From the NCBI GenBank assembly GCA_902626645.1, contig CACOGC010000003.1:62001-126000 (forward strand): a stretch of DNA of 64,000 nucleotides. Direction: 5' to 3'. This document shows, in pieces, positions 1 through 64,000 of the stretch (position 1 is its first letter; every line of letters begins with the position of its first letter). The position numbers and the translations under genes are program-made. This DNA is from an uncultured Pelagibacteraceae bacterium (GTDB lineage: Bacteria; Pseudomonadota; Alphaproteobacteria; Pelagibacterales; Pelagibacteraceae). Under the pieces are notes generated by a model, which worked only from the letters and a program-made list of their open reading frames with translations, searched no databases and had not been told where the DNA came from.

Positions 1-37
1 AATTTTAATATTTAGATTAAGTCATTATAATTTATAT

Positions 38-1369
38 ATGACAATCTACGCTTTATCGTCGGGACCAGGGATATCTGGAGTTGCTATCATCAGAATTTCT
101 GGGTCAGATGCATCTAAAGCAATAACTTTGCTTACCGGAAAACCCCTTCCCTCGCCTAGGATCGCCTCCCTCCGAAAAATAAATAATGTTAACACTTCTG
201 AACTTATTGATGAAGGTATAATTATTTGGTTTCCTGGTCCTGAGAGCTATACAGGTGAAGATATGGCCGAAATTCATGTTCATGGAGGCAAAGCGATCGT
301 TTTAGCATTACAAAATGAATTGTCTAAGATAGAGAATTTTAGATTAGCCGAACCAGGAGAATTTACCAAGATAGCTTTTCAAAATGGTAAAATTAATTTG
401 CTTAAAGCTGAAAGCATAGCGGATCTAATTGCAGCAGAAACTGAAATACAAAGATTACAAGCTGTTAAAATAATGAAAGGAAAGTCAGCTGAGAAATTTG
501 ATGATTTAAGAGACAAGTTATTAAAGATTTTATCTTTTGTTGAGGCAAAAATAGATTTTCCGGAAGAAGATTTACCTGATGAGAATATTCAACAAATTAA
601 AAAAGATTCAACCGAAGTTTTAAAAAAAATCAATAAAATTTTAGATGATCAAAAAGTAGGTGAAATAATCCGAGAAGGTTTTAAAATTGCTATCGTTGGA
701 CCGACCAATGCCGGGAAATCTTCTTTATTAAATAATTTATCGAATAGAGAAGTGGCGATAGTTTCTGAAATTGCAGGAACAACAAGGGATGTAATCGAAA
801 CACATTTAAATATTGATGGTTACCCAGTGATAATTTCAGATACAGCGGGTATTAGAAATTCTAAAGATGAAATAGAGAAAAAAGGCATAAAATTATCGTT
901 GGACAGAGCAGAAAATGCTGATTTGAAATTAGTGGTAGTAGATGCAAAAAGTATTGATTTAAAGGGTTTTTTGAATGATTTATTAACAGATAATTCAATT
1001 TTAGTTGTAAATAAGTCAGATCTTATTCAGGGTGAATTAAATACAGAGGTAACAAAGTTAGAGCATGTTTTAATTTCATTAAAGGAGAACCTAAATTTAG
1101 ATAAATTAATTTCAAAAATCAAAGACAGATTAAAAACAAAATTTATTATAAATGAAGATATTTTAATTACTAGAGAAAGACACAGACAACACTTAGTTCA
1201 GTGTTCAGATAATTTAAGAAATTTTTTAGAAAAAAATGATAAAAAAGATTTTGATAAAGCTGCTGAAGATTTGAGGTTAGCTACTAGACATTTAGGTATG
1301 ATTGTTGGAAAAGTTGATGTAGAGGAAGTATTAGGCAGTATTTTCAACGATTTTTGCATTGGAAAATAA
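38..1369 (+). CDS. mnmE: tRNA uridine-5-carboxymethylaminomethyl modification GTPase MnmE (TrmE)
   Basis: MnmE works with MnmG to place the (carboxymethyl)aminomethyl group on wobble U34 of certain tRNAs, using a formyl-folate and GTP. The 443-residue protein has the N-terminal folate-binding domain (about 1-120), a helical domain, and an inserted G domain with G1 GPTNAGKS (221-228), G3 DTAG (268-271) and G4 NKSD (325-328). It ends in the invariant C-terminal CIGK, which carries the catalytic Cys. Length is normal for the family. The ATG start is supported by the N-terminus (IYALSSGPGISGVAIIRISG). It is the first gene of a rightward run with mnmG, rsmG, parA and parB, the standard origin-proximal order in alphaproteobacteria. 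Only 37 bases lie upstream in the window. Confidence 0.97.
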   Translation: MTIYALSSGPGISGVAIIRISGSDASKAITLLTGKPLPSPRIASLRKINNVNTSELIDEGIIIWFPGPESYTGEDMAEIHVHGGKAIVLALQNELSKIENFRLAEPGEFTKIAFQNGKINLLKAESIADLIAAETEIQRLQAVKIMKGKSAEKFDDLRDKLLKILSFVEAKIDFPEEDLPDENIQQIKKDSTEVLKKINKILDDQKVGEIIREGFKIAIVGPTNAGKSSLLNNLSNREVAIVSEIAGTTRDVIETHLNIDGYPVIISDTAGIRNSKDEIEKKGIKLSLDRAENADLKLVVVDAKSIDLKGFLNDLLTDNSILVVNKSDLIQGELNTEVTKLEHVLISLKENLNLDKLISKIKDRLKTKFIINEDILITRERHRQHLVQCSDNLRNFLEKNDKKDFDKAAEDLRLATRHLGMIVGKVDVEEVLGSIFNDFCIGK

Positions 1370-1408
1370 GAGCCTTGTAAAATCTTTTTTCAAATATAAA
1401 TTCACATC

Positions 1409-3280
1409 ATGAAAAATGAATTTTCATTCGATGTAGTTGTAATTGGAGGAGGTCATGCTGGTTGTGAGGCAGCTGCTGCTTCAGCTCGTCTAGGTGTAAA
1501 CACTGCACTATTCACTCACGATAAAAATACTATTGGTGAAATGTCGTGCAATCCTGCAATTGGTGGTTTGGGTAAAGGTCATTTAGTTAGAGAAATAGAT
1601 GCGTTAGATGGGGTTATGGGAGAGATCGCAGATAAATCAGGAATACAATTTAGGTTGTTAAATAGAAGCAGAGGTCCAGCAGTTAGAGGTCCAAGAACCC
1701 AATCAGATCGAAGCTTATATAAGCAATTTATGCAAGAAAAACTTGTAAACTATTGTAATTTAAGCATTTTTTCTGATCCTGTAGTAAAGTTTATTTTTTC
1801 AAATAATGCAATAAACGGCTTTTTAACATTAAAAGGTAATAAGATAACTTGTAGTAAAATAATTTTAACAACTGGTACTTTTTTAAATGGATTGATTCAT
1901 ATTGGTGACGAGCGCACTCCTGCAGGTAGATATAATGAGAAACCTAGCACTGGTTTAAGTGAACAATTAGAAAAATATAAATTTAAAATAGGAAGATTAA
2001 AAACAGGTACTCCACCAAGACTTGATGCAAGGACAATAAATTTCAAAAACTTAGAAAAACAAGCAGCGGATGAAAATCCTTACTTCTTCTCTTTTTTAAC
2101 TAAATCTACTTCGAATAAACAAGTTTCGTGTTCTATGACTTATACAAACGAAAAGGTACATAGTATTATAGAAAAAAATTTATCTAAGAGCGCTATGTAT
2201 TCTGGCAGCATTCAAGGAGTAGGTCCTAGATATTGTCCTTCAATAGAAGATAAAGTAGTTAAGTTTGCCGAAAAGACAAGACATCAAATATTTTTAGAGC
2301 CCGAAGGGCTTGATGACCACACAATTTATCCAAATGGTATATCAACTTCACTACCTGAGGTGGTACAAGCTGAAATACTCAATAATATCAATGGTTTAGA
2401 AAATGTTAAAATGATTAGGCCAGGATATGCTATAGAATATGACTATATAGATCCTAGAGAACTTTTTTTAACTCTAGAAACTAAAAAAATTAAAAACTTA
2501 TATTTAGCTGGTCAAATTAATGGAACTACAGGATATGAAGAAGCTGCAGCCCAAGGTCTTATTGCGGGCGTAAATGCAGCATTATCATTTATGGGTAAAG
2601 AACCATTCATTCTTGATAGGTCAGATGCTTATATTGGAGTAATGATAGATGATTTGGTTACTAAGGGTGTGGCAGAGCCTTACAGAATGTTTACTTCAAG
2701 AGCTGAGTATAGATTAAGTCTTAGAGCAGATAACGCTGATTTGAGACTTACAAATAAAGGGATTAAAATCGGTTTAATATCTGATGAAAGAAAATTTAAA
2801 TTTGAGGATAAATTCACGAAAATGAGTGAAATTTCACTTCAAATGTCTAGTTTAAGTATATCTCCATCAAAAGCTCAAAAACACGGCATAAAAATTGCCA
2901 AAGATGGTATTTTAAGGTCAGCAGATGAAATTTTAGCTCAAAAGGATGCTAATATGACTAAAATACGTATAATTTGGCCTGAAATTAAGAATTTTGGCTC
3001 TGAAATAGATGAACAGATAGAAATTAATTCTCACTATAGAGGTTATTTAAAGAAGCAAAATGCAGATATCCTAGCTTTCAAAAGAGATGAGAATCTAATT
3101 ATCCCTGATAATATTGATTATGATCAATTTTCTGGTTTATCGAACGAAGTAAAGTCCAAATTTAAGGAAATAAGGCCAAAAACCATGGGACAAGCTTTAC
3201 GAATAGACGGAATTACTCCAGCAGCCGTATATATTTTGTTGTCACACGTAAAAAGAAAGTCTATTAAGCATATAGCTTAA
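1409..3280 (+). CDS. mnmG: tRNA uridine-5-carboxymethylaminomethyl modification enzyme MnmG (GidA)
   Basis: FAD-dependent partner of MnmE in wobble-U34 modification. The 623-residue protein shows the FAD dinucleotide-binding motif GGGHAG (13-18), the [13 protein letters not shown] block (46-58) and [14 protein letters not shown] (85-98), all diagnostic of GidA. The C-terminal helical domain that contacts MnmE is complete. It lies 39 bases after mnmE. Its TAA stop shares one base with the rsmG ATG, so rsmG is probably translationally coupled. Nothing is unusual in length or motifs. Confidence 0.97.
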
Positions 3281-3924
3281 TGGATTCGATAATTTCTAAA
3301 AATTACTCTAAAATTACAAAATTTGAAGTTTCACGTGAAACTTGTAATGAGCTTGAGAGCCTTATAAGCATGATTCAAAAAAAAAATATGGAAATTAACA
3401 TAATTAGTAGAAAAAACTCAGATCAAGAGGCTATAAGGCAAAGACATATTGTTGATTCAGCGCAAATAATTGATTTTGTTGATTTAAATGATAATACAAC
3501 CTCTGATTTAGGTTCTGGAGGTGGTATCCCTGGACTAATCATAGCAATCTTAATGAAGAAATTAAAAAACAGCATGAAAATAAAACTTTATGAAAAAAGT
3601 CATCATAAATGTGTTTTTTTGAAAGATGTTTCTGAAAAATTGGAATTAAACACAGAAATAATTCAAAAAGATATTTTCAAAGTTAGAAATATTGAAACTG
3701 GAACGATTATGTCCAGAGCTTTTAAACCAATGCCAATAATTCTTGATTTAGTTCAAAAGAATTTTCGGAAATATAAAAATATTATTTTATTCATGGGCAA
3801 AAGCGGGAGAAAAATCTTAAATGAAACTCTTAAAATTTGGGATTTAGACTATGAGGAAAAAAAAAGTTTAACAAACAAAGATTCATTTTTGTTAAATATA
3901 AAAAATATGGAAAAAAAAATTTGA
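3280..3924 (+). CDS. rsmG: 16S rRNA (guanine527-N7)-methyltransferase RsmG (GidB)
   Basis: S-adenosylmethionine-dependent methyltransferase for G527 of 16S rRNA. The 214-residue protein has the SAM-binding loop LGSGGGIPG (77-85) and the family length. The start shares one base with the mnmG stop. Codons 16-21 (Glu-Val-Ser-Arg-Glu-Thr) are written by a perfect palindrome that matches the ParB-binding site parS (separate entry). The Val-Ser-Arg-Glu-Thr peptide is common near the N-terminus of alphaproteobacterial GidB proteins, which fits a partition site embedded in the gene. The stop TGA overlaps the parA ATG. Confidence 0.95.
   Translation: MDSIISKNYSKITKFEVSRETCNELESLISMIQKKNMEINIISRKNSDQEAIRQRHIVDSAQIIDFVDLNDNTTSDLGSGGGIPGLIIAILMKKLKNSMKIKLYEKSHHKCVFLKDVSEKLELNTEIIQKDIFKVRNIETGTIMSRAFKPMPIILDLVQKNFRKYKNIILFMGKSGRKILNETLKIWDLDYEEKKSLTNKDSFLLNIKNMEKKI
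3326..3343. other. parS: parS-like centromere site inside rsmG
   Basis: A perfect 18-bp palindrome, AAGTTTCACGTGAAACTT. It contains the 14-bp core GTTTCACGTGAAAC of the bacterial parS consensus and differs from the 16-bp Bacillus consensus only at the outermost base on each side. It lies within codons 16-21 of rsmG, about 0.6 kb before parA and 1.4 kb before parB. It is the expected loading site for the ParB encoded just downstream. I found no second copy in the window by eye. Confidence 0.82.
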
Positions 3925-4718
3925 TGAAAATTATTTCAATTATAAATCAGAAGGGTGGGGTTGGAAAAACAACCACTGTAATTAATCTTGCATCTGCATT
4001 GACGCAACAAGGAAAAAAAATTTTAGTTATTGACTTAGATCCACAAGGGAATGCAACAACTGGTCTTGGTTTATCTAATTCAGAAAAATCAGACGAAACT
4101 ATTTATGGTATTTTAAATGGAACTAAGTCTATCTCTGAGGTAATTAAAAAAACAAAATTTGATAATCTTGATTTGATAACTTCAAATGTCGATTTGTCTG
4201 GTCTGGAGGTCGAAACAGCCGGGGATAGTGATCGGGCATTTATTCTAAAGGTAAAATTAGCCGCTTATTTTAATGATTCTGGAGCTATATACGATTATAT
4301 ACTTATAGATTGTCCACCGTCTCTAAGTTTATTGACAGTAATGGCACTTGTATGCTCAAACTCTCTCTTAGTCCCCCTTCAGACAGAATTTTTTGCGTTA
4401 GAAGGTTTAACCCAACTGATGAAAACAATAGATCGAATAAAAATCAATTTAAACCCTGGTTTAGAAATTCAAGGAATACTTTTGACGATGTATGATAGAA
4501 GAAATAAATTATCTTCACAGGTTGAGCAAGAAGCAAGAAATTATTTTAAGGAAAAGGTCTACCAAACAGTGATCCCACGTAATGTAAGATTATCTGAAGC
4601 ACCTTCTCATGGAGTGCCAGTTTTAATTTATGATAAAAATTGCCCTGGCAGTAAATCATATTATAGTTTTACAGATGAATTTATAAATCAAGAAAATCAA
4701 ATAGGGAGTGCAGCTTAG
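3924..4718 (+). CDS. parA: Chromosome partitioning ATPase ParA
   Basis: Deviant Walker-type ATPase that moves ParB-parS complexes during chromosome segregation. The deviant Walker A motif KGGVGKTT is at residues 10-17, followed by the DLDPQGNATTGLG block and DCPPSLSLLT. I place the start at the ATG overlapping the rsmG stop (TGATG), giving 264 residues. A TTG three bases upstream would add one residue and is less likely. The TAG stop overlaps the GTG start of parB, so the pair is coupled. The length matches chromosomal (short) ParA. Confidence 0.96.
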   Translation: MKIISIINQKGGVGKTTTVINLASALTQQGKKILVIDLDPQGNATTGLGLSNSEKSDETIYGILNGTKSISEVIKKTKFDNLDLITSNVDLSGLEVETAGDSDRAFILKVKLAAYFNDSGAIYDYILIDCPPSLSLLTVMALVCSNSLLVPLQTEFFALEGLTQLMKTIDRIKINLNPGLEIQGILLTMYDRRNKLSSQVEQEARNYFKEKVYQTVIPRNVRLSEAPSHGVPVLIYDKNCPGSKSYYSFTDEFINQENQIGSAA

Positions 4719-5557
4719 TGAACAAGATTAAAAAGGGATTGGGTAGAGGATTATCATCATTGATAGGTGAAACTAAGGTAGAGCAAGCAACTAACAAATT
4801 ATCAATCAGTGCATTGTATCCAAATAAATTTCAACCAAGAAAAATTTTTGATGAGGATAGTTTGAGTGATCTAGAAAAATCAATAAAGGAGAGGGGTATT
4901 ATTCAGCCAATAATAGTTCGAAAATCAGATGAAAATTCTAAGTATGAAATTATTGCTGGTGAAAGAAGATGGCTTGCAGCTCAAAAAGCTGGTCTTCATG
5001 AGGTACCAGTTGTTGTAACTGAAGCAGATGATTTAAAATCTCTAGAGTTTGCAATTGTTGAAAATGTTCAAAGGAATGATCTTAATCCATTAGAGGAAGC
5101 TCAAGGGTATCAAAGATTAATAAATGATTTTTCGTATGATCAAGAAAAAGTGTCAAAATTCATTGGAAAAAGTAGAAGTTACATAACAAATTGTTTAAGG
5201 ATATTAACTTTACCAAGTGATGTATTAGACTTAATAGAAATAAAAAAAATTTCAGCTGGACACGCAAAAATATTGGTTGGCCTTGAAAATGCGAGTTTTG
5301 TTGCTAAAAAAATAATTGAAAAAAAACTTTCAGTTCGTCAATCAGAAGCTTTTGTTAAAATTTTTAAAAAGAAAAAAGGTTTAAATATAAAATTAAATGA
5401 TCCAAATATTCAAAATCTTGAAAGATCGATTTCTGACAAGATTGGCTTAAATGTTTCAATCAAGAATAATAAAAAAAATAAAGGAACGATTACTTTTGTT
5501 TATCATGATATTGAGCAACTAAACAAAATAATTGATATTATTAAATCTAATTATTAA
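4718..5557 (+). CDS. parB: Chromosome partitioning protein ParB
   Basis: CTP-dependent DNA clamp that loads at parS and spreads. The 279-residue protein starts with GTG overlapping the parA stop. It carries the ParA-interacting N-terminal motif GLGRGLSSLIGE (7-18), the CTP-binding motifs GERRW (81-85) and ENVQRNDL (115-122), a central helix-turn-helix region that recognises parS, and a C-terminal dimerisation part. A parS-like palindrome lies in rsmG upstream. The end overlaps the end of the convergent holA gene by 11 bases, leaving no room for a terminator. Confidence 0.96.
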   Translation: MNKIKKGLGRGLSSLIGETKVEQATNKLSISALYPNKFQPRKIFDEDSLSDLEKSIKERGIIQPIIVRKSDENSKYEIIAGERRWLAAQKAGLHEVPVVVTEADDLKSLEFAIVENVQRNDLNPLEEAQGYQRLINDFSYDQEKVSKFIGKSRSYITNCLRILTLPSDVLDLIEIKKISAGHAKILVGLENASFVAKKIIEKKLSVRQSEAFVKIFKKKKGLNIKLNDPNIQNLERSISDKIGLNVSIKNNKKNKGTITFVYHDIEQLNKIIDIIKSNY

Positions 5558-6539
5558 TTTCTGAACGACTCTTTTCTAAAATAAAATTTGTAACTATAAG
5601 AATTGAATTATTATAATTTTTCTTAATTTCTAACTCAATATTATTAATATTTTCTATTAGTTCTTTAATTTTTTTAGTTTTCCATTTATTTAGTTGAACT
5701 TTTATAATTTCTTTGTCTTTCCAAAAGATAGGTGGTTTAGCGGAGTTTATTGTTTTATTTATATCTTTGCTATCCTCAAGTTCCATCGCAAGTTTTAGAA
5801 TTCTTTTTGTTTTAGATAAAAAGGTTCTAAGAATTATTATTGAATCTTCTGAATTATAATTATTTTCATTTAGAATATTTATTATCTTGTTTTTATTTTG
5901 AGCTAAACAATTATCAATTAGCTCTGATACTTCAAAGTTTTCACTTAAATTGATTAATCTTAAAATTTCTTGAGATGAAATTTTTTTCTTACTTAATGTA
6001 AAATTTTTTATTTTATTGAGTTCATTATTCAAATTATGTCTATCTCCATTACATTTATCTACAATGATATTTATATTTTGTTGGGATATAGGTATATTTT
6101 CTTTTTTAAAAAAAATTGTAGCTAATTTAGATAAAGTATCACTATTATCTGGATATGTAGGTATACAAACTAAATCTCCGTTTTTTTCAAATAAAGTTCT
6201 TAGTTTCGACCGAGTTTCTAAATGACCTGCATTTATGATGATATTGATATTTGATGTATTTCTATTAATTAAATCTTGAATAATTTCAAAAATTTTATCA
6301 GACGCTCTGTTTATTATTATTATTTTGTTACTTTCAAATAATGAACCAGATAATATATTTTCATAGAAAGACTCAGTTTCTTCTTTAATTTGTTTTTCTT
6401 CGTAATTGAAAACTTTTCCACCATTTTTTTCTAAAATTTCATTAAGACAATCTTTTTTTAAACCTTCATTTTTTCCATAAAGTAGGTAAAAAATTGCATT
6501 ATCTGGGATTTTTTTAAGCTCAAATGCTTTATAAATCAT
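5547..6539 (-). CDS. holA: DNA polymerase III subunit delta (HolA)
   Basis: Clamp-loader subunit that opens the beta sliding clamp (dnaN, also in this window). The 330-residue protein has the usual length and the N-terminal FYLLYGKNEGLKKD block. The family is poorly conserved, so the call rests on length, this block and position. parB-holA-lptE-leuS is a conserved alphaproteobacterial arrangement. It is last in the leftward leuS operon, and its ATG overlaps the lptE stop by four bases. Confidence 0.85.
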   Translation of the reverse strand: MIYKAFELKKIPDNAIFYLLYGKNEGLKKDCLNEILEKNGGKVFNYEEKQIKEETESFYENILSGSLFESNKIIIINRASDKIFEIIQDLINRNTSNINIIINAGHLETRSKLRTLFEKNGDLVCIPTYPDNSDTLSKLATIFFKKENIPISQQNINIIVDKCNGDRHNLNNELNKIKNFTLSKKKISSQEILRLINLSENFEVSELIDNCLAQNKNKIINILNENNYNSEDSIIILRTFLSKTKRILKLAMELEDSKDINKTINSAKPPIFWKDKEIIKVQLNKWKTKKIKELIENINNIELEIKKNYNNSILIVTNFILEKSRSEINN

Positions 6540-6991
6540 TTAGTCACAGCCAATCTAAGAATTAGTTTCTGTGATATTGAATTTGCTAGATTTTTTTTAA
6601 TATTTTTCTCGTAATTTTTTTCTTCATATTTATCAGTCATTTTTTTGAAATTAAATTTCTCATTTATCGAAAAACTTTCAGAATTATTTTCTTTTTCAAT
6701 TATAATCTTTGTTAAAACTTCAGTTTGATAATCAGTTATTGATCCGGCACTATTTTTTGCTAAAATATTTCTTGTATATTTTGTATCAAAAGAAATATTT
6801 ACAATTTTGTCTGAATTTTTATTGCTGCTTCTTTTTAAATTTGTAGCTATTAAATTATTTATGTCTTTGTCACCTGAGGAACTTGTTATAACAATTTTAT
6901 AATTAATCTTATTTTGATTTGAGTAAACTGGCTTGTAATCACAATGGTTTAAATTTAAAAATAAAATTATAAAAAAAATTTTTTTAATCAT
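6536..6991 (-). CDS. lptE: LPS-assembly lipoprotein LptE
   Basis: Outer-membrane lipoprotein that plugs LptD during lipopolysaccharide insertion. The 151-residue protein has a short signal peptide ending in LNLNHC, a plausible lipobox region, followed by DYKPVY, which resembles the Cys-Gly-Phe-x-Pro-Leu-Tyr start of mature LptE/RlpB. I choose the ATG in the TGATG overlap with leuS; a TTG one codon earlier is possible. Sequence conservation beyond the N-terminus is weak, so the call leans on the conserved leuS-lptE-holA order, which is also found in E. coli. Confidence 0.8.
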   Translation of the reverse strand: MIKKIFFIILFLNLNHCDYKPVYSNQNKINYKIVITSSSGDKDINNLIATNLKRSSNKNSDKIVNISFDTKYTRNILAKNSAGSITDYQTEVLTKIIIEKENNSESFSINEKFNFKKMTDKYEEKNYEKNIKKNLANSISQKLILRLAVTK

Positions 6992-9525
6992 CAAATAATT
7001 ATGTTCAAAAGTTTATCTTTTATATAAATTTTTTTTTTTATATTTTTTTGTTCAAAATACTTATTCATTTTCTCATCATTCTTAACTATTTCCAATAGTT
7101 TTTCCTCAGTAATATTTGGCATAGTTTGAATAAGGCCTCTTTTTTTTCCATTAATTTGTATAACAATATTTATATTGTCTTCTTTTAGCATAGAAAAATC
7201 ATAATCAGGCCATTTTAAATTTTTAGCTTTTAACATGCTTAAACATTCATTTGCGAAATGAGGAAGAATTGGTGTCATTGTAATTAAAATTTTTTTATAA
7301 TTTTCACTAAGTGTGCCTTTTGTGTATGCTTTTTCGATTTGTTTATTTAAAAATGAATACATTTCATATAAATTTGCTACAATTTTATTATAACTAAAAC
7401 TCTCAAGATTATCGTGAACTTTTTTTAAATATTTGTTGGTATATTTGATTATCTCATCATCAATGTCTGTATTATGGTTTTTATTAATTTCATCAATTAC
7501 TTTTTCATTTAATTTCCAAAGTTTTTGAATGAATTTAAAAGATGAAATGATCCCTTCTTCAGACCATTGTACATCCTTTTCTGGAGGACTGTCAGATAAT
7601 ATGAAAAGTCTGGCTGAGTCAGCTCCATAATTAGAAATTATATTTTCTGGATCAATTGTATTTTTTTTTGATTTGGACATTGACTCTGATGGTCCAACCG
7701 AAACTAATTTAGATTTATCTTTTTTGAGATACTTCTTTCCATTAATATTTTCGATTTCGTCAGGACTTATCCAATTATTATCAGGGTCTTTATAAGTCTC
7801 ATGACAGACCATCCCTTGTGTAAAAAGACCATTGAATGGCTCTAATATATTAAAATTATTATTATCATGTGATAATGCTTGCATAAAAAATCTTGAGTAA
7901 AGCAAATGTAAAATTGCATGTTCTACACCACCAATATATTGATCTACAGGCATCCAGTAATCAATATCCTCTTTTTTAAATCCATATTTAGTTTCTGTCG
8001 GAGAGCAAAATCTTAGGTAATACCAAGATGAGCAAACAAAAGTATCTAGCGTGTCAGTCTCTCTAAATAATTTTTTTCCATTTATATTTATTTCTCTCCA
8101 ATCATTTTGACTATCTAGAGGATTACCTTTTGCATTGAGATTAATATTTTCTGGAAGTTCAACTGGTAACATCGATTTAGGAATTGGATAAACTTTACCA
8201 TTCTCATCGTATGCTATCGGTATTGGACATCCCCAATATCTCTGTCTAGACACACCCCAATCCTTTAATCTGAAGTTAATTTGTTTTTTTCCTAATTTTT
8301 TTTCCTCCAAAATTTTGATTGTCTCTAGAATAGAATTTTCTGGTGCACTCAGACCATTAAGAAAGTCAGAATTAATTATGATACCTGGTCCTGGATATGC
8401 CTCATCACTTACTTTAAATTTTTCATCTTTATCAATTGGTCGTACGACAGTCTTTATTTCTAAATTATATTTTTTTGCAAAATCAAAATCTCTTTGGTCA
8501 TGTGCGGGGCAACCAAAAACAGCTCCAAATCCGTAATCCATCAACACAAAGTTTGCAAAATATACTGGCACCTTTTGCTTGGGATTAAGAGGATTCACCG
8601 CCTCTAGATTTGTTTTAAACCCAATTTTGTCTCCAACTGCTATTGCTTCCTCTGTAGTACCAGTTTTGGAACATTCTTTTTTGAACTGCAAAAAATCCTT
8701 GTTATTACTAAAAAATCTTGAAACTTCATGATCGATTGATAAAGCTAAAAAAGAAAATCCAAACAATGTATCTGGTCTTGTGGTAAAACATTTAATATTT
8801 TTAATAGGTAAATCTCCTTCAATTTTAAAATCAATCTCACATCCAAATGATTTTCCAATCCAATTTTTTTGCATTGTTTTCACTTTATTTGGCCATGAGT
8901 CTAGTTTCTCCAGACCATCTAATAACTCTTGAGAAAATTTTGATATATTAAAAAACCACTGACTTAGTTTTTTTCTCTCAACAATTGCACCTGAGCGCCA
9001 TCCCTTACCATCAATGACCTGCTCATTTGCAAGAACAGTTTCATCTATAGGGTCCCAATTGACATAATTTTCTTTTCTATAAACAAGTTTTTTTTCAAAT
9101 AGTTCAAGGAAAAAAGCTTGTTGATGTTTGTAATAATCTTTATTACACGTTGAAATCTCTCTATCCCAATCAATTGATAAACCAAGTTTTTTTAATTGAG
9201 TTCTCATATTTAGGACATTTGTTTCAGTCCATTTTTTTGGGTCTAGATTATTTTGTTTGGCTGCATTCTCAGCTGGCATACCAAATGAATCCCACCCCAT
9301 TGGGTGTAAAACATTATATCCTTGAAGAGATTTGTAACGAGCAAGGACATCTCCTATGGTATAATTTCTCACATGTCCCATATGAATTTTTCCTGAGGGA
9401 TAAGGAAACATTTCAAGACAATAAAATTTTTTTTTGGAAGGGTCTGTTTTTACTTTAAAACTTTTATTTTTTTCCCAATGATTTTGCCATTTTGTTTCTA
9501 CTGATTTAAAATTATATCTACTCAT
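6991..9525 (-). CDS. leuS: Leucyl-tRNA synthetase
   Basis: Class I synthetase charging tRNA-Leu. The 844-residue protein has the HIGH-type motif HMGH (48-51) in [15 protein letters not shown], the CP1 editing domain with its Thr-rich region (TTRPDTLFG) and [11 protein letters not shown], and a KMSKS-type motif in [15 protein letters not shown]. Length is normal for bacterial LeuRS. It follows the DUF3576 lipoprotein gene by 22 bases and overlaps lptE, so it is probably transcribed from the leftward promoter near position 10175. Confidence 0.97.
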
Positions 9526-9547
9526 AACTAATTACCAAACTGATTAA

Positions 9548-10120
9548 TTAGTCATCACTTGACATTCTGTAAGGTTTAAAATTTTTGTCTTTTACTTGTT
9601 TCTGATATACAGCAGCTTTCGCAAGTATTTGTTTTGTAATTTCCTTTTTAAGCTGTCCGTCTTGTTTATTAATTTTGCAATTGTTAGTAGCAACACATTT
9701 TTTGTAAAATATAGCAACATCTATTGCATCAGATCTTACTTCATTGCTTAAAAATCTAATTGTGATTTTGATAGACTCATCAGGATTGCCTTGTTCTGAA
9801 TACCAATCGGTAATTATTACTCCCCCACTATAATTAGCAGATGTGAGAGGCATAAAATCTAAAACATCTAGGGAGGCTCTCCACAACCCATTTGAACTTG
9901 CGAATTCAAAATTTGTACCTTTGTTTCCTCCCAACCTCATTGTATTACTTAATCTAAAACCTTTTCCCTCTTCTAAATTTTTTTTTACCCTCTCCCTAGG
10001 ATCAGGTGGATTTTTTCTTGCGTCCCCAGTTTTAAAGAAACCTTCTTTTGCGCATGAACTAAAAGTAAAAAATATTAGAAAAAATAAGATAAAATTTTTA
10101 TTTTTGAGTAATTTAGACAT
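9548..10120 (-). CDS. DUF3576 family putative lipoprotein
   Basis: A 190-residue protein of the DUF3576 type, often found upstream of leuS in alphaproteobacteria. Its function is not known. I start it at the Met of MSKLLKNKNF, 12 codons after the longest possible start, because this gives a normal lipoprotein signal (hydrophobic FILFFLIFFTF followed by SSC). The mature part has the conserved block with NGLWRASLDVLDFMPL and a segment resembling a ligand or surface domain. It is first in the leftward operon with leuS, lptE and holA. An extended -10 sequence about 50 bases upstream could drive the operon. Confidence 0.8.
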   Translation of the reverse strand: MSKLLKNKNFILFFLIFFTFSSCAKEGFFKTGDARKNPPDPRERVKKNLEEGKGFRLSNTMRLGGNKGTNFEFASSNGLWRASLDVLDFMPLTSANYSGGVIITDWYSEQGNPDESIKITIRFLSNEVRSDAIDVAIFYKKCVATNNCKINKQDGQLKKEITKQILAKAAVYQKQVKDKNFKPYRMSSDD

Positions 10121-10170
10121 TTTGAGTTTTTTAAAGTGAAATAAAAATAAATACACAATTAAATGGTAAA

Positions 10171-10179
10171 ATTATAACA
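10171..10179 (-). promoter_or_regulatory. Extended -10 promoter for the leuS operon
   Basis: On the minus strand the sequence reads TGTTATAAT, a perfect extended -10 (TGn then TATAAT). It lies about 50 bases before the ATG of the DUF3576 gene. No good -35 is visible; the -35 position is occupied by the edge of the 24-bp near-palindrome at 10193-10216. Probable start of leftward transcription of the DUF3576-leuS-lptE-holA operon. Confidence 0.5.
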
Positions 10180-10192
10180 AAATTAGTGTTTA

Positions 10193-10216
10193 TTGTGTTG
10201 TAAATTTGCAACACAA
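10193..10216. promoter_or_regulatory. 24-bp near-palindrome, candidate operator between leuS operon and porin
   Basis: Arms TTGTGTTG and CAACACAA flank an 8-bp centre TAAATTTG. The whole 24 bp is self-complementary except for one symmetric pair of positions. It lies between two divergent transcription units. It starts 17 bp from the leftward -10, over its -35 position, and about 50 bp upstream of the best -10 for the porin gene. That placement suits a binding site for a dimeric regulator. It is not a usual terminator in either direction because no T-run follows a stem. Confidence 0.5.
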
Positions 10217-10262
10217 AAAAAATAATTCAAAAAAAGACAGCAATTTTGGGGTTTTTGAGAAA

Positions 10263-10268
10263 TATAAT
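10263..10268 (+). promoter_or_regulatory. Candidate -10 for the porin gene
   Basis: A perfect TATAAT hexamer 57 bases before the porin ATG. I cannot identify a convincing -35 at 16-18 bp (GCAATT is the best there), so the call is tentative. A GGAG Shine-Dalgarno at 10314-10317, 8 bases before the ATG at 10326, supports the chosen porin start. Confidence 0.35.
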
Positions 10269-10325
10269 GATAATTTGCGAGTGTTTATTATTAATAATCA
10301 AACAAAAAATAAAGGAGTAATTAAT

Positions 10326-11297
10326 ATGAACAATTTAAAGAAAGTTGGACTATCAGCTTTAGCTGGTTCATTAGTGGCTTTCTCTGCATCTGCTGCTGAG
10401 TTTTCAGTAACAGGTTCAGCGAGCTTGACATATGATAACCCGGAAAGAGGGAACTCAGGTGGTGCTATTAATGGAAACCCTTTTTCAATGGGTAATAGTC
10501 TTGGATTCAATGCAAGTGGTGAAACAGACGGCGGATTAGGTGTTGCTGTTTACTACGAGCTTGATGATGACGTTATGGATGATTACGATATGACCATTTC
10601 TGGTGATTTCGGATCAGTTAAGTTCCATGGTAGTGGTGGATCAACTGCGTTTGGTGCTGTTGACGATGTAACGCCTAATGCTTACGAAGAAGCATGGGAT
10701 ATCATTGACACAGACGGTACTGCAACTGCAGGAAGCCCGACTGTAATTGGTGGTGGTAGTGGTGCGAACATGTTCGTTTACACATCTCCAGACTTTGGTG
10801 GAGCATCTTTAAAAGCAGCATGGGTACCAAGCTCTAACACAGATGGTGGTGACTCATACACTGACTTTGCTATTGCAATTTCACCTGAGGCTGTTGAAGG
10901 CTTAACACTTGGTTATGCTGTGTCAAACAATACTGTTTTGACAAACAAAGACCTCGATAAAACTACTATGTATGTTAAATATGCAATAAGTGGTTTCACT
11001 GTCGGTGTACAATCAAGTGAGTCTGATCATTCTACAGCTAGCAATGATCAAGAGTCTATGGCATATGGTATAACTTATGCAGTAAACGATGATTTTACTA
11101 TCGGTTACAGTGCACATACGGTAGAATTTGACTCAGCTGCTGGATCTAACTCAGATCAAGATTCAACTGGTATTTCTGCTTCATACACAATGGGTGGAAT
11201 GACACTTGCTGGTGCTATGAACGAAGTAGATAACATGGATGGTGCAGCGACTGGTGACCATGAAGGTTACGAGTTCAATCTAAAATTTGCATTCTAA
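10326..11297 (+). CDS. Outer-membrane porin, Gram-negative type
   Basis: A beta-barrel porin of 323 residues with a clear signal peptide (MNNLKKVGLSALAGSLVAF, cleavage after SASAA) and a C-terminal phenylalanine, as in outer-membrane barrels. The body is rich in alternating hydrophobic and polar strands (for example FTVGVQSS, MTLAGAMN) and is strongly acidic and Gly/Ser/Asp-rich, with little Lys. That contrasts with neighbouring proteins. The GGAG Shine-Dalgarno and signal peptide fix the start; an in-frame extension 40 codons upstream is spurious. Better codons, a strong ribosome-binding site and a strong terminator suggest high expression. The near-palindrome upstream may regulate it. Substrate is unknown. 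Confidence 0.85.
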   Translation: MNNLKKVGLSALAGSLVAFSASAAEFSVTGSASLTYDNPERGNSGGAINGNPFSMGNSLGFNASGETDGGLGVAVYYELDDDVMDDYDMTISGDFGSVKFHGSGGSTAFGAVDDVTPNAYEEAWDIIDTDGTATAGSPTVIGGGSGANMFVYTSPDFGGASLKAAWVPSSNTDGGDSYTDFAIAISPEAVEGLTLGYAVSNNTVLTNKDLDKTTMYVKYAISGFTVGVQSSESDHSTASNDQESMAYGITYAVNDDFTIGYSAHTVEFDSAAGSNSDQDSTGISASYTMGGMTLAGAMNEVDNMDGAATGDHEGYEFNLKFAF

Positions 11298-11320
11298 TTA
11301 GTTTAGAAGATAAGTTTATT

Positions 11321-11350
11321 AAAAGGCCCCTTTTTAGGGGCCTTTTTTTT
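11321..11350. terminator. Bidirectional Rho-independent terminator (porin / TenI-like gene)
   Basis: Perfect 10-bp stem AAAAGGCCCC / GGGGCCTTTT with a 6-base loop TTTTTA and a T-run after it. The A-run on the other side makes it work in both directions. It ends the porin transcript (+) and overlaps the stop codon of the convergent TenI-like gene (-). It is one of only two clear intrinsic terminators in the window. Confidence 0.92.
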
Positions 11351-11879
11351 ACTTAAAATATGAGATTCCAGCTATTCCAGAAATTTTAAGTAATTTAACT
11401 TTTTTAATATTTTTTTTGGATATACCCCCTAAAGCAACTACATCTTTTTTTACGTAATTGTTTAAAATTTTAAATTTATTTAACCCTAAATAATTATTAT
11501 TTTTTTTAAATAATGATGATAAAAAGATAGCCTTAGCTTTTTGCAATTCTTTAATTCTTATCTCTTTGAGATTGTGAGCAGACCCCACTACAGTAAAATT
11601 AAGAGAAGTAGAATATGCTAAATGATTAAAATTTTTATTAAAAGAGGGTATATAAACTCCGTCTAATCCTAGTTTTAATGCTAATTTAAAATTATTAGCT
11701 AAAAAAAATTTATTTCCTTGTTTCCTCAAAAAATTTTTAAGCTTTATAAGTTTATCTATTTTAATTTTTGATGAAGAATAATTTCTAAAAATTATTATTG
11801 TTTCTTTATCTTGTTTTTGTAAATTATTTGTATCAAAAGTGTTAATAAAGTAATATTTGGTAAGTAATTTAATATGCAT
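11349..11879 (-). CDS. ThiE/TenI-like (thiamine phosphate synthase superfamily) protein
   Basis: A 176-residue protein resembling the TMP synthase/TenI superfamily: LGLDGVYIPS matches the family's Gly-Ala-Asp-Gly-Val-His block, VGSAHNLKEI matches the Gly-x-Ser-x-His block, and VALGGISKKNI matches the C-terminal Gly-Gly-Ile phosphate-binding loop. Several canonical ThiE residues are replaced (the Gly-Pro-x-Phe-x-Thr-x-Thr-Lys region reads LSSLFKKNN), so thiamine phosphate synthase activity is doubtful. I place the start at MHIKLL, whose ATG lies inside an ATGCAT shared with the start of yggS on the other strand. A start four codons earlier (11891) is also possible. Confidence 0.65.
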   Translation of the reverse strand: MHIKLLTKYYFINTFDTNNLQKQDKETIIIFRNYSSSKIKIDKLIKLKNFLRKQGNKFFLANNFKLALKLGLDGVYIPSFNKNFNHLAYSTSLNFTVVGSAHNLKEIRIKELQKAKAIFLSSLFKKNNNYLGLNKFKILNNYVKKDVVALGGISKKNIKKVKLLKISGIAGISYFK

Positions 11880-12533
11880 CAAACTGTTCAAAATTTAATA
11901 AATATTAAAGAAGAAATAAACTCCAATTTAGCTAATAAAAAAAATTACAAAATACCAAAAATTATAGCTGTTTCAAAGACTTTTGGTATAGATAAAATAT
12001 TGCCATTAATTGAATATGGACACTCTGATTTTGGTGAAAACAAAGTTCAAGAGGCAATTGGTAAATGGAGTGAGCTTAAATTAAATAATAATAATATAAA
12101 ATTACATCTCATAGGAGGTCTTCAAACAAACAAAGTCAAATTAGCTGTTAAATTATTTGACTATATTCACTCTGTAGATAGTGAAAAACTTGCAAAAAAA
12201 ATATCTGAGGAGCAAGATAAACAAAATAAAAAAGTAAAAGTTTTTGTTCAGGTAAATATTGGCAATGAGGACCAAAAATTTGGGGTGGATAAATTGTTAG
12301 TTCCTGAGCTTTGTAATTATTGTAAAACTCTTGATTTAGAAGTGGTTGGGTTAATGTGTATCCCGCCATTAAATGAACCATCAGAAATTTATTTTAAAGA
12401 GATGAGTGAGTTGAATAAAAAGTTAAATTTTAAAGAATTGAGTATGGGGATGTCCTCAGACTATTTAAATGCAATTAAAAATTCTGCCACTTATGTGAGA
12501 ATTGGATCAAAGATATTTGGTGAAAGAAATTAA
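11874..12533 (+). CDS. YggS family PLP homeostasis protein
   Basis: Pyridoxal-phosphate-binding protein of the YggS/PROSC (COG0325) family, which controls PLP and amino-acid homeostasis and has no firmly known reaction. The 219-residue protein has the PLP lysine in AVSKTFG (K35), the GENKVQEA block, HLIGGLQTNK and a C-terminal SMGMSSDYLNAI block, all typical. Its ATG occupies the same ATGCAT hexamer as the start of the divergent TenI-like gene. Its TAA shares a TTAA with the stop of the convergent YkuD gene. Confidence 0.93.
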   Translation: MHQTVQNLINIKEEINSNLANKKNYKIPKIIAVSKTFGIDKILPLIEYGHSDFGENKVQEAIGKWSELKLNNNNIKLHLIGGLQTNKVKLAVKLFDYIHSVDSEKLAKKISEEQDKQNKKVKVFVQVNIGNEDQKFGVDKLLVPELCNYCKTLDLEVVGLMCIPPLNEPSEIYFKEMSELNKKLNFKELSMGMSSDYLNAIKNSATYVRIGSKIFGERN

Positions 12534-13024
12534 GTAATTTGAATTTTTGTTTTTTTGTTGATTAATTTTAACATTATCAAAAAATCTTTTTTTTTCATAG
12601 CAATACATCCAAGTGTAGGTTTGTAATTATTTGTAAGGTGAATAAAGATACAGCTTCCCTTAAATTTGACTGGTTTTAAAAAATTATATTTAATTGGTAT
12701 CAATAAATCATACTTATAATCTTTTCTGTAAAGTTTTTCGCATTTAATTTTTTTATTAAGTTTGATTAATTTATTATAATTTTTAAGATCGAATGGATTA
12801 TCACACCAACCCATATTCTTTTTAATTTTAATACACTTTAATTTAGAAGATGGTTTTTTTATCCTATCAGATCTATAGTATAAATCTTCAATTTCAAAAT
12901 AACCAATTGGTGTTTTTTTATCTCCTTCTTCTTTTTTTTTACTTTTACCATTTTTACCAATGGAACACCTGAATTTAAAATCGTCTACTTCAAGAGTGTG
13001 TTTATTTTTTAAGTAAATTATCAT
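12530..13024 (-). CDS. L,D-transpeptidase (YkuD) domain protein
   Basis: A short YkuD-fold protein (164 residues) with the catalytic His (H129, in CIFIHLTN) and the active-site Cys in TLGCIAM (C140), matching the family's His ... Ser-x-Gly-Cys pattern. Upstream GDKKTPIGYFEI fits the conserved Gly-x-x-Thr-Pro-x-Gly segment. No signal peptide is visible, which is unusual for peptidoglycan L,D-transpeptidases. It resembles the compact COG3786-type members. It is divergent from the degenerate response regulator 13 bases away, and convergent with yggS. Confidence 0.82.
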   Translation of the reverse strand: MIIYLKNKHTLEVDDFKFRCSIGKNGKSKKKEEGDKKTPIGYFEIEDLYYRSDRIKKPSSKLKCIKIKKNMGWCDNPFDLKNYNKLIKLNKKIKCEKLYRKDYKYDLLIPIKYNFLKPVKFKGSCIFIHLTNNYKPTLGCIAMKKKDFLIMLKLINKKTKIQIT

Positions 13025-13037
13025 ATTCTATAGCTAA

Positions 13038-13604
13038 ATGAATAATCATAATCTTGTAATTTATGAATTTGATGAACTATATAAGATTTTAGTTGAAATT
13101 AAAAAAGATATAAATCTTAGTTTTGAAAAGGCAAATAAACAAAAACTACCTGATCTGAATTCTAAAACCAATTATTTAGTATTTACTAAAAAAGAAATAC
13201 CTGGTTTGAATAATCAAATAGTTTTTAACGACTTTCCTATACCAATTTTTAAACTATTAGAAAAAATTAATATTGAATTCATTAAAAAAAAATTTCAAGA
13301 ACAATCTGATATTACAATTGGTAACTATAATTTTAATTTGAATTCACGTGTGATGTCTTTTGGAGAAAATAAACTTAAACTTACAGAAAAAGAGATAAAT
13401 TCAATATTATATCTTTTTAAAATTGAAAAAGAAGTCAAGATACAAGAATTACAAACTGAAGTTTGGGGATATCAATCTCAATTAGAAACTCATACAGTTG
13501 AAACACATATTTATCGTTTGAGAAAAAAAATTTCAAAAACTTTTAATGATCAAGATTTTATAATTAGCAAAAAAAATGGTTACAAAATTAAAAAAGAAAA
13601 ATAG
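13038..13604 (+). CDS. OmpR/PhoB-type winged-helix protein with degenerate receiver domain
   Basis: A 188-residue protein. The C-terminal part (about 105-185) is an OmpR/PhoB-type winged helix: LTEKEINSILYL, VWGYQSQLETHTVETHIYRLRKKI, then the wing GYKI. The N-terminal part (1-95) has the size of a receiver domain but shows no phosphoacceptor Asp in the expected context and no conserved acidic pair, so it probably works without phosphorylation. No histidine kinase is adjacent. It sits 13 bases from the divergent YkuD gene, which could be a target (inference). Its last 29 bases overlap the small arfA-like gene in another frame. Confidence 0.75.
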   Translation: MNNHNLVIYEFDELYKILVEIKKDINLSFEKANKQKLPDLNSKTNYLVFTKKEIPGLNNQIVFNDFPIPIFKLLEKINIEFIKKKFQEQSDITIGNYNFNLNSRVMSFGENKLKLTEKEINSILYLFKIEKEVKIQELQTEVWGYQSQLETHTVETHIYRLRKKISKTFNDQDFIISKKNGYKIKKEK

Positions 13605-13695
13605 ATTTGCTAAAGATCTTTTTTCCAAGAAATATAAGCCTAGAATAATTAAACCCAAAAAAGGTAAAGGAAGCTTTAAAAGAATAAAAAATTAA
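13576..13695 (+). CDS. ArfA-like alternative ribosome-rescue factor (39 aa)
   Basis: A 39-codon ORF starting inside the end of the winged-helix gene and ending in the TTAA shared with the PfkB gene stop. The protein reads FAKDLFSKKY ... KPKKGKGSFKRIKN. This matches the ArfA pattern of a Leu-Phe segment followed by Lys-Lys-Gly-Lys-Gly-Ser-Tyr-x-Arg, the part that sits in the empty mRNA channel of stalled ribosomes. E. coli ArfA, active after truncation, has the same block followed by more residues; here the protein stops soon after it. ArfA would recruit RF2 to non-stop ribosomes. The motif and position suggest a real gene, but family membership needs a profile search. Confidence 0.68.
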   Translation: MVTKLKKKNRFAKDLFSKKYKPRIIKPKKGKGSFKRIKN

Positions 13696-14621
13696 AGTCT
13701 TGCACCAATTTGTTGAATCACTTTTGATGATAATGTAGTTGCTTGCTGTAAACATTCTCCAGTAGGCTGATTATTTATAAAACCATGTAAATAACCAGCA
13801 GCAAAAAGATCTCCAGCACCTGTTAAATCTTTAATTGCGAGATTTTTATTTGCCTTTATCTCAGTGATTTCATCCTCAATAATTGAAATTGCACCTTTTT
13901 CTCCACGCGTGATTACAATATGTTTTTTTATTTCTTTCACAAAAGTTATGACTTCATCAAAATTCTTTGCATTTATTAACGCCATTATTTCACTTTCATT
14001 TGCAAAAGTTAAATCTAATTTTTTTTTTACTAAATCTAAAAAATTTTGTTTATGTCTTTCTACACAAAACAGATCTGATAATGACATCGCAACTTTTTTG
14101 GCATTGTCAATTGCTTTTTCAAAAGCTTTTTTTGGTTCTCCCTCATCCCATAAATAACCTTCTAAAAAAATTAATTCACTTTTTTTTATAATTTTCTCAT
14201 CCACGTCATTCGCATTAATTTTTCCCGCTATACCTAAAAAAGTACACATAGTCCTTTCAGAGTCTGGAGTAATTAAAATCAGACAAGTACCTGTTGGAAG
14301 ACTTTCTTTTTTTTTTGTATAATAATAATTAACATTTTCCTTTTTAAGTCCTTCCTCATATTGAGTCCCAAAAATATCATCAGACACTTTTCCTATAAAC
14401 CCAACATCATTTTTGAGTTGAGATAGTCCAACTATAGAGTTAGCAACTGAACCTCCCGAAACAGTTTTTTCAATTTTAAGATTTGCTAAAATATCTTTAA
14501 ATTCTGATTCATCAAAAATCAATTTCATTGTACCTTTTGTAAGATTTTTTTCTTTAATAAAATTCTCATCAACTTTACAAATCACATCAACTATTGCGTT
14601 TCCAATACCAAGAACTTTCAT
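13692..14621 (-). CDS. PfkB family carbohydrate kinase (adenosine kinase-like)
   Basis: Ribokinase/PfkB-family sugar or nucleoside kinase, 309 residues. Visible are GNAIVDVI at the N-terminus, the substrate-binding SGGSVANSIVG segment, and the second PfkB signature DLTGAGDLFAAGYLHG with catalytic Asp in GAGD (268-271). The N-terminal block and CTFLGIAGKI segment resemble the alphaproteobacterial adenosine kinase-type branch, but the substrate cannot be settled from sequence. It starts one base after the nth stop and is probably cotranscribed with nth and dapB. Confidence 0.85.
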   Translation of the reverse strand: MKVLGIGNAIVDVICKVDENFIKEKNLTKGTMKLIFDESEFKDILANLKIEKTVSGGSVANSIVGLSQLKNDVGFIGKVSDDIFGTQYEEGLKKENVNYYYTKKKESLPTGTCLILITPDSERTMCTFLGIAGKINANDVDEKIIKKSELIFLEGYLWDEGEPKKAFEKAIDNAKKVAMSLSDLFCVERHKQNFLDLVKKKLDLTFANESEIMALINAKNFDEVITFVKEIKKHIVITRGEKGAISIIEDEITEIKANKNLAIKDLTGAGDLFAAGYLHGFINNQPTGECLQQATTLSSKVIQQIGARL

Positions 14622-14622
14622 T

Positions 14623-15276
14623 TTAAGGTTTTTTTGTTTTAATCGGTTTTTTTCTTTTAGGATAACAAGTGGTGCAAATTTTACAAGTCAGACCATAACA
14701 ATCTCTTGCTTTACAATACTCTCGTCCATAATATATGATTTGAAGATGAAGTTTATTCCAACTTTTTTTAGGAAATAATCTTTTCAAATCTACTTCAGTT
14801 CGAACAACATTCTTTCCGTTTGTTAAACCCCACCTTTGAGCTAATCTATGAATATGAGTATCTATTGGAAAAGCAGGATATCCAAAACCTTGAGACATTA
14901 CAACACTAGCTGTTTTATGACCGACACCAGGAAGGTTTTCTAACTCTTCAAAGGTTTTAGGGACTTTACCATTATGTTTTTCCATTATTATTTTTGACAG
15001 GTTGTAAATACTCTTTGCCTTAATTCTAAAAATACCAATTTTTTTAATTAATTTCTCAATTTTTTTTCTTCCAAGTTTAACAAAGTGTTCAGGTTTATAA
15101 AATTTTGGATATATATTTTTAGTTACATTATTTACATTTACATCTGTGCATTGTGCCGAAAGTAAAACAGAAATTAAAAGAGTAAAAACATTTCTACTCT
15201 TAAGAGGAACATAAATTTTTGGATATGTTTTGTTTAAAATTTTAAAGACTATCTTAGCTCTTTGAATTTCATTCAT
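14623..15276 (-). CDS. nth: Endonuclease III (DNA glycosylase/AP lyase)
   Basis: Base-excision repair glycosylase for oxidised pyrimidines. The 217-residue protein has the helix-hairpin-helix LPGVGHKTASVV with catalytic Lys (K121) and the catalytic Asp in PIDTHIHRLAQ (D139). The C-terminal iron-sulphur region is odd. Cysteines are at 188, 193, 198, 201 and 204 (spacing 0, 5, 10, 13, 16). The usual four are at 0, 7, 10 and 16, so the second canonical Cys is replaced while two extra Cys are present. Adjacent to dapB, whose end it abuts. Confidence 0.94.
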   Translation of the reverse strand: MNEIQRAKIVFKILNKTYPKIYVPLKSRNVFTLLISVLLSAQCTDVNVNNVTKNIYPKFYKPEHFVKLGRKKIEKLIKKIGIFRIKAKSIYNLSKIIMEKHNGKVPKTFEELENLPGVGHKTASVVMSQGFGYPAFPIDTHIHRLAQRWGLTNGKNVVRTEVDLKRLFPKKSWNKLHLQIIYYGREYCKARDCYGLTCKICTTCYPKRKKPIKTKKP

Positions 15277-16052
15277 TATTTGAAATTCATTAAATCTCTC
15301 ATTGAATAAAGACCAGGTTTTTTATTTATCAGCCATTTTGCCGCTGTTAAGGCTCCCTCAGAATATAGAGCTCTATCAAAGGCTTCATGGTTTAAGGTAA
15401 TTATTTCTTTGCCACTTGAAAATTTAACCTCGTGTTCACCAATAATCTCACCTTTTCTTAAAGAGTTAAAATTTATCTTTTTGCCATATGGAAAAGTTTT
15501 TTTGTTTAAATATTTTTTTCCTAATAAACTGTAAAAATTTTTGTTTTTACCCACAGCTATTCCTTTACCTAACATTAATGCTGTTCCTGATGGATAATCT
15601 TTTTTATGCTTATGGTGAATCTCAAAAATTTTACTCAGAAAATTTTTTCCTAATGAACTTGAAGCAATTTCTGTTAAATACATTAAAAGATTAATACCTA
15701 AACTCATATTTCCTGCTTTTAAAATTGGTATTTTTTTTGAAAAATTTTTAATTAAATTCTCCTCTTTTTTGGAAAAACCAGTAGTTCCAATAACTACTTT
15801 CTTTTTTAATTTTGTAGCTATTTTTAAAACCTGAAAAGTACATCTTGGGATTGTGAAATCAATAATTAGGTCTGCATTTTTAAATGACGCCTCTGAATTC
15901 AGGTCAACTTTTATTCTATTAATCTTTTTATTAATTTTTTTACTTTCTGTAAGAGCAACAAGTTTGAAATTTTGATCTTTTTTTACAGATGTAATTATTT
16001 GTTGGCCCATACGACCCATACAGCCGGTCACTAATATTTTAATTTTTTTCAT
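15276..16052 (-). CDS. dapB: 4-hydroxy-tetrahydrodipicolinate reductase
   Basis: Lysine/diaminopimelate pathway enzyme reducing HTPA with NAD(P)H. The 258-residue protein has the N-terminal dinucleotide-binding loop GCMGRMGQ (10-17), the DFTIP block, and the substrate-binding HHKHKKDYPSGTA motif with the catalytic His/Lys. Length is normal. Its ATG overlaps the TGA of a small membrane-protein gene (ATGA), indicating translational coupling. lysA, the last step of the same pathway, is also in this window. Confidence 0.96.
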   Translation of the reverse strand: MKKIKILVTGCMGRMGQQIITSVKKDQNFKLVALTESKKINKKINRIKVDLNSEASFKNADLIIDFTIPRCTFQVLKIATKLKKKVVIGTTGFSKKEENLIKNFSKKIPILKAGNMSLGINLLMYLTEIASSSLGKNFLSKIFEIHHKHKKDYPSGTALMLGKGIAVGKNKNFYSLLGKKYLNKKTFPYGKKINFNSLRKGEIIGEHEVKFSSGKEIITLNHEAFDRALYSEGALTAAKWLINKKPGLYSMRDLMNFK

Positions 16053-16219
16053 TTAAAGATAAAGATAGAAACTATCACAATGAGGACAACAATTATAGAC
16101 CAAATAAATAGATTTTTGATAAATCTTTTTGATTTTGAGTTTGATTTCAAAAATTCAGGAAGTACCAAAAATAAAACTGCTATTAAAAAAATTGCTGGAA
16201 CAATCTCTTCTAATCCCAT
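16049..16219 (-). CDS. Small two-helix membrane protein between dnaJ and dapB (56 aa)
   Basis: A 56-codon ORF filling the otherwise empty gap between dnaJ and dapB. It starts four bases after the dnaJ stop and ends in an ATGA overlap with dapB. The protein (MGLEEIVPAIFLIAVLFLVL at the start, then a Ser/Lys-rich loop and the strongly hydrophobic FIWSIIVVLIVIVSIFIFK end) would form two membrane helices with a short basic loop between. I recognise no family. The tight fit and coupling argue for a real gene. Confidence 0.6.
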   Translation of the reverse strand: MGLEEIVPAIFLIAVLFLVLPEFLKSNSKSKRFIKNLFIWSIIVVLIVIVSIFIFK

Positions 16220-16222
16220 TTA

Positions 16223-17359
16223 TTAACTATTCCAGAAACTTTTAGCTTTTTGGAAAAATTTTTTTATACTTGGATTAGACTTTTCATTCTCTATTTTTCT
16301 AAAACGTTCTAACAAATCTTTTTGCTCTTTGTTTAAAAACACTGGAACTTCAGTTTTAACTTGAACATATAAGTCACCAAAATCACCTCTTCGCATGAAT
16401 GGCATACCTTTACCTTTTAATCTAAATTGTTTACCATCCTGGGTTCCATCTGGTATTTTAATTTTTGCTTTTTTTCCATCAATTGTAGGTATTTCTATTG
16501 TTGTACCAAGAGCAGCATCGGCAATAGAAATTGGAAACTCAAAAAATAAATTTACATCAGATCTTTTAAATAACTCATGCGATTTAACATTAATAAATAA
16601 ATATAAGTCTCCACTGGTACCCCCTCTAGTTCCAGCTTCACCTTTACCGGCAAGTCTAATTCTCGTACCATCATCTACACCTTTAGGTATTGTTACAGAT
16701 ACTTTTTTGTTTGTTTGTTTATTGCCTTGTCCGTTACAATCCCCACATGGATTGGTAATCTCTTCACCACTTCCTGCACACTGAGGACAAGTTTGTTGAA
16801 CTGTAAAGAATCCTTGATTAGATCTAACTCTTCCATTCCCTCCACAATAGGTACATCTATCTGGACTTGAGCCTGGTTTAGAACCATTTCCTTTACAAGT
16901 ATTACATTTTTCAGACGTGGAGAATTGAATATTTTGTTTTTTTCCAGTGTATGCCTCCTCTAGTGTAATTGATAAATCATATCTTAGATCTGAACCTCTG
17001 TTATTTGAGCTTCTTCTTGAACTTCTTCTGCCTCCACCACCAAAGTCTCCAAAAAAATCTTCGAAAATATCAGAGAAATCTGCACCACTAAAACCTCCAA
17101 AACCTCCAAAACCACCTCTACCACCGCCACCATTTTCAAATGCAGCATGTCCAAAATTATCGTAGTTCTCTTTTTTTGATTTATCAGAGAGCACACCATA
17201 AGCCTCACTGGCTTCTTTAAATTTATCTTCAGCAGATTTATCCCCAGGATTTTTGTCAGGGTGATATTTAACGGCTAATTTTCTGTAGGCTGATTTTAGT
17301 TCATCAGGGCTTGCGCTTTTACTTACTCCTAAGACATCATAATAATCTCTTTTAGCCAT
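16223..17359 (-). CDS. dnaJ: Chaperone protein DnaJ
   Basis: Hsp40 co-chaperone that stimulates DnaK ATPase. The 378-residue protein has the J domain with HPD at 33-35, a Gly/Phe-rich linker (about 73-110), four CxxCxGxG zinc-binding repeats ([32 protein letters not shown]) and the C-terminal substrate domains. It lies 28 bases after dnaK in a grpE-dnaK-dnaJ operon. I see no heat-shock (sigma-32 type) promoter or CIRCE element upstream of grpE. Confidence 0.97.
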
Positions 17360-17387
17360 GTATATAACCAGGACAAATAGATGTCAG

Positions 17388-19313
17388 TTAAGCGCTTTTT
17401 TCTTTATTCTCGTCTTTTACTTCCTCAAAGTCCGCATCAACAACATTATCGTCTTTCTTTCCCTTTTCATCTTTTCCATCATCTTTACCAGAATCTGGTT
17501 TTGTGCTTTGTTGTGACTTGTAAATAGCTTCTCCTAGCTTCATTGAAGCTTGTACTAATGCCTCTGTTTTCTTCTTAATATCCTCAATATCCTCACCTTT
17601 AAGAGACTCCTTTAATGCATTTGACCCATCTTCTATTGCTTTTTTCTCTGCATCTGAAACTTTAGATCCATGCTCTTTTAGATTTTTTTCAGTTGAATGA
17701 ATTAGAGTATCTGCCTGATTTCTAACATCAACAGACTCCCTTTTTTTCTTGTCTGCTTCTTTATTGGCTTCAGCATCTTTTACCATTTTTTCAATTTCCT
17801 CATCACTCAATCCACCAGAAGCTTGAATTTGGATCTTTTGCTCTTTACCCGTGCCTTTATCTTTAGCTGATACATTAACTATTCCATTAGCATCTATATC
17901 AAAAGTTACCTCAATTTGAGGAACTCCTCTTGGTGCCGGAGCAATACCAACTAGTTCAAAATTACCAAGTAATTTATTATCTGTTGCCATCTCTCTTTCA
18001 CCCTGAAGAACACGTATCGAGACGGCTGGCTGGTTATCTTCAGCAGTAGAAAATACCTGGCTTTTTTTTGTAGGTATAGTTGTATTTTTTTCAATAAGTT
18101 TTGTAGATACACCGCCTAGCGTTTCAATTCCAAGGGATAATGGTGTTACGTCCAATAAAAGAACATCTTTTACATCACCTTGTAAAACACCAGCTTGTAT
18201 TGCAGCACCCATTGCAACCACTTCATCTGGATTAACACTTTTGTTTGGTTCTTTACCAAAGAAATTTTTTACCTCAGAAATGACTTTTGGCATTCTAGTC
18301 ATACCTCCGACCATTACCACTTCATCAACATCGTTAGCTGAAATTCCAGCATCTTTTAAAGCGGTTTTACATGGTGGGATAGTTTTAGCAATTAAGTCCT
18401 CAACTAAAGCTTCTAACTTAGCTCTAGTCATTTTTAAATTAATATGTTTAGGACCAGTTTTATCAGCAGTTATAAATGGTAAATTAATATCTGTTTGCTC
18501 AGCTGCTGAAAGTTCAATTTTTGCTTTTTCAGCTGCCTCTTTTAATCTTTGTAATGCTAACTTGTCAGTTTTTAAATCAATTCCACTATCTTTTTTGAAC
18601 TCAGAAATTAAATATTCCACAACAGTGTTGTCAAAATCTTCTCCACCTAAAAAAGTGTCACCATTTGTAGATTTTACCTCAAAAACTCCATCACCTAGTT
18701 CAAGAATAGACACATCAAAAGTTCCGCCACCTAAATCGTAAACTGCAATTTTTTTATTTTGTTTCTTATCCAAACCATAGGCTAGTGAAGCTGCAGTTGG
18801 TTCATTGATAATTCTTAAAACTTCTAACCCGGCTATTTTTCCAGCATCCTTCGTAGCTTGTCTTTGTGCATCATTAAAATATGCAGGGACAGTTATTACC
18901 GCTTTTGTAACAGCTTGACCTAAATATTTTTCAGCAGTCTCTTTCATTTTTTGGAGAATAAAAGCAGAAATTTGTGAAGGCGAATATTTCTCCCCTTTCG
19001 ATTCAATCCATGCGTCACCTTTTTCAGAATTTACAATCTTAAAAGGTGCAGCCTCGATATCTTTTTTAACAGTTGGGTCTTCAAAATTTCTACCAATTAA
19101 TCTCTTAACTGCAAAAATTGTATTCTCTGGATTTGTTACTGCTTGTCTTTTAGCAGGTTGTCCAATTAATTTTTCTTTTTCTTCAGTAAAAGCAACTACT
19201 GAAGGTGTAGTTCTTGCACCCTCTGCATTTTCCAAAACTTTTGCCTGACTTCCTTCCATAATAGCCACACAAGAGTTTGTTGTTCCTAAATCTATTCCAA
19301 TTATTTTGCTCAT
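17388..19313 (-). CDS. dnaK: Chaperone protein DnaK (Hsp70)
   Basis: ATP-dependent Hsp70 chaperone. The 641-residue protein has the N-terminal [13 protein letters not shown] phosphate loop, the [15 protein letters not shown] and [14 protein letters not shown] motifs of the nucleotide-binding domain, the substrate-binding domain with [15 protein letters not shown], and an acidic Lys/Asp-rich C-terminal tail ending in DADFEEV, as in other proteobacterial DnaK. A GAGGAG ribosome-binding site precedes it. The 60-base grpE-dnaK spacer holds nothing else I can recognise. Confidence 0.98.
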
Positions 19314-19373
19314 ATCAGTTATTTGTACTCCTCATATAGGGTTGAAATTGAATTCTACAAGTTCATTTAAATA

Positions 19374-20024
19374 TTAATTATCTCCTGAATTTTCTTTATT
19401 TTCCTCATTTTTTTCATCTTTTTTTTCACTTTTTTTTGCTACGCCCACTAGAGCCGGTCTCAACAATCTATCTTTAATTGTGAAACCTTTTTGTATTTCT
19501 TGAACAATTGTTCCGGGCTCTTTTTGATCATCTTCTATTTCAATCATTGCTTGGTGAAAATTTGGATCTAATTTTTTATTGAGACATTCAATAGGCTTAA
19601 TTTTATTTTTTGAAAAAATTGAAATTAAATCTTTATTGATAATGTCAAAATGTTCGAGTGTTTTTTTTAATGCCTCAGTAGCTTTTAAAGTTTCATCGTT
19701 TAATAAAATTTGTTTTGATCTTTCAAGATTATCTATTAAATTTAAAGCTTCTCTTGCAAAAGAAAACCCTCCATATTCAAAAGCATCTTCTTTTTCTTTT
19801 TCAAACCTTCTTCTTTGGTTTTCCATTTCAGCAAATGATCTTGCAAGCTTATCTTCTAACTCTAAAATTTTCTCTTCTGGGGTTTTTTCTTGATCTTGAT
19901 CATGTTCTTGGTCTTGTTCTTTATCATTTCTTTCTAAATTTTCAGTTTTTTGATCTTGATTTAAATCTTTTTGATCTTTCTCTGATGCTTTGTCTGTATT
20001 TTCTTGGTTTTGATCTTTTTCCAT
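19374..20024 (-). CDS. grpE: Nucleotide exchange factor GrpE
   Basis: DnaK nucleotide exchange factor, first in the leftward chaperone operon. The 216-residue protein has a long low-complexity Asp/Gln/Glu/Lys-rich N-terminus (about 1-48), then a coiled coil with ENQRRRFEKEKEDAFEYG and the conserved C-terminal beta domain with NFHQAM and VQEIQKGFTIKDRLLRPALVGV. The charged N-terminus is encoded by repetitive DNA and is the only unusual part. It is divergent from rdgB with 36 bases between starts. Confidence 0.93.
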   Translation of the reverse strand: MEKDQNQENTDKASEKDQKDLNQDQKTENLERNDKEQDQEHDQDQEKTPEEKILELEDKLARSFAEMENQRRRFEKEKEDAFEYGGFSFAREALNLIDNLERSKQILLNDETLKATEALKKTLEHFDIINKDLISIFSKNKIKPIECLNKKLDPNFHQAMIEIEDDQKEPGTIVQEIQKGFTIKDRLLRPALVGVAKKSEKKDEKNEENKENSGDN

Positions 20025-20060
20025 ATGGACATATATGGTAAGAAAAAATTAAATTTCCAG

Positions 20061-20663
20061 ATGCTAAAAAAAAAAATTAAACAACTCCTTATAGGTACAA
20101 ATAATAAAGGAAAATTAAAGGAAATAAGAGATTTATTACCAGCTAATATTAAAACATTTCCTACCTCAAAGTTTAATTTAAAGAGCCCAAGAGAAACAGG
20201 AAAGACTTTTAAAGAAAATTCCCTGATTAAATCTCAATACTTTTCAAAAAAAACAAATCTAATCTGCTTAGCTGATGACTCTGGTTTAGAAATTGACATT
20301 TTAAATAAAAAACCAGGAATCTTTTCAGCACGATGGGCTGGAAAAAAATTAAATTTTAATAAGGCAATTCAAAAAGTTTATAAGGCATTAGATAAAAAAG
20401 ATAAAAATTGGAGAAATAAAAAAATTAATGCCAGGTTTGTTTGTGCCTTATCCATAAGTGATTTAAATAAAAAAATAGCTTGTGTTGCTGGAAAAGTTGA
20501 GGGGTATATTTCCAAAAAACCTAAGGGTAAAAATGGGTTTGGATACGATCCAATATTTATTCCTAAAAATAAAACAAAAACTTTTGGCGAGATGAAGCCA
20601 TTTCAAAAGTATAAATTAGACCACAGATCAGATGCTTTCAAAAAGCTTAGAAAATTTCTTTAA
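20061..20663 (+). CDS. rdgB: dITP/XTP pyrophosphatase RdgB (HAM1 family)
   Basis: House-cleaning nucleotidase that removes dITP, XTP and related non-canonical nucleotides. The start at MLKKKIKQLLIGTNNKGKLK gives 200 residues and the normal Thr-x-Asn-x-x-Lys N-terminal motif; a longer ORF begins 19 codons earlier inside grpE's start and is unlikely. ADDSGLEID, FSARWAG and GFGYDPIFIP are the other family blocks. Its end overlaps the end of the convergent LpoA-like gene by 17 bases. Confidence 0.93.
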   Translation: MLKKKIKQLLIGTNNKGKLKEIRDLLPANIKTFPTSKFNLKSPRETGKTFKENSLIKSQYFSKKTNLICLADDSGLEIDILNKKPGIFSARWAGKKLNFNKAIQKVYKALDKKDKNWRNKKINARFVCALSISDLNKKIACVAGKVEGYISKKPKGKNGFGYDPIFIPKNKTKTFGEMKPFQKYKLDHRSDAFKKLRKFL

Positions 20664-21801
20664 TCTCTCCCCCATCAATTTTGTAAAAGTTTAATCTATG
20701 ATTTATTTTGTTATTTTTAACATCAAAAATACCAATTTTACCTTTAAACGAATTTTCTTTTTTAAAAATATTGTTTATGTCTGAAAAATCAGATTTTAAA
20801 GATAAATAATAAATCAATCCTAAAAGATCATAACTTAATAAGCTTAAATGATTTGGTTTAGAATTGTAGGTATATACAAATTTTTTATTAAATGTCTCTA
20901 GATTTTGTTTATTGATTGATGGATAATATAAAGGCTGGATATTTTCCTCTAAAAGTAAACTTTCATCAAACCATTGATTAAGAGTTATAAATAATTTATT
21001 TCTTGGCGATACATCAGTGTAAATAAGTGAAGTAATTACACTTTTAAGATTTTCATCAAAATCAGAAATAATAACTGAGTCAAAATTTACATTTCCAATT
21101 GTATATCGTTTTTCCAATTTCTTAATTTGTTCCTCCTTGTCCATTAAATCTGAGTTTTCAACTCTTAAAATTTCATCGGCCAAGTTTTGTTTTCTCACAT
21201 CATAATTTGTTATTTTTTCAATTTGCTTTGTAAGTTTAGTTGGTTCGGTTTCATAAGTGTATTGTTTAAAAATTTTGATTTTCGATTGTTTAATTGCCTT
21301 TTTAATTTCATTTTTATAATCAAGGTCAGGTGTTAAAAGAATTGTTTTTTTTACTTCACTTAATTCCAAAAAATATTTAATTGCATTTAACTGGGATAAA
21401 GAATTTACTCCGCTGCTTATCACATTTTTTGGTAGATCATTTGTTTTATTTGTTAAAGATAGAAAAATAACATCTTGTATTTCATCCAAATACATTAAGC
21501 TTTTAAAAAAAATTGGACCAATAAAAATTTTTATTCCTTCATTCTTTAACTTAGTAGCTGATTGTAGAGTTTGATTAGGATCAATACCCGTGTCCATTGG
21601 ATAAATTTCAATATTGTCTGTTCCAATATCATTCAAAGCCATTCGGGTCGATTTAATTATTGATTGTCCTAATTCTTTATATTCACCAGATAAAGGTGCA
21701 AGTAACCCAATTTTAATTTTTTCATCTTGTGAAAATGCAAATGAGTGATTTGTTAAATAGATAATTATTAATGTAAAAATAATTCTAAAAATTTTGTTCA
21801 T
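20647..21801 (-). CDS. LpoA-like periplasmic binding-fold protein (penicillin-binding protein activator)
   Basis: A 384-residue protein with a signal peptide (hydrophobic IIFTLIIIYLTNHSFAFS) followed by a type I periplasmic-binding fold: IKIGLLAPLSGEYKELGQSI is the typical first strand and loop. It resembles the C-terminal domain of LpoA/YraM, the outer-membrane activator of PBP1A, more than a nutrient transporter, and no ABC genes are near. The neighbouring rsmI and DolP-like genes match the E. coli yraL/lpoA/yraP neighbourhood. No lipobox Cys is visible, so it may be soluble in the periplasm. The exact role is inferred. Confidence 0.68.
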   Translation of the reverse strand: MNKIFRIIFTLIIIYLTNHSFAFSQDEKIKIGLLAPLSGEYKELGQSIIKSTRMALNDIGTDNIEIYPMDTGIDPNQTLQSATKLKNEGIKIFIGPIFFKSLMYLDEIQDVIFLSLTNKTNDLPKNVISSGVNSLSQLNAIKYFLELSEVKKTILLTPDLDYKNEIKKAIKQSKIKIFKQYTYETEPTKLTKQIEKITNYDVRKQNLADEILRVENSDLMDKEEQIKKLEKRYTIGNVNFDSVIISDFDENLKSVITSLIYTDVSPRNKLFITLNQWFDESLLLEENIQPLYYPSINKQNLETFNKKFVYTYNSKPNHLSLLSYDLLGLIYYLSLKSDFSDINNIFKKENSFKGKIGIFDVKNNKINHRLNFYKIDGGEIKEIF

Positions 21802-21833
21802 TTTAATGATACTATAATATTTTAATTATAAAT

Positions 21834-22697
21834 ATGATTGAAAATTTAAAATCTGCTAATAGAGTGTTCAAAAAAAGTCTATATTTAGTCTCAACTCCTA
21901 TTGGAAATTTAAACGATATAAGTCTTAGAGCTATAGAAACTCTTAAAAGGTCAGATTATATTTTGTGTGAAGATACTAGAATATCTAAAAATTTATTAGA
22001 AAAATACCAAATCAAATCAAATTTAATTGCCAATCATAAATTCAATGAGAAAAGAAATGTTGTTAAAATTATAAAGTTAATTAATCAAGGATCACTTATT
22101 TCTTTAATTTCAGATGCTGGCACCCCAGGCATTTCTGATCCAGGTTCTATATTAGTTAATGAGTGCATAAAGAATAATATCAATATTATTCCTATACCCG
22201 GTGCTTCAGCAGTAATATCAGCAGTATCAATATCAGGATTTTCAGAGAAGTTTTTCTTTTATGGATTTTTTCCTGAAAAGGATAAAATTTTAAAAGAGGA
22301 TTTGGAAAATTTATCAAAATTAAACAGTTCAATCGTATTTTTCATTTCGCCAAAGAAAATTAATAAGAATATTCCTCTAATTAAAAAAAATTTTATAGGA
22401 AGAAAAATCCTGATTTGTAGAGAAATGACAAAGTTTTATGAGGAATATAAGAGATCTAAAGTTGAAGATTTAGAACCATTAAAGAGTAATTTAAAAGGTG
22501 AATTGACTATTGTTATTTCTGAAAAGATTCATGACAAAAAAGCTTCACAAACTTTGGATGAATCAGATAAAAGATTAATTAGAGCGATGATAAACAAACT
22601 AAGTATAAAAGAAATAACTGATTTAATAATTCATAAAAATGATATTTCAAAAAAAACTATCTATGATTATTGTTTGAAAATTAAAAATGAAAAATAA
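21834..22697 (+). CDS. rsmI: 16S rRNA (cytidine1402-2'-O)-methyltransferase RsmI
   Basis: Tetrapyrrole-methylase-fold enzyme that methylates the ribose of C1402 in 16S rRNA. The 287-residue protein has LVSTPIGNLNDISLRA, CEDTR, SDAGTPGISDPG and FYGFFPEK, all diagnostic blocks. The start may be a few codons inside the longest frame, as the conserved region begins at residue 15. It is divergent from the LpoA-like gene, and its end overlaps the start of the DolP-like lipoprotein by 11 bases. Confidence 0.95.
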   Translation: MIENLKSANRVFKKSLYLVSTPIGNLNDISLRAIETLKRSDYILCEDTRISKNLLEKYQIKSNLIANHKFNEKRNVVKIIKLINQGSLISLISDAGTPGISDPGSILVNECIKNNINIIPIPGASAVISAVSISGFSEKFFFYGFFPEKDKILKEDLENLSKLNSSIVFFISPKKINKNIPLIKKNFIGRKILICREMTKFYEEYKRSKVEDLEPLKSNLKGELTIVISEKIHDKKASQTLDESDKRLIRAMINKLSIKEITDLIIHKNDISKKTIYDYCLKIKNEK

Positions 22698-23280
22698 AAT
22701 ACTTATTGTACTTTTTGTTGGTTTCATTTTAAGTGGATGCGCAGGTGTATCGTCTTCAGGAATTTTTGGAACAGGTGTAAGTGTGGCTATCGATCCAAGA
22801 TCTTTAGGGACACAGATAGATGATTCTTTGATGCAAAAAAACTTAACTGCTAGAATTTTACTCCTAAATAAAAATTACCTTTTATCAGTAAAATCAAAAG
22901 TTTTGGATGGCAGAATATTTCTAACTGGAAAAGTTGATGAACCAGAAGAAAAATTAAAATTAACCAAAATTGCATGGGAAACTGATGGAGTTAGGTCAGT
23001 TAGAAATGATATTAAAATAAAAGAGGCATTTAATTTTAAACAATCTGCCAAGGATCTATTAATCACTTCGCAATTAAGGACTGCATTAATTTTGAACAAA
23101 GAAATTAAGGCAACAAATTACCAAATAGATACTTATAAAAAGAAAATCTATATTTATGGAATTTCACAAACTAAAGATGAAAAGGATCTAGTTATTACAG
23201 AGGCAAAAGAGATTTTAGATGTCGAAGATGTGATTGCTAGTATTTTACTAGTAGATAATTTAAGAATTAAAACTAACTAA
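22687..23280 (+). CDS. BON-domain outer-membrane lipoprotein, DolP (YraP)-like
   Basis: A 197-residue lipoprotein with the signal ILIVLFVGFILSGC (lipobox Leu-Ser-Gly-Cys) and two BON domains (about 48-115 and 125-195; for example VKSKVLDGRIFLTGKVD and KKKIYIYGISQTKDE). This arrangement matches DolP/YraP, which supports outer-membrane integrity. Position next to rsmI and the LpoA-like gene agrees with the gammaproteobacterial cluster, although yraN and diaA are not here. The start overlaps rsmI, and the end overlaps maeB by 8 bases. Confidence 0.85.
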   Translation: MKNKILIVLFVGFILSGCAGVSSSGIFGTGVSVAIDPRSLGTQIDDSLMQKNLTARILLLNKNYLLSVKSKVLDGRIFLTGKVDEPEEKLKLTKIAWETDGVRSVRNDIKIKEAFNFKQSAKDLLITSQLRTALILNKEIKATNYQIDTYKKKIYIYGISQTKDEKDLVITEAKEILDVEDVIASILLVDNLRIKTN

Positions 23281-25561
23281 TTTTTTTATAATCAATTACA
23301 TCAGCTGAGTAAGCTGCTATAGAGGCTAAATTTAAAATATCTGAAGTTGAAGATCTCAAAGGTGCTATTTCAATCGGTAAACCTAAACCAATTAATAAAG
23401 GTCCAATTACCTTTGCTCTACTCATTGACTTAATCATTTTATAGGAAATTGCTGCACTATGTTGGCTGGGCATAATTAAAACATTTGAGTTACCAACTAT
23501 TTCTGAAAATGGATAAAGTTCTTTGTACATTTCTTCTAAAGCAACATCTGGTTGCATCTCACCATCAAATTTAAAATCAACTTTATCATTTTTTAAAATT
23601 TCAACAGCATCACTTAGTCTTTTTGTTCTATCTGTAGCTGGCTCCCCAAAAGTAGAGTGAGATAAAAAAGCAACTTTTGGATCAAAACCAAATAATTTTG
23701 CAACCCTTGCTGCTGATTTTGCCATTTCAGCCAATTGTTTTGCGTCTGGATACTCTATGACCGATGTATCGCAGATAAAGATTGTTTTACCTCTATTTAC
23801 AACCAGGTTTAACCCGAACATAATTTCCCCAGGTCTAGGATCAACAACTTTAATAATTTTTTCTAGTGAAGAAGAGTATCTCCTTGTGTTCCCAGTTATC
23901 ATCGCATCTGCATCCTGACACGCAACCATGCATGAAGCCCAAATAACTCTATCGTTTCTTACAAGTCTATCACAATCCCATTCTAACATTCCCTTTTCTC
24001 TTTGAAGTTTTTTAAATAAATATTTTACATATTTTTCTCTTTTGGCTGTGTCTTTTGAGTTTACAATTTCGATATCAAAATTTTCATTATAACCAATTTT
24101 TTTTATTTGATTTTTAATCAGCTCCTCTTTTCCAACTAAGATGGGTATTCCTAAGTCAGAGTTTTTAAAAGCTATAGCAGCTTTAAGTGTATTTTCATCC
24201 TCACCATCAGCAAAAACAACTTTTTTTGGTTTTTTCTTTATATAGCTATTTACACCTTGCATAATTGTTACAGTTGGATCTAATCTTTGTTTAAGTTGGT
24301 CCTTATAGATTTCAAAATTATCAATTTTTTTTCTTGCAACTCCAGTATCAATAGCAGCTTTTGCAACTGCAGCCGGTATAACACTAATTAATCTAGGATC
24401 GAATGTTGATGGAATTATATAATCTTTTCCATAGTGAGGCCTCTCACCTCCCATTGCTGCAATGACTTCATCTGGCACATCTTCTTTAGCTAATTTAGCT
24501 ATCGCATGTGCAGCTGCAATTTTCATATCTTCATTAATTGTTTTTGATCGTACATCTAATGCACCTCTAAAAATATATGGAAACCCTATTAAATTGTTTA
24601 CTTGATTAGGATAATCTGACCTTCCGGTCGCTATAATTGCATCATCTCTTACCTCTTCAATTTCTTCAGGTGTAATTTCTGGGTCAGGGTTAGCACATGC
24701 AAATATAATTGGATTTTTTGCCATTTTTTTAACCATATCTTTAGTCAGAGCTCCTTTCGCAGATAAGCCTAAAAAAACATCAGCATTAGTAATAGCATCA
24801 TCTAGAGTTCTATCTTTTGTCTCAATTGCATGACTTGATTTCCATTGGTTCAAATTATCTCGACCTCTGTAAATGACCCCTGTTCTGTCTACCATTGTAA
24901 TATTTTTTTGGGGTACACCAGTCTTTTGAAATAAATTAGCGCAAGCCATAGCCGAAGCTCCGGCACCATTGACAACTATTTTAACTCTATCAATTTCTTT
25001 TTTACTAATGTCCAAAGCATTAATAAGTGCTGCAGTTGTGATAATCGCAGTTCCATGCTGATCATCATGAAATACAGGTATATCAAGTATTTTTTTTAGC
25101 TTTTCTTCAATAATAAAACAATCAGGAGCAGCAATATCCTCAAGATTAATACCTCCAAAACTTGGAGCAAAATTTTTTATACTATTTATGATTTCATCTG
25201 GATTTTCGGAGTCTATCTCTAAATCAATAGAGTCAATATCAGCAAATCTTTTAAATAAAACAGCCTTACCTTCCATCACTGGTTTAGATGCTAACGCACC
25301 TAAATTTCCCATACCTAAAATTGCTGAGCCATTACTAATTACTGCAACAAGGTTTCCTTTACTTGTATAATCGAACGCAGCTTCAGGATTATCACTTATT
25401 GCTCTTACAGGAGCAGCTACACCAGGCGAGTATGCTAAAGCCAGATCTCTTTTTGTCGTCATATTTTTTGAGGAAGATATTTCAATCTTGCCGGGCTTTT
25501 TATCTTTGTGAAAATCTAAAGCTTCTTTATCTGTGTAATGATCAATTTTTGTTTTTTTCAT
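23273..25561 (-). CDS. maeB: NADP-dependent malic enzyme (malic domain plus phosphotransacetylase-like domain)
   Basis: Converts malate to pyruvate and CO2 with NADP+. The 762-residue protein has an N-terminal malic enzyme (about 1-430) with LAYSPGVAAPVRAI, FHDDQHGTAI and a VVNGAGASAMACANL nucleotide-binding loop, and a C-terminal phosphate acetyl/butyryltransferase-type domain (about 430-760), the usual MaeB fusion. The C-terminal domain is thought to be regulatory rather than catalytic. It is divergent from murJ with 50 bases between. Confidence 0.95.
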   Translation of the reverse strand: MKKTKIDHYTDKEALDFHKDKKPGKIEISSSKNMTTKRDLALAYSPGVAAPVRAISDNPEAAFDYTSKGNLVAVISNGSAILGMGNLGALASKPVMEGKAVLFKRFADIDSIDLEIDSENPDEIINSIKNFAPSFGGINLEDIAAPDCFIIEEKLKKILDIPVFHDDQHGTAIITTAALINALDISKKEIDRVKIVVNGAGASAMACANLFQKTGVPQKNITMVDRTGVIYRGRDNLNQWKSSHAIETKDRTLDDAITNADVFLGLSAKGALTKDMVKKMAKNPIIFACANPDPEITPEEIEEVRDDAIIATGRSDYPNQVNNLIGFPYIFRGALDVRSKTINEDMKIAAAHAIAKLAKEDVPDEVIAAMGGERPHYGKDYIIPSTFDPRLISVIPAAVAKAAIDTGVARKKIDNFEIYKDQLKQRLDPTVTIMQGVNSYIKKKPKKVVFADGEDENTLKAAIAFKNSDLGIPILVGKEELIKNQIKKIGYNENFDIEIVNSKDTAKREKYVKYLFKKLQREKGMLEWDCDRLVRNDRVIWASCMVACQDADAMITGNTRRYSSSLEKIIKVVDPRPGEIMFGLNLVVNRGKTIFICDTSVIEYPDAKQLAEMAKSAARVAKLFGFDPKVAFLSHSTFGEPATDRTKRLSDAVEILKNDKVDFKFDGEMQPDVALEEMYKELYPFSEIVGNSNVLIMPSQHSAAISYKMIKSMSRAKVIGPLLIGLGLPIEIAPLRSSTSDILNLASIAAYSADVIDYKKIS

Positions 25562-25611
25562 TTATGCTAATTAGGTGTACAAATGGGGTAAAATTAAGAC
25601 TAATATGATTT

Positions 25612-27141
25612 ATGAATTTAGTTAAGTCAACAGGGACTTTTGGTTTTTATACTATTATCAGTAGATTACTTGGTTATTTAAGAGATGTTTTGATAGCGAT
25701 CTTTCTTGGAACAAGTTTTTTAGCAGATGTATTTTTTGTAGCATTCAGAATACCTAATACTTTTAGAAGATTATTTGCGGAAGGAACTTTTAATGCAGCT
25801 TTTATACCAAGTTACACTTCAGAATTAGTAAAAAACAAAACTGGATCACAAAAATTTGCTAACGAAATTTTCAATTTATTATTTTTAGGATTATTGTTTT
25901 TAGTTTTAATTATAGAAATTTTCATGCCAGTTTTTGTAAAGTTAATAGCGCCAGGTTTTGTTGATAATTCAGAAAAAATTCAGCTAGCTGTCAATCTTAC
26001 AAGGATAACTATGCCATTTTTAATGTTTGTGAGTCTATCTTCTTTTTTTGCTGCAATTCTGAATTCTCACAATAAGTTTGCTGCGGCCTCTGCAGCTCCA
26101 ATAATCCTTAATATAGTCTTAATTGGAGTTTTATTTTTTGGCAAATTTCTTAACGACGAACTAGTTTATTATTTATCATATGGAGTTTCTATTGCAGGAT
26201 TATTACAACTTGTTTTTTTATACCAATTTGCAAAAAAATTTTATTTTATAAGACTTAATTTTAATTTTAAAATTGATAATAAGGTAAAATTTTTTTTCAA
26301 AAAACTTTTACCTAGCATTTTCTCATCTGGCGTTACACAAATCAATATTCTTGTGGGTACTATAATTGCATCATTTCAAGCCAGTGCCGTATCTTATTTA
26401 TATTATGCTGATAGGATTTATCAAATAAACCTTGCAATCGCAGGAATTGCGATAGGTGTGGTTGTTTTGCCACAACTTTCAAAACATGTTTTTTTAAAAA
26501 AGAAAAATAAAATTCTCTTACTACAAAACAAAGCACTTGAGCTTAGTATGTTTTTAAGTCTACCAGCCTCAGTTGCTTTAATTGTAGGATCAGAACAAAT
26601 TATTTCTGCATTATTTGGCTATGGTTCTTTTGATGAGTTATCAGTATTTAACTCAGCAAATGCACTTTACTATTTTGGATTAGGATTACCAGCCTTTGCC
26701 TTAATCAAAGTATTTTCGACTTTTTTTTTCGCAAACCAGGATACTAAAACACCATTTTATATTTCATTATTTTCAGTAATTCTAAATGTATTAATAAGTA
26801 TTTATTTTTTTAGAGAAATTGGTTTTATAATCATTCCTATAGCTACGACAATTTCATCATGGTTTAATGCAATAATATTATTTGTTTACTTAAAAAATAA
26901 AGATTTATTTAATTTTAATGAATTATTTTTTGCCAAATTAATAAAAATACTTCTGGCATCTTTAATAATGGGAATATTTTTTAATTATTTGATTTTGTTT
27001 TTTGAGAATAAATTAATTTATGAATCTAATTTTAAATCTTTTTATTTGATACTTTCAGCTTTTTTAAGCCTTATATTTTATTTGAGTTTTTCATTATTTA
27101 TCAAAGCTTTCAAATATGGTGATATTAAACTAAAGTATTAA
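25612..27141 (+). CDS. murJ: Lipid II flippase MurJ (MviN)
   Basis: Flips lipid II across the inner membrane for peptidoglycan synthesis. The 509-residue protein is hydrophobic throughout, with about 14 predicted membrane helices. It has the family's N-terminus ([19 protein letters not shown]), [22 protein letters not shown] and [11 protein letters not shown] blocks, including the conserved Arg residues of the central cavity. Length is normal. trpS starts two bases after the stop. Confidence 0.96.
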
Positions 27142-27143
27142 AT

Positions 27144-28145
27144 ATGGGAAAAAAAATTTTTTCAGGTGTTCAACCTACTGGAAATCTTCATCTTGGAAAT
27201 TATTTAGGAGCGATCAAAAATTTTGTAAAACTTAACAATGAAGATCAAAATGAGTGTGTGTTCTGTGTTGTTGATCTTCATGCTATTACAGTTGCTCAAG
27301 ATCCACAAAAATTAAAAGATAATATTTATGAAACTGTAGCAACTTTTATTGCTAGTGGGATTGATCCTGAAAAAAGTATTATCTTTAATCAATCAAGAGT
27401 GAGTGCTCATTCAGAAACAGCATGGATATTAAGTTGTGTTGCTAGAATGGGATGGCTTAATAGAATGACCCAATTTAAGGAGAAAGCTGGAAAAGATAAA
27501 GAAAAAGCAAGTATCGGTCTTTATTCTTATCCTGTTTTAATGGCTGCAGATATTTTGTTATATGACACAACACACGTACCTGTTGGAGATGATCAAAAAC
27601 AACATTTAGAACTTTGTCGAGATATAGCCCAAAAGTTTAATAATGACTTTAATGCTGATGGTTTTTTTAAAATTCCTGAGCCATTGATTCAAAAAGAGTT
27701 TTCAAGAATTATGAGCTTGAGAGATGGTACAAAAAAAATGAGTAAATCTGAGTTATCAGATCTGAGCAGGATAAATTTAACAGATGATAAAGACCAAATA
27801 ATTAATAAAATCAAAAAAGCAAAAACTGATACTTTGCCACTACCATCCGCTATTGCAGATTTAGAAAAAAGACCCGAAGCAAAGAACTTGATGGGTATTT
27901 ATTCTAGTTTAATGGATGTAAGTTTCGAGGATACAATAAATAAATTTTCTGGAAAAAATTTTTCGGAATTTAAAGAGAATTTATCACAAGTTATGGTTGA
28001 TAAAATTTGTCCAATATCTTTGGAAATTAAAAAGTTGTTAAGTGAAAAAAAATATTTAAATAAGATATTATTAGAGGGAACTCAAAAAGCAGATAAAATA
28101 GCCTCAGAAAAGGTAAAAAAAATTCAAGAACTTATTGGTTTTTAA
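27144..28145 (+). CDS. trpS: Tryptophanyl-tRNA synthetase
   Basis: Class I synthetase charging tRNA-Trp. The 333-residue protein has the HIGH-type motif in [13 protein letters not shown] (HLGN at 16-19), [15 protein letters not shown], and the KMSKS motif in KKMSKSE. Length is normal. It probably forms an operon with murJ. The 54 bases to nfu contain a T-run but no stem, so it is unclear whether transcription ends there. Confidence 0.97.
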
Positions 28146-28199
28146 GATTTTTTTTTATTAACGAGTTTCATTTTTACAATTATTGATTATATATAAATC

Positions 28200-28739
28200 A
28201 TGTTTGTGCAGACTGAAATAACACCAAACCCAAATTCTTTAAAATTCTTACCTGGTAAGAATGTTTCAAATAAAGGGTCATTTGAAATTACACAAAAAGA
28301 TCAAACTAATAATGAGTTAGTTAAAAACTTGTTATCGATAAATGGCGTTGAAGGCATTTTTCTAGGCAAAGATTTTATCTCGATAAATAAATATGACGAC
28401 ACATCATGGGATGATATTAAACATATCGTAATTTCTCTAATCAATGATTTTTACTCAACTGGAAAAGAATGTGTTGTCGAAAATACCTTAATTGAAAATA
28501 ATGAAAATTTAAAAGATATAGAAAAAAAAATAGTTAAAATATTAGATGAAAAAATCAGACCTGCAGTTGCGAAAGATGGTGGAGATATCAAATTTAAGGA
28601 GTTTAAAGATGGTATAGTTAAAGTACAGCTCCAAGGAAGTTGTTCGGGTTGCCCAAGTTCAACTATGACATTAAAACAAGGTGTTCAAAATCTGCTTTGT
28701 CACTATCTACCAGAAGTTAAGAAGGTTGAGGCTCTTTAA
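28200..28739 (+). CDS. Nfu-type iron-sulphur scaffold protein
   Basis: Fe-S cluster carrier of the Nfu type. The 179-residue protein has the N-terminal Nfu domain (FVQTEITPNPNSLKFLPG) and a C-terminal NifU-like domain with the cluster-binding C148-x-x-C151 in GSCSGCPSSTMTLKQG. Alphaproteobacteria and mitochondria (NFU1) share this two-domain form. The next gene starts immediately at the stop codon. Confidence 0.93.
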   Translation: MFVQTEITPNPNSLKFLPGKNVSNKGSFEITQKDQTNNELVKNLLSINGVEGIFLGKDFISINKYDDTSWDDIKHIVISLINDFYSTGKECVVENTLIENNENLKDIEKKIVKILDEKIRPAVAKDGGDIKFKEFKDGIVKVQLQGSCSGCPSSTMTLKQGVQNLLCHYLPEVKKVEAL

Positions 28740-29888
28740 ATGTTCAGTTTTAAATTAAAAAATCTTAAATTTTTAAATCAACTGATTTTTTTTAAGTCAA
28801 AATTTTATTTTGTTAGAATAAGAAGAAAGAACTTAAAAATATTTAAGTTTTTTGATGACAGAAGAATTGGTGCTATCCCTAGAATATTTTTAACAAGTAT
28901 TTTTGTTGTATTTTCATTCTATCATATTCCATCAATAGTTAATTTTGCCAATCAGCAACTTTTAGATGATAAAGAATTTCAAAATAATTCTAAAGCTATA
29001 CTAGCTTATACACTAAATAAAAAAGAGGGTGTTGAAGCTGATGGAGGAGACTTGAATGAAAAAGATTTGTTAATTGATATTTTCAGTCTAAACGATCTTG
29101 AAACAGACACAGTAAGATTGAATGCATCTACAATTAAGCAATTATTTCAAGACACCGATTATAAACTAGATGATGTAAGGGAAACAAAGTTAGTTAAGCC
29201 TGTTGCCTTAACTTTACTTCCTGGTGAAATCAAAATGATCGAAAGTACCAAGAAAAGAAAAGAGTTCTTTATTCAAATTGTTTTACCCCTAGTTTTAAAA
29301 GAAAATAATAATATTAGATTAGATAGAAAGACTTTGTTTAAAATTATAAATAAGAGCAATAATACTAAATTAGAAAAAAAATGGCTCGAAAAAAAATACA
29401 AACAATATGGAGTAACATCCAAAGATTTAACAACACTTAAAATTAGAATGGATGAAATACCAGTTTCTTTAGCACTTGCTCAAGCTGCGAAAGAAACAGG
29501 ATGGGGAACATCAAGATTTGCACAAGAGGGCAATGCACTTTTTGGGCAATGGACTTGGTCTGGTGAGGGCCTAAAACCCAAAGAGGCTGATGAGAATAAA
29601 GGTCATAAAGTTATGAAATTTAATGTATTACAAGCCTCAGTTAGAGCTTATCAAAGAAATTTAAATACCCATCGATCATATAAAAATTTTAGATTAGCAA
29701 GAGCACATTTAAGAGATAATAATCAACCTTTAGATAGTTTAATTCTTTCTCAGTTTTTAAAAAATTACGCTGAAACTGGAAATCAGTATGTGGAAGTTTT
29801 GCAAAAAATTATTAATCAAAATAATTTAAAAGATTTTGATGATGCTAAGTTACTTCCTTCAAGCAAAGAGCTTGAAAGTTTAATTTAA
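28740..29888 (+). CDS. Bax-like mannosyl-glycoprotein endo-beta-N-acetylglucosaminidase family protein
   Basis: A 382-residue protein with a basic N-terminal stretch and one membrane anchor (about 48-65, FLTSIFVVFSFYHIP), then a glucosaminidase-fold domain: PVSLALAQAAKETGWGTSRF with the catalytic Glu, GNALFGQWTWS, and a C-terminal VRAYQRNLNTHRSYKNFR. These match the Bax/FlgJ-type COG2992 proteins, likely peptidoglycan hydrolases anchored in the inner membrane. It starts directly at the nfu stop and ends in a TTAA shared with the convergent deacetylase. Confidence 0.82.
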   Translation: MFSFKLKNLKFLNQLIFFKSKFYFVRIRRKNLKIFKFFDDRRIGAIPRIFLTSIFVVFSFYHIPSIVNFANQQLLDDKEFQNNSKAILAYTLNKKEGVEADGGDLNEKDLLIDIFSLNDLETDTVRLNASTIKQLFQDTDYKLDDVRETKLVKPVALTLLPGEIKMIESTKKRKEFFIQIVLPLVLKENNNIRLDRKTLFKIINKSNNTKLEKKWLEKKYKQYGVTSKDLTTLKIRMDEIPVSLALAQAAKETGWGTSRFAQEGNALFGQWTWSGEGLKPKEADENKGHKVMKFNVLQASVRAYQRNLNTHRSYKNFRLARAHLRDNNQPLDSLILSQFLKNYAETGNQYVEVLQKIINQNNLKDFDDAKLLPSSKELESLI

Positions 29889-30946
29889 TTTTCCTTTATA
29901 ACAAATTGGGTTCCAAACCAACGCCACTTGCCATCATCATTTAAGGAACAATTTATTCTTCCGCGTCTTGGTAAAAATTTAGACTCGAAATTGATATAAA
30001 GAATATTTTTTTCGAATACTAAATTTGGTTGGCCCCATGAACCACCATCATTTGAATAACAATTGATATTTTTAATATTTTTTTGATTATCAAAAAATTC
30101 CACAATTAATTTAGGTGGATTATCATTATTTTCTAATTTTTTTTCTACTGGTTTAAGAGATTTGTACTCTAGAGGATTATAATTTATTAGTGAGTTAAAT
30201 CGTTTTAAATCTCCATACTTTTCATTTATTGGAAATCTTGGTAATTCAAATTTATCTTTATTGTTATCAATTATTCCAGAGTGTTGTCCAAAAGCAATTT
30301 CAAAATTTTTCGATATATAATTTTTCATAAAAAGAGAATATTCACCAAAAGGATATGAAAATATTGGTGGCACATACCCTAGTTTATCTTTAAAAATTTC
30401 AGTTGCTGTTTCTATATCGTTTATGAATTCTTTTTCTGTCATATCAATTAAATATTCATGTGTATGTGAATGGTGTCCTATATAGCCTATATTGGATTCA
30501 TCAATTTCTTTAATTTCATCCCAAGTCATATACCCTTTTTTACCTACAGGTTCAGTAGATACAAATAAGATGAACGGAATTTTATTTTTTTTAAGATATG
30601 GCCAGGCCTCATTATAAAATGACTTAAATCCATCATCAATTGTAATTAAAACTTTCTTAAACTTTTTTACTTTATTAAATTCATTTAAAAAATTGTTAGG
30701 GTCATAAAATTCATACCCTTGATTTTTAATGATTTTCATTTGCTCATCAAACATATCCATTCTAATATTTGTTGATGGATATTTATTTTCATTAAATCGA
30801 TGATACATCAATGATAAAACACCACTGTCTCTAGAATAAGATTTGATATTATTCTCTTGTGAAATAGAATTAACTAGAAAAATAAATTGTAAAATGAATA
30901 AGCTAATTATAGATGCCGCTAAAGATAAAATTTTTTTAATGATCAT
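29885..30946 (-). CDS. Polysaccharide deacetylase (NodB-like) family protein
   Basis: A 353-residue secreted or membrane-anchored protein. It has an N-terminal signal or anchor (about 5-27), then a NodB-fold carbohydrate esterase domain with the metal-binding DDG in LITIDDGFKSF and HSHTHEYL, then SYPFGEYS. The C-terminal ~90 residues form an extra domain with WGQP and RINCSLNDDGKWRWFG, which I cannot name. Substrate is unknown (peptidoglycan or exopolysaccharide). Its first 53 bases lie antisense over the start of tsaB, so both N-termini are encoded by the same DNA. Confidence 0.82.
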   Translation of the reverse strand: MIIKKILSLAASIISLFILQFIFLVNSISQENNIKSYSRDSGVLSLMYHRFNENKYPSTNIRMDMFDEQMKIIKNQGYEFYDPNNFLNEFNKVKKFKKVLITIDDGFKSFYNEAWPYLKKNKIPFILFVSTEPVGKKGYMTWDEIKEIDESNIGYIGHHSHTHEYLIDMTEKEFINDIETATEIFKDKLGYVPPIFSYPFGEYSLFMKNYISKNFEIAFGQHSGIIDNNKDKFELPRFPINEKYGDLKRFNSLINYNPLEYKSLKPVEKKLENNDNPPKLIVEFFDNQKNIKNINCYSNDGGSWGQPNLVFEKNILYINFESKFLPRRGRINCSLNDDGKWRWFGTQFVIKEN

Positions 30947-31280
30947 TAATAATGATATTAATTACAGCATTACACATGAAAATTCCAAAATAAATTATGA
31001 AAAATTATCAATTCTAATTAATGATTTTTTAAATAAAAAAAATTTAGATTTAGATAAAGTTTCTCAAATTTATGTAAATCGAGGTCCAGGAAGTTTTGCT
31101 GGGATAAGAAATTCTTTATCAGTTGTTAAAGCTTTTCATTTAGCCAATAAAATTGATTATTATTGTTATAGTTTTGAGGATTTTAGTGAAAAAAATGAGG
31201 TTAAATACGAAAATATCCCAAAACTTTGCGATAAATTGAAAGTTGAAAAAAATTTGATAAATCCTATTTATTTGAGTTAA
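30894..31280 (+). CDS. tsaB: TsaB-like tRNA t6A biosynthesis protein, short form
   Basis: Partner of TsaD in making threonylcarbamoyladenosine (t6A) in tRNA. From the chosen ATG (MNKLIIDAAKDKIFLMI), the 128-residue protein has the ASKHA-type first strand and the family motif YVNRGPGSFAGIRNSLSVVKAF. It stops where most TsaB proteins continue for about another 100 residues, so only the N-terminal domain that contacts TsaD is present. No frameshifted remainder is visible, and the next gene starts 8 bases later. The start region overlaps the deacetylase gene on the other strand. Confidence 0.8.
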   Translation: MNKLIIDAAKDKIFLMIINNDINYSITHENSKINYEKLSILINDFLNKKNLDLDKVSQIYVNRGPGSFAGIRNSLSVVKAFHLANKIDYYCYSFEDFSEKNEVKYENIPKLCDKLKVEKNLINPIYLS

Positions 31281-31288
31281 AATCAATT

Positions 31289-31726
31289 ATGTCAGATACA
31301 ATTGAACAACAATGTTTAGCTAAAGGGGTAAAATTAACTGATCAGAGACGAATTATTGCAAAGGTTATTTCAGAGTCAAAAGCTGCTTATGGTGAGTCTG
31401 ATCATCCAGATGTTGATGAGTTATATAGTCGTGTATCAAAAGTTGATCCAAAAATAAGCATAGCCACAGTCTATAGGACAGTTAAGCTTTTCGAAGAAGC
31501 AGGAATTTTAACCAAACATGATTTTAAAGGTGGTAAAGCTAGATATGAAGCAATGATAGAGAGTCATCATGATCATTTGATTGATATAAAATCTGGTGAA
31601 ATAATTGAATTTGTGGATGAAGAAATTGAAGAGTTGCAAAAAAAAGTTGCAAAAAAATATGGTTATAAGTTAGTAGACCATAAACTTGAGTTATATGGTG
31701 TCAAAGTAAACTCAAAAGATGAATAA
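31289..31726 (+). CDS. Fur family metal regulator, probably Mur (manganese-responsive) type
   Basis: Ferric-uptake-family repressor of 145 residues, with the winged-helix KISIATVYRTVKLFEEAG and the metal site HHDHLIDIKSGEIIEF. The C-terminal Cys-x-x-Cys zinc motif of E. coli Fur is absent, as in alphaproteobacterial Fur/Mur proteins, which mostly respond to manganese. Position just before miaB is a conserved alphaproteobacterial arrangement. A second Fur-family gene of Irr type is at 47514. The metal specificity is inferred from lineage. Confidence 0.88.
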   Translation: MSDTIEQQCLAKGVKLTDQRRIIAKVISESKAAYGESDHPDVDELYSRVSKVDPKISIATVYRTVKLFEEAGILTKHDFKGGKARYEAMIESHHDHLIDIKSGEIIEFVDEEIEELQKKVAKKYGYKLVDHKLELYGVKVNSKDE

Positions 31727-33047
31727 AAAGATATTTATCAAAACTTTCGGTTGTCAAATGAACGAATATGACACTAACAGAATATTTGATATTGTGAGAG
31801 AAATAGGTTTTGTAAAAACTGAAAATCTAGATGAGTCTAATTGTTATATACTTAACACGTGCCATATTCGTGATAAAGCTAAAGAAAAAGTTTATCATGA
31901 GATTGGACGGGTTAAAAAAAATTTTAGATTACGAAAAAAACCAATCGTTATAGTTGCTGGATGTGTTGCTCAGGCTGAAAATGAGGAAATGATCAAAAGA
32001 GAACCATATATTGATATTGTGATTGGACCACAAGCCTATCATAAAATAAATGACAAAATTGAAGAATTTTTATCCAAACAAAAAAAAATAGATGAAACCG
32101 AATTTGATGCCATCACAAAATTTGATTATTTAGATAATATTAAGAATTCATCAAAAAAAATTTCATCATTTTTAACTATTCAAGAGGGCTGTGATAAATT
32201 TTGCCATTTCTGCGTAGTACCTTTTACAAGAGGCCCAGAATATTCAAGACCATTCAAAAAAATATTAGAAGAAGCAGAGAATTTGTCAGAAAATGGAGTT
32301 CGTGAAATAACACTACTAGGTCAAAATGTTAATGCTTATAACTATGAAAATCACAGATTGTCAGATTTAATTTTAGAAATAGAAAATTTAGATGGAATTA
32401 AAAGAATTAGATATACAACTTCTCACCCAAGGGATATGACAGATGATCTTATCAATGTATATGGTGTTTCAAAGAAATTAATGCCTTTAGTTCATCTACC
32501 CGTTCAGAGTGGATCTGATAAGATCCTAAAGTCAATGAATAGAAAACATCAGATAAGTGATTATGTTAATACTTACGAAAAACTCCAAAAAATTAACCCA
32601 AAAATAAAGTTTTCGAGTGATTTTATAATTGCTTATCCGGGTGAGGATGAGAAAGACTTTGATGAAACTTGTGATTTGATTAAAAAAATAAAATTTATAA
32701 ATTCTTTTTCTTTCATATTTAGTCCAAGGCCTGGAACAACTGCAGCAAATTTTGAGTTAATTGATAAAAAAATTTCTCTTACAAGATTAGAAAAAGTTCA
32801 AAAACAGTTATTTGCCAATCAAATTAATATGAACAAATCACTTGAGGGTAAGGAAATAGATGTTTTAGTTGAAAATAAAATAGATGGTGGCACAAAGTTT
32901 TTTGGTCGTTCAGAGTACATGACTTCAGTTATTTTTGATGGTAATGATTTAGATATGGGAAATGTTATAAAAGTAAAAATAAATCGTAGTAATCAAAATA
33001 CATTGTTTGGTAAAAGCTTAAATAATTCAGAACAAAGAGTGGCTTAA
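31719..33047 (+). CDS. miaB: tRNA-2-methylthio-N6-dimethylallyladenosine synthase MiaB
   Basis: Radical-SAM methylthiotransferase acting on A37 of tRNAs. The 442-residue protein has three N-terminal cluster Cys (TFGCQMN, LNTCHIRDKA, VAGCVAQ), the radical SAM motif Cys-x3-Cys-x2-Cys in EGCDKFCHFCVVP, and a C-terminal TRAM domain. Length is normal. It overlaps the end of the fur-family gene by 8 bases. Confidence 0.97.
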   Translation: MNKKIFIKTFGCQMNEYDTNRIFDIVREIGFVKTENLDESNCYILNTCHIRDKAKEKVYHEIGRVKKNFRLRKKPIVIVAGCVAQAENEEMIKREPYIDIVIGPQAYHKINDKIEEFLSKQKKIDETEFDAITKFDYLDNIKNSSKKISSFLTIQEGCDKFCHFCVVPFTRGPEYSRPFKKILEEAENLSENGVREITLLGQNVNAYNYENHRLSDLILEIENLDGIKRIRYTTSHPRDMTDDLINVYGVSKKLMPLVHLPVQSGSDKILKSMNRKHQISDYVNTYEKLQKINPKIKFSSDFIIAYPGEDEKDFDETCDLIKKIKFINSFSFIFSPRPGTTAANFELIDKKISLTRLEKVQKQLFANQINMNKSLEGKEIDVLVENKIDGGTKFFGRSEYMTSVIFDGNDLDMGNVIKVKINRSNQNTLFGKSLNNSEQRVA

Positions 33048-33049
33048 AT

Positions 33050-34051
33050 TTGAGCAATACTATTAAAAAGGATATTAATTCATCACTAAAATTTGTTTAT
33101 TCAGAGAATAATTCAATTAGTGTAATTTTTCATGAGAATGACCTTCTGATGGGTGTAGTTGGTGAATTTAACCAAAACTTGAAAGAGTTAGAAAAAATAA
33201 CCAATTCAAGTATTTATTCCAGAGGAAATTCAATCTTAATCAAATCAACTTCAGAAAAAAATGAAATTTTGAAGAACGCAATTCAATTTCTTGCTAATCA
33301 ATTTAAAAATAATGGTAGTATAGAACAAAAAGATATTTTATCCTCAATTGATCAATTTATGATAAATGAAAAAGTAAAAAATACTAACGTTACTGATATA
33401 ATCAAAACTCCAAAAAAATCTATAATTCCAAGGTCAGAAAAACAAAAAGAGTATGTTAGAGCGTTGAGACAAAATGAAATAATAATATCTGCTGGACCTG
33501 CTGGTACAGGAAAAACCTTTCTTGCTGTTGCTGTAGGTTTAACAATGTTGTTAGAAAAAAAAATAGAGAGGATCATACTTTCTAGACCCGCGGTTGAGGC
33601 GGGTGAGAGACTAGGATTCCTACCAGGAGATATGAAAGAGAAAGTTGATCCATATCTACGTCCTTTGTATGATTCATTGTACGATTTGTTTCATTTTGAA
33701 AAAATTCAGAGAATGATAGAAATCGGTGACATTGAAATTGCTCCATTAGCTTTTATGAGAGGAAGAACTTTAAAAAATTCTTTTGCAATTTTAGATGAAG
33801 CTCAAAATGCTACTGATACACAGATTAAAATGTTTCTTACCAGGATAGGTGAAAATTCAAAAATAGTTGTCAATGGTGACCCTACTCAAATAGATTTACC
33901 TAATAAAAAAATGTCAGGTTTAGAAAGATCAAAAAAGATATTATCACATTTAAGTGAGATTGCAGTTATAGACTTTGATCACTCAGATGTTGTGAGGCAT
34001 CCTTTAGTTTCAAAAATTGTGAAAGCGTACAACAATAATGATCAAAGTTAA
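33050..34051 (+). CDS. PhoH-like ATPase (YbeZ)
   Basis: Cytosolic PhoH-family ATPase thought to work with YbeY in RNA processing. The 333-residue protein starts with TTG three bases after miaB; the family N-terminal domain (residues 15-70, FHENDLLMGVVGEFNQNL) requires it. Walker A is GPAGTGKTFLAVAVG and Walker B is FAILDEAQNA. It overlaps ybeY by 14 bases. Confidence 0.94.
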   Translation: MSNTIKKDINSSLKFVYSENNSISVIFHENDLLMGVVGEFNQNLKELEKITNSSIYSRGNSILIKSTSEKNEILKNAIQFLANQFKNNGSIEQKDILSSIDQFMINEKVKNTNVTDIIKTPKKSIIPRSEKQKEYVRALRQNEIIISAGPAGTGKTFLAVAVGLTMLLEKKIERIILSRPAVEAGERLGFLPGDMKEKVDPYLRPLYDSLYDLFHFEKIQRMIEIGDIEIAPLAFMRGRTLKNSFAILDEAQNATDTQIKMFLTRIGENSKIVVNGDPTQIDLPNKKMSGLERSKKILSHLSEIAVIDFDHSDVVRHPLVSKIVKAYNNNDQS

Positions 34052-34505
34052 TGTGCTTTCAGAGGAAAATTCTTGGTCAAAAAAAATAAAAAAAAAAGAA
34101 TTTTTTTTTAATAAAATTTGTAACAAGTTCCCAAAAAAATATAGATTTATTAAAAAAAAAATCTATTTAACGCTGCTACTATCAAATAATAAAGAAATAA
34201 AAATTTTAAATAAAAAATTTAGAAATAAGAACAAACATACTGATGTACTTTCTTTTCCGTTTAATAAAGATCAAAAAAAATTAAAAGAAAATTATCTTGG
34301 TGACATAGTTATAAGTTTTAATTATATGAATAAGCCGAAAAATTTAAATAATTATGAATTTAAAATTAAAACAACAAAAATTTTTATACATGGTTTTTTA
34401 CATTTATTGGGTCATGATCATCAAAAAAATAAAGAGTATAAACAGATGTTAAATGAAGAAAAAAAAATTTTTAAATATATAGAAAAAACTTCCATTTTAA
34501 ATTGA
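34038..34505 (+). CDS. ybeY: Endoribonuclease/rRNA maturation factor YbeY
   Basis: Metal-dependent RNase needed for 16S rRNA 3'-end maturation. The 155-residue protein has the zinc motif His-x3-His-x5-His in HGFLHLLGHDHQK and the preceding TDVLSFPF. The start overlaps phoH, and the end overlaps the TTG start of lnt (TTGA). In most relatives a CorC/HlyC gene follows ybeY; here lnt follows directly. Confidence 0.95.
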   Translation: MIKVNVLSEENSWSKKIKKKEFFFNKICNKFPKKYRFIKKKIYLTLLLSNNKEIKILNKKFRNKNKHTDVLSFPFNKDQKKLKENYLGDIVISFNYMNKPKNLNNYEFKIKTTKIFIHGFLHLLGHDHQKNKEYKQMLNEEKKIFKYIEKTSILN

Positions 34506-36040
34506 AAAAAAATTTTATATTTGAGACTTTATTGATAATTTTTTTAGGAAGCTTAACTTCCTTAAGCTTACCTCCTTATAATTTTTTTTTTTTAAATTTT
34601 TTTACATTTAGTGTTTTCTTTATTTTTTTATTTCAGAGACTAAAACAAGGAATAAAAAAATTCTTTTATTATGGATGGTTGTTTGGTTTTAGTTATTTTT
34701 TGTCCAGTTTGTATTGGTTAACTATATCCTTAAGTTTTGATCAAAGTTTTAATTTTTTAATTCCCATATCTTTAATCGTCATCCCGGCATTTTTAGGTTT
34801 ATTTTATGCATTATGTATTGCTATTTTTTGTTTATACAATCCGAAAAATATATTAAGTGCTTTTTTTCTATTCTCTCTTTTGTTTGGTTTAATAGAGTTT
34901 ATTAGAGGAACAATTTTAACTGGGTTTCCTTGGAACCTGGTAATTTATAGTTTCTCTGAAATTAATAGTTTCTTAAGCATTTTGTCAATAATAGGAACTT
35001 ATTCATTAAATCTCATAGTAATTAGTTTTTTTACAGCTCCCGCCCTTTTCATTTTTAGAAAATCTAAGAAAGAAGTGATTGTATGTATCCTTTTACTTTT
35101 ATTACCTATCACTTTTTACACATACGGGGAATTTTTAAAAAAAAATTTTTATAGCAGTAAAGAGAAAGAACTTCCTTTTGCAGTAAGAGTAATTGGAGCA
35201 AATATAAGTTTAGATAGGTACTATAAAAATATTAATGCAGAGAGTGTGATTAATGAGCTAATTTCAATTAGTTCACCTATTGAAGAAAAAAAGATATTTT
35301 TTGTATGGCCAGAGGGAATTATACCCAACACCTATGAAGATCAATTAGATTTATACAATGACATATTCGAAAAAAATTTTAGTGAAAATCATTTAATTGG
35401 TTTAGGAATTACAAGCAGAAAAACTATTAACAATGATTACAATTATTACAATTCATTTTCAATATTTGATAGTGAAGTAAATTTAATTGACAATTATAAC
35501 AAAATTAAACTTGTACCTTTCGGTGAATTTGTTCCTATTGAAAATATTCTTAACAAATTTGGTTTAAAAACAATCACAAATAATATTGGGTCATTTGATA
35601 AAGGTGTTAACAGAAAGATTATTAAAATCCGAGATGATCTTAAACAAATAAATTTTTTGCCATTAATTTGTTATGAAATTATATATAGTGGAAATTTGAC
35701 TAAAGATTTTGATTTCGATTTTATATTGAATATTTCAGAAGATGGATGGTTTGGTAAATCTATTGGACCCAAACAACATTTTATCCATAGTAAATTTAGG
35801 GCAATTGAAAATGGAAAGTACATAATTAGATCATCTAATAACGGAATGGCAGCAATTATAAATCCATTAGGTTATATAGAGAATAAAATAGATTATGGAG
35901 TTTCAGGTTACATTGATTTAGAGGGCATAAGAAATTTTAAACTAACATTGTTTTCTAAATATGGAAATAACATATTTTTAACATTAATTTTGTTGTATAT
36001 TGTTTTTACTTTTTCATTTAATAGGATCAAAGATGAGTAA
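34502..36040 (+). CDS. lnt: Apolipoprotein N-acyltransferase
   Basis: Adds the third acyl chain to lipoproteins in the inner membrane, and so serves the lipoproteins encoded here (LptE, LptM, DolP-like). The 512-residue protein has an N-terminal membrane domain of about six helices, a periplasmic nitrilase domain (about 215-480) with the catalytic Cys in [12 protein letters not shown] and Glu in VWPEGIIPN, and a C-terminal helix. The start is TTG overlapping ybeY. Its stop overlaps the metK start. Confidence 0.94.
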
Positions 36041-37202
36041 TTTAAAAAATTTTCTTTTTACAAGTGAGTCTGTTTCAGAGGGACACCCAGATAAAGTGTC
36101 GGATAGGATATCTGACATGGTGGTAGACACTTATTTATCTAATGATCCATATTCGAGAGTTGCATGTGAAACTCTCACAACTACCAATAAAGTTGTATTA
36201 GCTGGTGAGGTTAGGGGGCCAGAAATTAAAAAAGATGATTTAATCAATAAGGTAAGAGATTGCATTAAAGATATTGGATATGATCAAGATGGTTTTACCT
36301 GGAAAGAGGCAACAAAAATAGAAAGTCATCTTCATTCACAGTCAAGTGACATTGCAATGGGTGTGGACTCTTCGGGAAATAAAGATGAGGGTGCAGGAGA
36401 TCAAGGTATTATGTTTGGTTATGCATGTAATGAAACTGATGTTTTAATGCCAGCACCAATTCACTTTTCTCATAAAATTTTAAGGTTAATGGCGGAAGAT
36501 AGAAAATCAGGTAAATTAAAAAACATAGAACCAGATTCTAAAAGTCAAGTAACTTTTGAATACGAAAATGGTAAACCATCAAAAGTTAAATCAGTTGTAA
36601 TATCTTCTCAGCATACTGCAAATGTTAACCAAGAACAGGTTAGAGAATTATTAAGACCATATTTGATAAATTCTATACCAAAAAATTTCTTGGAGGGTTT
36701 TAATGAAGATGAATTCTATGTAAATCCAACTGGAAATTTTGTAATAGGAGGTCCTGATGGAGATTGTGGCCTAACAGGAAGAAAAATTATTGTTGATACT
36801 TATGGTGGTGCCGCTCCACATGGTGGGGGAGCTTTTTCTGGAAAAGATCCAACTAAAGTTGATAGGTCTGCAGCTTATGCAGCGAGATATATAGCCAAAA
36901 ATGTTGTTGCGTCGAAAATTGCTGATAAATGTTTAATACAATTGGCTTATGCAATTGGTGTTTCAAAACCTTTATCTATTTATGTGAATCTTTTTGATAA
37001 TGATTTAGATAAAAATAAATTTGTTAAAGATAAGATTAAAGAAAGTTTTGATCTTAGCCCAAGAGGTATAAGAGAGATGTTGGGTCTTAACAAACCTATA
37101 TATGAAAAAACATCTGCATATGGACATTTTGGAAGAGAGCCAGATAAAGAAGGCGCTTTTTCTTGGGAAAACACCAATAAATCTGACATTTTCTTAAAAT
37201 AG
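36033..37202 (+). CDS. metK: S-adenosylmethionine synthetase
   Basis: Makes SAM from methionine and ATP. Starting at [21 protein letters not shown], the protein is 389 residues, with GHPDK, the [12 protein letters not shown] hexapeptide region, and the [23 protein letters not shown] phosphate-binding block (shown in part). The ATG is 8 bases inside the lnt end, so there is no leader for a SAM riboswitch here. The gene is followed by a terminator-like hairpin just before nusA. Confidence 0.97.
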
Positions 37203-37208
37203 TTTTTA

Positions 37209-37236
37209 TTGAAAAATTAAAAAAAACTTTTATATA
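37209..37236 (+). promoter_or_regulatory. Candidate promoter between metK and nusA
   Basis: TTGAAA at 37209-37214, a 16-bp spacer, and TATATA at 37231-37236 (TATGAT at 37235-37240 is an alternative). If used, the transcript would start near 37243 and include the hairpin at 37261-37286 before the nusA start codon. AT-rich DNA gives such matches by chance, so this is tentative. Confidence 0.3.
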
Positions 37237-37260
37237 TGATTTTACATTGTTGAATTATCA

Positions 37261-37286
37261 AAATGGGCTTTGGCCCATTTTTTTTT
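37261..37286 (+). terminator. Intrinsic terminator hairpin directly before nusA
   Basis: Perfect 8-bp stem AAATGGGC / GCCCATTT with a TTTG loop and a run of nine T (37278-37286). It begins 58 bases after the metK stop and ends one base before the GGAG ribosome-binding site of nusA (ATG at 37302). It could end the metK transcript. If the promoter upstream is real it would also act as an attenuator in the nusA leader. Confidence 0.85.
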
Positions 37287-37301
37287 GGAGTAAACAAAAT
37301 T

Positions 37302-38855
37302 ATGTTAAATAAAAGAGCAGATAAACTTGAACTATTGAGAATCGCTGAGGCAGTAGCTTTAGAAAAATCAATTGATAAAGAACTAATTATAAGTTCAATG
37401 GAAACTGGAATTGCTAAAGCAGCAAAATCTAAATTTGGTCAGGATAATGAAATTAAGGTGATAATAAATAGAGATAACGGCGATATTGAAATTTTTAGAA
37501 AATTGATTGTTACAGAAAATCCGGAAAATGCTAACACTGAGATCAAATTAGAGGATGCAATTTTATTGAATGAAATTAATAAAGACAAAGTGATTGGAGA
37601 TGAAGTTTTACAACCACTCCCTTCATTTGATTTCGGAAGAATAGCTGCCCAGACAGCTAAACAAGTAATTAATTTTAACGTTAGAGAGGCAGAGCGAGAA
37701 AGACAATTTAACGATTTTATTGATAAAAAAGACACGATATTAAGTGGAATAGTGAAAAGATTAGAGTTTGGAAATGTAATTGTAGATCTTGGAAGAACAG
37801 AAGCAATAATTCAAAAAAATGAAATTATTCCAAGAGAGAATATAAAAGCCGGAGATAGAATTAAAGCTTACTGTTTTGATGTAAGAAGAGAGCCTCGTGG
37901 TCAACAAATTTTTTTATCAAGAGCTCACCCAAAGTTTATGGAAAAACTTTTCGTTCAAGAAGTTCCCGAAATTTATGATGGTCTAATTGAAATTAAATCA
38001 TCTTCTAGAGATCCAGGAAGTAGAGCAAAAATTTGTGTTAAAGCAGTTGATACATCATTAGATCCAGTTGGAGCATGTGTGGGAATGAGAGGATCGAGAG
38101 TTCAAGCAGTTGTTAATGAATTACAAGGTGAAAAAATTGATATTGTAAATTGGTCTGAGGATCCTGCGATATTAGTATCTAATGCTTTATCTCCAGCTGA
38201 AGTACAAAGAGTAAATGTAGATTTAGAGAGAAAAAAATTAGATGTGATTCTTACTGAGGAAAATTTGAGTAAAGCTATCGGGAGAAGAGGACAAAATGTA
38301 AGGCTTGCTACAAAATTATTGAATTTTGAAATAAATATTATGACAGATGCAGAGGACTCGGAAAGAAGACAATTAGAGTTTAAGGAGAAAACAGAAAATT
38401 TTGTTAAGAATTTAGAGTTAGATGAAACACTCGGACAACTTCTTGTAGCCGAGGGTTATTCGACTATTGATGATATAAAAGATAGTTCGACAGAAAATTT
38501 GTTAAAAATCGAAGGTATAGAGGAAGAAACTGCAAAAGCTCTAATAGAGAGAGCAAAAGAGTTTCATCAAAAAGATCAAGAAGATATTTCTGAGAGGATT
38601 AAAGAATTAGGTTTGGATGATGGACTAATTAATTTAAAAGGGTTAACTCCTGGAATGTTGGTCACTCTAGGGGATCAAAAAATCCTAACACTACAAGATT
38701 TTGCCGATCTGGCATCAGATGAGCTAACCGGTGGATATGACGTAGTGAAAGGTGAAAGAGTAAAAATTCAAGGTTACTTGGAAGATTTTGCTTTATCAAA
38801 AGAAGAAGCAGATGAACTTGTTATGTCCGCAAGAAAAATTATTTATGAAGATTGA
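37302..38855 (+). CDS. nusA: Transcription termination/antitermination factor NusA
   Basis: RNA-polymerase-associated elongation factor. Starting at MLNKRADKLELL after a GGAG site gives 517 residues; a 13-codon upstream extension runs through the hairpin and is spurious. Domains in order are the N-terminal RNAP-binding domain, S1 (about 125-190), KH1 and KH2 (about 195-345, including CVGMRGSRVQAV and AIGRRGQNVRLA), and two C-terminal acidic repeats. rimP, normally upstream, and ylxR, normally downstream, are absent here. Confidence 0.97.
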   Translation: MLNKRADKLELLRIAEAVALEKSIDKELIISSMETGIAKAAKSKFGQDNEIKVIINRDNGDIEIFRKLIVTENPENANTEIKLEDAILLNEINKDKVIGDEVLQPLPSFDFGRIAAQTAKQVINFNVREAERERQFNDFIDKKDTILSGIVKRLEFGNVIVDLGRTEAIIQKNEIIPRENIKAGDRIKAYCFDVRREPRGQQIFLSRAHPKFMEKLFVQEVPEIYDGLIEIKSSSRDPGSRAKICVKAVDTSLDPVGACVGMRGSRVQAVVNELQGEKIDIVNWSEDPAILVSNALSPAEVQRVNVDLERKKLDVILTEENLSKAIGRRGQNVRLATKLLNFEINIMTDAEDSERRQLEFKEKTENFVKNLELDETLGQLLVAEGYSTIDDIKDSSTENLLKIEGIEEETAKALIERAKEFHQKDQEDISERIKELGLDDGLINLKGLTPGMLVTLGDQKILTLQDFADLASDELTGGYDVVKGERVKIQGYLEDFALSKEEADELVMSARKIIYED

Positions 38856-38865
38856 GAGATGAGCT

Positions 38866-41088
38866 ATGGAAAAAAAAACAAAATTAACAATATCAGGTGG
38901 CATAGCCAAAAAATCTATCAAAAATATAGATAAAGCAAAAAATCTTGGAAAGAATTCTGTAATAATTGAAAAACAAACTGGTAAATTTTCTGCTAGAGGT
39001 GGTTCATTTAAGTCAAATTCATCAAAGACAAAAAATAATTTTACAAGCAACAAAGGAACTTTTAGTAAACCGAATTACATCCCTAAATCACCGCCTCTTA
39101 CAAGTGATTTTGAAAGACGTAAATTAGCTGAGCAAAGAGCTACCAAAAGACTTAAAGAGGAAAATGAAAATAAGAATAAGAAATCGATAAGATCAAATTC
39201 AAAAAAAAGAGAGTTAAAATTAACAGTTTCTAGAGCTCTGAGTGATCAAATTGAAGCTAGAGAACGAAGTTTAGCATCTGTTAAAAGGGCAAGACAAAAA
39301 GAAAACAGAAGTTTAACCAAAGAGGAAGTTCAAGAAAATTTAAAGCCCGTTAAAAGAGATATAAATATCCCAGAGGTAATCACTGTTAGAGAACTTGCGA
39401 ACAGAATGGCAGAACAATCAAGTAATATAATTAAACATATGTTTGGGATGGGAGTGACAGTAACAATAAACCAAAATCTAGCAGCTGATACTGCAGAATA
39501 TTTGGTTAAAGAATTTGGTCATAACCCAATTCGAGAGGAAAAAGCAGAGGAGATAATCCAAAAAATTAAAGCCTCAAGGACTGAAAATTTAAAGAATAGA
39601 CCACCAATAATCACAGTTATGGGTCATGTGGATCACGGTAAAACTTCAGTTCTAGACGTCTTAAGAAGTGCAAATGTGGTATCCGGAGAGTTTGGTGGAA
39701 TAACCCAACACATTGGTGCTTATCAAATAGACACTCAGTCTAATAAATTAACATTTATTGATACACCAGGTCATGCAGCTTTTACTGAAATGAGAGCAAG
39801 AGGATCAAAGCTTACAGATATTGTTATTCTAGTTGTTGCAGCTGATGATGGTGTTAAACCTCAAACTATTGAGTCAATAAAACATGCAAAGGCTGCAAAT
39901 GTACCAATAGTTGTAGCAATTAATAAATGTGATTTACCTGAGGCTGATCCTCAAAAAATTAAAAATCAATTACTTGAGTATGAATTAATAGCTGAAGATT
40001 TATCAGGGGATACATTGATGGTAGAGATATCAGCAAAAACTAAATCAAACCTGGATAAACTTATTGATGCAATCATTCTTCAAGCTGAAATTCTAGATCT
40101 TAAAACTGATTTTGAGTCCAAAGCCACTGGGGTTGTTTTAGAATCGAAAATTGACATTGGAAGAGGTCCAGTTGCAACATTAATTGTGACTACTGGAACT
40201 TTAAAAAAAGGAGATTTTTTTGTAAGTGGCCTTAAATGGGGAAAAATCCGAGCAATTATTAACGATAAGGGTATAAATATTGATGAAGCTCTACCATCTT
40301 CTCCGGTAGAAATACTCGGAATAAATGGTGCTGCAAAAGCTGGAGATGATTTTATAGTTTTAGATAACGAGAAAGAAGCTAAAACTTTGAGTGAAAATAG
40401 AGCTCAAGAGAGCAAACATGGTAAAAATCCCCTGACATTTGCCACTCAAGAGTCTGCTTTTTCTAATAAGTCCACTGAAGAATTAAATCTTATAATTAAG
40501 TCTGATGTTCATGGATCCTCAGAGGCAATTAAAAATGCTATAGGTCAAATTAAGCATGATGAGGTAAAACCAAAAATAATTTTGGCAGATATTGGAATGG
40601 TAACGGAGACAGATGTGACTTTGGCAAAGGCTTCAAATGCAGTTTTGATAGCGTTTAATGTAAAGCCAAGTAAGGAAGCTAAAAGACTTGCTGAAAATGA
40701 AAAGATTAATATTTCATCATACAACATTATTTATGAAGTTTTAGATTTTGTAAAAAAAAGAATGTCTGGATTATTAACTCCCGATGTGGAAGAAAAAGTA
40801 ATTGGGACCGCACAAATTTTAGAAATTTTTAAAGTTTCGGGAGCAGGCAAAGTTGCTGGTTCCAAAGTAATTGATGGAGAAATTAATAGTAATTCAGATG
40901 TAAGAGTGATTAGAGATGGTTCAATTGTTTTTACAGGAAAAGTTGGAAGTTTGTTTAGAGAAAAAAATCAAGTAAAACAGGTGAACAATGGTCAAGAATG
41001 TGGAATTGCATTAAAAGATTACATGGATTTTAAAAAAAATGACACAATAGAAGCTTTTAGTGTTACATCTAAAGAGAGGACAATATAA
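38866..41088 (+). CDS. infB: Translation initiation factor IF-2
   Basis: GTPase that delivers fMet-tRNA to the 30S subunit. The 740-residue protein has a basic low-complexity N-terminus (about 1-160), the IF2 N domain (VITVRELANRMAEQS), the G domain with GHVDHGKT and DTPGHAAF, NKCD, and C-terminal domains. It is shorter than the E. coli protein because the variable N-terminus is reduced. The stop overlaps the rbfA start by one base. Confidence 0.97.
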   Translation: MEKKTKLTISGGIAKKSIKNIDKAKNLGKNSVIIEKQTGKFSARGGSFKSNSSKTKNNFTSNKGTFSKPNYIPKSPPLTSDFERRKLAEQRATKRLKEENENKNKKSIRSNSKKRELKLTVSRALSDQIEARERSLASVKRARQKENRSLTKEEVQENLKPVKRDINIPEVITVRELANRMAEQSSNIIKHMFGMGVTVTINQNLAADTAEYLVKEFGHNPIREEKAEEIIQKIKASRTENLKNRPPIITVMGHVDHGKTSVLDVLRSANVVSGEFGGITQHIGAYQIDTQSNKLTFIDTPGHAAFTEMRARGSKLTDIVILVVAADDGVKPQTIESIKHAKAANVPIVVAINKCDLPEADPQKIKNQLLEYELIAEDLSGDTLMVEISAKTKSNLDKLIDAIILQAEILDLKTDFESKATGVVLESKIDIGRGPVATLIVTTGTLKKGDFFVSGLKWGKIRAIINDKGINIDEALPSSPVEILGINGAAKAGDDFIVLDNEKEAKTLSENRAQESKHGKNPLTFATQESAFSNKSTEELNLIIKSDVHGSSEAIKNAIGQIKHDEVKPKIILADIGMVTETDVTLAKASNAVLIAFNVKPSKEAKRLAENEKINISSYNIIYEVLDFVKKRMSGLLTPDVEEKVIGTAQILEIFKVSGAGKVAGSKVIDGEINSNSDVRVIRDGSIVFTGKVGSLFREKNQVKQVNNGQECGIALKDYMDFKKNDTIEAFSVTSKERTI

Positions 41089-41456
41089 TGGCAGATAGAA
41101 TAGGAAAACCAATTTCACAGAGACAATTAAGAGTGGGTGAAATGATTAAACAATCTTTAAGCATGATTTTTATAAGAAATGAGGCTAAAGTTCCGAATTT
41201 AGAAACAAATACTGTAACAGTAACAGAGGTGAGAATGAGTCAAGATTTGAAAATAGCCAAAGCTTATGTGCTTCCTCTCGGAGGAAAAAACGCAGAAGAA
41301 ACTGTTAATATTTTGAAAGAATACTCATTTGTAATTAGAAAAATTTTATCTCAAAAAGTAGTGATGAAATTCTTACCAAAACTACTTTTTAGAAAAGACG
41401 AGTCTTTTGAGTACGCTGAAAAAATAGAGAATTTAATAAAACAATCAAATAAATAG
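41088..41456 (+). CDS. rbfA: Ribosome-binding factor A
   Basis: Small KH-fold factor for 30S maturation. The 122-residue protein begins with RIGKPISQRQLRVGEMIKQSL and has TEVRMSQDLKIAKAYVLPLG, typical RbfA. It overlaps infB by one base and is followed after 11 bases by rpsO. truB, usually between rbfA and rpsO, is not present. Confidence 0.93.
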   Translation: MADRIGKPISQRQLRVGEMIKQSLSMIFIRNEAKVPNLETNTVTVTEVRMSQDLKIAKAYVLPLGGKNAEETVNILKEYSFVIRKILSQKVVMKFLPKLLFRKDESFEYAEKIENLIKQSNK

Positions 41457-41467
41457 GAAAAAGAAAT

Positions 41468-41716
41468 ATGAACAAAAAAGCTCAAGAGTTAGCAATGCAT
41501 GAAAAAGATACTGGATCGTCAGAAATCCAAATTGCGTTGTTAACAGAAAAAATTGAAACGCTTTCAAAACATATAAAACAATTCAAAAAAGATAAACATT
41601 CATCTGTTGGATTATTGAGAGCGGTCAATAGAAGAAAAAAATTGTTAGATTATCTTAAAAGAAATAAGGTAGATTCTTACAAGAATGTCCTGTCGAAATT
41701 GAATTTGAGAAAATAA
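41468..41716 (+). CDS. rpsO: 30S ribosomal protein S15
   Basis: 16S-rRNA-binding protein of 82 residues with the conserved DTGSSEIQIALLTEKI, DKHSSVGLLRAVNRRKKLLDYL and C-terminal LNLRK. It is a few residues shorter than the usual 88-89 because the N-terminal helix is trimmed. An rpsO-pnp pair follows, as in most proteobacteria, separated here by a 56-base purine-rich leader. Confidence 0.97.
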   Translation: MNKKAQELAMHEKDTGSSEIQIALLTEKIETLSKHIKQFKKDKHSSVGLLRAVNRRKKLLDYLKRNKVDSYKNVLSKLNLRK

Positions 41717-41738
41717 GAATCAAGATAGATAGAACGGA

Positions 41739-41771
41739 ATGAAACGAAACGAAAGAATGAAATGGAAATGA
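41739..41771 (+). other. Possible 10-codon leader ORF in the purine-rich pnp leader
   Basis: The rpsO-pnp gap (41717-41772) is strongly purine-rich and repetitive (GAAAC, GAAAC, GAAAG, GAAATG units). It encodes a short frame [10 protein letters not shown] that ends with TGA one base before the pnp ATG. There is no clear Shine-Dalgarno for the leader frame, so it may simply be a by-product of the purine-rich repeats. Confidence 0.25.
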
Positions 41772-41772
41772 A

Positions 41773-43845
41773 ATGTTTAAAGTATACAAGAAGGAAGTTG
41801 AAGTAGCAGGTAAGAAGATAAGTTTAGAAACAGGTAAAGTAGCAAGACAGGCAGATGGAGCAATCATTGCAACATGTGGGGAGACAGTAGTTTTAGCAAC
41901 TGTCGTTGGAGCAAAAAAAGTTAATCCAGACATGGATTACTTTCCATTATCTGTAAATTATCAAGAAAAATATTACGCAGCAGGAAAAATTCCTGGTGGA
42001 TATTTTAAAAGAGAAGCAAGACCAACTGAGAGTGAGACATTAATCTCAAGATTAATTGATAGGCCGATCAGACCATTGTTTCCTGATGAATTTAAAAATG
42101 AAGTTCAGTTGTTACCAACTGTAATTTCTTATGATAAAGAAAATGAAGCAGATATTTTGTCTATTATTGCATCTTCTGCAGCTTTGGCTATATCAGGAAT
42201 GCCATTTATGGGCCCTGTCGGAGCTTCTAGAGTTGGATATATCGACGGTAAATATGTTTTGAATCCCTCAAAAACTGAGCTTGAAAAATCAAAATTAGAT
42301 TTAGTTGTTGCTGGTACAAAAGACGCTGTACTTATGGTTGAGTCTGAAGCGAGCGGGTTAACAGAGGAAGAGATGTTAAATGCAGTAAAATTTGGTCATG
42401 AAGGATTTGTTCCAGTAATTAAAATGATAGAAGAACTGGCTAAAGAATGTAGAAAACCTGATTGGATTGTTGAAAAGAAAGATTTATCTGATGTGAAGAA
42501 AAAATTAGAGGAAACTTTTACAGAAGATCTTAAAAAAGCGTTTGCGACAAGAGATAAACAAGATAGATCAAATCAAATTTCAGAAATTACTGATAAAGCA
42601 AAAAAACTTTATGAGGAAGACGAAAACTATACAGATCTTGATGTAAATTCTGAACTAAAAGATCTTGAAAAAAAAATTGTCAGAACAGATATTTTAAAAA
42701 ATAAAAATAGAATTGATGGTAGGGGTTTGTCTGATGTAAGGCCAATCTCATGTGAGGTTGGTGTTTTGCCAAGAACACATGGCTCTGCTTTGTTTACCAG
42801 AGGCGAAACGCAAGCAATAGTAACTGCCACTTTAGGCACATCTGATGATGAACAAAGAATTGAGAGCTTAGATGGATTACAAAGAGAAAGGTTTATGCTC
42901 CATTATAATTTTCCACCTTTTTCTGTTGGTGAGACAGGTAGAATAGGAACTGGTAGAAGAGAGATAGGTCATGGTAAATTAGCATGGAGAGCTATTCACT
43001 CTTCATTACCTTCAAAAGAGTCATTTCCTTATACTTTTAGAGTAGTATCAGAAATAACAGAATCCAATGGTTCTTCATCAATGGCTACTGTTTGTGGAAC
43101 ATCACTTGCATTAATGGATGCAGGAGTACCAATTAAAGAACCAGTTGCAGGTATAGCAATGGGTCTGATTAAAGAAGGTGATGATTTTAGCGTGTTGTCA
43201 GATATTTTGGGTGATGAAGATCATCTAGGCGATATGGACTTTAAAGTTGCTGGAACTAAAGATGGAATTACTTCACTTCAAATGGATATCAAAATTACTG
43301 GTATTACTTTTGAAATTATGGAGCAAGCATTAAGCCAAGCTAAAGATGGAAGAGTTCATATTTTAGGAGAAATGAATAAAGCATTATCAGCATCAAGATC
43401 TGATGTAGGAAAACATACTCCAAAAATGGAAAAAATTAATGTCGATAAAAAAGATATTGCTGCAGTTATTGGAAAAGGTGGCGCAACGATTAGGGAAATT
43501 GTTGAAAAATCAGGTGCTAAAGTCGATGTAAATGATGAAGGAGTTGTAACAGTTGCTGCTCCAGACGAAGATTCAAGAAACACAGCTTTGCAAATGATTA
43601 AAGACATTACAGCAAAAGCTGAATTAAATAAAATATATTCAGGTAGAGTTATGAAGATTATGGAGTTTGGCGCATTTGTTAATTTCTTAGGAAAACAAGA
43701 TGGACTTGTTCATATTTCAGAGCTTGCAGATAAAAGGGTGGCGAAAGTTACTGATGTAGTGAAAGAAGGTGACGAAGTAAAAGTTAAAGTAATTGGTTTC
43801 GATAGAGGCAAAGTTAAGCTCTCAATGAAACAAGCTGCTGAATAA
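41773..43845 (+). CDS. pnp: Polyribonucleotide nucleotidyltransferase (PNPase)
   Basis: Phosphorolytic 3'-5' exoribonuclease of the degradosome. The 690-residue protein has two RNase PH domains (about 1-215 and 310-540; [30 protein letters not shown]), a KH domain ([12 protein letters not shown]) and a C-terminal S1 domain ([20 protein letters not shown]). The start [13 protein letters not shown] aligns with the family N-terminus. Several other ATGs crowd the leader just upstream. Length is normal. Confidence 0.97.
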
Positions 43846-43846
43846 T

Positions 43847-43887
43847 AGGCATTACAGACTGGGCACTTGGTATAAAACAGAATGCCT
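43847..43887 (+). other. Bulged hairpin in the pnp 3' region
   Basis: AGGCATT (43847-43853) pairs with AATGCCT (43881-43887), and within it CTG (43859-43861) pairs with CAG (43878-43880), separated on the 5' side by a five-base bulge. The loop is rich in GC compared with the surroundings. It is not followed by a T-run, so it is not a standard terminator. It could protect the pnp 3' end or be a chance structure. Confidence 0.3.
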
Positions 43888-43907
43888 TTAAGAATGATAA
43901 GTATTTT

Positions 43908-44912
43908 ATGCTGCTTAATTTATTAATAAAAGATGAAAAAAAAGTTGATAGAGAGCTTTATTCATCTGGTCCATACTGGAATTATAAAAATAGAAGAGCA
44001 ATAATTGAAATTAAAAAAAAAGGTCTTAAGGATTTTAGAGGAATAACTGCTGGAATTGGAACTTCGTTTGCAGATAACTTAGTTTTAGATATAAGAAATG
44101 AATTTAATATGAGAGGAAGGATTGTTGGAAAGATATTTTCTCTACCTCTACTTAATATAATTTTTAATGGACAAATAAGTACAACAAAAAATTATCTCGA
44201 TTCATTTATTAAAAATCAAGCAATTGTTTATAAAAATAGTCAGAATGTTCAAAATCTTATAAGTAAATTCCAATTTAAAAATACAACAGATTTTGGATGC
44301 GTACAATCATTTGAATATTTAAATAAAAATTATTCTTGTCATTATTTAAACATGGCAAACAGAGTTAATAACTTATCAAAAAATTTTGATTTTAAGAATA
44401 TCAAAAATTATTTCGAAATAGGAGGAGGTTTTGGATCAAATATTCATTTTTTGATTACAAATTTTTCTAACATAAAAAAAATTCTTTATTTAGATACTGT
44501 TCCAAATATTTATGTTGGAACAGAATATTTAAGGCATCATTACAAAGAAAAAGTAAAAGATTATCTTGAATTAAGAAATTTAGATAAGATTAGTTTTTCT
44601 AAAAATAACGAATTAGAAATTTTTTGTATTCCTCCATGGTTAATTGAAAAAGTAGACACAGAAATAGATCATTTTCATAACGCAGCTAGTTTTGTTGAAA
44701 TGCCCAAAAAAGTGATTAGTAATTATGTTAAATTTATTAAAAATTTAAGCATACGGCAAATATCATTAATTTCTTATGGCGGTTTTGATTTAAAAACAAC
44801 TTTTAATCCAGAGGAATTGAATAGTTTTTTTGATAATAAATTGAATGTATCGTGGAAGAACTCCTTAATTGAAGAATACAATAAAAAAGAAATATACTTA
44901 ACTTCTCACTAA
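43908..44912 (+). CDS. Putative sugar O-methyltransferase
   Basis: A 334-residue protein resembling the putative sugar O-methyltransferases found in polysaccharide loci. A SAM-binding loop is seen in YFEIGGGFGSNIHFLI (about 166-181), followed by ILYLDTVPNIYVGTEYLR, the most recognisable block of that family. The substrate is unknown; O-antigen or exopolysaccharide sugars are likely. It stands alone between pnp and the fab genes, without other polysaccharide genes, and may be a recent insertion. Convergent with fabI over a 28-base gap. Confidence 0.7.
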   Translation: MLLNLLIKDEKKVDRELYSSGPYWNYKNRRAIIEIKKKGLKDFRGITAGIGTSFADNLVLDIRNEFNMRGRIVGKIFSLPLLNIIFNGQISTTKNYLDSFIKNQAIVYKNSQNVQNLISKFQFKNTTDFGCVQSFEYLNKNYSCHYLNMANRVNNLSKNFDFKNIKNYFEIGGGFGSNIHFLITNFSNIKKILYLDTVPNIYVGTEYLRHHYKEKVKDYLELRNLDKISFSKNNELEIFCIPPWLIEKVDTEIDHFHNAASFVEMPKKVISNYVKFIKNLSIRQISLISYGGFDLKTTFNPEELNSFFDNKLNVSWKNSLIEEYNKKEIYLTSH

Positions 44913-44940
44913 GTTTATTTTTATTTCTCAACCCGTTGAA

Positions 44941-45726
44941 TTAAGAAATATTTTTAGGGTCTGGCATCCCGACTTTGTTATATCCAGCGTCAACATAGTG
45001 AATTTCTCCAGTAACACCACTCGCAAGATCGCTCAAAAGATATAATGCCGAATTTCCAACATCATGAATGTCTACATTTCTCTTTAGAAAAGAATGGTCC
45101 TCATTCCATTTATATAAAAATTTTGCATCTCCAATAGCAGAGGCTGCTAAGGTTTTAATAGGTCCTGCACTAATAGCGTTTACTCTCATACCTTTTGTAC
45201 CTAGGTCTCTTGCAAGGTATTTTACACTAGCCTCTAAAGCTGATTTACAAACACCCATAACATTATAATTTGGAATAGCTTTAGTAGACTCGTAAGTTAA
45301 AGTTAGCAAACTACCACGCTGTTTCATTACTTTTGATGCTTCTTTTGCAATCTCAGTAAAAGAGAAACATGAAATCAACATACTTCTTAAAAAGTTTTCT
45401 CTAGTGGTATTTAAATACTCACCTGATAGCTCTGATTTATCTGAAAAAGCAACTGCGTGAACTACAAAATCAATTTCACTCCATTTTGATTTTATATCCT
45501 CAAATAATTTTATTACATCTTCTTTTTTTTCAACATCACAACTAAAGGTGATATTTGAATTTAATTTTTCTGCTAAGGGAACTACTCTTTTTTTTAAGGC
45601 ATCTCCTAAATACGTAAATGCTAGTTCAGCACCCGCTTCAGATAGTTTTTGAGAAATACCCCATGCAATAGATCTTTCATTCGCAACACCCATTATCAAT
45701 CCTTTTTTACCTTTCATTAAACTCAT
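44941..45726 (-). CDS. fabI: Enoyl-[acyl-carrier-protein] reductase (NADH) FabI
   Basis: Last reductive step of fatty-acid elongation. The 261-residue SDR-fold protein has the GVANERSIAWGIS cofactor loop, SCDVEKKEDV, and the active-site Tyr-x6-Lys (YNVMGVCK). Length is typical. It is third in the leftward fabA-fabB-fabI operon, with two bases between fabB and fabI. Confidence 0.96.
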   Translation of the reverse strand: MSLMKGKKGLIMGVANERSIAWGISQKLSEAGAELAFTYLGDALKKRVVPLAEKLNSNITFSCDVEKKEDVIKLFEDIKSKWSEIDFVVHAVAFSDKSELSGEYLNTTRENFLRSMLISCFSFTEIAKEASKVMKQRGSLLTLTYESTKAIPNYNVMGVCKSALEASVKYLARDLGTKGMRVNAISAGPIKTLAASAIGDAKFLYKWNEDHSFLKRNVDIHDVGNSALYLLSDLASGVTGEIHYVDAGYNKVGMPDPKNIS

Positions 45727-45728
45727 AA

Positions 45729-46940
45729 TTATATTTTCTCAAAAATTAAAGCAGCGTTAGTTCCACCAAAACCAAAACTATTCGACATTACTGTATCTAA
45801 AGTGGAGTTGGTTTCAGTTTTCGAAACTATTGGAAATTTTTTAGCATCCTCGTCCATTTCAGAAATATTTGCTGATCCAGCAATAAAATTATTTTTCATC
45901 ATAATTAAGCAATATATAGCCTCATGAACTGACGCAGCACCTAAAGGGTGACCCGATAAAGACTTTGTTGAACTTATTTTTGGAATTTCTTCCCCAAAAG
46001 TGTCCTTTATAGCTTTAAGTTCAGTTATGTCACCTACTGGTGTAGAAGTTCCATGAGTATTGATATAATCAATTTTGTTTTTAGTGGTAGCCATTGCCAT
46101 TTTCATACATCTAACAGCCCCCTCTCCAGATGGAGCTACCATGTCATATCCATCTGAGGTAGCACCATAACCTGTTAACTCAGCATAAATTTTGGCACCC
46201 CTAGCTTTTGCATGCTCATATTCCTCTAAAACTAACACACCAGCTCCACCAGCGATAACAAATCCATCTCTAGTTTTGTCGTATGCTCTTGATGCTGATT
46301 GAGGTGTATCATTATATTTTGAAGATAATGCAGTCATAGCGTCAAACATAGCTGTCATTGCCCAATGTATTTCCTCACTTCCACCAGCAAAAACAATATC
46401 CTGTTTACCCATTTGAATTAGTTCCATTGAATTTCCAATGCAGTGACCACTAGTTGCGCATGCAGAACTCATTGTATAATTAGTTCCCTTGATTTTAAAT
46501 GGAACTGCTAAAGTAGCAGATGCGGTACTTGCCATGGTTCTTGGAACTATAAAAGGACCCATTAATTTTGGCGTTTTTGCTCTTGTTTTGTCAGCTGCTA
46601 AAATCACGTTCTCAATTGAAGGCCCTCCAGATCCCATGACTATACCAGTACTAAAATTACTTACTTCTTTTTCTTCTAAACCCGAATCTTTTATTGCTTC
46701 TTTCATTGCAACATAGTTATAAGCTGATCCAGAGCCCATAAATCGAATTGTTTTTCTATCTATGTGATCTTCAAGTTTGATGTTTGGCTTACCATGCACA
46801 TGACTTTTTAAGTTATGCTCCTTATACTCTTCAGCAAATGAAATACCTGATTTTGAATTTAATAAAGATTTATAAACTTCTTCTTGATTATTTCCTAAAC
46901 AAGAAACTACACCTAAACCAGTTATTACAACTCTTCTCAT
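45729..46940 (-). CDS. fabB: 3-oxoacyl-[acyl-carrier-protein] synthase I (FabB type)
   Basis: Condensing enzyme for unsaturated fatty-acid elongation. The 403-residue protein has the active-site Cys in [14 protein letters not shown], the first His in [11 protein letters not shown] and the second in [14 protein letters not shown]. Pairing with fabA identifies it as the FabB partner rather than FabF. The stop of fabA overlaps its start. Confidence 0.95.
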
Positions 46941-47440
46941 TATTTAAACAACCCCACTTTTAAATTATCTGCTGAATAAATTTTTTTTTCGTCTGCTAAT
47001 AATATCCCATTAGCCAAACCAACTGTTGTACCACCAGGAGACATAATTTTTTTCATATCTATTTCATATTTGACTAATTTAACATTCTGTAAAACTTCTC
47101 CTGTAAATTTTACTGTACCAACGCCCAAGGCTCTACCTTTTCCTGGATTTCCAATCCAGCCTAAATAAAATCCTACGAGTTGCCACATAGCATCAAGACC
47201 AAGACATCCTGGCATCACAGGATCTTCTTTGAAATGACAATCAAAAAACCAAAGGTCTTTCTTTATATCTAATTCAGCTTTTAAAGAGCCTTTTTTAAAA
47301 GCACCATCCTTGTCATTAATTTCTGTAATTCTATCAAACATTAACATTGGTGGAAGTGGTAATTTTGCATTTCCAGGACCAAAAAGACCTCCGTTTCCGC
47401 AACTTATAAGTTCCTCATAAGAATAGGAGTTTTTTTTCAT
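46940..47440 (-). CDS. fabA: 3-hydroxydecanoyl-[acyl-carrier-protein] dehydratase/isomerase FabA
   Basis: Introduces the double bond of unsaturated fatty acids in the anaerobic pathway. I start it at [15 protein letters not shown], preceded by AAGGTGAT as ribosome-binding site, giving 166 residues. The longest frame adds 58 codons running antisense into irr and is spurious. The active-site His is in [14 protein letters not shown], with the Asp in [10 protein letters not shown]. First gene of fabA-fabB-fabI, divergent from irr over a 73-base gap. Confidence 0.95.
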
Positions 47441-47491
47441 AAAATAGATCACCTTAATACTTGATTTTAAACCATTATAATATACATAAAG

Positions 47492-47508
47492 TTTAGAATT
47501 ATTATAAT
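47492..47508. promoter_or_regulatory. Irr-type (ICE-like) box before irr
   Basis: TTTAGAA TTA TTATAAT: a 17-bp imperfect inverted repeat close to the iron control element TTTAGAA-N3-TTCTAAA bound by Irr in alphaproteobacteria. It ends 5 bases before the irr ATG and lies in the irr/fabA divergent gap, so it could control irr itself and perhaps the fab operon. Confidence 0.6.
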
Positions 47509-47513
47509 TAACA

Positions 47514-47942
47514 ATGTTAAAAAATAGCGAATTTGTTAGCAAATTAAGAAATTCTGGTCTTAGACCCACTAAACAAAGGCTTAAAATTTGCGAAGTCTTA
47601 TTTAACAGAGACAAAACATTTCACTTTACAATTAATGATTTAGCAAAAAACATTTCAGAAAATTTTAATGAAAAAATATCCTTAGCTACAATTTACAACA
47701 CAATTCATGCTTTTAAAGATAAAGGATATTTAAAAGAAATTACGATCAGTAGCGATAAAAGTTATTTTGATACAAATATTACTAAACATCATCATTTTTA
47801 TGATGAGGATACAAATTTACTAATAGATTGTAATGATAACGAGATTGGAAAAGTTAATATTAAAAATAATATTACAGGAAAAAAAATTAGTTCTGTGGAA
47901 GTTTTAGTAAGAGTTGCGAGTGATACTCAAAATCAAAATTAA
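47514..47942 (+). CDS. irr: Fur family regulator, Irr type
   Basis: Iron/haem-responsive regulator of 142 residues. The N-terminal winged helix has [10 protein letters not shown] and [22 protein letters not shown]; Tyr-Asn after the Thr-Ile is characteristic of Irr. The His-rich haem/metal site reads [16 protein letters not shown]. The divergent neighbour fabA is a common position for irr in alphaproteobacteria. ICE-like boxes at its own start and at the downstream katG promoter support both its identity and its targets. Confidence 0.86.
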
Positions 47943-47966
47943 AAAATCTTCCTTTCTTACATTTAT

Positions 47967-47983
47967 ATTATAATTATTCTAAA
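47967..47983. promoter_or_regulatory. Irr-type (ICE-like) box 1 upstream of katG
   Basis: ATTATAA TTA TTCTAAA. Its reverse complement, TTTAGAA TAA TTATAAT, is nearly identical to the box before irr. It ends 3 bases upstream of the TTGACA -35 of katG. Confidence 0.6.
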
Positions 47984-47986
47984 TTG

Positions 47987-48014
47987 TTGACATTTAGTTT
48001 AGAATTATTATAAA
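47987..48014 (+). promoter_or_regulatory. katG promoter
   Basis: A perfect -35 TTGACA (47987-47992), a 16-bp spacer and -10 TATAAA (48009-48014). It lies 39 bases before the katG ATG. The -10 is inside the second ICE-like box. Confidence 0.72.
47998..48014. promoter_or_regulatory. Irr-type (ICE-like) box 2 over the katG -10
   Basis: TTTAGAA TTA TTATAAA, matching the ICE consensus except at one or two positions and almost identical to the box before irr. It covers the -10 hexamer of the katG promoter, so binding there would block transcription. Confidence 0.65.
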
Positions 48015-48052
48015 TTAACAATTCTAATAATCATGGGGAAAATACAAAAATT

Positions 48053-50290
48053 ATGAGTACTGAAAATTTCAAAAACAAGTCTTTTAAAGCTAATCAAATG
48101 AGCAAATGTCCTTTTACCGGTGCAGGAACACCTGCAAAGTTTTCTGCAGGAAGAGGTCAAACAGTAAGAGACTTTTGGCCAAATAGTTTAAATCTTAAAA
48201 TTCTTAGTCAGCACTCAAATTTATCCAACCCTATGGATAAAAAATTTAATTATGCAAAAGAATTTAAAAAACTAAATTACAAAGCATTAAAAAAAGATTT
48301 AAAAAAATTAATGACAGATTCGCAAGAATGGTGGCCAGCAGATTATGGTCATTATGGCCCGTTATTTATTAGATTAGCTTGGCATGCCGCAGGAACTTAT
48401 AGAACTGGTGATGGTCGAGGTGGAGCAGGAACAGGTAACCAGAGATTTGCGCCACTTAATTCTTGGCCAGATAATGTAAACCTAGATAAAGCCAGATTAC
48501 TTTTATGGCCTATTAAAAAGAAATATGGAAGAAAAATTTCATGGGCAGATTTATTCATACTTGTTGGAAACGTGGCTTTAGACTCAATGGGTTTCAAAAC
48601 TTTTGGTTTTGGAGCTGGTAGAACTGATATTTGGGAACCAGAAGATGATATTTATTGGGGTTCAGAAAAAGAAATGCTAGGTGTGGAAAGATATAGCGGA
48701 AAAAGAGATTTAGAACAGCCATTAGGAGCTTCACATATGGGTTTAATCTATGTAAATCCGCAAGGCCCTGACGCTAATCCAGATCCAAAATTAGCAGCAC
48801 ATGATATTAGAGAAACATTTGGCAGAATGGCTATGAATGACTATGAGACAGCAGCATTAGTTGCTGGAGGACATACGTTTGGAAAATCTCATGGTGCAGC
48901 ATCTGAGTCATTTAAAGGACCAGACCCTGAGGCTTCAAAACTTCAAGATCAGTCAACTGGGTGGAATAGTGGATATAAATCTGGAAAAGGTGTTGATACA
49001 ATAAGTAGTGGTATTGAGGGCGCTTGGACTCAAAATCCAATTCAATGGGATATGGGTTATTTGGATTGTTTATATGGACATGAGTGGGAACTTACAAAAA
49101 GCCCAGCTGGTGCTCACCAATGGACTCCGAAGAAAAATGGGCAAGAGATTAAAATGGTTCCCGATGCACATAAAAAAGGTGTGCTTCATCCACCAATGAT
49201 GCAAACAACCGACATATCGATGAAAGTTGACCCTAGCTATGGACCTATCACAAAACATTTTCACCAAAATCCAAAAGAATTTCACGATGCTTTTGCGAGA
49301 GCATGGTTTAAATTAACTCACAGAGATATGGGGCCAAGAGTTTGCTATCTTGGTAGCGAGGTTCCAAAAGAACAACTAATTTGGCAGGATCCAATTGATA
49401 AACCTAAATACAAACTTAAATCAAAGGATGTTAAAGATTTAAAAAGTAAAATCTCTAAATCAAAAATATCAATTTCAGATTTAGTTTCTACCGCATGGGC
49501 TTCAGCATCTACGTTCAGAGGCTCTGATAAAAGAGGTGGTGCTAATGGTGCAAGAATAATGTTGGAACCACAAAAAAATTGGAAAGTGAACAATCCAAAA
49601 AAATTATTGACTGTAATTAGAGCTTTAGAAAAAATTAAAAGCAAATTCGATAGTAAAAAGAAAAGTGTTTCAATGGCAGACTTAATTGTGCTATCTGGTG
49701 GTGTTGGTATCGAAATGGCTGCAAAAAAAGCTGGCTACAAAGTTCAAGTTCCATTTTCAGCAGGAAGGGGAGATGCAAGGCAAGATCAGACTGATATTAA
49801 CTCATTTAGTCTTTTAGAACCACAAGCAGATGGTTTCAGAAATTACCTAAATGGTGGAGCATCAAATGTTTCTGCAGAGGAAAAACTAGTTGATAAGGCT
49901 CAATTGATGGGTTTAACAGCTCCAGAAATGACTGCACTTGTGGGTGGTATGAGAGTATTAAACACAAATTTTGATGGCTCAAAACATGGTGTTTTTACTA
50001 ACAGACCTGGTTCTCTTACTAACGATTATTTCATAAATCTTTTAGACATGAATACCACTTGGAAAGAGGAGGATAAATCTGAACAAACATTTGTTGGTAA
50101 AGATAGAAGAACTCAAAAAACTAAATGGAAGGCGACAAGAGTTGATTTAATTTTTGGTTCAAATTCTCAACTAAGAGCTCTAGCTGAGGTTTATGCTTGT
50201 GAGGACTCAAGTAATAAATTTATAAATGATTTTATTGCCGCATGGGTAAAAGTTATGAATTCAGATCGATTTGACTTGAAGTTAAATTAA
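48053..50290 (+). CDS. katG: Catalase-peroxidase KatG
   Basis: Bifunctional haem enzyme that destroys hydrogen peroxide. The 745-residue protein has the distal Arg-Trp-His (R107, W110, H111 in [13 protein letters not shown]), the Tyr of the Trp-Tyr-Met cofactor (Y233 in LIYVNPQGP), the Met (M259 in GRMAMNDYE) and the proximal haem ligand His (H274 in AGGHTFGK). The second, haem-free half is complete. The promoter carries two ICE-like boxes, suggesting control by the adjacent Irr. The presence of KatG is worth noting for a streamlined marine bacterium. Confidence 0.97.
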
Positions 50291-50309
50291 GCTATAAAGC
50301 GGAAAAAAA

Positions 50310-50906
50310 ATGGTAAAAGCAAATTTTGAAGATTTCTATGAAGTTCCCAATCTTAATTTTGATATATCAAAGTTAAGAGAGGACTTAGATAAAATTTTAA
50401 AAGCTAAAAAATTCAATTCTCCCGGGGTTACCCACTTTGGAGCAATACCATTAAACCAAATTCCAAACGATAGAAGTTCTATTGAGGGAAATAATATAAG
50501 AGGAAAATATTGGACTATTGCAGATGAAACTGGAAAAGAAGTTTCTCGAGATATTGATATTGATGAAACAAAATATACCCAATTAGTTCCTGAATTTGAA
50601 AAAACATATTTTAAAGAAGTTTACGAAACTTTAAGTAAAAGGTTTAAACTAGGTAGAGTAAGACTTTTATTAAAAGAACCAAGATCGACATTGAGCTGGC
50701 ATAAAGATCCTGAATGCAGACTGCATGTGCCCATTATTACTAATAAAGGTTGCTCTATGGTAATTGAAAATGTAGCAAAACATCTTCCAGCTGATGGTAA
50801 GGTTTGGATAACAAATAATACAAAATACCATAACTTTTTTAATGGAGGAGAGCAGGCTAGAGTGCACCTAGTTGCATGTGTACTTGAAAGTCCGTTTAAA
50901 AAATAA
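50310..50906 (+). CDS. Aspartyl/asparaginyl beta-hydroxylase-like 2-oxoglutarate oxygenase
   Basis: A 198-residue protein with the double-stranded beta-helix pattern of the Asp/Asn hydroxylase family: LSWHKDPECRLHVPIITN supplies the first metal His and the conserved Arg-x-His-x-Pro block, and ARVHLVACV supplies the distal His. It would need Fe(II) and 2-oxoglutarate; the substrate is unknown. It starts 20 bases after katG and overlaps the DUF2061 gene by one base, so it may share the Irr-controlled katG promoter. Confidence 0.75.
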   Translation: MVKANFEDFYEVPNLNFDISKLREDLDKILKAKKFNSPGVTHFGAIPLNQIPNDRSSIEGNNIRGKYWTIADETGKEVSRDIDIDETKYTQLVPEFEKTYFKEVYETLSKRFKLGRVRLLLKEPRSTLSWHKDPECRLHVPIITNKGCSMVIENVAKHLPADGKVWITNNTKYHNFFNGGEQARVHLVACVLESPFKK

Positions 50907-51148
50907 TGGAATTGACAACCGGCATATTTAAAGCTGCTGGACAGATCTACACAAATAATAGAGGCTCAATTTTAAGAACAATTGTTTATACAATTGGTCA
51001 TTTTGTAATAGCTATAACTGTTTTAATGCTTGTTGCTGATGTCAGCTTTATGATAGCACTAACAGACGCAATAGTAGAACCAATAGCTAATTCTATATGG
51101 TATTTTATTTTAGATAAGTGGTGGGCGAGTAAATCAAAAAACTCTTAA
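50906..51148 (+). CDS. DUF2061 family small membrane protein
   Basis: An 80-residue protein of the DUF2061 type, with two hydrophobic helices (TIGHFVIAITVLMLVADVSF shown in part, and IANSIWYFILDKWW) and the conserved Arg-x3-Thr ... Glu-Pro ... Trp-Tyr pattern. Function is unknown. The ATG overlaps the stop of the oxygenase gene, so it is the third gene of the katG unit. Its stop shares a TTAA with the convergent SH3 gene. Confidence 0.78.
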   Translation: MELTTGIFKAAGQIYTNNRGSILRTIVYTIGHFVIAITVLMLVADVSFMIALTDAIVEPIANSIWYFILDKWWASKSKNS

Positions 51149-51600
51149 TCTAATACACCCCAAATATTGTCTGTATTTATCCAACCTTCAAAATCATCCG
51201 TATTTATTTTGCACCAAATTCCATTGCATTTTTGAACTATTAGAACTCTTCCCCTTTTAATTTTAGCCAACGGTCTAGAAAAATTTGTTGGATTTTCAAA
51301 TAAAATTTTATCTTTTGTGGGAATGATTGAATTTATTTTTTTTAATTGAGACCAATGTATCCATCCGCTGTTGTTTTTAAAATCAATTACTCTTCGCCAG
51401 TTCTCTTTTTTATCAATTTGCTTTAGAGGTAAATTCACTTTTTTATAAATAAACTTTATAGGAGATTCAAAACTCGGTCCATACCTTACATTCACCTTAC
51501 TTTTCTTTAAAGACAAGAAAGTTTCTTGAGCAGAACTTAATGAGGTAAAAGATAATAAAAATAAAGTTATAAGAAAAAGTTTAAATTTTTTTTTTAACAT
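51145..51600 (-). CDS. Secreted SH3-domain protein
   Basis: A 151-residue protein with a signal peptide (LFLITLFLLSFTSLSSA, cleavage before QE) and two bacterial SH3-like repeats: KVNVRYGPSFESPIKFIY ... SGWIHWSQL and a second one ending KCNGIWCKINTDDFEGWI. Such proteins usually bind peptidoglycan or another envelope partner. Last gene of the leftward ubiE-ubiB-coaBC-dut-thiF run, overlapping the previous gene by 20 bases. Confidence 0.82.
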   Translation of the reverse strand: MLKKKFKLFLITLFLLSFTSLSSAQETFLSLKKSKVNVRYGPSFESPIKFIYKKVNLPLKQIDKKENWRRVIDFKNNSGWIHWSQLKKINSIIPTKDKILFENPTNFSRPLAKIKRGRVLIVQKCNGIWCKINTDDFEGWINTDNIWGVLD

Positions 51601-52339
51601 CTTTTAACTTTTTAAATTTAATTTTTCTAAAATTCAGATTTAATAGATCTATAACTAAAACTTGACCATTCAAATTTTTACCAATAGATAAAATTTTTTT
51701 TAAAATTTCATTCGCTTGCATAATTCCTATTATACCAGCTACTGTCCCCAAGATGCCTTCATATTCACAATTTAATATATCGTCTGAAATCTCATATTCT
51801 TGATAAAAAGATCTTATACAAGGTGTTTTTTTATTTTTAAAATCAAAACTAAAAATATGACCATCAAATTTACTTATTGCTCCGGTTACAAGAAATTTTT
51901 TATATTTTCTTGAAACATCATTAATTAAAAACTTTGTTTCAAAATTATCTGATCCATCAATTATGTAGTCAAAATTTTTTATAATTTTTTGACAATTGTT
52001 AATATTAAATCTTACTTTATACGCGTTTACTTTTATTTTTGAGTTTATCTTTTTTAATTTTTTTTGAGCAGACTTTACTTTGGATTTTTTTAAGTCTTCG
52101 ATGCTGTAAAGACTTTGTCTGTGAATATTTGATAAATTAACAATATCAGGGTCAACAATGCCCAAAACACTTACGCCTGCTCTTGCTAAGAACTCAGCCG
52201 CTGGACAACCTAAACCTCCCATCCCAATAATTAAAACTTTTGCTCCAATAATTTTTTTTTGGCCTAAGCTTCCAATATTTTTTAAAACTATTTGTCTTGA
52301 AAATCTCTCTATTTGATTTTTATCTAAATTGATATTCAT
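51581..52339 (-). CDS. HesA/MoeB/ThiF family adenylyltransferase
   Basis: E1-like enzyme that adenylates the C-terminal Gly of a small sulphur carrier (MoaD or ThiS). The 252-residue protein has the ATP loop GMGGLGCPAAEFLARAGV, DPDIVNLSNIHRQSLY, IDGSDNFETKFLIND and the TVAGIIGIMQA segment. The two Cys-x-x-Cys zinc pairs of E. coli MoeB are not seen, and there is no rhodanese domain. MoeB versus ThiF cannot be decided from sequence. It overlaps dut by four bases. Confidence 0.85.
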   Translation of the reverse strand: MNINLDKNQIERFSRQIVLKNIGSLGQKKIIGAKVLIIGMGGLGCPAAEFLARAGVSVLGIVDPDIVNLSNIHRQSLYSIEDLKKSKVKSAQKKLKKINSKIKVNAYKVRFNINNCQKIIKNFDYIIDGSDNFETKFLINDVSRKYKKFLVTGAISKFDGHIFSFDFKNKKTPCIRSFYQEYEISDDILNCEYEGILGTVAGIIGIMQANEILKKILSIGKNLNGQVLVIDLLNLNFRKIKFKKLKDVKKKI

Positions 52340-52773
52340 TTACCTGTTGAACCAAATCCACCTTTACCTCTGATAGATTTAGGTAAATCGTTTTTTTCTT
52401 CTAATTCCATCTTGACCACAGGTGCTAATATCATTTGAGCAATTCTATCACCATTATTAATTGAAAAATTTTCATTACCATGATTATAGATGATAACCTT
52501 TATTTCTCCTCTGTAATCACTATCAATTGTTCCTGGAGTGTTTAACACACTAATATTATTTTTGGCTGCTAAACCTGATCTTGGTCTTATTTGAATCTCA
52601 TAATCTTCTGGGAAAGCAACAGATAATCCTGTGGGAATTAAAACAGATGTTTTAGGTTTTAGAATAATGGGCTCTTTTATAAATGCGATTAAGTCTACAC
52701 CTGATGCGCCACTGGTTTTATATTCAGGTAATTGTACATCTGGGTCAAGTTTTTTGATTAGAACTTTAACCAT
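52336..52773 (-). CDS. dut: Deoxyuridine 5'-triphosphate nucleotidohydrolase
   Basis: Trimeric dUTPase that keeps uracil out of DNA. The 145-residue protein has all five motifs, including SGVDLIA, RPRSGLAAKN, GTIDSDYRGEI, DRIAQMI and the C-terminal RGKGGFGSTGK. The coaBC stop shares one base with its ATG; coaBC-dut pairing is common in proteobacteria. Confidence 0.97.
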   Translation of the reverse strand: MVKVLIKKLDPDVQLPEYKTSGASGVDLIAFIKEPIILKPKTSVLIPTGLSVAFPEDYEIQIRPRSGLAAKNNISVLNTPGTIDSDYRGEIKVIIYNHGNENFSINNGDRIAQMILAPVVKMELEEKNDLPKSIRGKGGFGSTGK

Positions 52774-53978
52774 TAATTTATTTGAGCAACTATTCTATCT
52801 ACAATTTCCTCTGAAATCTCTGACTTCTTTTTTAATGAAAGTTTCTCCTTTTTCATTTTTTTATTTTTATAGAAAATTGTAACTTCATTATTTTCATTAT
52901 TAAAACCACTTTCATCTTTTGAGACGTCGTTAGCTATTATCCAGTCGCAATTTTTATCTTTTAATTTTTGCACAGCATTTTTCTCTAAACTTGTTGTTTC
53001 AGCTGCAAAACCTATAACCATTTTTGGTCTCATAGAGTTATGATTTGAAACATAGTTTAAAATATCGATACTCCTCTCTAAATTTAATATCAAATTATCA
53101 ACTTTTTTAATCTTTTCTTTATGTTCATAACTAGCTTTGAAATCAGCAACAGCAGCAGCAAATACAGCTATATCAGTTGGAAGATTTTTTTGAGTGGCTT
53201 TAAACATTTCTTCAGCAGTCTCAACTTTGATTAATCTAATATTTTCATCTATTTTTAGGTTTGTAGGTCCAGATATTAAAGTGGTATCAAAACCTCTTTT
53301 ATAGAGCGATTTTGCTATCTCGTAACCCTGTTTACCACTAGATTTATTTGTAATAAATCTTACAGGATCTATATATTCATTAGTAGGACCCGCAGTTACA
53401 AGAGCTTTGAGTTTATTATTTTTGATCTTACTAAATAAAAAATTTTGAATTTCTTCATAAATAACTAAAGGTTCAGACATTTTACCCTCACCATATTCAC
53501 CACAAGCCATATCACCTATTTCAGGCCCAATAATTTTGTAGCCAAAACCTTTCAATGTTTTTAGATTATTTTGTGTAGACTGATGGTCCCACATTCTAAC
53601 ATTCATTGCTGGAGCTAAAAAAACTTGTTTATTTGAAGCTAATATAACTGTGGATGATAAGTCCTCTGAGTTACCCTGGCTTAATTTGGAAATGGTGTTG
53701 GCAGTTGCTGGAGCGACGATGATTACATCGGCCCATCTTGATAAAGAAATATGGTCCATTTCTGTCTCATTTTCTAGGCTAAATAAATCATCATAAACTT
53801 TACCTTGAGATAAAGAGGCTACAGATAATGGGGTTACAAACTCCTTTGCACTTTTAGTTAGTATTGTTTTTATTTCAGCATTATTCTTTCTAAACATTCT
53901 TATCGTTTCAAGACTTTTGTAAGCAGAAATTCCACCACATATTATAAAAAGAACTTTTTTGTTTGATAAATCTTTCAT
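52773..53978 (-). CDS. coaBC: Bifunctional phosphopantothenoylcysteine decarboxylase/synthetase CoaBC
   Basis: Two consecutive steps of coenzyme A synthesis. The 401-residue protein has a CoaC flavoprotein domain (1-180; CGGISAYKSLE, APAMNVRMW, DMACGEYGEGKM with the catalytic Cys) and a CoaB synthetase domain (about 190-400; TAGPTNEYIDPVRFITNKSS, shown in part, and NDVSKDESGF). Length is normal. It lies eight bases after ubiB. Confidence 0.96.
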   Translation of the reverse strand: MKDLSNKKVLFIICGGISAYKSLETIRMFRKNNAEIKTILTKSAKEFVTPLSVASLSQGKVYDDLFSLENETEMDHISLSRWADVIIVAPATANTISKLSQGNSEDLSSTVILASNKQVFLAPAMNVRMWDHQSTQNNLKTLKGFGYKIIGPEIGDMACGEYGEGKMSEPLVIYEEIQNFLFSKIKNNKLKALVTAGPTNEYIDPVRFITNKSSGKQGYEIAKSLYKRGFDTTLISGPTNLKIDENIRLIKVETAEEMFKATQKNLPTDIAVFAAAVADFKASYEHKEKIKKVDNLILNLERSIDILNYVSNHNSMRPKMVIGFAAETTSLEKNAVQKLKDKNCDWIIANDVSKDESGFNNENNEVTIFYKNKKMKKEKLSLKKKSEISEEIVDRIVAQIN

Positions 53979-53986
53979 CGACTGAA

Positions 53987-55555
53987 TTAAAATATTAAAA
54001 GACCAAAAATTACAAGGATTAATAAACCAATAATAGATTGGTTTCTAAAAGCAGTCATTTCTGATTTTTGAGTGTTTAAGGCCGTATAGGAATTTGAATT
54101 TTGTGGGATTTGTCCACTAGCAAGATAAGTAAGAGCTTGATTAGCTTTATCCATAATTTCAGGAAATTCTGGTAATCTTTTTATTACTTCAGATGTATTT
54201 TGAAGTGTCTCATTTAGTTTTGTCATTGGATCTTTTGTTTCTTTTAGCCAACTTTCAAGAACTGGTTTTGAAGTGGTCCAAATATTTGTATTTGGATTTA
54301 ATTTTCTAGCTACACCTTCAACAACAACCATTGTTTTCTGTAACATTAGAAGCTGAGGTTGAGTTTGCATGTTAAATTTTTCTGTGACATCAAATAGTTG
54401 CTTTAATAATTTTCCTCCAGAAATATCTTTAACTGCTTGACCAAAAATTGGTTCACCGATGGATCTTAGGGCTTGAGCTAAATCATCTATTGGAACTTCT
54501 TTTGGCACAAGACCTGCAATCAAATGTACTTCAGCAACTTTACGATAATCTCTTTGAATAAAACCAAATAAAATTTCAGCTAAAAATCTTTTACTCATTT
54601 TATCTAATCTACCCATAATTCCAAAATCAATCGGAACAATTTGACCATCATTATCTATGAAAATATTGCCTTGGTGCATATCTGCATGAAAAAAACCATC
54701 TCTTACAGCATGTCTTAAAAAATTTTGAATAATATCCTCTGCAATTTTTTCAGTATTAAATTCTTTATTTTTTAGTTCTTCCGTTTCTCTAATAGATATT
54801 CCATCCACCCAATCTAGGGTCATTACATTTTCGCTTGTATAATTCCAATAAATTTGAGGAACTCTAAATCCAACATCATTCTTTGTATTTTCAGCATATT
54901 CATTTGCAGCAGCTGCTTCAAATCTTAAATCCATCTCTAGATTTGTGATTTCTTTTAATAAAAATACTACTTCTACCAGCTTGAGTCTTTTTGTTTTTTT
55001 AATAAATGATTCTATTAAGAAAGCAAAAAGCATTATTGCATCAATTTCCTCATTAAATATTTTTTTTATGTTTGGTCTTAGAATTTTAATTGCAACGTCC
55101 TTAAGAACTCCATTGTCATTTATTTGAGCTTTGTGGACTTGAGCAATTGAAGCAGCAGCAACTGGTTCACTTAAATTTATTATAGAGTCATAACTTTCAT
55201 TACCTAGATCATCTTTAATTATTTCTTTAGCCTGTAACAGAGAAAATGGTGGCAATTTATCTTGAAGGTTTTCAAGTTTTTTGGAAAGTTCTTCACCAAT
55301 TATATCAGGTCTGGTTGCTAAAAATTGGCCAAGTTTAATAAAAGTTGTTCCCATTGACTCTAAAGAGTCAGACAATCTCTCTCCCTCGTCTTTATTTGCA
55401 TCTATTTGTTTTTTTGGTGAAAAGGAAAATGATAATATCTTAAATAAAATCTTTATAAATAAAGGTGGTTCCTTAAATTTTGATACAATATTTAAAATAT
55501 CAGAACAAGCTACTTTTCTTCCAAGTTTAAAGAGATTAATTAATTTTTTTACCAT
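53987..55555 (-). CDS. ubiB: Ubiquinone biosynthesis protein UbiB (atypical kinase/ATPase)
   Basis: ADCK/COQ8-type protein needed for ubiquinone synthesis. I start it at MVKKLINLFK, whose ATG overlaps the ubiE stop (TGATG), giving 522 residues; the frame could begin four codons earlier. Visible are the KxGQ motif (TFIKLGQFLATRPD), the Ala-rich loop (AAASIAQVHKA), HADMHQGNIF and PIDFGIMGRL, and a C-terminal membrane anchor (SIIGLLILVIFGLLIF). Confidence 0.95.
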   Translation of the reverse strand: MVKKLINLFKLGRKVACSDILNIVSKFKEPPLFIKILFKILSFSFSPKKQIDANKDEGERLSDSLESMGTTFIKLGQFLATRPDIIGEELSKKLENLQDKLPPFSLLQAKEIIKDDLGNESYDSIINLSEPVAAASIAQVHKAQINDNGVLKDVAIKILRPNIKKIFNEEIDAIMLFAFLIESFIKKTKRLKLVEVVFLLKEITNLEMDLRFEAAAANEYAENTKNDVGFRVPQIYWNYTSENVMTLDWVDGISIRETEELKNKEFNTEKIAEDIIQNFLRHAVRDGFFHADMHQGNIFIDNDGQIVPIDFGIMGRLDKMSKRFLAEILFGFIQRDYRKVAEVHLIAGLVPKEVPIDDLAQALRSIGEPIFGQAVKDISGGKLLKQLFDVTEKFNMQTQPQLLMLQKTMVVVEGVARKLNPNTNIWTTSKPVLESWLKETKDPMTKLNETLQNTSEVIKRLPEFPEIMDKANQALTYLASGQIPQNSNSYTALNTQKSEMTAFRNQSIIGLLILVIFGLLIF

Positions 55556-56259
55556 CAAAATTTCCATCCACTATGAATAGAAACTATTCCACCTGATAAA
55601 TTTCTATAAGTACATTTTTTAAAATTACTTTTGACCATTGCATCAATTAATTCCTCCTGGTTTAAAAAATCTTCAATACTTTTAATTAGATATTCATACG
55701 GCTGTTTTTCACCAACAACAAACTTGCCAATAGAAGGTATTAGCTTAGAGTAATTTTTATAAAGGGTTTCTAAATTTGTATTCTGGATTTTTGAAAACTC
55801 TAAACTTAAAAAACGACCCCCTGGTTTTAAAACTCTATAAGCTTCAGAAAGAGCCTTCTCTATATTGGCAGTATTTCTTAACCCAAAGCTTATAGTATAA
55901 AAGTCGAATAAATTATCAGATAAAGGAATTTTTTCGGCTGGAGATATAATCCAATTTATATTTTTAAACTTAGATAACTTTTCTTTCCCTTTACTTATCA
56001 TCCTTTTATTTGGATCGACACATGCAACACGAGATAATTTATTTACATGTTTAACAAATAGTTTAGCTATGTCTCCAGTACCACAAGCAACATCAATTAA
56101 ATTTTGATTACTGGATGGATTCATCATATTTAATAGACTTTTTTTCCACAATCGATGAATCCCTAATGACATAAAATCATTCATCAGATCATAACGATCG
56201 TACACTTGATTAAACACATTTTGGACCAATCCTTTTTTATTTTGTAGATATTGTTGCAT
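55555..56259 (-). CDS. ubiE: Ubiquinone/menaquinone C-methyltransferase UbiE
   Basis: SAM-dependent C-methyltransferase of quinone synthesis. The 234-residue protein has NQVYDRYDLMNDFMSLGIHR, the SAM loop DVACGTGD, the TISFGLRN block and LKPGGRFLSLEFSK, all diagnostic. It is the first gene of the leftward operon, divergent from mutM with 32 bases between starts. Confidence 0.96.
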   Translation of the reverse strand: MQQYLQNKKGLVQNVFNQVYDRYDLMNDFMSLGIHRLWKKSLLNMMNPSSNQNLIDVACGTGDIAKLFVKHVNKLSRVACVDPNKRMISKGKEKLSKFKNINWIISPAEKIPLSDNLFDFYTISFGLRNTANIEKALSEAYRVLKPGGRFLSLEFSKIQNTNLETLYKNYSKLIPSIGKFVVGEKQPYEYLIKSIEDFLNQEELIDAMVKSNFKKCTYRNLSGGIVSIHSGWKF

Positions 56260-56291
56260 AATTCAAAAATATATATTCAATATAGTATCAA

Positions 56292-57155
56292 ATGCCAGAA
56301 TTACCAGAAGTAGAAATTGTACGTCAATCTTTAGACAAAAAGATTAAACAAAAAAAGGTCAAAAAAGTAATAGTTAGAAATAGAAATTTAAGAACTAAAA
56401 TCCCACTTAATTTTTCAAGATTCCTTGAAGGCAAAAAAATAATCAAAGTAAAAAGATTTTCAAAATATCTGATTATTTGCCTGTCAAATCAAAGTTATTG
56501 TCTTTTACATCTGGGTATGTCAGGAACTATTCATCTAATTTATAATCAAAAAAAAAGTTTGGTAACTAATACTAGTTTTTATAGCTCACCTACATTACCT
56601 AAAAAACATAATCACGTAGAAATAGTTTTTGATGATCTTAAAATTGTATATAACGATCCAAGAAGATTTGGTTTTTTTGAAATAGTGGTTAATGAATATT
56701 TTTTGGATAAAAGATTCTCTAAACTTGGACCAGAACCTTTTCAATCAGAATTTAACTTAAGTTATATTTATTCTTTTTTAAAAGGAAAAACAAAAAATAT
56801 AAAAAACTTTCTTTTAGATCAAAATTTTGTATCAGGGATAGGAAACATTTATGCAAGTGAAATTTTATTTTTATGTAAAATTAAACCTGATAAAAAAGTA
56901 TCTTTATTAAATAAAGAAGATTGTAAAAAAATAATATTTAATTCTAAAAAGGTTTTGATTAATGCTATCAAAAAGGGAGGATCAAGTATTAGAGATTTTA
57001 AAAACACATCAGGTAAATCAGGAAATTTCCAAAAGAATTTTAATGTTTATGAGAGAAAAGGACTTAATTGTAAGAGGTCTGGATGCAAAGGAATTATTAA
57101 AAAAAAAATGATTTCCAATAGATCTTCTTTTTTTTGTAATATCTGCCAAATATAA
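56292..57155 (+). CDS. mutM: Formamidopyrimidine-DNA glycosylase MutM (Fpg)
   Basis: Base-excision repair glycosylase for 8-oxoguanine. The 287-residue protein starts MPELPEVE, with the catalytic N-terminal Pro2 and Glu3. It has LLHLGMSGT, NDPRRFGFFEI, the helix-two-turn-helix (FVSGIGNIYASEIL) and the C-terminal zinc finger (Cys-x4-Cys ... Cys-x2-Cys, ending FFCNICQ). mutM next to rpsT and dnaA is usual in alphaproteobacteria. Confidence 0.96.
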   Translation: MPELPEVEIVRQSLDKKIKQKKVKKVIVRNRNLRTKIPLNFSRFLEGKKIIKVKRFSKYLIICLSNQSYCLLHLGMSGTIHLIYNQKKSLVTNTSFYSSPTLPKKHNHVEIVFDDLKIVYNDPRRFGFFEIVVNEYFLDKRFSKLGPEPFQSEFNLSYIYSFLKGKTKNIKNFLLDQNFVSGIGNIYASEILFLCKIKPDKKVSLLNKEDCKKIIFNSKKVLINAIKKGGSSIRDFKNTSGKSGNFQKNFNVYERKGLNCKRSGCKGIIKKKMISNRSSFFCNICQI

Positions 57156-57204
57156 TAATTATTTAATTGACCAAAATTCATTCTCAAGTTATACCCCTGC
57201 GCAT

Positions 57205-57465
57205 ATGGCTAACACAAAATCGGCAATCAAAAGAATTAGAAGAATTTCAAAACAAACAGCTGTTAATAAGGCTCGAAAAAGTAGATATAAAAATGCTTTG
57301 AAGAAAATGAATTCTTTAATTGAAGCTAAAAAGAAGTCTGAGGCTTTAAAGTTCTTACCTAAGTTGAATTCTGAGTTAATGAAAATAGCTAAAACAGGCA
57401 TCGTAAAGAAACAAAACGCTTCTAGAAACGTTTCAAGGTTTACTAAAAAAATAGCATCAATCTAG
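57205..57465 (+). CDS. rpsT: 30S ribosomal protein S20
   Basis: 16S-rRNA-binding protein of 86 residues, basic and helical, beginning MANTKSAIKRIRRI with the conserved C-terminal VKKQNASRNVSRFTKKI. Length is normal. The GTTGT ... ACAAC repeat after the gene (57482-57501) is a weak stem and not a convincing terminator. Confidence 0.97.
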   Translation: MANTKSAIKRIRRISKQTAVNKARKSRYKNALKKMNSLIEAKKKSEALKFLPKLNSELMKIAKTGIVKKQNASRNVSRFTKKIASI

Positions 57466-57755
57466 TTTAATTACACTTCAGGTTGTTAACCCTAATACAA
57501 CTTTTAAATCTACAAAATCTGTGATCTTAAAAATTCTCCACACAATATTTAGATTTAGTAAATAAACAAACTTATTTAATTCAATTATAAATTTTATTTA
57601 TATTTTTTTTTTTATTTTTCTTTATTTTTTTTGTCAAATACTTTTTTTAAAAAAAAAAAAAATTACACAATCCTAGATTTTATTTTTTTTTTATTTTTGA
57701 AAATTATTTGTTGCAATAATTTTATTATGGTTCTAACTGAACACTCTCCACATTT
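57466..57755. promoter_or_regulatory. rpsT-dnaA intergenic region: dnaA control region and candidate origin element
   Basis: At 290 bases this is the longest gene-free stretch in the window. It contains long T and A tracts (57602-57664) and two DnaA-box-like 9-mers: TTCTCCACA (57534-57542, one mismatch to TTATCCACA) and CTCTCCACA (57744-57752, two mismatches) directly before the dnaA ATG. A possible dnaA promoter is TTGAAA (57697-57702) with TATTAT (57723-57728), although the 20-bp spacing is long. The boxes are few and imperfect, so autoregulation of dnaA is as likely as an origin. Confidence 0.4.
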
Positions 57756-59174
57756 ATGAACAATTCTATAAATAATAATAGTTTAAAAAATTCTAAATCC
57801 GATATTCTTGATTGGAATTTAGTTCAAGCTGAAATGAAGAATAAATTAGGATTAGATATTTATGAGAGTTGGCTTAAAAAGATAACTTTTATTGAGGAAA
57901 TCAATAATTATATCTTATTATCCGTACCTACTAGATTCATTCGTGATTGGATTACCTCTAGATATTTAGATCAAATCTTGAAAATTATAAAAAATTACAA
58001 AAAAGAAATTGTTCGAATTGAATTCAAAATAACTGAAAATAAACCTACTTCAATTCAGGATGAAAATAATACTAATGTCATAGAAAATAAAGAAAATGTT
58101 TCTTTTATAAAAGACTCTTATTTACAATATAATCGCATAGATCCTAACAAAAATTTTGAAAACTTTATTACTGGATCCAGCAATAAATTAGCATACGAAG
58201 CTTCTGTAAAAGTTTCAGAGAATATTTCACACTATAATCCACTTTATCTTTATGGTGGTGTTGGAATGGGCAAGACACATCTTTTAAATGCAATTGGTTA
58301 TCACCTGAAAAAAGATAATAAGGTTATGTTTATATCGGCAGAACGTTTTATGTATCAATTTGTAAAATCAATCAAATCTAATGATATGGTCAAATTTAAA
58401 GAGTATTTTCGTAATACAGATATTTTGTTAATTGATGATATACAATTCATGAATGGTAAAGAGGCAATGCAAGAAGAATTTTTTCATACTTTTAATGCAT
58501 TATTAGACAAAGGTTCTCAAATTATAATTTCTGCTGATAGGTCTCCTAATAAGCTGTCAAGAATTCAGGAGAGGATAAAGTCAAGATTTGCAGGAGGTCT
58601 AGTTGTGGATATTCAAAAAACTGATTTAGCACTCAGAAAAAAAATCCTTGAAAGTAAAATAAGTGACTTAAATAATTTGTATCCTGAAAAGTTTAATATA
58701 CCTGAGGAAATTAAGGATTTTATAAGCATTAAAATCACAACGAGTGTAAGAGAATTGGTGGGTGCAATAAATAGAATTATATCTTTTTCAAGAATTTATA
58801 ACAAAATACCAAGCTTAGCTGAGACAAAAGTTATATTAAAAGATTTACTTAATTTAAATGAAAATAAAGTAACTATTGATCTCATTCAAACTATTGTGTG
58901 TAAATTTTTTAAGATTAGTAAAAATGAAATGCTTTCATCAAGAAGATCTAGGTACCTAGTAAGACCACGGCAAACAGCAATTTATCTAACAAAAATTTTG
59001 ACTTCAAAATCTCTGCCTGAAATTGGAAGAGAGTTTTCAAATAGAGATCACACAACTATAATTCACTCAGTTAAAACTATTGAAAAATTAAAAGAAAAAG
59101 ATTCAGATATGATTGCAAATATAGATAAACTAAAAAATCAAATATTATATAGCAATAAAGAAAATGAAATTTAA
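57756..59174 (+). CDS. dnaA: Chromosomal replication initiator protein DnaA
   Basis: AAA+ initiator that melts the origin. The 472-residue protein has domain I (about 20-95, LDWNLVQAEMKNKLG...), a linker, the AAA+ domain with Walker A YGGVGMGKTHLL and Walker B LLIDDIQFM, and the C-terminal DnaA signature NRDHTTIIHSVKTIE for DnaA-box binding. Length is typical. dnaN follows with an 11-base overlap. Confidence 0.97.
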   Translation: MNNSINNNSLKNSKSDILDWNLVQAEMKNKLGLDIYESWLKKITFIEEINNYILLSVPTRFIRDWITSRYLDQILKIIKNYKKEIVRIEFKITENKPTSIQDENNTNVIENKENVSFIKDSYLQYNRIDPNKNFENFITGSSNKLAYEASVKVSENISHYNPLYLYGGVGMGKTHLLNAIGYHLKKDNKVMFISAERFMYQFVKSIKSNDMVKFKEYFRNTDILLIDDIQFMNGKEAMQEEFFHTFNALLDKGSQIIISADRSPNKLSRIQERIKSRFAGGLVVDIQKTDLALRKKILESKISDLNNLYPEKFNIPEEIKDFISIKITTSVRELVGAINRIISFSRIYNKIPSLAETKVILKDLLNLNENKVTIDLIQTIVCKFFKISKNEMLSSRRSRYLVRPRQTAIYLTKILTSKSLPEIGREFSNRDHTTIIHSVKTIEKLKEKDSDMIANIDKLKNQILYSNKENEI

Positions 59175-60276
59175 TGTAAACCAACAAGACCTACAGCAAG
59201 CATTAAATTATTGTCAAGGAGTCATAGAAAAACGAAGTACGCTTCCAATATTGTCAAACATTTTACTCGATGCACAAAATTCAAAACTCACTATAACAGC
59301 GACAGATTTAGACTTAATATTTATTAATCAAATAAACAACGTCGAAGTCATAGAGGAAGGAAAAACAACCACTACATCGTCTACTATGTATGATATTGTT
59401 AGAAAACTCTCATCAGGAAAAAAAATAAATTTAACTTTAACAGACAATAGCAAACTTCATCTAGAGTCAGAAAAATCTATGTTTAATTTAAATTGTATGC
59501 CTGCTTCGGAATTTCCTTTAACAGATGAAAATTTTAATGAGAATGAATTTAGCCTTAAATCAAAAGACCTTTTAAAGCTGCTAAATAAATGTAAATTTTC
59601 TGTGTCAAATGATGAGACCAGACATTATTTAAGTGGAATTTATTTTCATCAAACAGAGGTTGAGGATAAGAATTACTTAACTGCAGTATCAACTGATAGT
59701 CATCGTATGTCCATTTCTAAACTCAGATTAAATGAAAAAAAAATTTTTGAACCGATTATATTACCTAAGAAGACTATTTTTCAATTAAGTTCATTATTAG
59801 AAAATTATGATGGCGAAGTAAAAATTTCAAATATGAAATCTAAGATAAAATTTGAATTAAATAATAGTATCTTAATTTCTAAGTTAATAGATGGAAAATT
59901 TCCTAATTACATTCAAGTAATTCCAAAAAATAATCAAAAAAAATTAGAAATTGACCTTAAAATTTTTCAAAGTTCGGTGGATAGAGTAGCCTCAGTATCG
60001 CTTGATAAAAAAGATGGTGTAAAATTTAGCTTAAGTAAAGATAAACTAGATTTGTCTGTAAATAATACCAACAGCGGTGATGGAAAAGAGTCCCTTGTAG
60101 TGAAATTTGATCATGATTTAGAAATTAGTTTTAATTCTAAATATCTGATAGATGTTGCTTCACAATTAGATGGAAATAATATTGAGATGTTTCTAAATGA
60201 TTCAGGTTCACCTGCGCTAATCAAAGATCCTGGTGATTTCGATAGTATTTTTGTAGTTATGCCTATGAAAGGTTAA
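59164..60276 (+). CDS. dnaN: DNA polymerase III beta subunit (sliding clamp)
   Basis: Ring-shaped processivity factor. The 370-residue protein shows the N-terminal FNVNQQDLQQALNYCQGVIEKRSTLPILSN pattern (shown up to the Leu-Pro-Ile block), the TDLDLIF strand, the SDETRHYLSGI-type block, and ends VVMPMKG like other DnaN proteins. It overlaps dnaA by 11 bases. The stop shares a TTAA with convergent plsC. recF, often next, is not here. Confidence 0.96.
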   Translation: MKFNVNQQDLQQALNYCQGVIEKRSTLPILSNILLDAQNSKLTITATDLDLIFINQINNVEVIEEGKTTTTSSTMYDIVRKLSSGKKINLTLTDNSKLHLESEKSMFNLNCMPASEFPLTDENFNENEFSLKSKDLLKLLNKCKFSVSNDETRHYLSGIYFHQTEVEDKNYLTAVSTDSHRMSISKLRLNEKKIFEPIILPKKTIFQLSSLLENYDGEVKISNMKSKIKFELNNSILISKLIDGKFPNYIQVIPKNNQKKLEIDLKIFQSSVDRVASVSLDKKDGVKFSLSKDKLDLSVNNTNSGDGKESLVVKFDHDLEISFNSKYLIDVASQLDGNNIEMFLNDSGSPALIKDPGDFDSIFVVMPMKG

Positions 60277-60974
60277 TTTAGCAATTTAAGTTCAGAATAT
60301 ATAGTTCTCTCTAAAATCCCTAAAAATTCTTCCTTGGAATAATCAGGTTTGATAGGTTTCAAAATTGAAATTGTAATTGTTTTATTAATATCTTTTTTTC
60401 CCTTTTTTGGCCAGACGTAACCAGAATTAATAGCAACCGGTTGGCATTTTATTTTCAATTCTTCATAAATCCTTGATGCACCTTTTTTAAATGGTGGTTG
60501 TTCGTGGGGTAATACTCGAGTTCCTTGAGGAAAAATTATTATTGGACGATTTGTGTTTGCAATTATTTTAGAAATATCTTCAAAAAAATTGATGTTTTCT
60601 TTCGATACCTTATTTCTTTTGATAGAAATTGATCCTATTTTTTTTAAGTACCAGCCAAAAATAGGTATCATAAGCAGTTCTTTTTTTAAGATAAATACAG
60701 GAGAATTAAAAATCGTTTGTAGGAAAAAAGTTTCAAACATAGATTGATGAGAGGAAGCAATAAAAAATTTTTCATTTTTAATTAAATTTTCTTTACCTTT
60801 GACAATGATTTTTGTGGACAAGAAAATTTTTAAACAAATAGCAGCCCAATAACCCATTAATTTCCCACCAAAAAGTGTAAATTTTTGTGGTAAGATTAAC
60901 GCTGGCAGAAAAAAAATTAAAATTAAAATTATTCCTGAAAAAAAGAAAATTGAAAATAGAACGTTTCTTATCAT
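60273..60974 (-). CDS. plsC: 1-acyl-sn-glycerol-3-phosphate acyltransferase (PlsC family)
   Basis: Membrane acyltransferase making phosphatidic acid. The 233-residue protein has an N-terminal membrane helix (about 8-28), the active-site motif as His-x4-Glu (SSHQSMFET) instead of His-x4-Asp, and FPQGTR in place of FPEGTR. Both variants occur in alphaproteobacterial PlsC. It lies 13 bases after lysA and is probably part of the argH-lptM-lysA-plsC unit. Confidence 0.9.
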   Translation of the reverse strand: MIRNVLFSIFFFSGIILILIFFLPALILPQKFTLFGGKLMGYWAAICLKIFLSTKIIVKGKENLIKNEKFFIASSHQSMFETFFLQTIFNSPVFILKKELLMIPIFGWYLKKIGSISIKRNKVSKENINFFEDISKIIANTNRPIIIFPQGTRVLPHEQPPFKKGASRIYEELKIKCQPVAINSGYVWPKKGKKDINKTITISILKPIKPDYSKEEFLGILERTIYSELKLLN

Positions 60975-60987
60975 TAATTATCAAAAG

Positions 60988-62199
60988 CTAAATTATCTCA
61001 TGGTGCTTTTGTCTTTTTTTAACTACTCTTATTTTTGATCCATTAATTAATATTTCTATAGGTTTAGGTCTAAGATTATAATTAGAACTGAGTGATATAC
61101 CATAGGCACCTACATCGCAAATTGCGATAAAATCTTTCTCTTTTAGTTCTTGAAAATTTTTTATGGACGTAAACTTATCAGTGCTTTCGCAAATTGGGCC
61201 AACAAATTCATAAATTTTCTTTGATTTTTTACCTCTTTTTAACAATGGTAAGATGCGATGTACTGCACCATAAAGTGCGGGCCTCATTAAATCATTCATA
61301 GCAGCATCTATAATAACAAAATTTTTTTTATAACTCTCTTTAATGTAAATTACTTTTGAAATTAAAACTCCTGTATTGCCGACTATTGATCTACCTGGCT
61401 CAAATATAATCTGAGATTTTTTATTCTTTAAAAATTTTTTAATTGCTGAATGATATTTTTTATAATTTAGTTTTTTATCATTATTGTATGGGATGCCCAT
61501 ACCTCCCCCAAGGTCAATAAAATCAAATTTATATTGAGTTTTTTTGATGATTTTATCTAATATTCTTAACATTTTTTCATAGGGTTTATGATCTAAAATT
61601 TGACTTCCAATATGTACACTTAAACATTTTAAATTAATATTTTTAGAATTCTTACAATATCTTACAAGTTCAAAAAATGTTTTATCATTAACTCCAAATT
61701 TATTATCTTTTTTACCAGTCGATATTTGGCTCAAAGTTTTCGCATCGGTATTTGGGTTTAATCTAATACCAATATTAACCTGTTTTTTTTTTATTTTAGC
61801 AATTTTATCAATTTCTATGATTTCACTTTTGGACTCTGAATTAATTAATAAAATATTTTTATCAATTGCAAAATTAATTTCTTTGGAAGTCTTACCAACT
61901 CCTGAAAAAACAATCTTCTTTGGACTAATTCCAGCCTTAAGAGCTAACATTAATTCGCCCATCGATACAACATCTGCTCCAAGTCCAAATCTTTTTATTT
62001 CTTTTACTAAATTTAAGTTAGTATTAGATTTAATAGCAAAACAAATTAATGGTGAGATGGATTTAAAATTTTTTTTGAAATCATTTATATTTTCTCTTAG
62101 TTGTTTATACGAGTAACAATATGCAGGTGTTCCATATTTTTTAGCAATATTTTGCAGGATTGTATTTTCAATCTTAAGTTTACTATTTAAAAATCTCAT
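60988..62199 (-). CDS. lysA: Diaminopimelate decarboxylase
   Basis: PLP-dependent last step of lysine synthesis. The 403-residue alanine-racemase-fold protein has the PLP Lys in LICFAIKSNTN, the Gly-rich phosphate loop in DLGGGMGIPY, SVHIGSQ, the EPGRSIV block and the active-site Cys in GPICESTD. Length is normal. Its ATG shares one base with the stop of the small lptM-like gene. Confidence 0.96.
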   Translation of the reverse strand: MRFLNSKLKIENTILQNIAKKYGTPAYCYSYKQLRENINDFKKNFKSISPLICFAIKSNTNLNLVKEIKRFGLGADVVSMGELMLALKAGISPKKIVFSGVGKTSKEINFAIDKNILLINSESKSEIIEIDKIAKIKKKQVNIGIRLNPNTDAKTLSQISTGKKDNKFGVNDKTFFELVRYCKNSKNINLKCLSVHIGSQILDHKPYEKMLRILDKIIKKTQYKFDFIDLGGGMGIPYNNDKKLNYKKYHSAIKKFLKNKKSQIIFEPGRSIVGNTGVLISKVIYIKESYKKNFVIIDAAMNDLMRPALYGAVHRILPLLKRGKKSKKIYEFVGPICESTDKFTSIKNFQELKEKDFIAICDVGAYGISLSSNYNLRPKPIEILINGSKIRVVKKRQKHHEII

Positions 62200-62330
62200 T
62201 AAGCTTTATTTAGAAGGTAGCTTGGTATTTTTGAATTACTTTGAGATTCGTTATATACTGGGTCTCCTTTTTTTCCACAAGCGATCAATGTAGAAAATAC
62301 AATTATTGCTAAAATAATTTTTTTTTTCAT
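62199..62330 (-). CDS. lptM: LptM (YifL)-like small lipoprotein (43 aa)
   Basis: A 43-codon gene between argH and lysA. The protein has a signal MKKKIILAIIVFSTLIAC with a lipobox Leu-Ile-Ala-Cys, then CGKKGDPVY, matching the LptM/YifL pattern Cys-Gly-x-Lys-Gly-x-x-Tyr, and a short polar tail. LptM helps LptD-LptE mature in the outer membrane; yifL also lies beside lysine-pathway genes in E. coli. It overlaps argH by four bases and lysA by one, so it is fully embedded in the operon. Confidence 0.82.
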   Translation of the reverse strand: MKKKIILAIIVFSTLIACGKKGDPVYNESQSNSKIPSYLLNKA

Positions 62331-63718
62331 TTTTTTTTTTTATATTTCAATATCATTTTTTTAATATTATCAAAAGATGTTCCGCCATATGATTTCTTAG
62401 AATTTACAGAATTCTTTAAATCAAACACTTTTAATACATCATTTGATAGTTTTGGTTCAATTTTTTTAAGTTCAGCCAACGTTAATTGATCGAGATTTTT
62501 TTTCTTTTTTTCAGCAAAGTTCACAATATTAGCAGTCACTTTGTATGCTTTTCTAAATGGCATTGAGTGATTTTTTACGAGATAATCTGCAAGATCAGTT
62601 GCAGTCAAATATCCTGTGTTAGCTAATTCTATCATTTGTTTTTTATTTGGCGCAAAATTTTTAAGAATCTCATCAAGTATTTTTAAACAATTTTGCAGTG
62701 TATCATTCGATTTAAAAACAATTTCCTTATCGTCTTGAAGATCTTTGTAGTAAGATAAAGGTAAACTTTTTAAAACTGTAAGCATAGAAAACAAATTACC
62801 ATAAATAATTCCAGACTTTCCTCGTAAAAATTCCAAAAGATCTGGATTTTTTTTTTGTGGCATTATCGAAGAACCAGTTACAACTTTATCTGATAAATTT
62901 ATTAACTTGAAAGCATCAGAGTTCCATATGATAAGTTCCTCAGCTATTCTAGAAATATGCATGGCACAGACTGAAATGGAGTAAAGAAAATCTAGCACAA
63001 AATCCCTGTCAGAAATTGTATCTATTGAGTTATTAGTTGGTTTTGCAAATCCAAGTTTTTTTGTAGTGTAATTTCTATCAATATTAAAAGATGTTCCAGT
63101 TAAAGCGGCAACACCTAAAGGATTTTCATTTAAACTATCTAGATTATTTATGAACCTCTTTTGATCTCTTTTAAACATTTCAACATAAGCCATCAAATAG
63201 TGGCCAAATGAAACTGGCTGAGCATTTTTTAAATGAGTAAATCCAGGCATAAGAGTATATATATTTTTCTCTGCTGCTCTTATTACACTTTTAATTACAA
63301 TATCTAATAAAATATTAATTTCTTTGGTTGATGATTTCATCCAAATTTTCAAGTCTGTAATCACCTGATCATTTCTTGATCGTGCTGTGTGAATAAAACC
63401 AGCATCTTCACCAATTATTTCAAAAAGTCTTTTTTCAATATTTATATGAATATCCTCATACTTTTTATTAAATTCAAATTTTTTGTTTGTTATTTCTTTT
63501 TTGATCTTGTTTAAACCATAAACAATCTTATTCTTTATTTTAAAAGTAATAATTTTTTGTTTAAATAACATTTCGACATGTGCAATAGATCCAATTATAT
63601 CCTCTTTATATAGTCTCTTATCAACATCAATAGAATTTCCCACTTTTTGAAAAATTGATGAAGTGTTTTTTTTTATTCTATTGCCCCATATTGCCTGGTT
63701 GTTTTTATTTTTCGACAT
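62327..63718 (-). CDS. argH: Argininosuccinate lyase
   Basis: Last step of arginine synthesis, releasing fumarate. The 463-residue fumarase-superfamily protein has the HTARSRNDQV block, LTGTSFNIDR, the signature GSSIMPQKKNPD with catalytic Ser, and YLTATDLADYLV. Length is normal. First gene of the leftward argH-lptM-lysA-plsC unit; divergent from the TlpA-like gene with 24 bases between. Confidence 0.96.
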   Translation of the reverse strand: MSKNKNNQAIWGNRIKKNTSSIFQKVGNSIDVDKRLYKEDIIGSIAHVEMLFKQKIITFKIKNKIVYGLNKIKKEITNKKFEFNKKYEDIHINIEKRLFEIIGEDAGFIHTARSRNDQVITDLKIWMKSSTKEINILLDIVIKSVIRAAEKNIYTLMPGFTHLKNAQPVSFGHYLMAYVEMFKRDQKRFINNLDSLNENPLGVAALTGTSFNIDRNYTTKKLGFAKPTNNSIDTISDRDFVLDFLYSISVCAMHISRIAEELIIWNSDAFKLINLSDKVVTGSSIMPQKKNPDLLEFLRGKSGIIYGNLFSMLTVLKSLPLSYYKDLQDDKEIVFKSNDTLQNCLKILDEILKNFAPNKKQMIELANTGYLTATDLADYLVKNHSMPFRKAYKVTANIVNFAEKKKKNLDQLTLAELKKIEPKLSNDVLKVFDLKNSVNSKKSYGGTSFDNIKKMILKYKKKK

Positions 63719-63742
63719 GATAATTAATTATACCTATTTAAC

Positions 63743-64000
63743 ATGAGATTTTTAATAATATTTGCTTTTTTAATATCTAATTGCGTAGTGGCAGAAATCA
63801 AAGACATAAAAAATCTTGTTATCAATAAAGAGCTTAAAAAATATGATGGATTAACGTTTTTAGATGATCAGAGTAATGAAATTCAACTTGATCAATTTGA
63901 AGGCAATTTGGTTTTGCTCAATTTTTGGGCAACTTGGTGCGTCCCATGCAAAGAGGAAATGCCATCTCTTGATCAATTACAGTCTCAAAAAAATTTAAAT
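63743..64000 (+). CDS. TlpA-like thioredoxin-fold protein (partial, runs off the window)
   Basis: The first 86 codons of a periplasmic or membrane-anchored thiol-disulphide protein. It has a signal peptide (MRFLIIFAFLISNCVVA) and a thioredoxin active site LLNFWATWCVPCKEEMPSLD with Cys-Val-Pro-Cys. It is probably a TlpA/ResA-type reductase. The 3' end is beyond the window, so length and exact family cannot be judged. Confidence 0.82.
   Translation, partial: MRFLIIFAFLISNCVVAEIKDIKNLVINKELKKYDGLTFLDDQSNEIQLDQFEGNLVLLNFWATWCVPCKEEMPSLDQLQSQKNLN

Follow-up and report, generated by a model that had tools for sequence, protein, structure and literature searches.

The arfA locus

The window, i.e. 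the whole stretch of 64,000 nucleotides from a Pelagibacteraceae genome that was analyzed, contains a small open reading frame (ORF) between a winged-helix gene and a gene for a PfkB-family kinase (Table 1), exactly where the initial annotation had located an overlooked frame of 39 codons. The C-terminal end of the deduced SAR11-type peptide, which has 39 residues, reads KPKKGKGSFKRIKN. In many relatives' loci, too, the YkuD gene adjoins the winged-helix/arfA pair; it is a neighbor standing outside the system.

Table 1. Genes in the arfA region of the window
Feature	Position	Strand	Basis	Remarks
L,D-transpeptidase (YkuD) gene	12530-13024	-	Pfam	divergent, upstream of the winged-helix gene
winged-helix gene (PF00486, Trans_reg_C)	13038-13604	+	Pfam	upstream of arfA, shares 29 nt with the arfA start
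arfA-like gene	13576-13695	+		ATG at 13576, 39 codons (39 aa), TAA at 13693-13695; core KPKKGKGSFKR = codons 26-36
PfkB-family kinase gene	13692-14621	-	Pfam, synteny	convergent, stop codon shares 4 nt with the arfA stop

Relationship to ArfA

At E ≤ 10 the window peptide matched a single Pfam family, ArfA (PF03889), with 22.9 bits (E 5.9e-5), which is just below the cut-off of 25.5. A six-frame search of the whole 1.1-Mb genome with PF03889 gave one match, and this was the frame described here (E 1.8e-4). The family was also matched at E ≤ 1 by all aligned same-locus orthologs (29/29; best E 2.6e-8). PF03889 matches were present in 45 of 101 relatives, 29 of the 45 being above the cut-off; they were found in 45 of the 61 members of the window's genus and in none of the 40 relatives outside it. 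The profile search proposed in the initial annotation thus recovered ArfA, with a sub-threshold copy in the window and many orthologs above the threshold. A search of NCBIfam with the window peptide gave no match, phmmer against solved structures yielded one insignificant match to a ribosomal protein (E 4.4), and PHROGs gave a weak match to phrog_37108 (E 0.045). Identity with ArfB/YaeJ was rejected, since the peptide has 39 residues and no GGQ release-factor domain.

By hhalign, the ortholog family was aligned with E. coli ArfA (YhdL, b4550; PF03889) over 34 columns without a gap (residues 11-44, E 4.9e-7). The score was 34.2, compared to 6.9 for ribosomal protein L36, another basic peptide used as a control. 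Hence, the homology covers the N-terminal, RF2-contacting part as well as the tail. ArfA alone is not expected to fold. Both proteins have the core K.KKGKGS[YF].R in common, and RF2 is available to the SAR11-type peptide. The close agreement with the ArfA core (Lys-Lys-Gly-Lys-Gly-Ser-Tyr-x-Arg) claimed earlier was borne out, the basic motif KKGKGS[YF]xR occurring in the window peptide as KKGKGSFKR at codons 28-36. Positions N9, K13, L15, K26, K28, K29, G30, K31, G32, S33 and R36 were invariant in 29/29 orthologs, which had been chosen with the ArfA profile so that core invariance among them carries that selection. The Leu-Phe segment that had been noticed in front of the core stood in part: L15 is invariant (29/29) and aligns with L20 of E. 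coli, but L24-F25 of E. coli lie opposite K19-Y20, and F16 is not conserved.

The two proteins differ in length and at one N-terminal position. As had been pointed out, the frame is shorter than that of E. coli ArfA and ends soon after the core: it comprises 39 instead of 72 codons, with its own stop at the equivalent of residue 44. The KH motif (His45) and the hydrophobic, dispensable C-terminal extension of E. coli ArfA are missing. In all 121 ortholog ORFs, 13 to 20 codons (14 in 74 of them) separate the first Lys of the core from the ORF end, and the peptides stop at equivalents of E. coli residues 43-50 (74/121 at 44). For the E. coli protein it has been reported that a form of 40 residues is inactive, that the last 17-18 residues can be removed with full activity kept, and that structures resolve just 46-48 residues (PMC8012679). 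The SAR11-type tail is about four residues longer than the inactive form and is therefore near that length, not below it. Furthermore, the exchange A18T abolishes release by E. coli ArfA (PMC8012679), and in the ungapped alignment the Ala18 position is occupied by Lys13, a lysine which is invariant in 29/29 orthologs. It is conceivable that this ArfA homologue merely plugs the empty mRNA channel without activating RF2, for instance to regulate or protect idle ribosomes when cells starve and grow slowly. The replacement of Ala by Lys, the tail close to the minimum length and the missing KH motif would fit such a role. On the other hand, the invariant N-terminal motif positions N9, K13 and L15 are as expected if the contact to RF2 has been kept.

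Synteny and selection

A total of 121 loci (31 + 80 + 10) were compiled, which had been chosen by ArfA-like matches and the core pattern and in which some genomes are present twice. Because of this choice, core conservation in the 121 loci is not independent evidence. The tblastn used for synteny missed arfA in five of 124 loci (L007, L026, L027, L030, L208), in which the frame was found otherwise. A winged-helix gene upstream and a convergent pfkB gene downstream of arfA were detected in 114 of 119 loci; the five exceptions consisted of two loci without a winged-helix match, two without a pfkB match and one without both. Of the 114 syntenic loci, 101 have the three genes in direct succession, and 13 contain an extra 0.4-0.7 kb. 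The same gene order was encountered in genera g7 and g8 (8/8 loci, immediately adjacent in six) and in one locus of genus g5, where both flanks of arfA contain an insertion of approximately 1.5 kb; in the second g5 locus pfkB lies outside or is unmatched. In 105 of the 106 host loci that could be measured, an ORF longer than 120 codons lies upstream and shares 1-29 nt with the beginning of arfA; in the remaining 15 loci the overlap was not measurable. The winged-helix gene and arfA are probably co-transcribed and translationally coupled. At its other end, arfA overlaps a convergent neighbor by 4 nt in both organisms, mscL in E. coli (L245, 4432-4435) and pfkB in SAR11. In addition, a gene for a DNA-binding regulator precedes arfA in both (zntR in E. 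coli, the winged-helix gene in SAR11). The two resemblances are possibly a coincidence.

The same-locus comparison advised in the initial annotation showed that relatives keep the frame at this site; given the ArfA profile match as well, neither of the two outcomes named there as refuting the interpretation occurred. The comparison included a test for purifying selection. Across 112 distinct ortholog blocks, entropies at the three codon positions were 0.385, 0.308 and 1.035, and a dN/dS of 0.138 was calculated from 28 codons of the 112 distinct sequences among the 121 ORFs, using 1,381 of 3,000 sampled pairs after 1,619 that were out of range or failed had been dropped. The entropy peak at the free third positions, together with the low dN/dS, indicates that the protein is under selection. 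This bears on the question of whether the frame is a lysine-rich chance ORF or a decaying pseudogene. It is very short and K-rich, belongs to an AT-rich genome, overlaps two genes and is missing in some relatives, all of which one might expect of a spurious frame. Yet the selection values, the conserved gene order, the similar stop position in 121/121 ORFs (chosen by their ArfA-like core) and the PF03889 match of every aligned member speak so clearly against this reading that its probability is close to nil. A chance ORF was rejected, also in view of the single six-frame match in the genome and the wide occurrence of profile matches in the order described below.

Distribution in the Pelagibacterales

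A profile built from the 29 orthologs (A1) matched 287 of 397 genomes of the order, including 116 of the 151 good-quality ones, and 9 of 13 genera. Six of these matches, of which four belong to genus g6 and two to genus g3 of family f2, were weak, with E values of 3.6e-5 to 8.9e-4. If these six (E > 1e-5) are left out, 281/397 genomes and 7/13 genera remain, all of family f1. In the g6 genomes with a readable locus (L237, L238), there is no arfA between the winged-helix gene and pfkB. A scan of genome contigs revealed at least 426 relatives among 598 candidate stretches. The best 80 loci, which were kept and do not form a random sample, are all named Pelagibacteraceae, Pelagibacterales or Candidatus Pelagibacter, and the closest named locus among the matches listed belongs to a Pelagibacteraceae bacterium (L036; 97% identity over 39 residues). 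The arfA-like gene is thus widespread in the family and not peculiar to the window genome. Twelve members of the window's genus without an arfA match were followed up; in 10/10 readable loci pfkB comes right after the winged-helix gene. Since arfA is cleanly absent there, the gene is dispensable.

Related peptides in other Alphaproteobacteria

Within the class, A1 matched 16 of 385 genomes, three of them in the window's family, and a broader profile matched 25/385. Six frames from outside SAR11 were tested with PF03889. Three exceeded the cut-off (L209, 28.3 bits; L217, 27.3; L214, 25.9), L213 fell just short of it (25.3 bits) and L215 and L221 were poor matches. Other frames lack GKG, and some match DUF7230 (PF23876), which scored above its cut-off in 5/385 class genomes. 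DUF7230 members are small Lys-rich peptides of the type NPxAKxL...(Y/F)...VV..KK.Y.RK; they differ from ArfA by the missing GKG of the core, and the window peptide has no DUF7230 match. A group of peptides lacking GKG (A3), two members of which are over the DUF7230 cut-off, aligned with E. coli ArfA by hhalign, the gap falling exactly at GKG. The score was 33.9 compared to a maximum of 16.1 in 60 shuffles. This offers a lead, but the score is not fully independent because A3 was partly chosen with a profile containing E. coli ArfA. Peptides of this kind (NPxAKxL...VVK.KK.Y.RK), alignable with ArfA without GKG, were seen at L210, L215, L256, L257, L277, L279 and L283. Those of L256 and L257 are over the DUF7230 cut-off, and the remaining ones have a weak DUF7230 match or none. 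The L283 peptide comes from a SAR11 genome (G102) without arfA at the usual site and is encoded at another place.

Phage copies

The scan of viral contigs disclosed at least 150 relatives among 600 candidate stretches. In the best 80 frames, which were kept and again are no random sample, the core is retained, and 12 to 117 residues were counted from the first core Lys up to the C-terminus. Eleven of the 80 have 78-117 residues after this Lys and run into a C-terminal domain (L184:2938-3288, L193:2986-3411, L160, L163-L165, L168, L189, L191, L194, L195). In the two tested (L184, L193), PHROGs assigned the domain to phrog_17747. The name DUF6321 that had been considered for this domain was dropped, since Pfam does not assign it. 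An ArfA fusion protein in marine phages is possible. Of ten ORFs flanking phage arfA genes, six had no match in PHROGs, and in two contigs arfA is located beside a clamp-loader gene (phrog_168). Local hairpins at 78 phage frames had a median of -8.6 and a strongest value of -21.8 kcal/mol. Strong hairpins (-20 to -22 kcal/mol) lie in or just past the frames of L152, L154, L156, L157, L193 and L194, unlike in the SAR11 hosts. In some phages, nonstop regulation of arfA is possible.

Phage-encoded ArfA is already in print. Gene product gp30 of pelagiphage HTVC027P (MN698241) was named ArfA by means of PF03889 and is reported to reach high expression at early and late stages of infection (PMC12753301); its GenBank label is 'hypothetical protein'. 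It contains NPVAKEVRTPKYKSQIIKPKKGRGSFKR, with a core nearly identical to that of the SAR11-type peptide (PF03889, 20.2 bits), but has 58 aa with an additional N-terminal stretch, and its gene adjoins that of the terminase small subunit. Another marine phage gene, g10 of Citromicrobium phage RXM, was named ArfA as well (PMC8953757). A tblastn search of phages with the 39-mer did not give a match, even though HTVC027P gp30 was in the searched set; the low-complexity filter or the short query is the likely cause. The range of ArfA in viral contigs seems to be wider than the two reports suggest.

These data also touch upon the origin of the gene, as distinct from its function. The Pelagibacteraceae may have gained arfA from a phage, or phages may have taken up the host gene more than once. 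Viral contigs encode closely similar ArfAs, their core being KPKKGKGS, none of the best 80 viral loci matches any of the five host neighbor proteins (80/80 without a match), and outside family f1 the order yields two weak matches only. On the other hand, the divergent ArfA-like frames of other Alphaproteobacteria make vertical descent with losses a possibility, too, and a tree would probably not be resolved by some 36 alignable residues. Exchange between phage and host is a tentative and rather unlikely reading of the gene's history. A similarly doubtful, far-reaching idea is that the minimal ArfA is part of a large unrecognized ArfA superfamily of Alphaproteobacteria and phages, including GKG-less peptides resembling DUF7230. 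Marine phages might then carry and swap these genes, some of them fused to phrog_17747, and thereby keep host ribosomes free in the course of infection, while the SAR11-type peptide might be constitutive and perform RF2-dependent rescue beside tmRNA instead of as its backup.

Ribosome rescue and regulation

In agreement with the check for ssrA and arfB recommended at the outset, the other rescue factors of the genome were analyzed. The window genome (94.7% complete) encodes an alpha-type tmRNA with the predicted tag ANESYAIAA (L032:1524-1833) and SmpB. It contains two RF-1-family proteins, one of which possesses the RF2 signatures SPF and GGQ (L034); a third protein of this family was not found in the 94.7% of the genome covered. 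The ArfB model did not score above its cut-off in any of the 101 relatives. Its matches (NF006718), among those listed, were rejected as ArfB: they covered 33-36 of 140 positions, and the frames had 145-390 codons (335-375 in most cases, 5,795 in one), as is to be expected for RF1/RF2. None was over the cut-off. All 31 genomes tested, arfA-bearing and arfA-lacking alike, contain tmRNA. RF2, tmRNA and SmpB, with ArfB not found, are the setting expected for an RF2-dependent backup to trans-translation.

In E. coli, arfA is expressed from a nonstop mRNA that is cut at a hairpin within the ORF and is hence controlled by tmRNA (PMC8012679; PMC3989581). The strongest local minimum free energies (45 nt) in the 121 SAR11-type loci had a median of -5.2 and an extreme of -14.9 kcal/mol, compared to -24.3 kcal/mol for the E. 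coli control, and the fold z at the window arfA locus was -0.95. Thus, in contrast to E. coli arfA with its in-ORF RNase III/terminator hairpin giving rise to the nonstop mRNA, none of the 121 orthologs contains a hairpin of near E. coli strength inside the ORF. A scan for terminator patterns gave nothing at the window locus but was uninformative, as the E. coli hairpin escaped it, too. With its own stop codon after the core and no comparable hairpin, SAR11 arfA probably does not respond to a failure of tmRNA, and the peptide probably stands outside the tmRNA switch. The channel-plugging role considered above would be compatible with this, since there is no sign of nonstop regulation and the peptide may thus be synthesized even when tmRNA is working. 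The presence of RF2 in the genome argues against it, and altogether this role is improbable, though less so than a spurious frame.

Discussion

ArfA has been assigned to some of the beta- and gammaproteobacteria (PMC8012679). A survey of 2024 reported arfA in 0 of 2,376 Alphaproteobacteria and called the gene restricted to Gammaproteobacteria, some Betaproteobacteria and 10 species of the Bacillus group (PMC11633108). In those parts of the open-access literature that were searched, no paper on a chromosomal arfA of SAR11 was found, but solely one on an ArfA encoded by a phage and others using the word in a different sense. The suggestion that a SAR11-type genome contains a minimal ArfA holds with respect to homology and gene identity, and a function can be proposed by analogy. 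With a probability of about 0.82, we regard the window frame as a true arfA gene which belongs to family PF03889, encodes a minimal form of the protein and would serve as an RF2-dependent rescue backup, its activity being assigned by homology.

The basic tail of ArfA enters the empty mRNA channel, and RF2 is recruited to release the peptide with its GGQ loop (PMC8012679). By homology, the SAR11-type peptide, if translated, would bind to stalled ribosomes in the same manner, with the basic tail in the vacant mRNA channel, RF2 being recruited and activated and its GGQ loop freeing the nascent chain. It would back up tmRNA-SmpB in a lineage in which ArfB was not found. Its level would probably depend on the winged-helix/arfA operon and on coupling with the upstream gene whose end overlaps arfA, and not on a switch comprising nonstop mRNA and tmRNA.

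With ArfA in the majority of the Pelagibacteraceae genomes searched as well as in marine viral contigs, RF2-dependent rescue would reach beyond its known range. Pelagibacteraceae dominate the ocean plankton, and the finding suggests what may be the backup of tmRNA where no ArfB is found. SAR11 arfA would be a natural test both of the shortest working ArfA and of life without a tmRNA-controlled hairpin switch.
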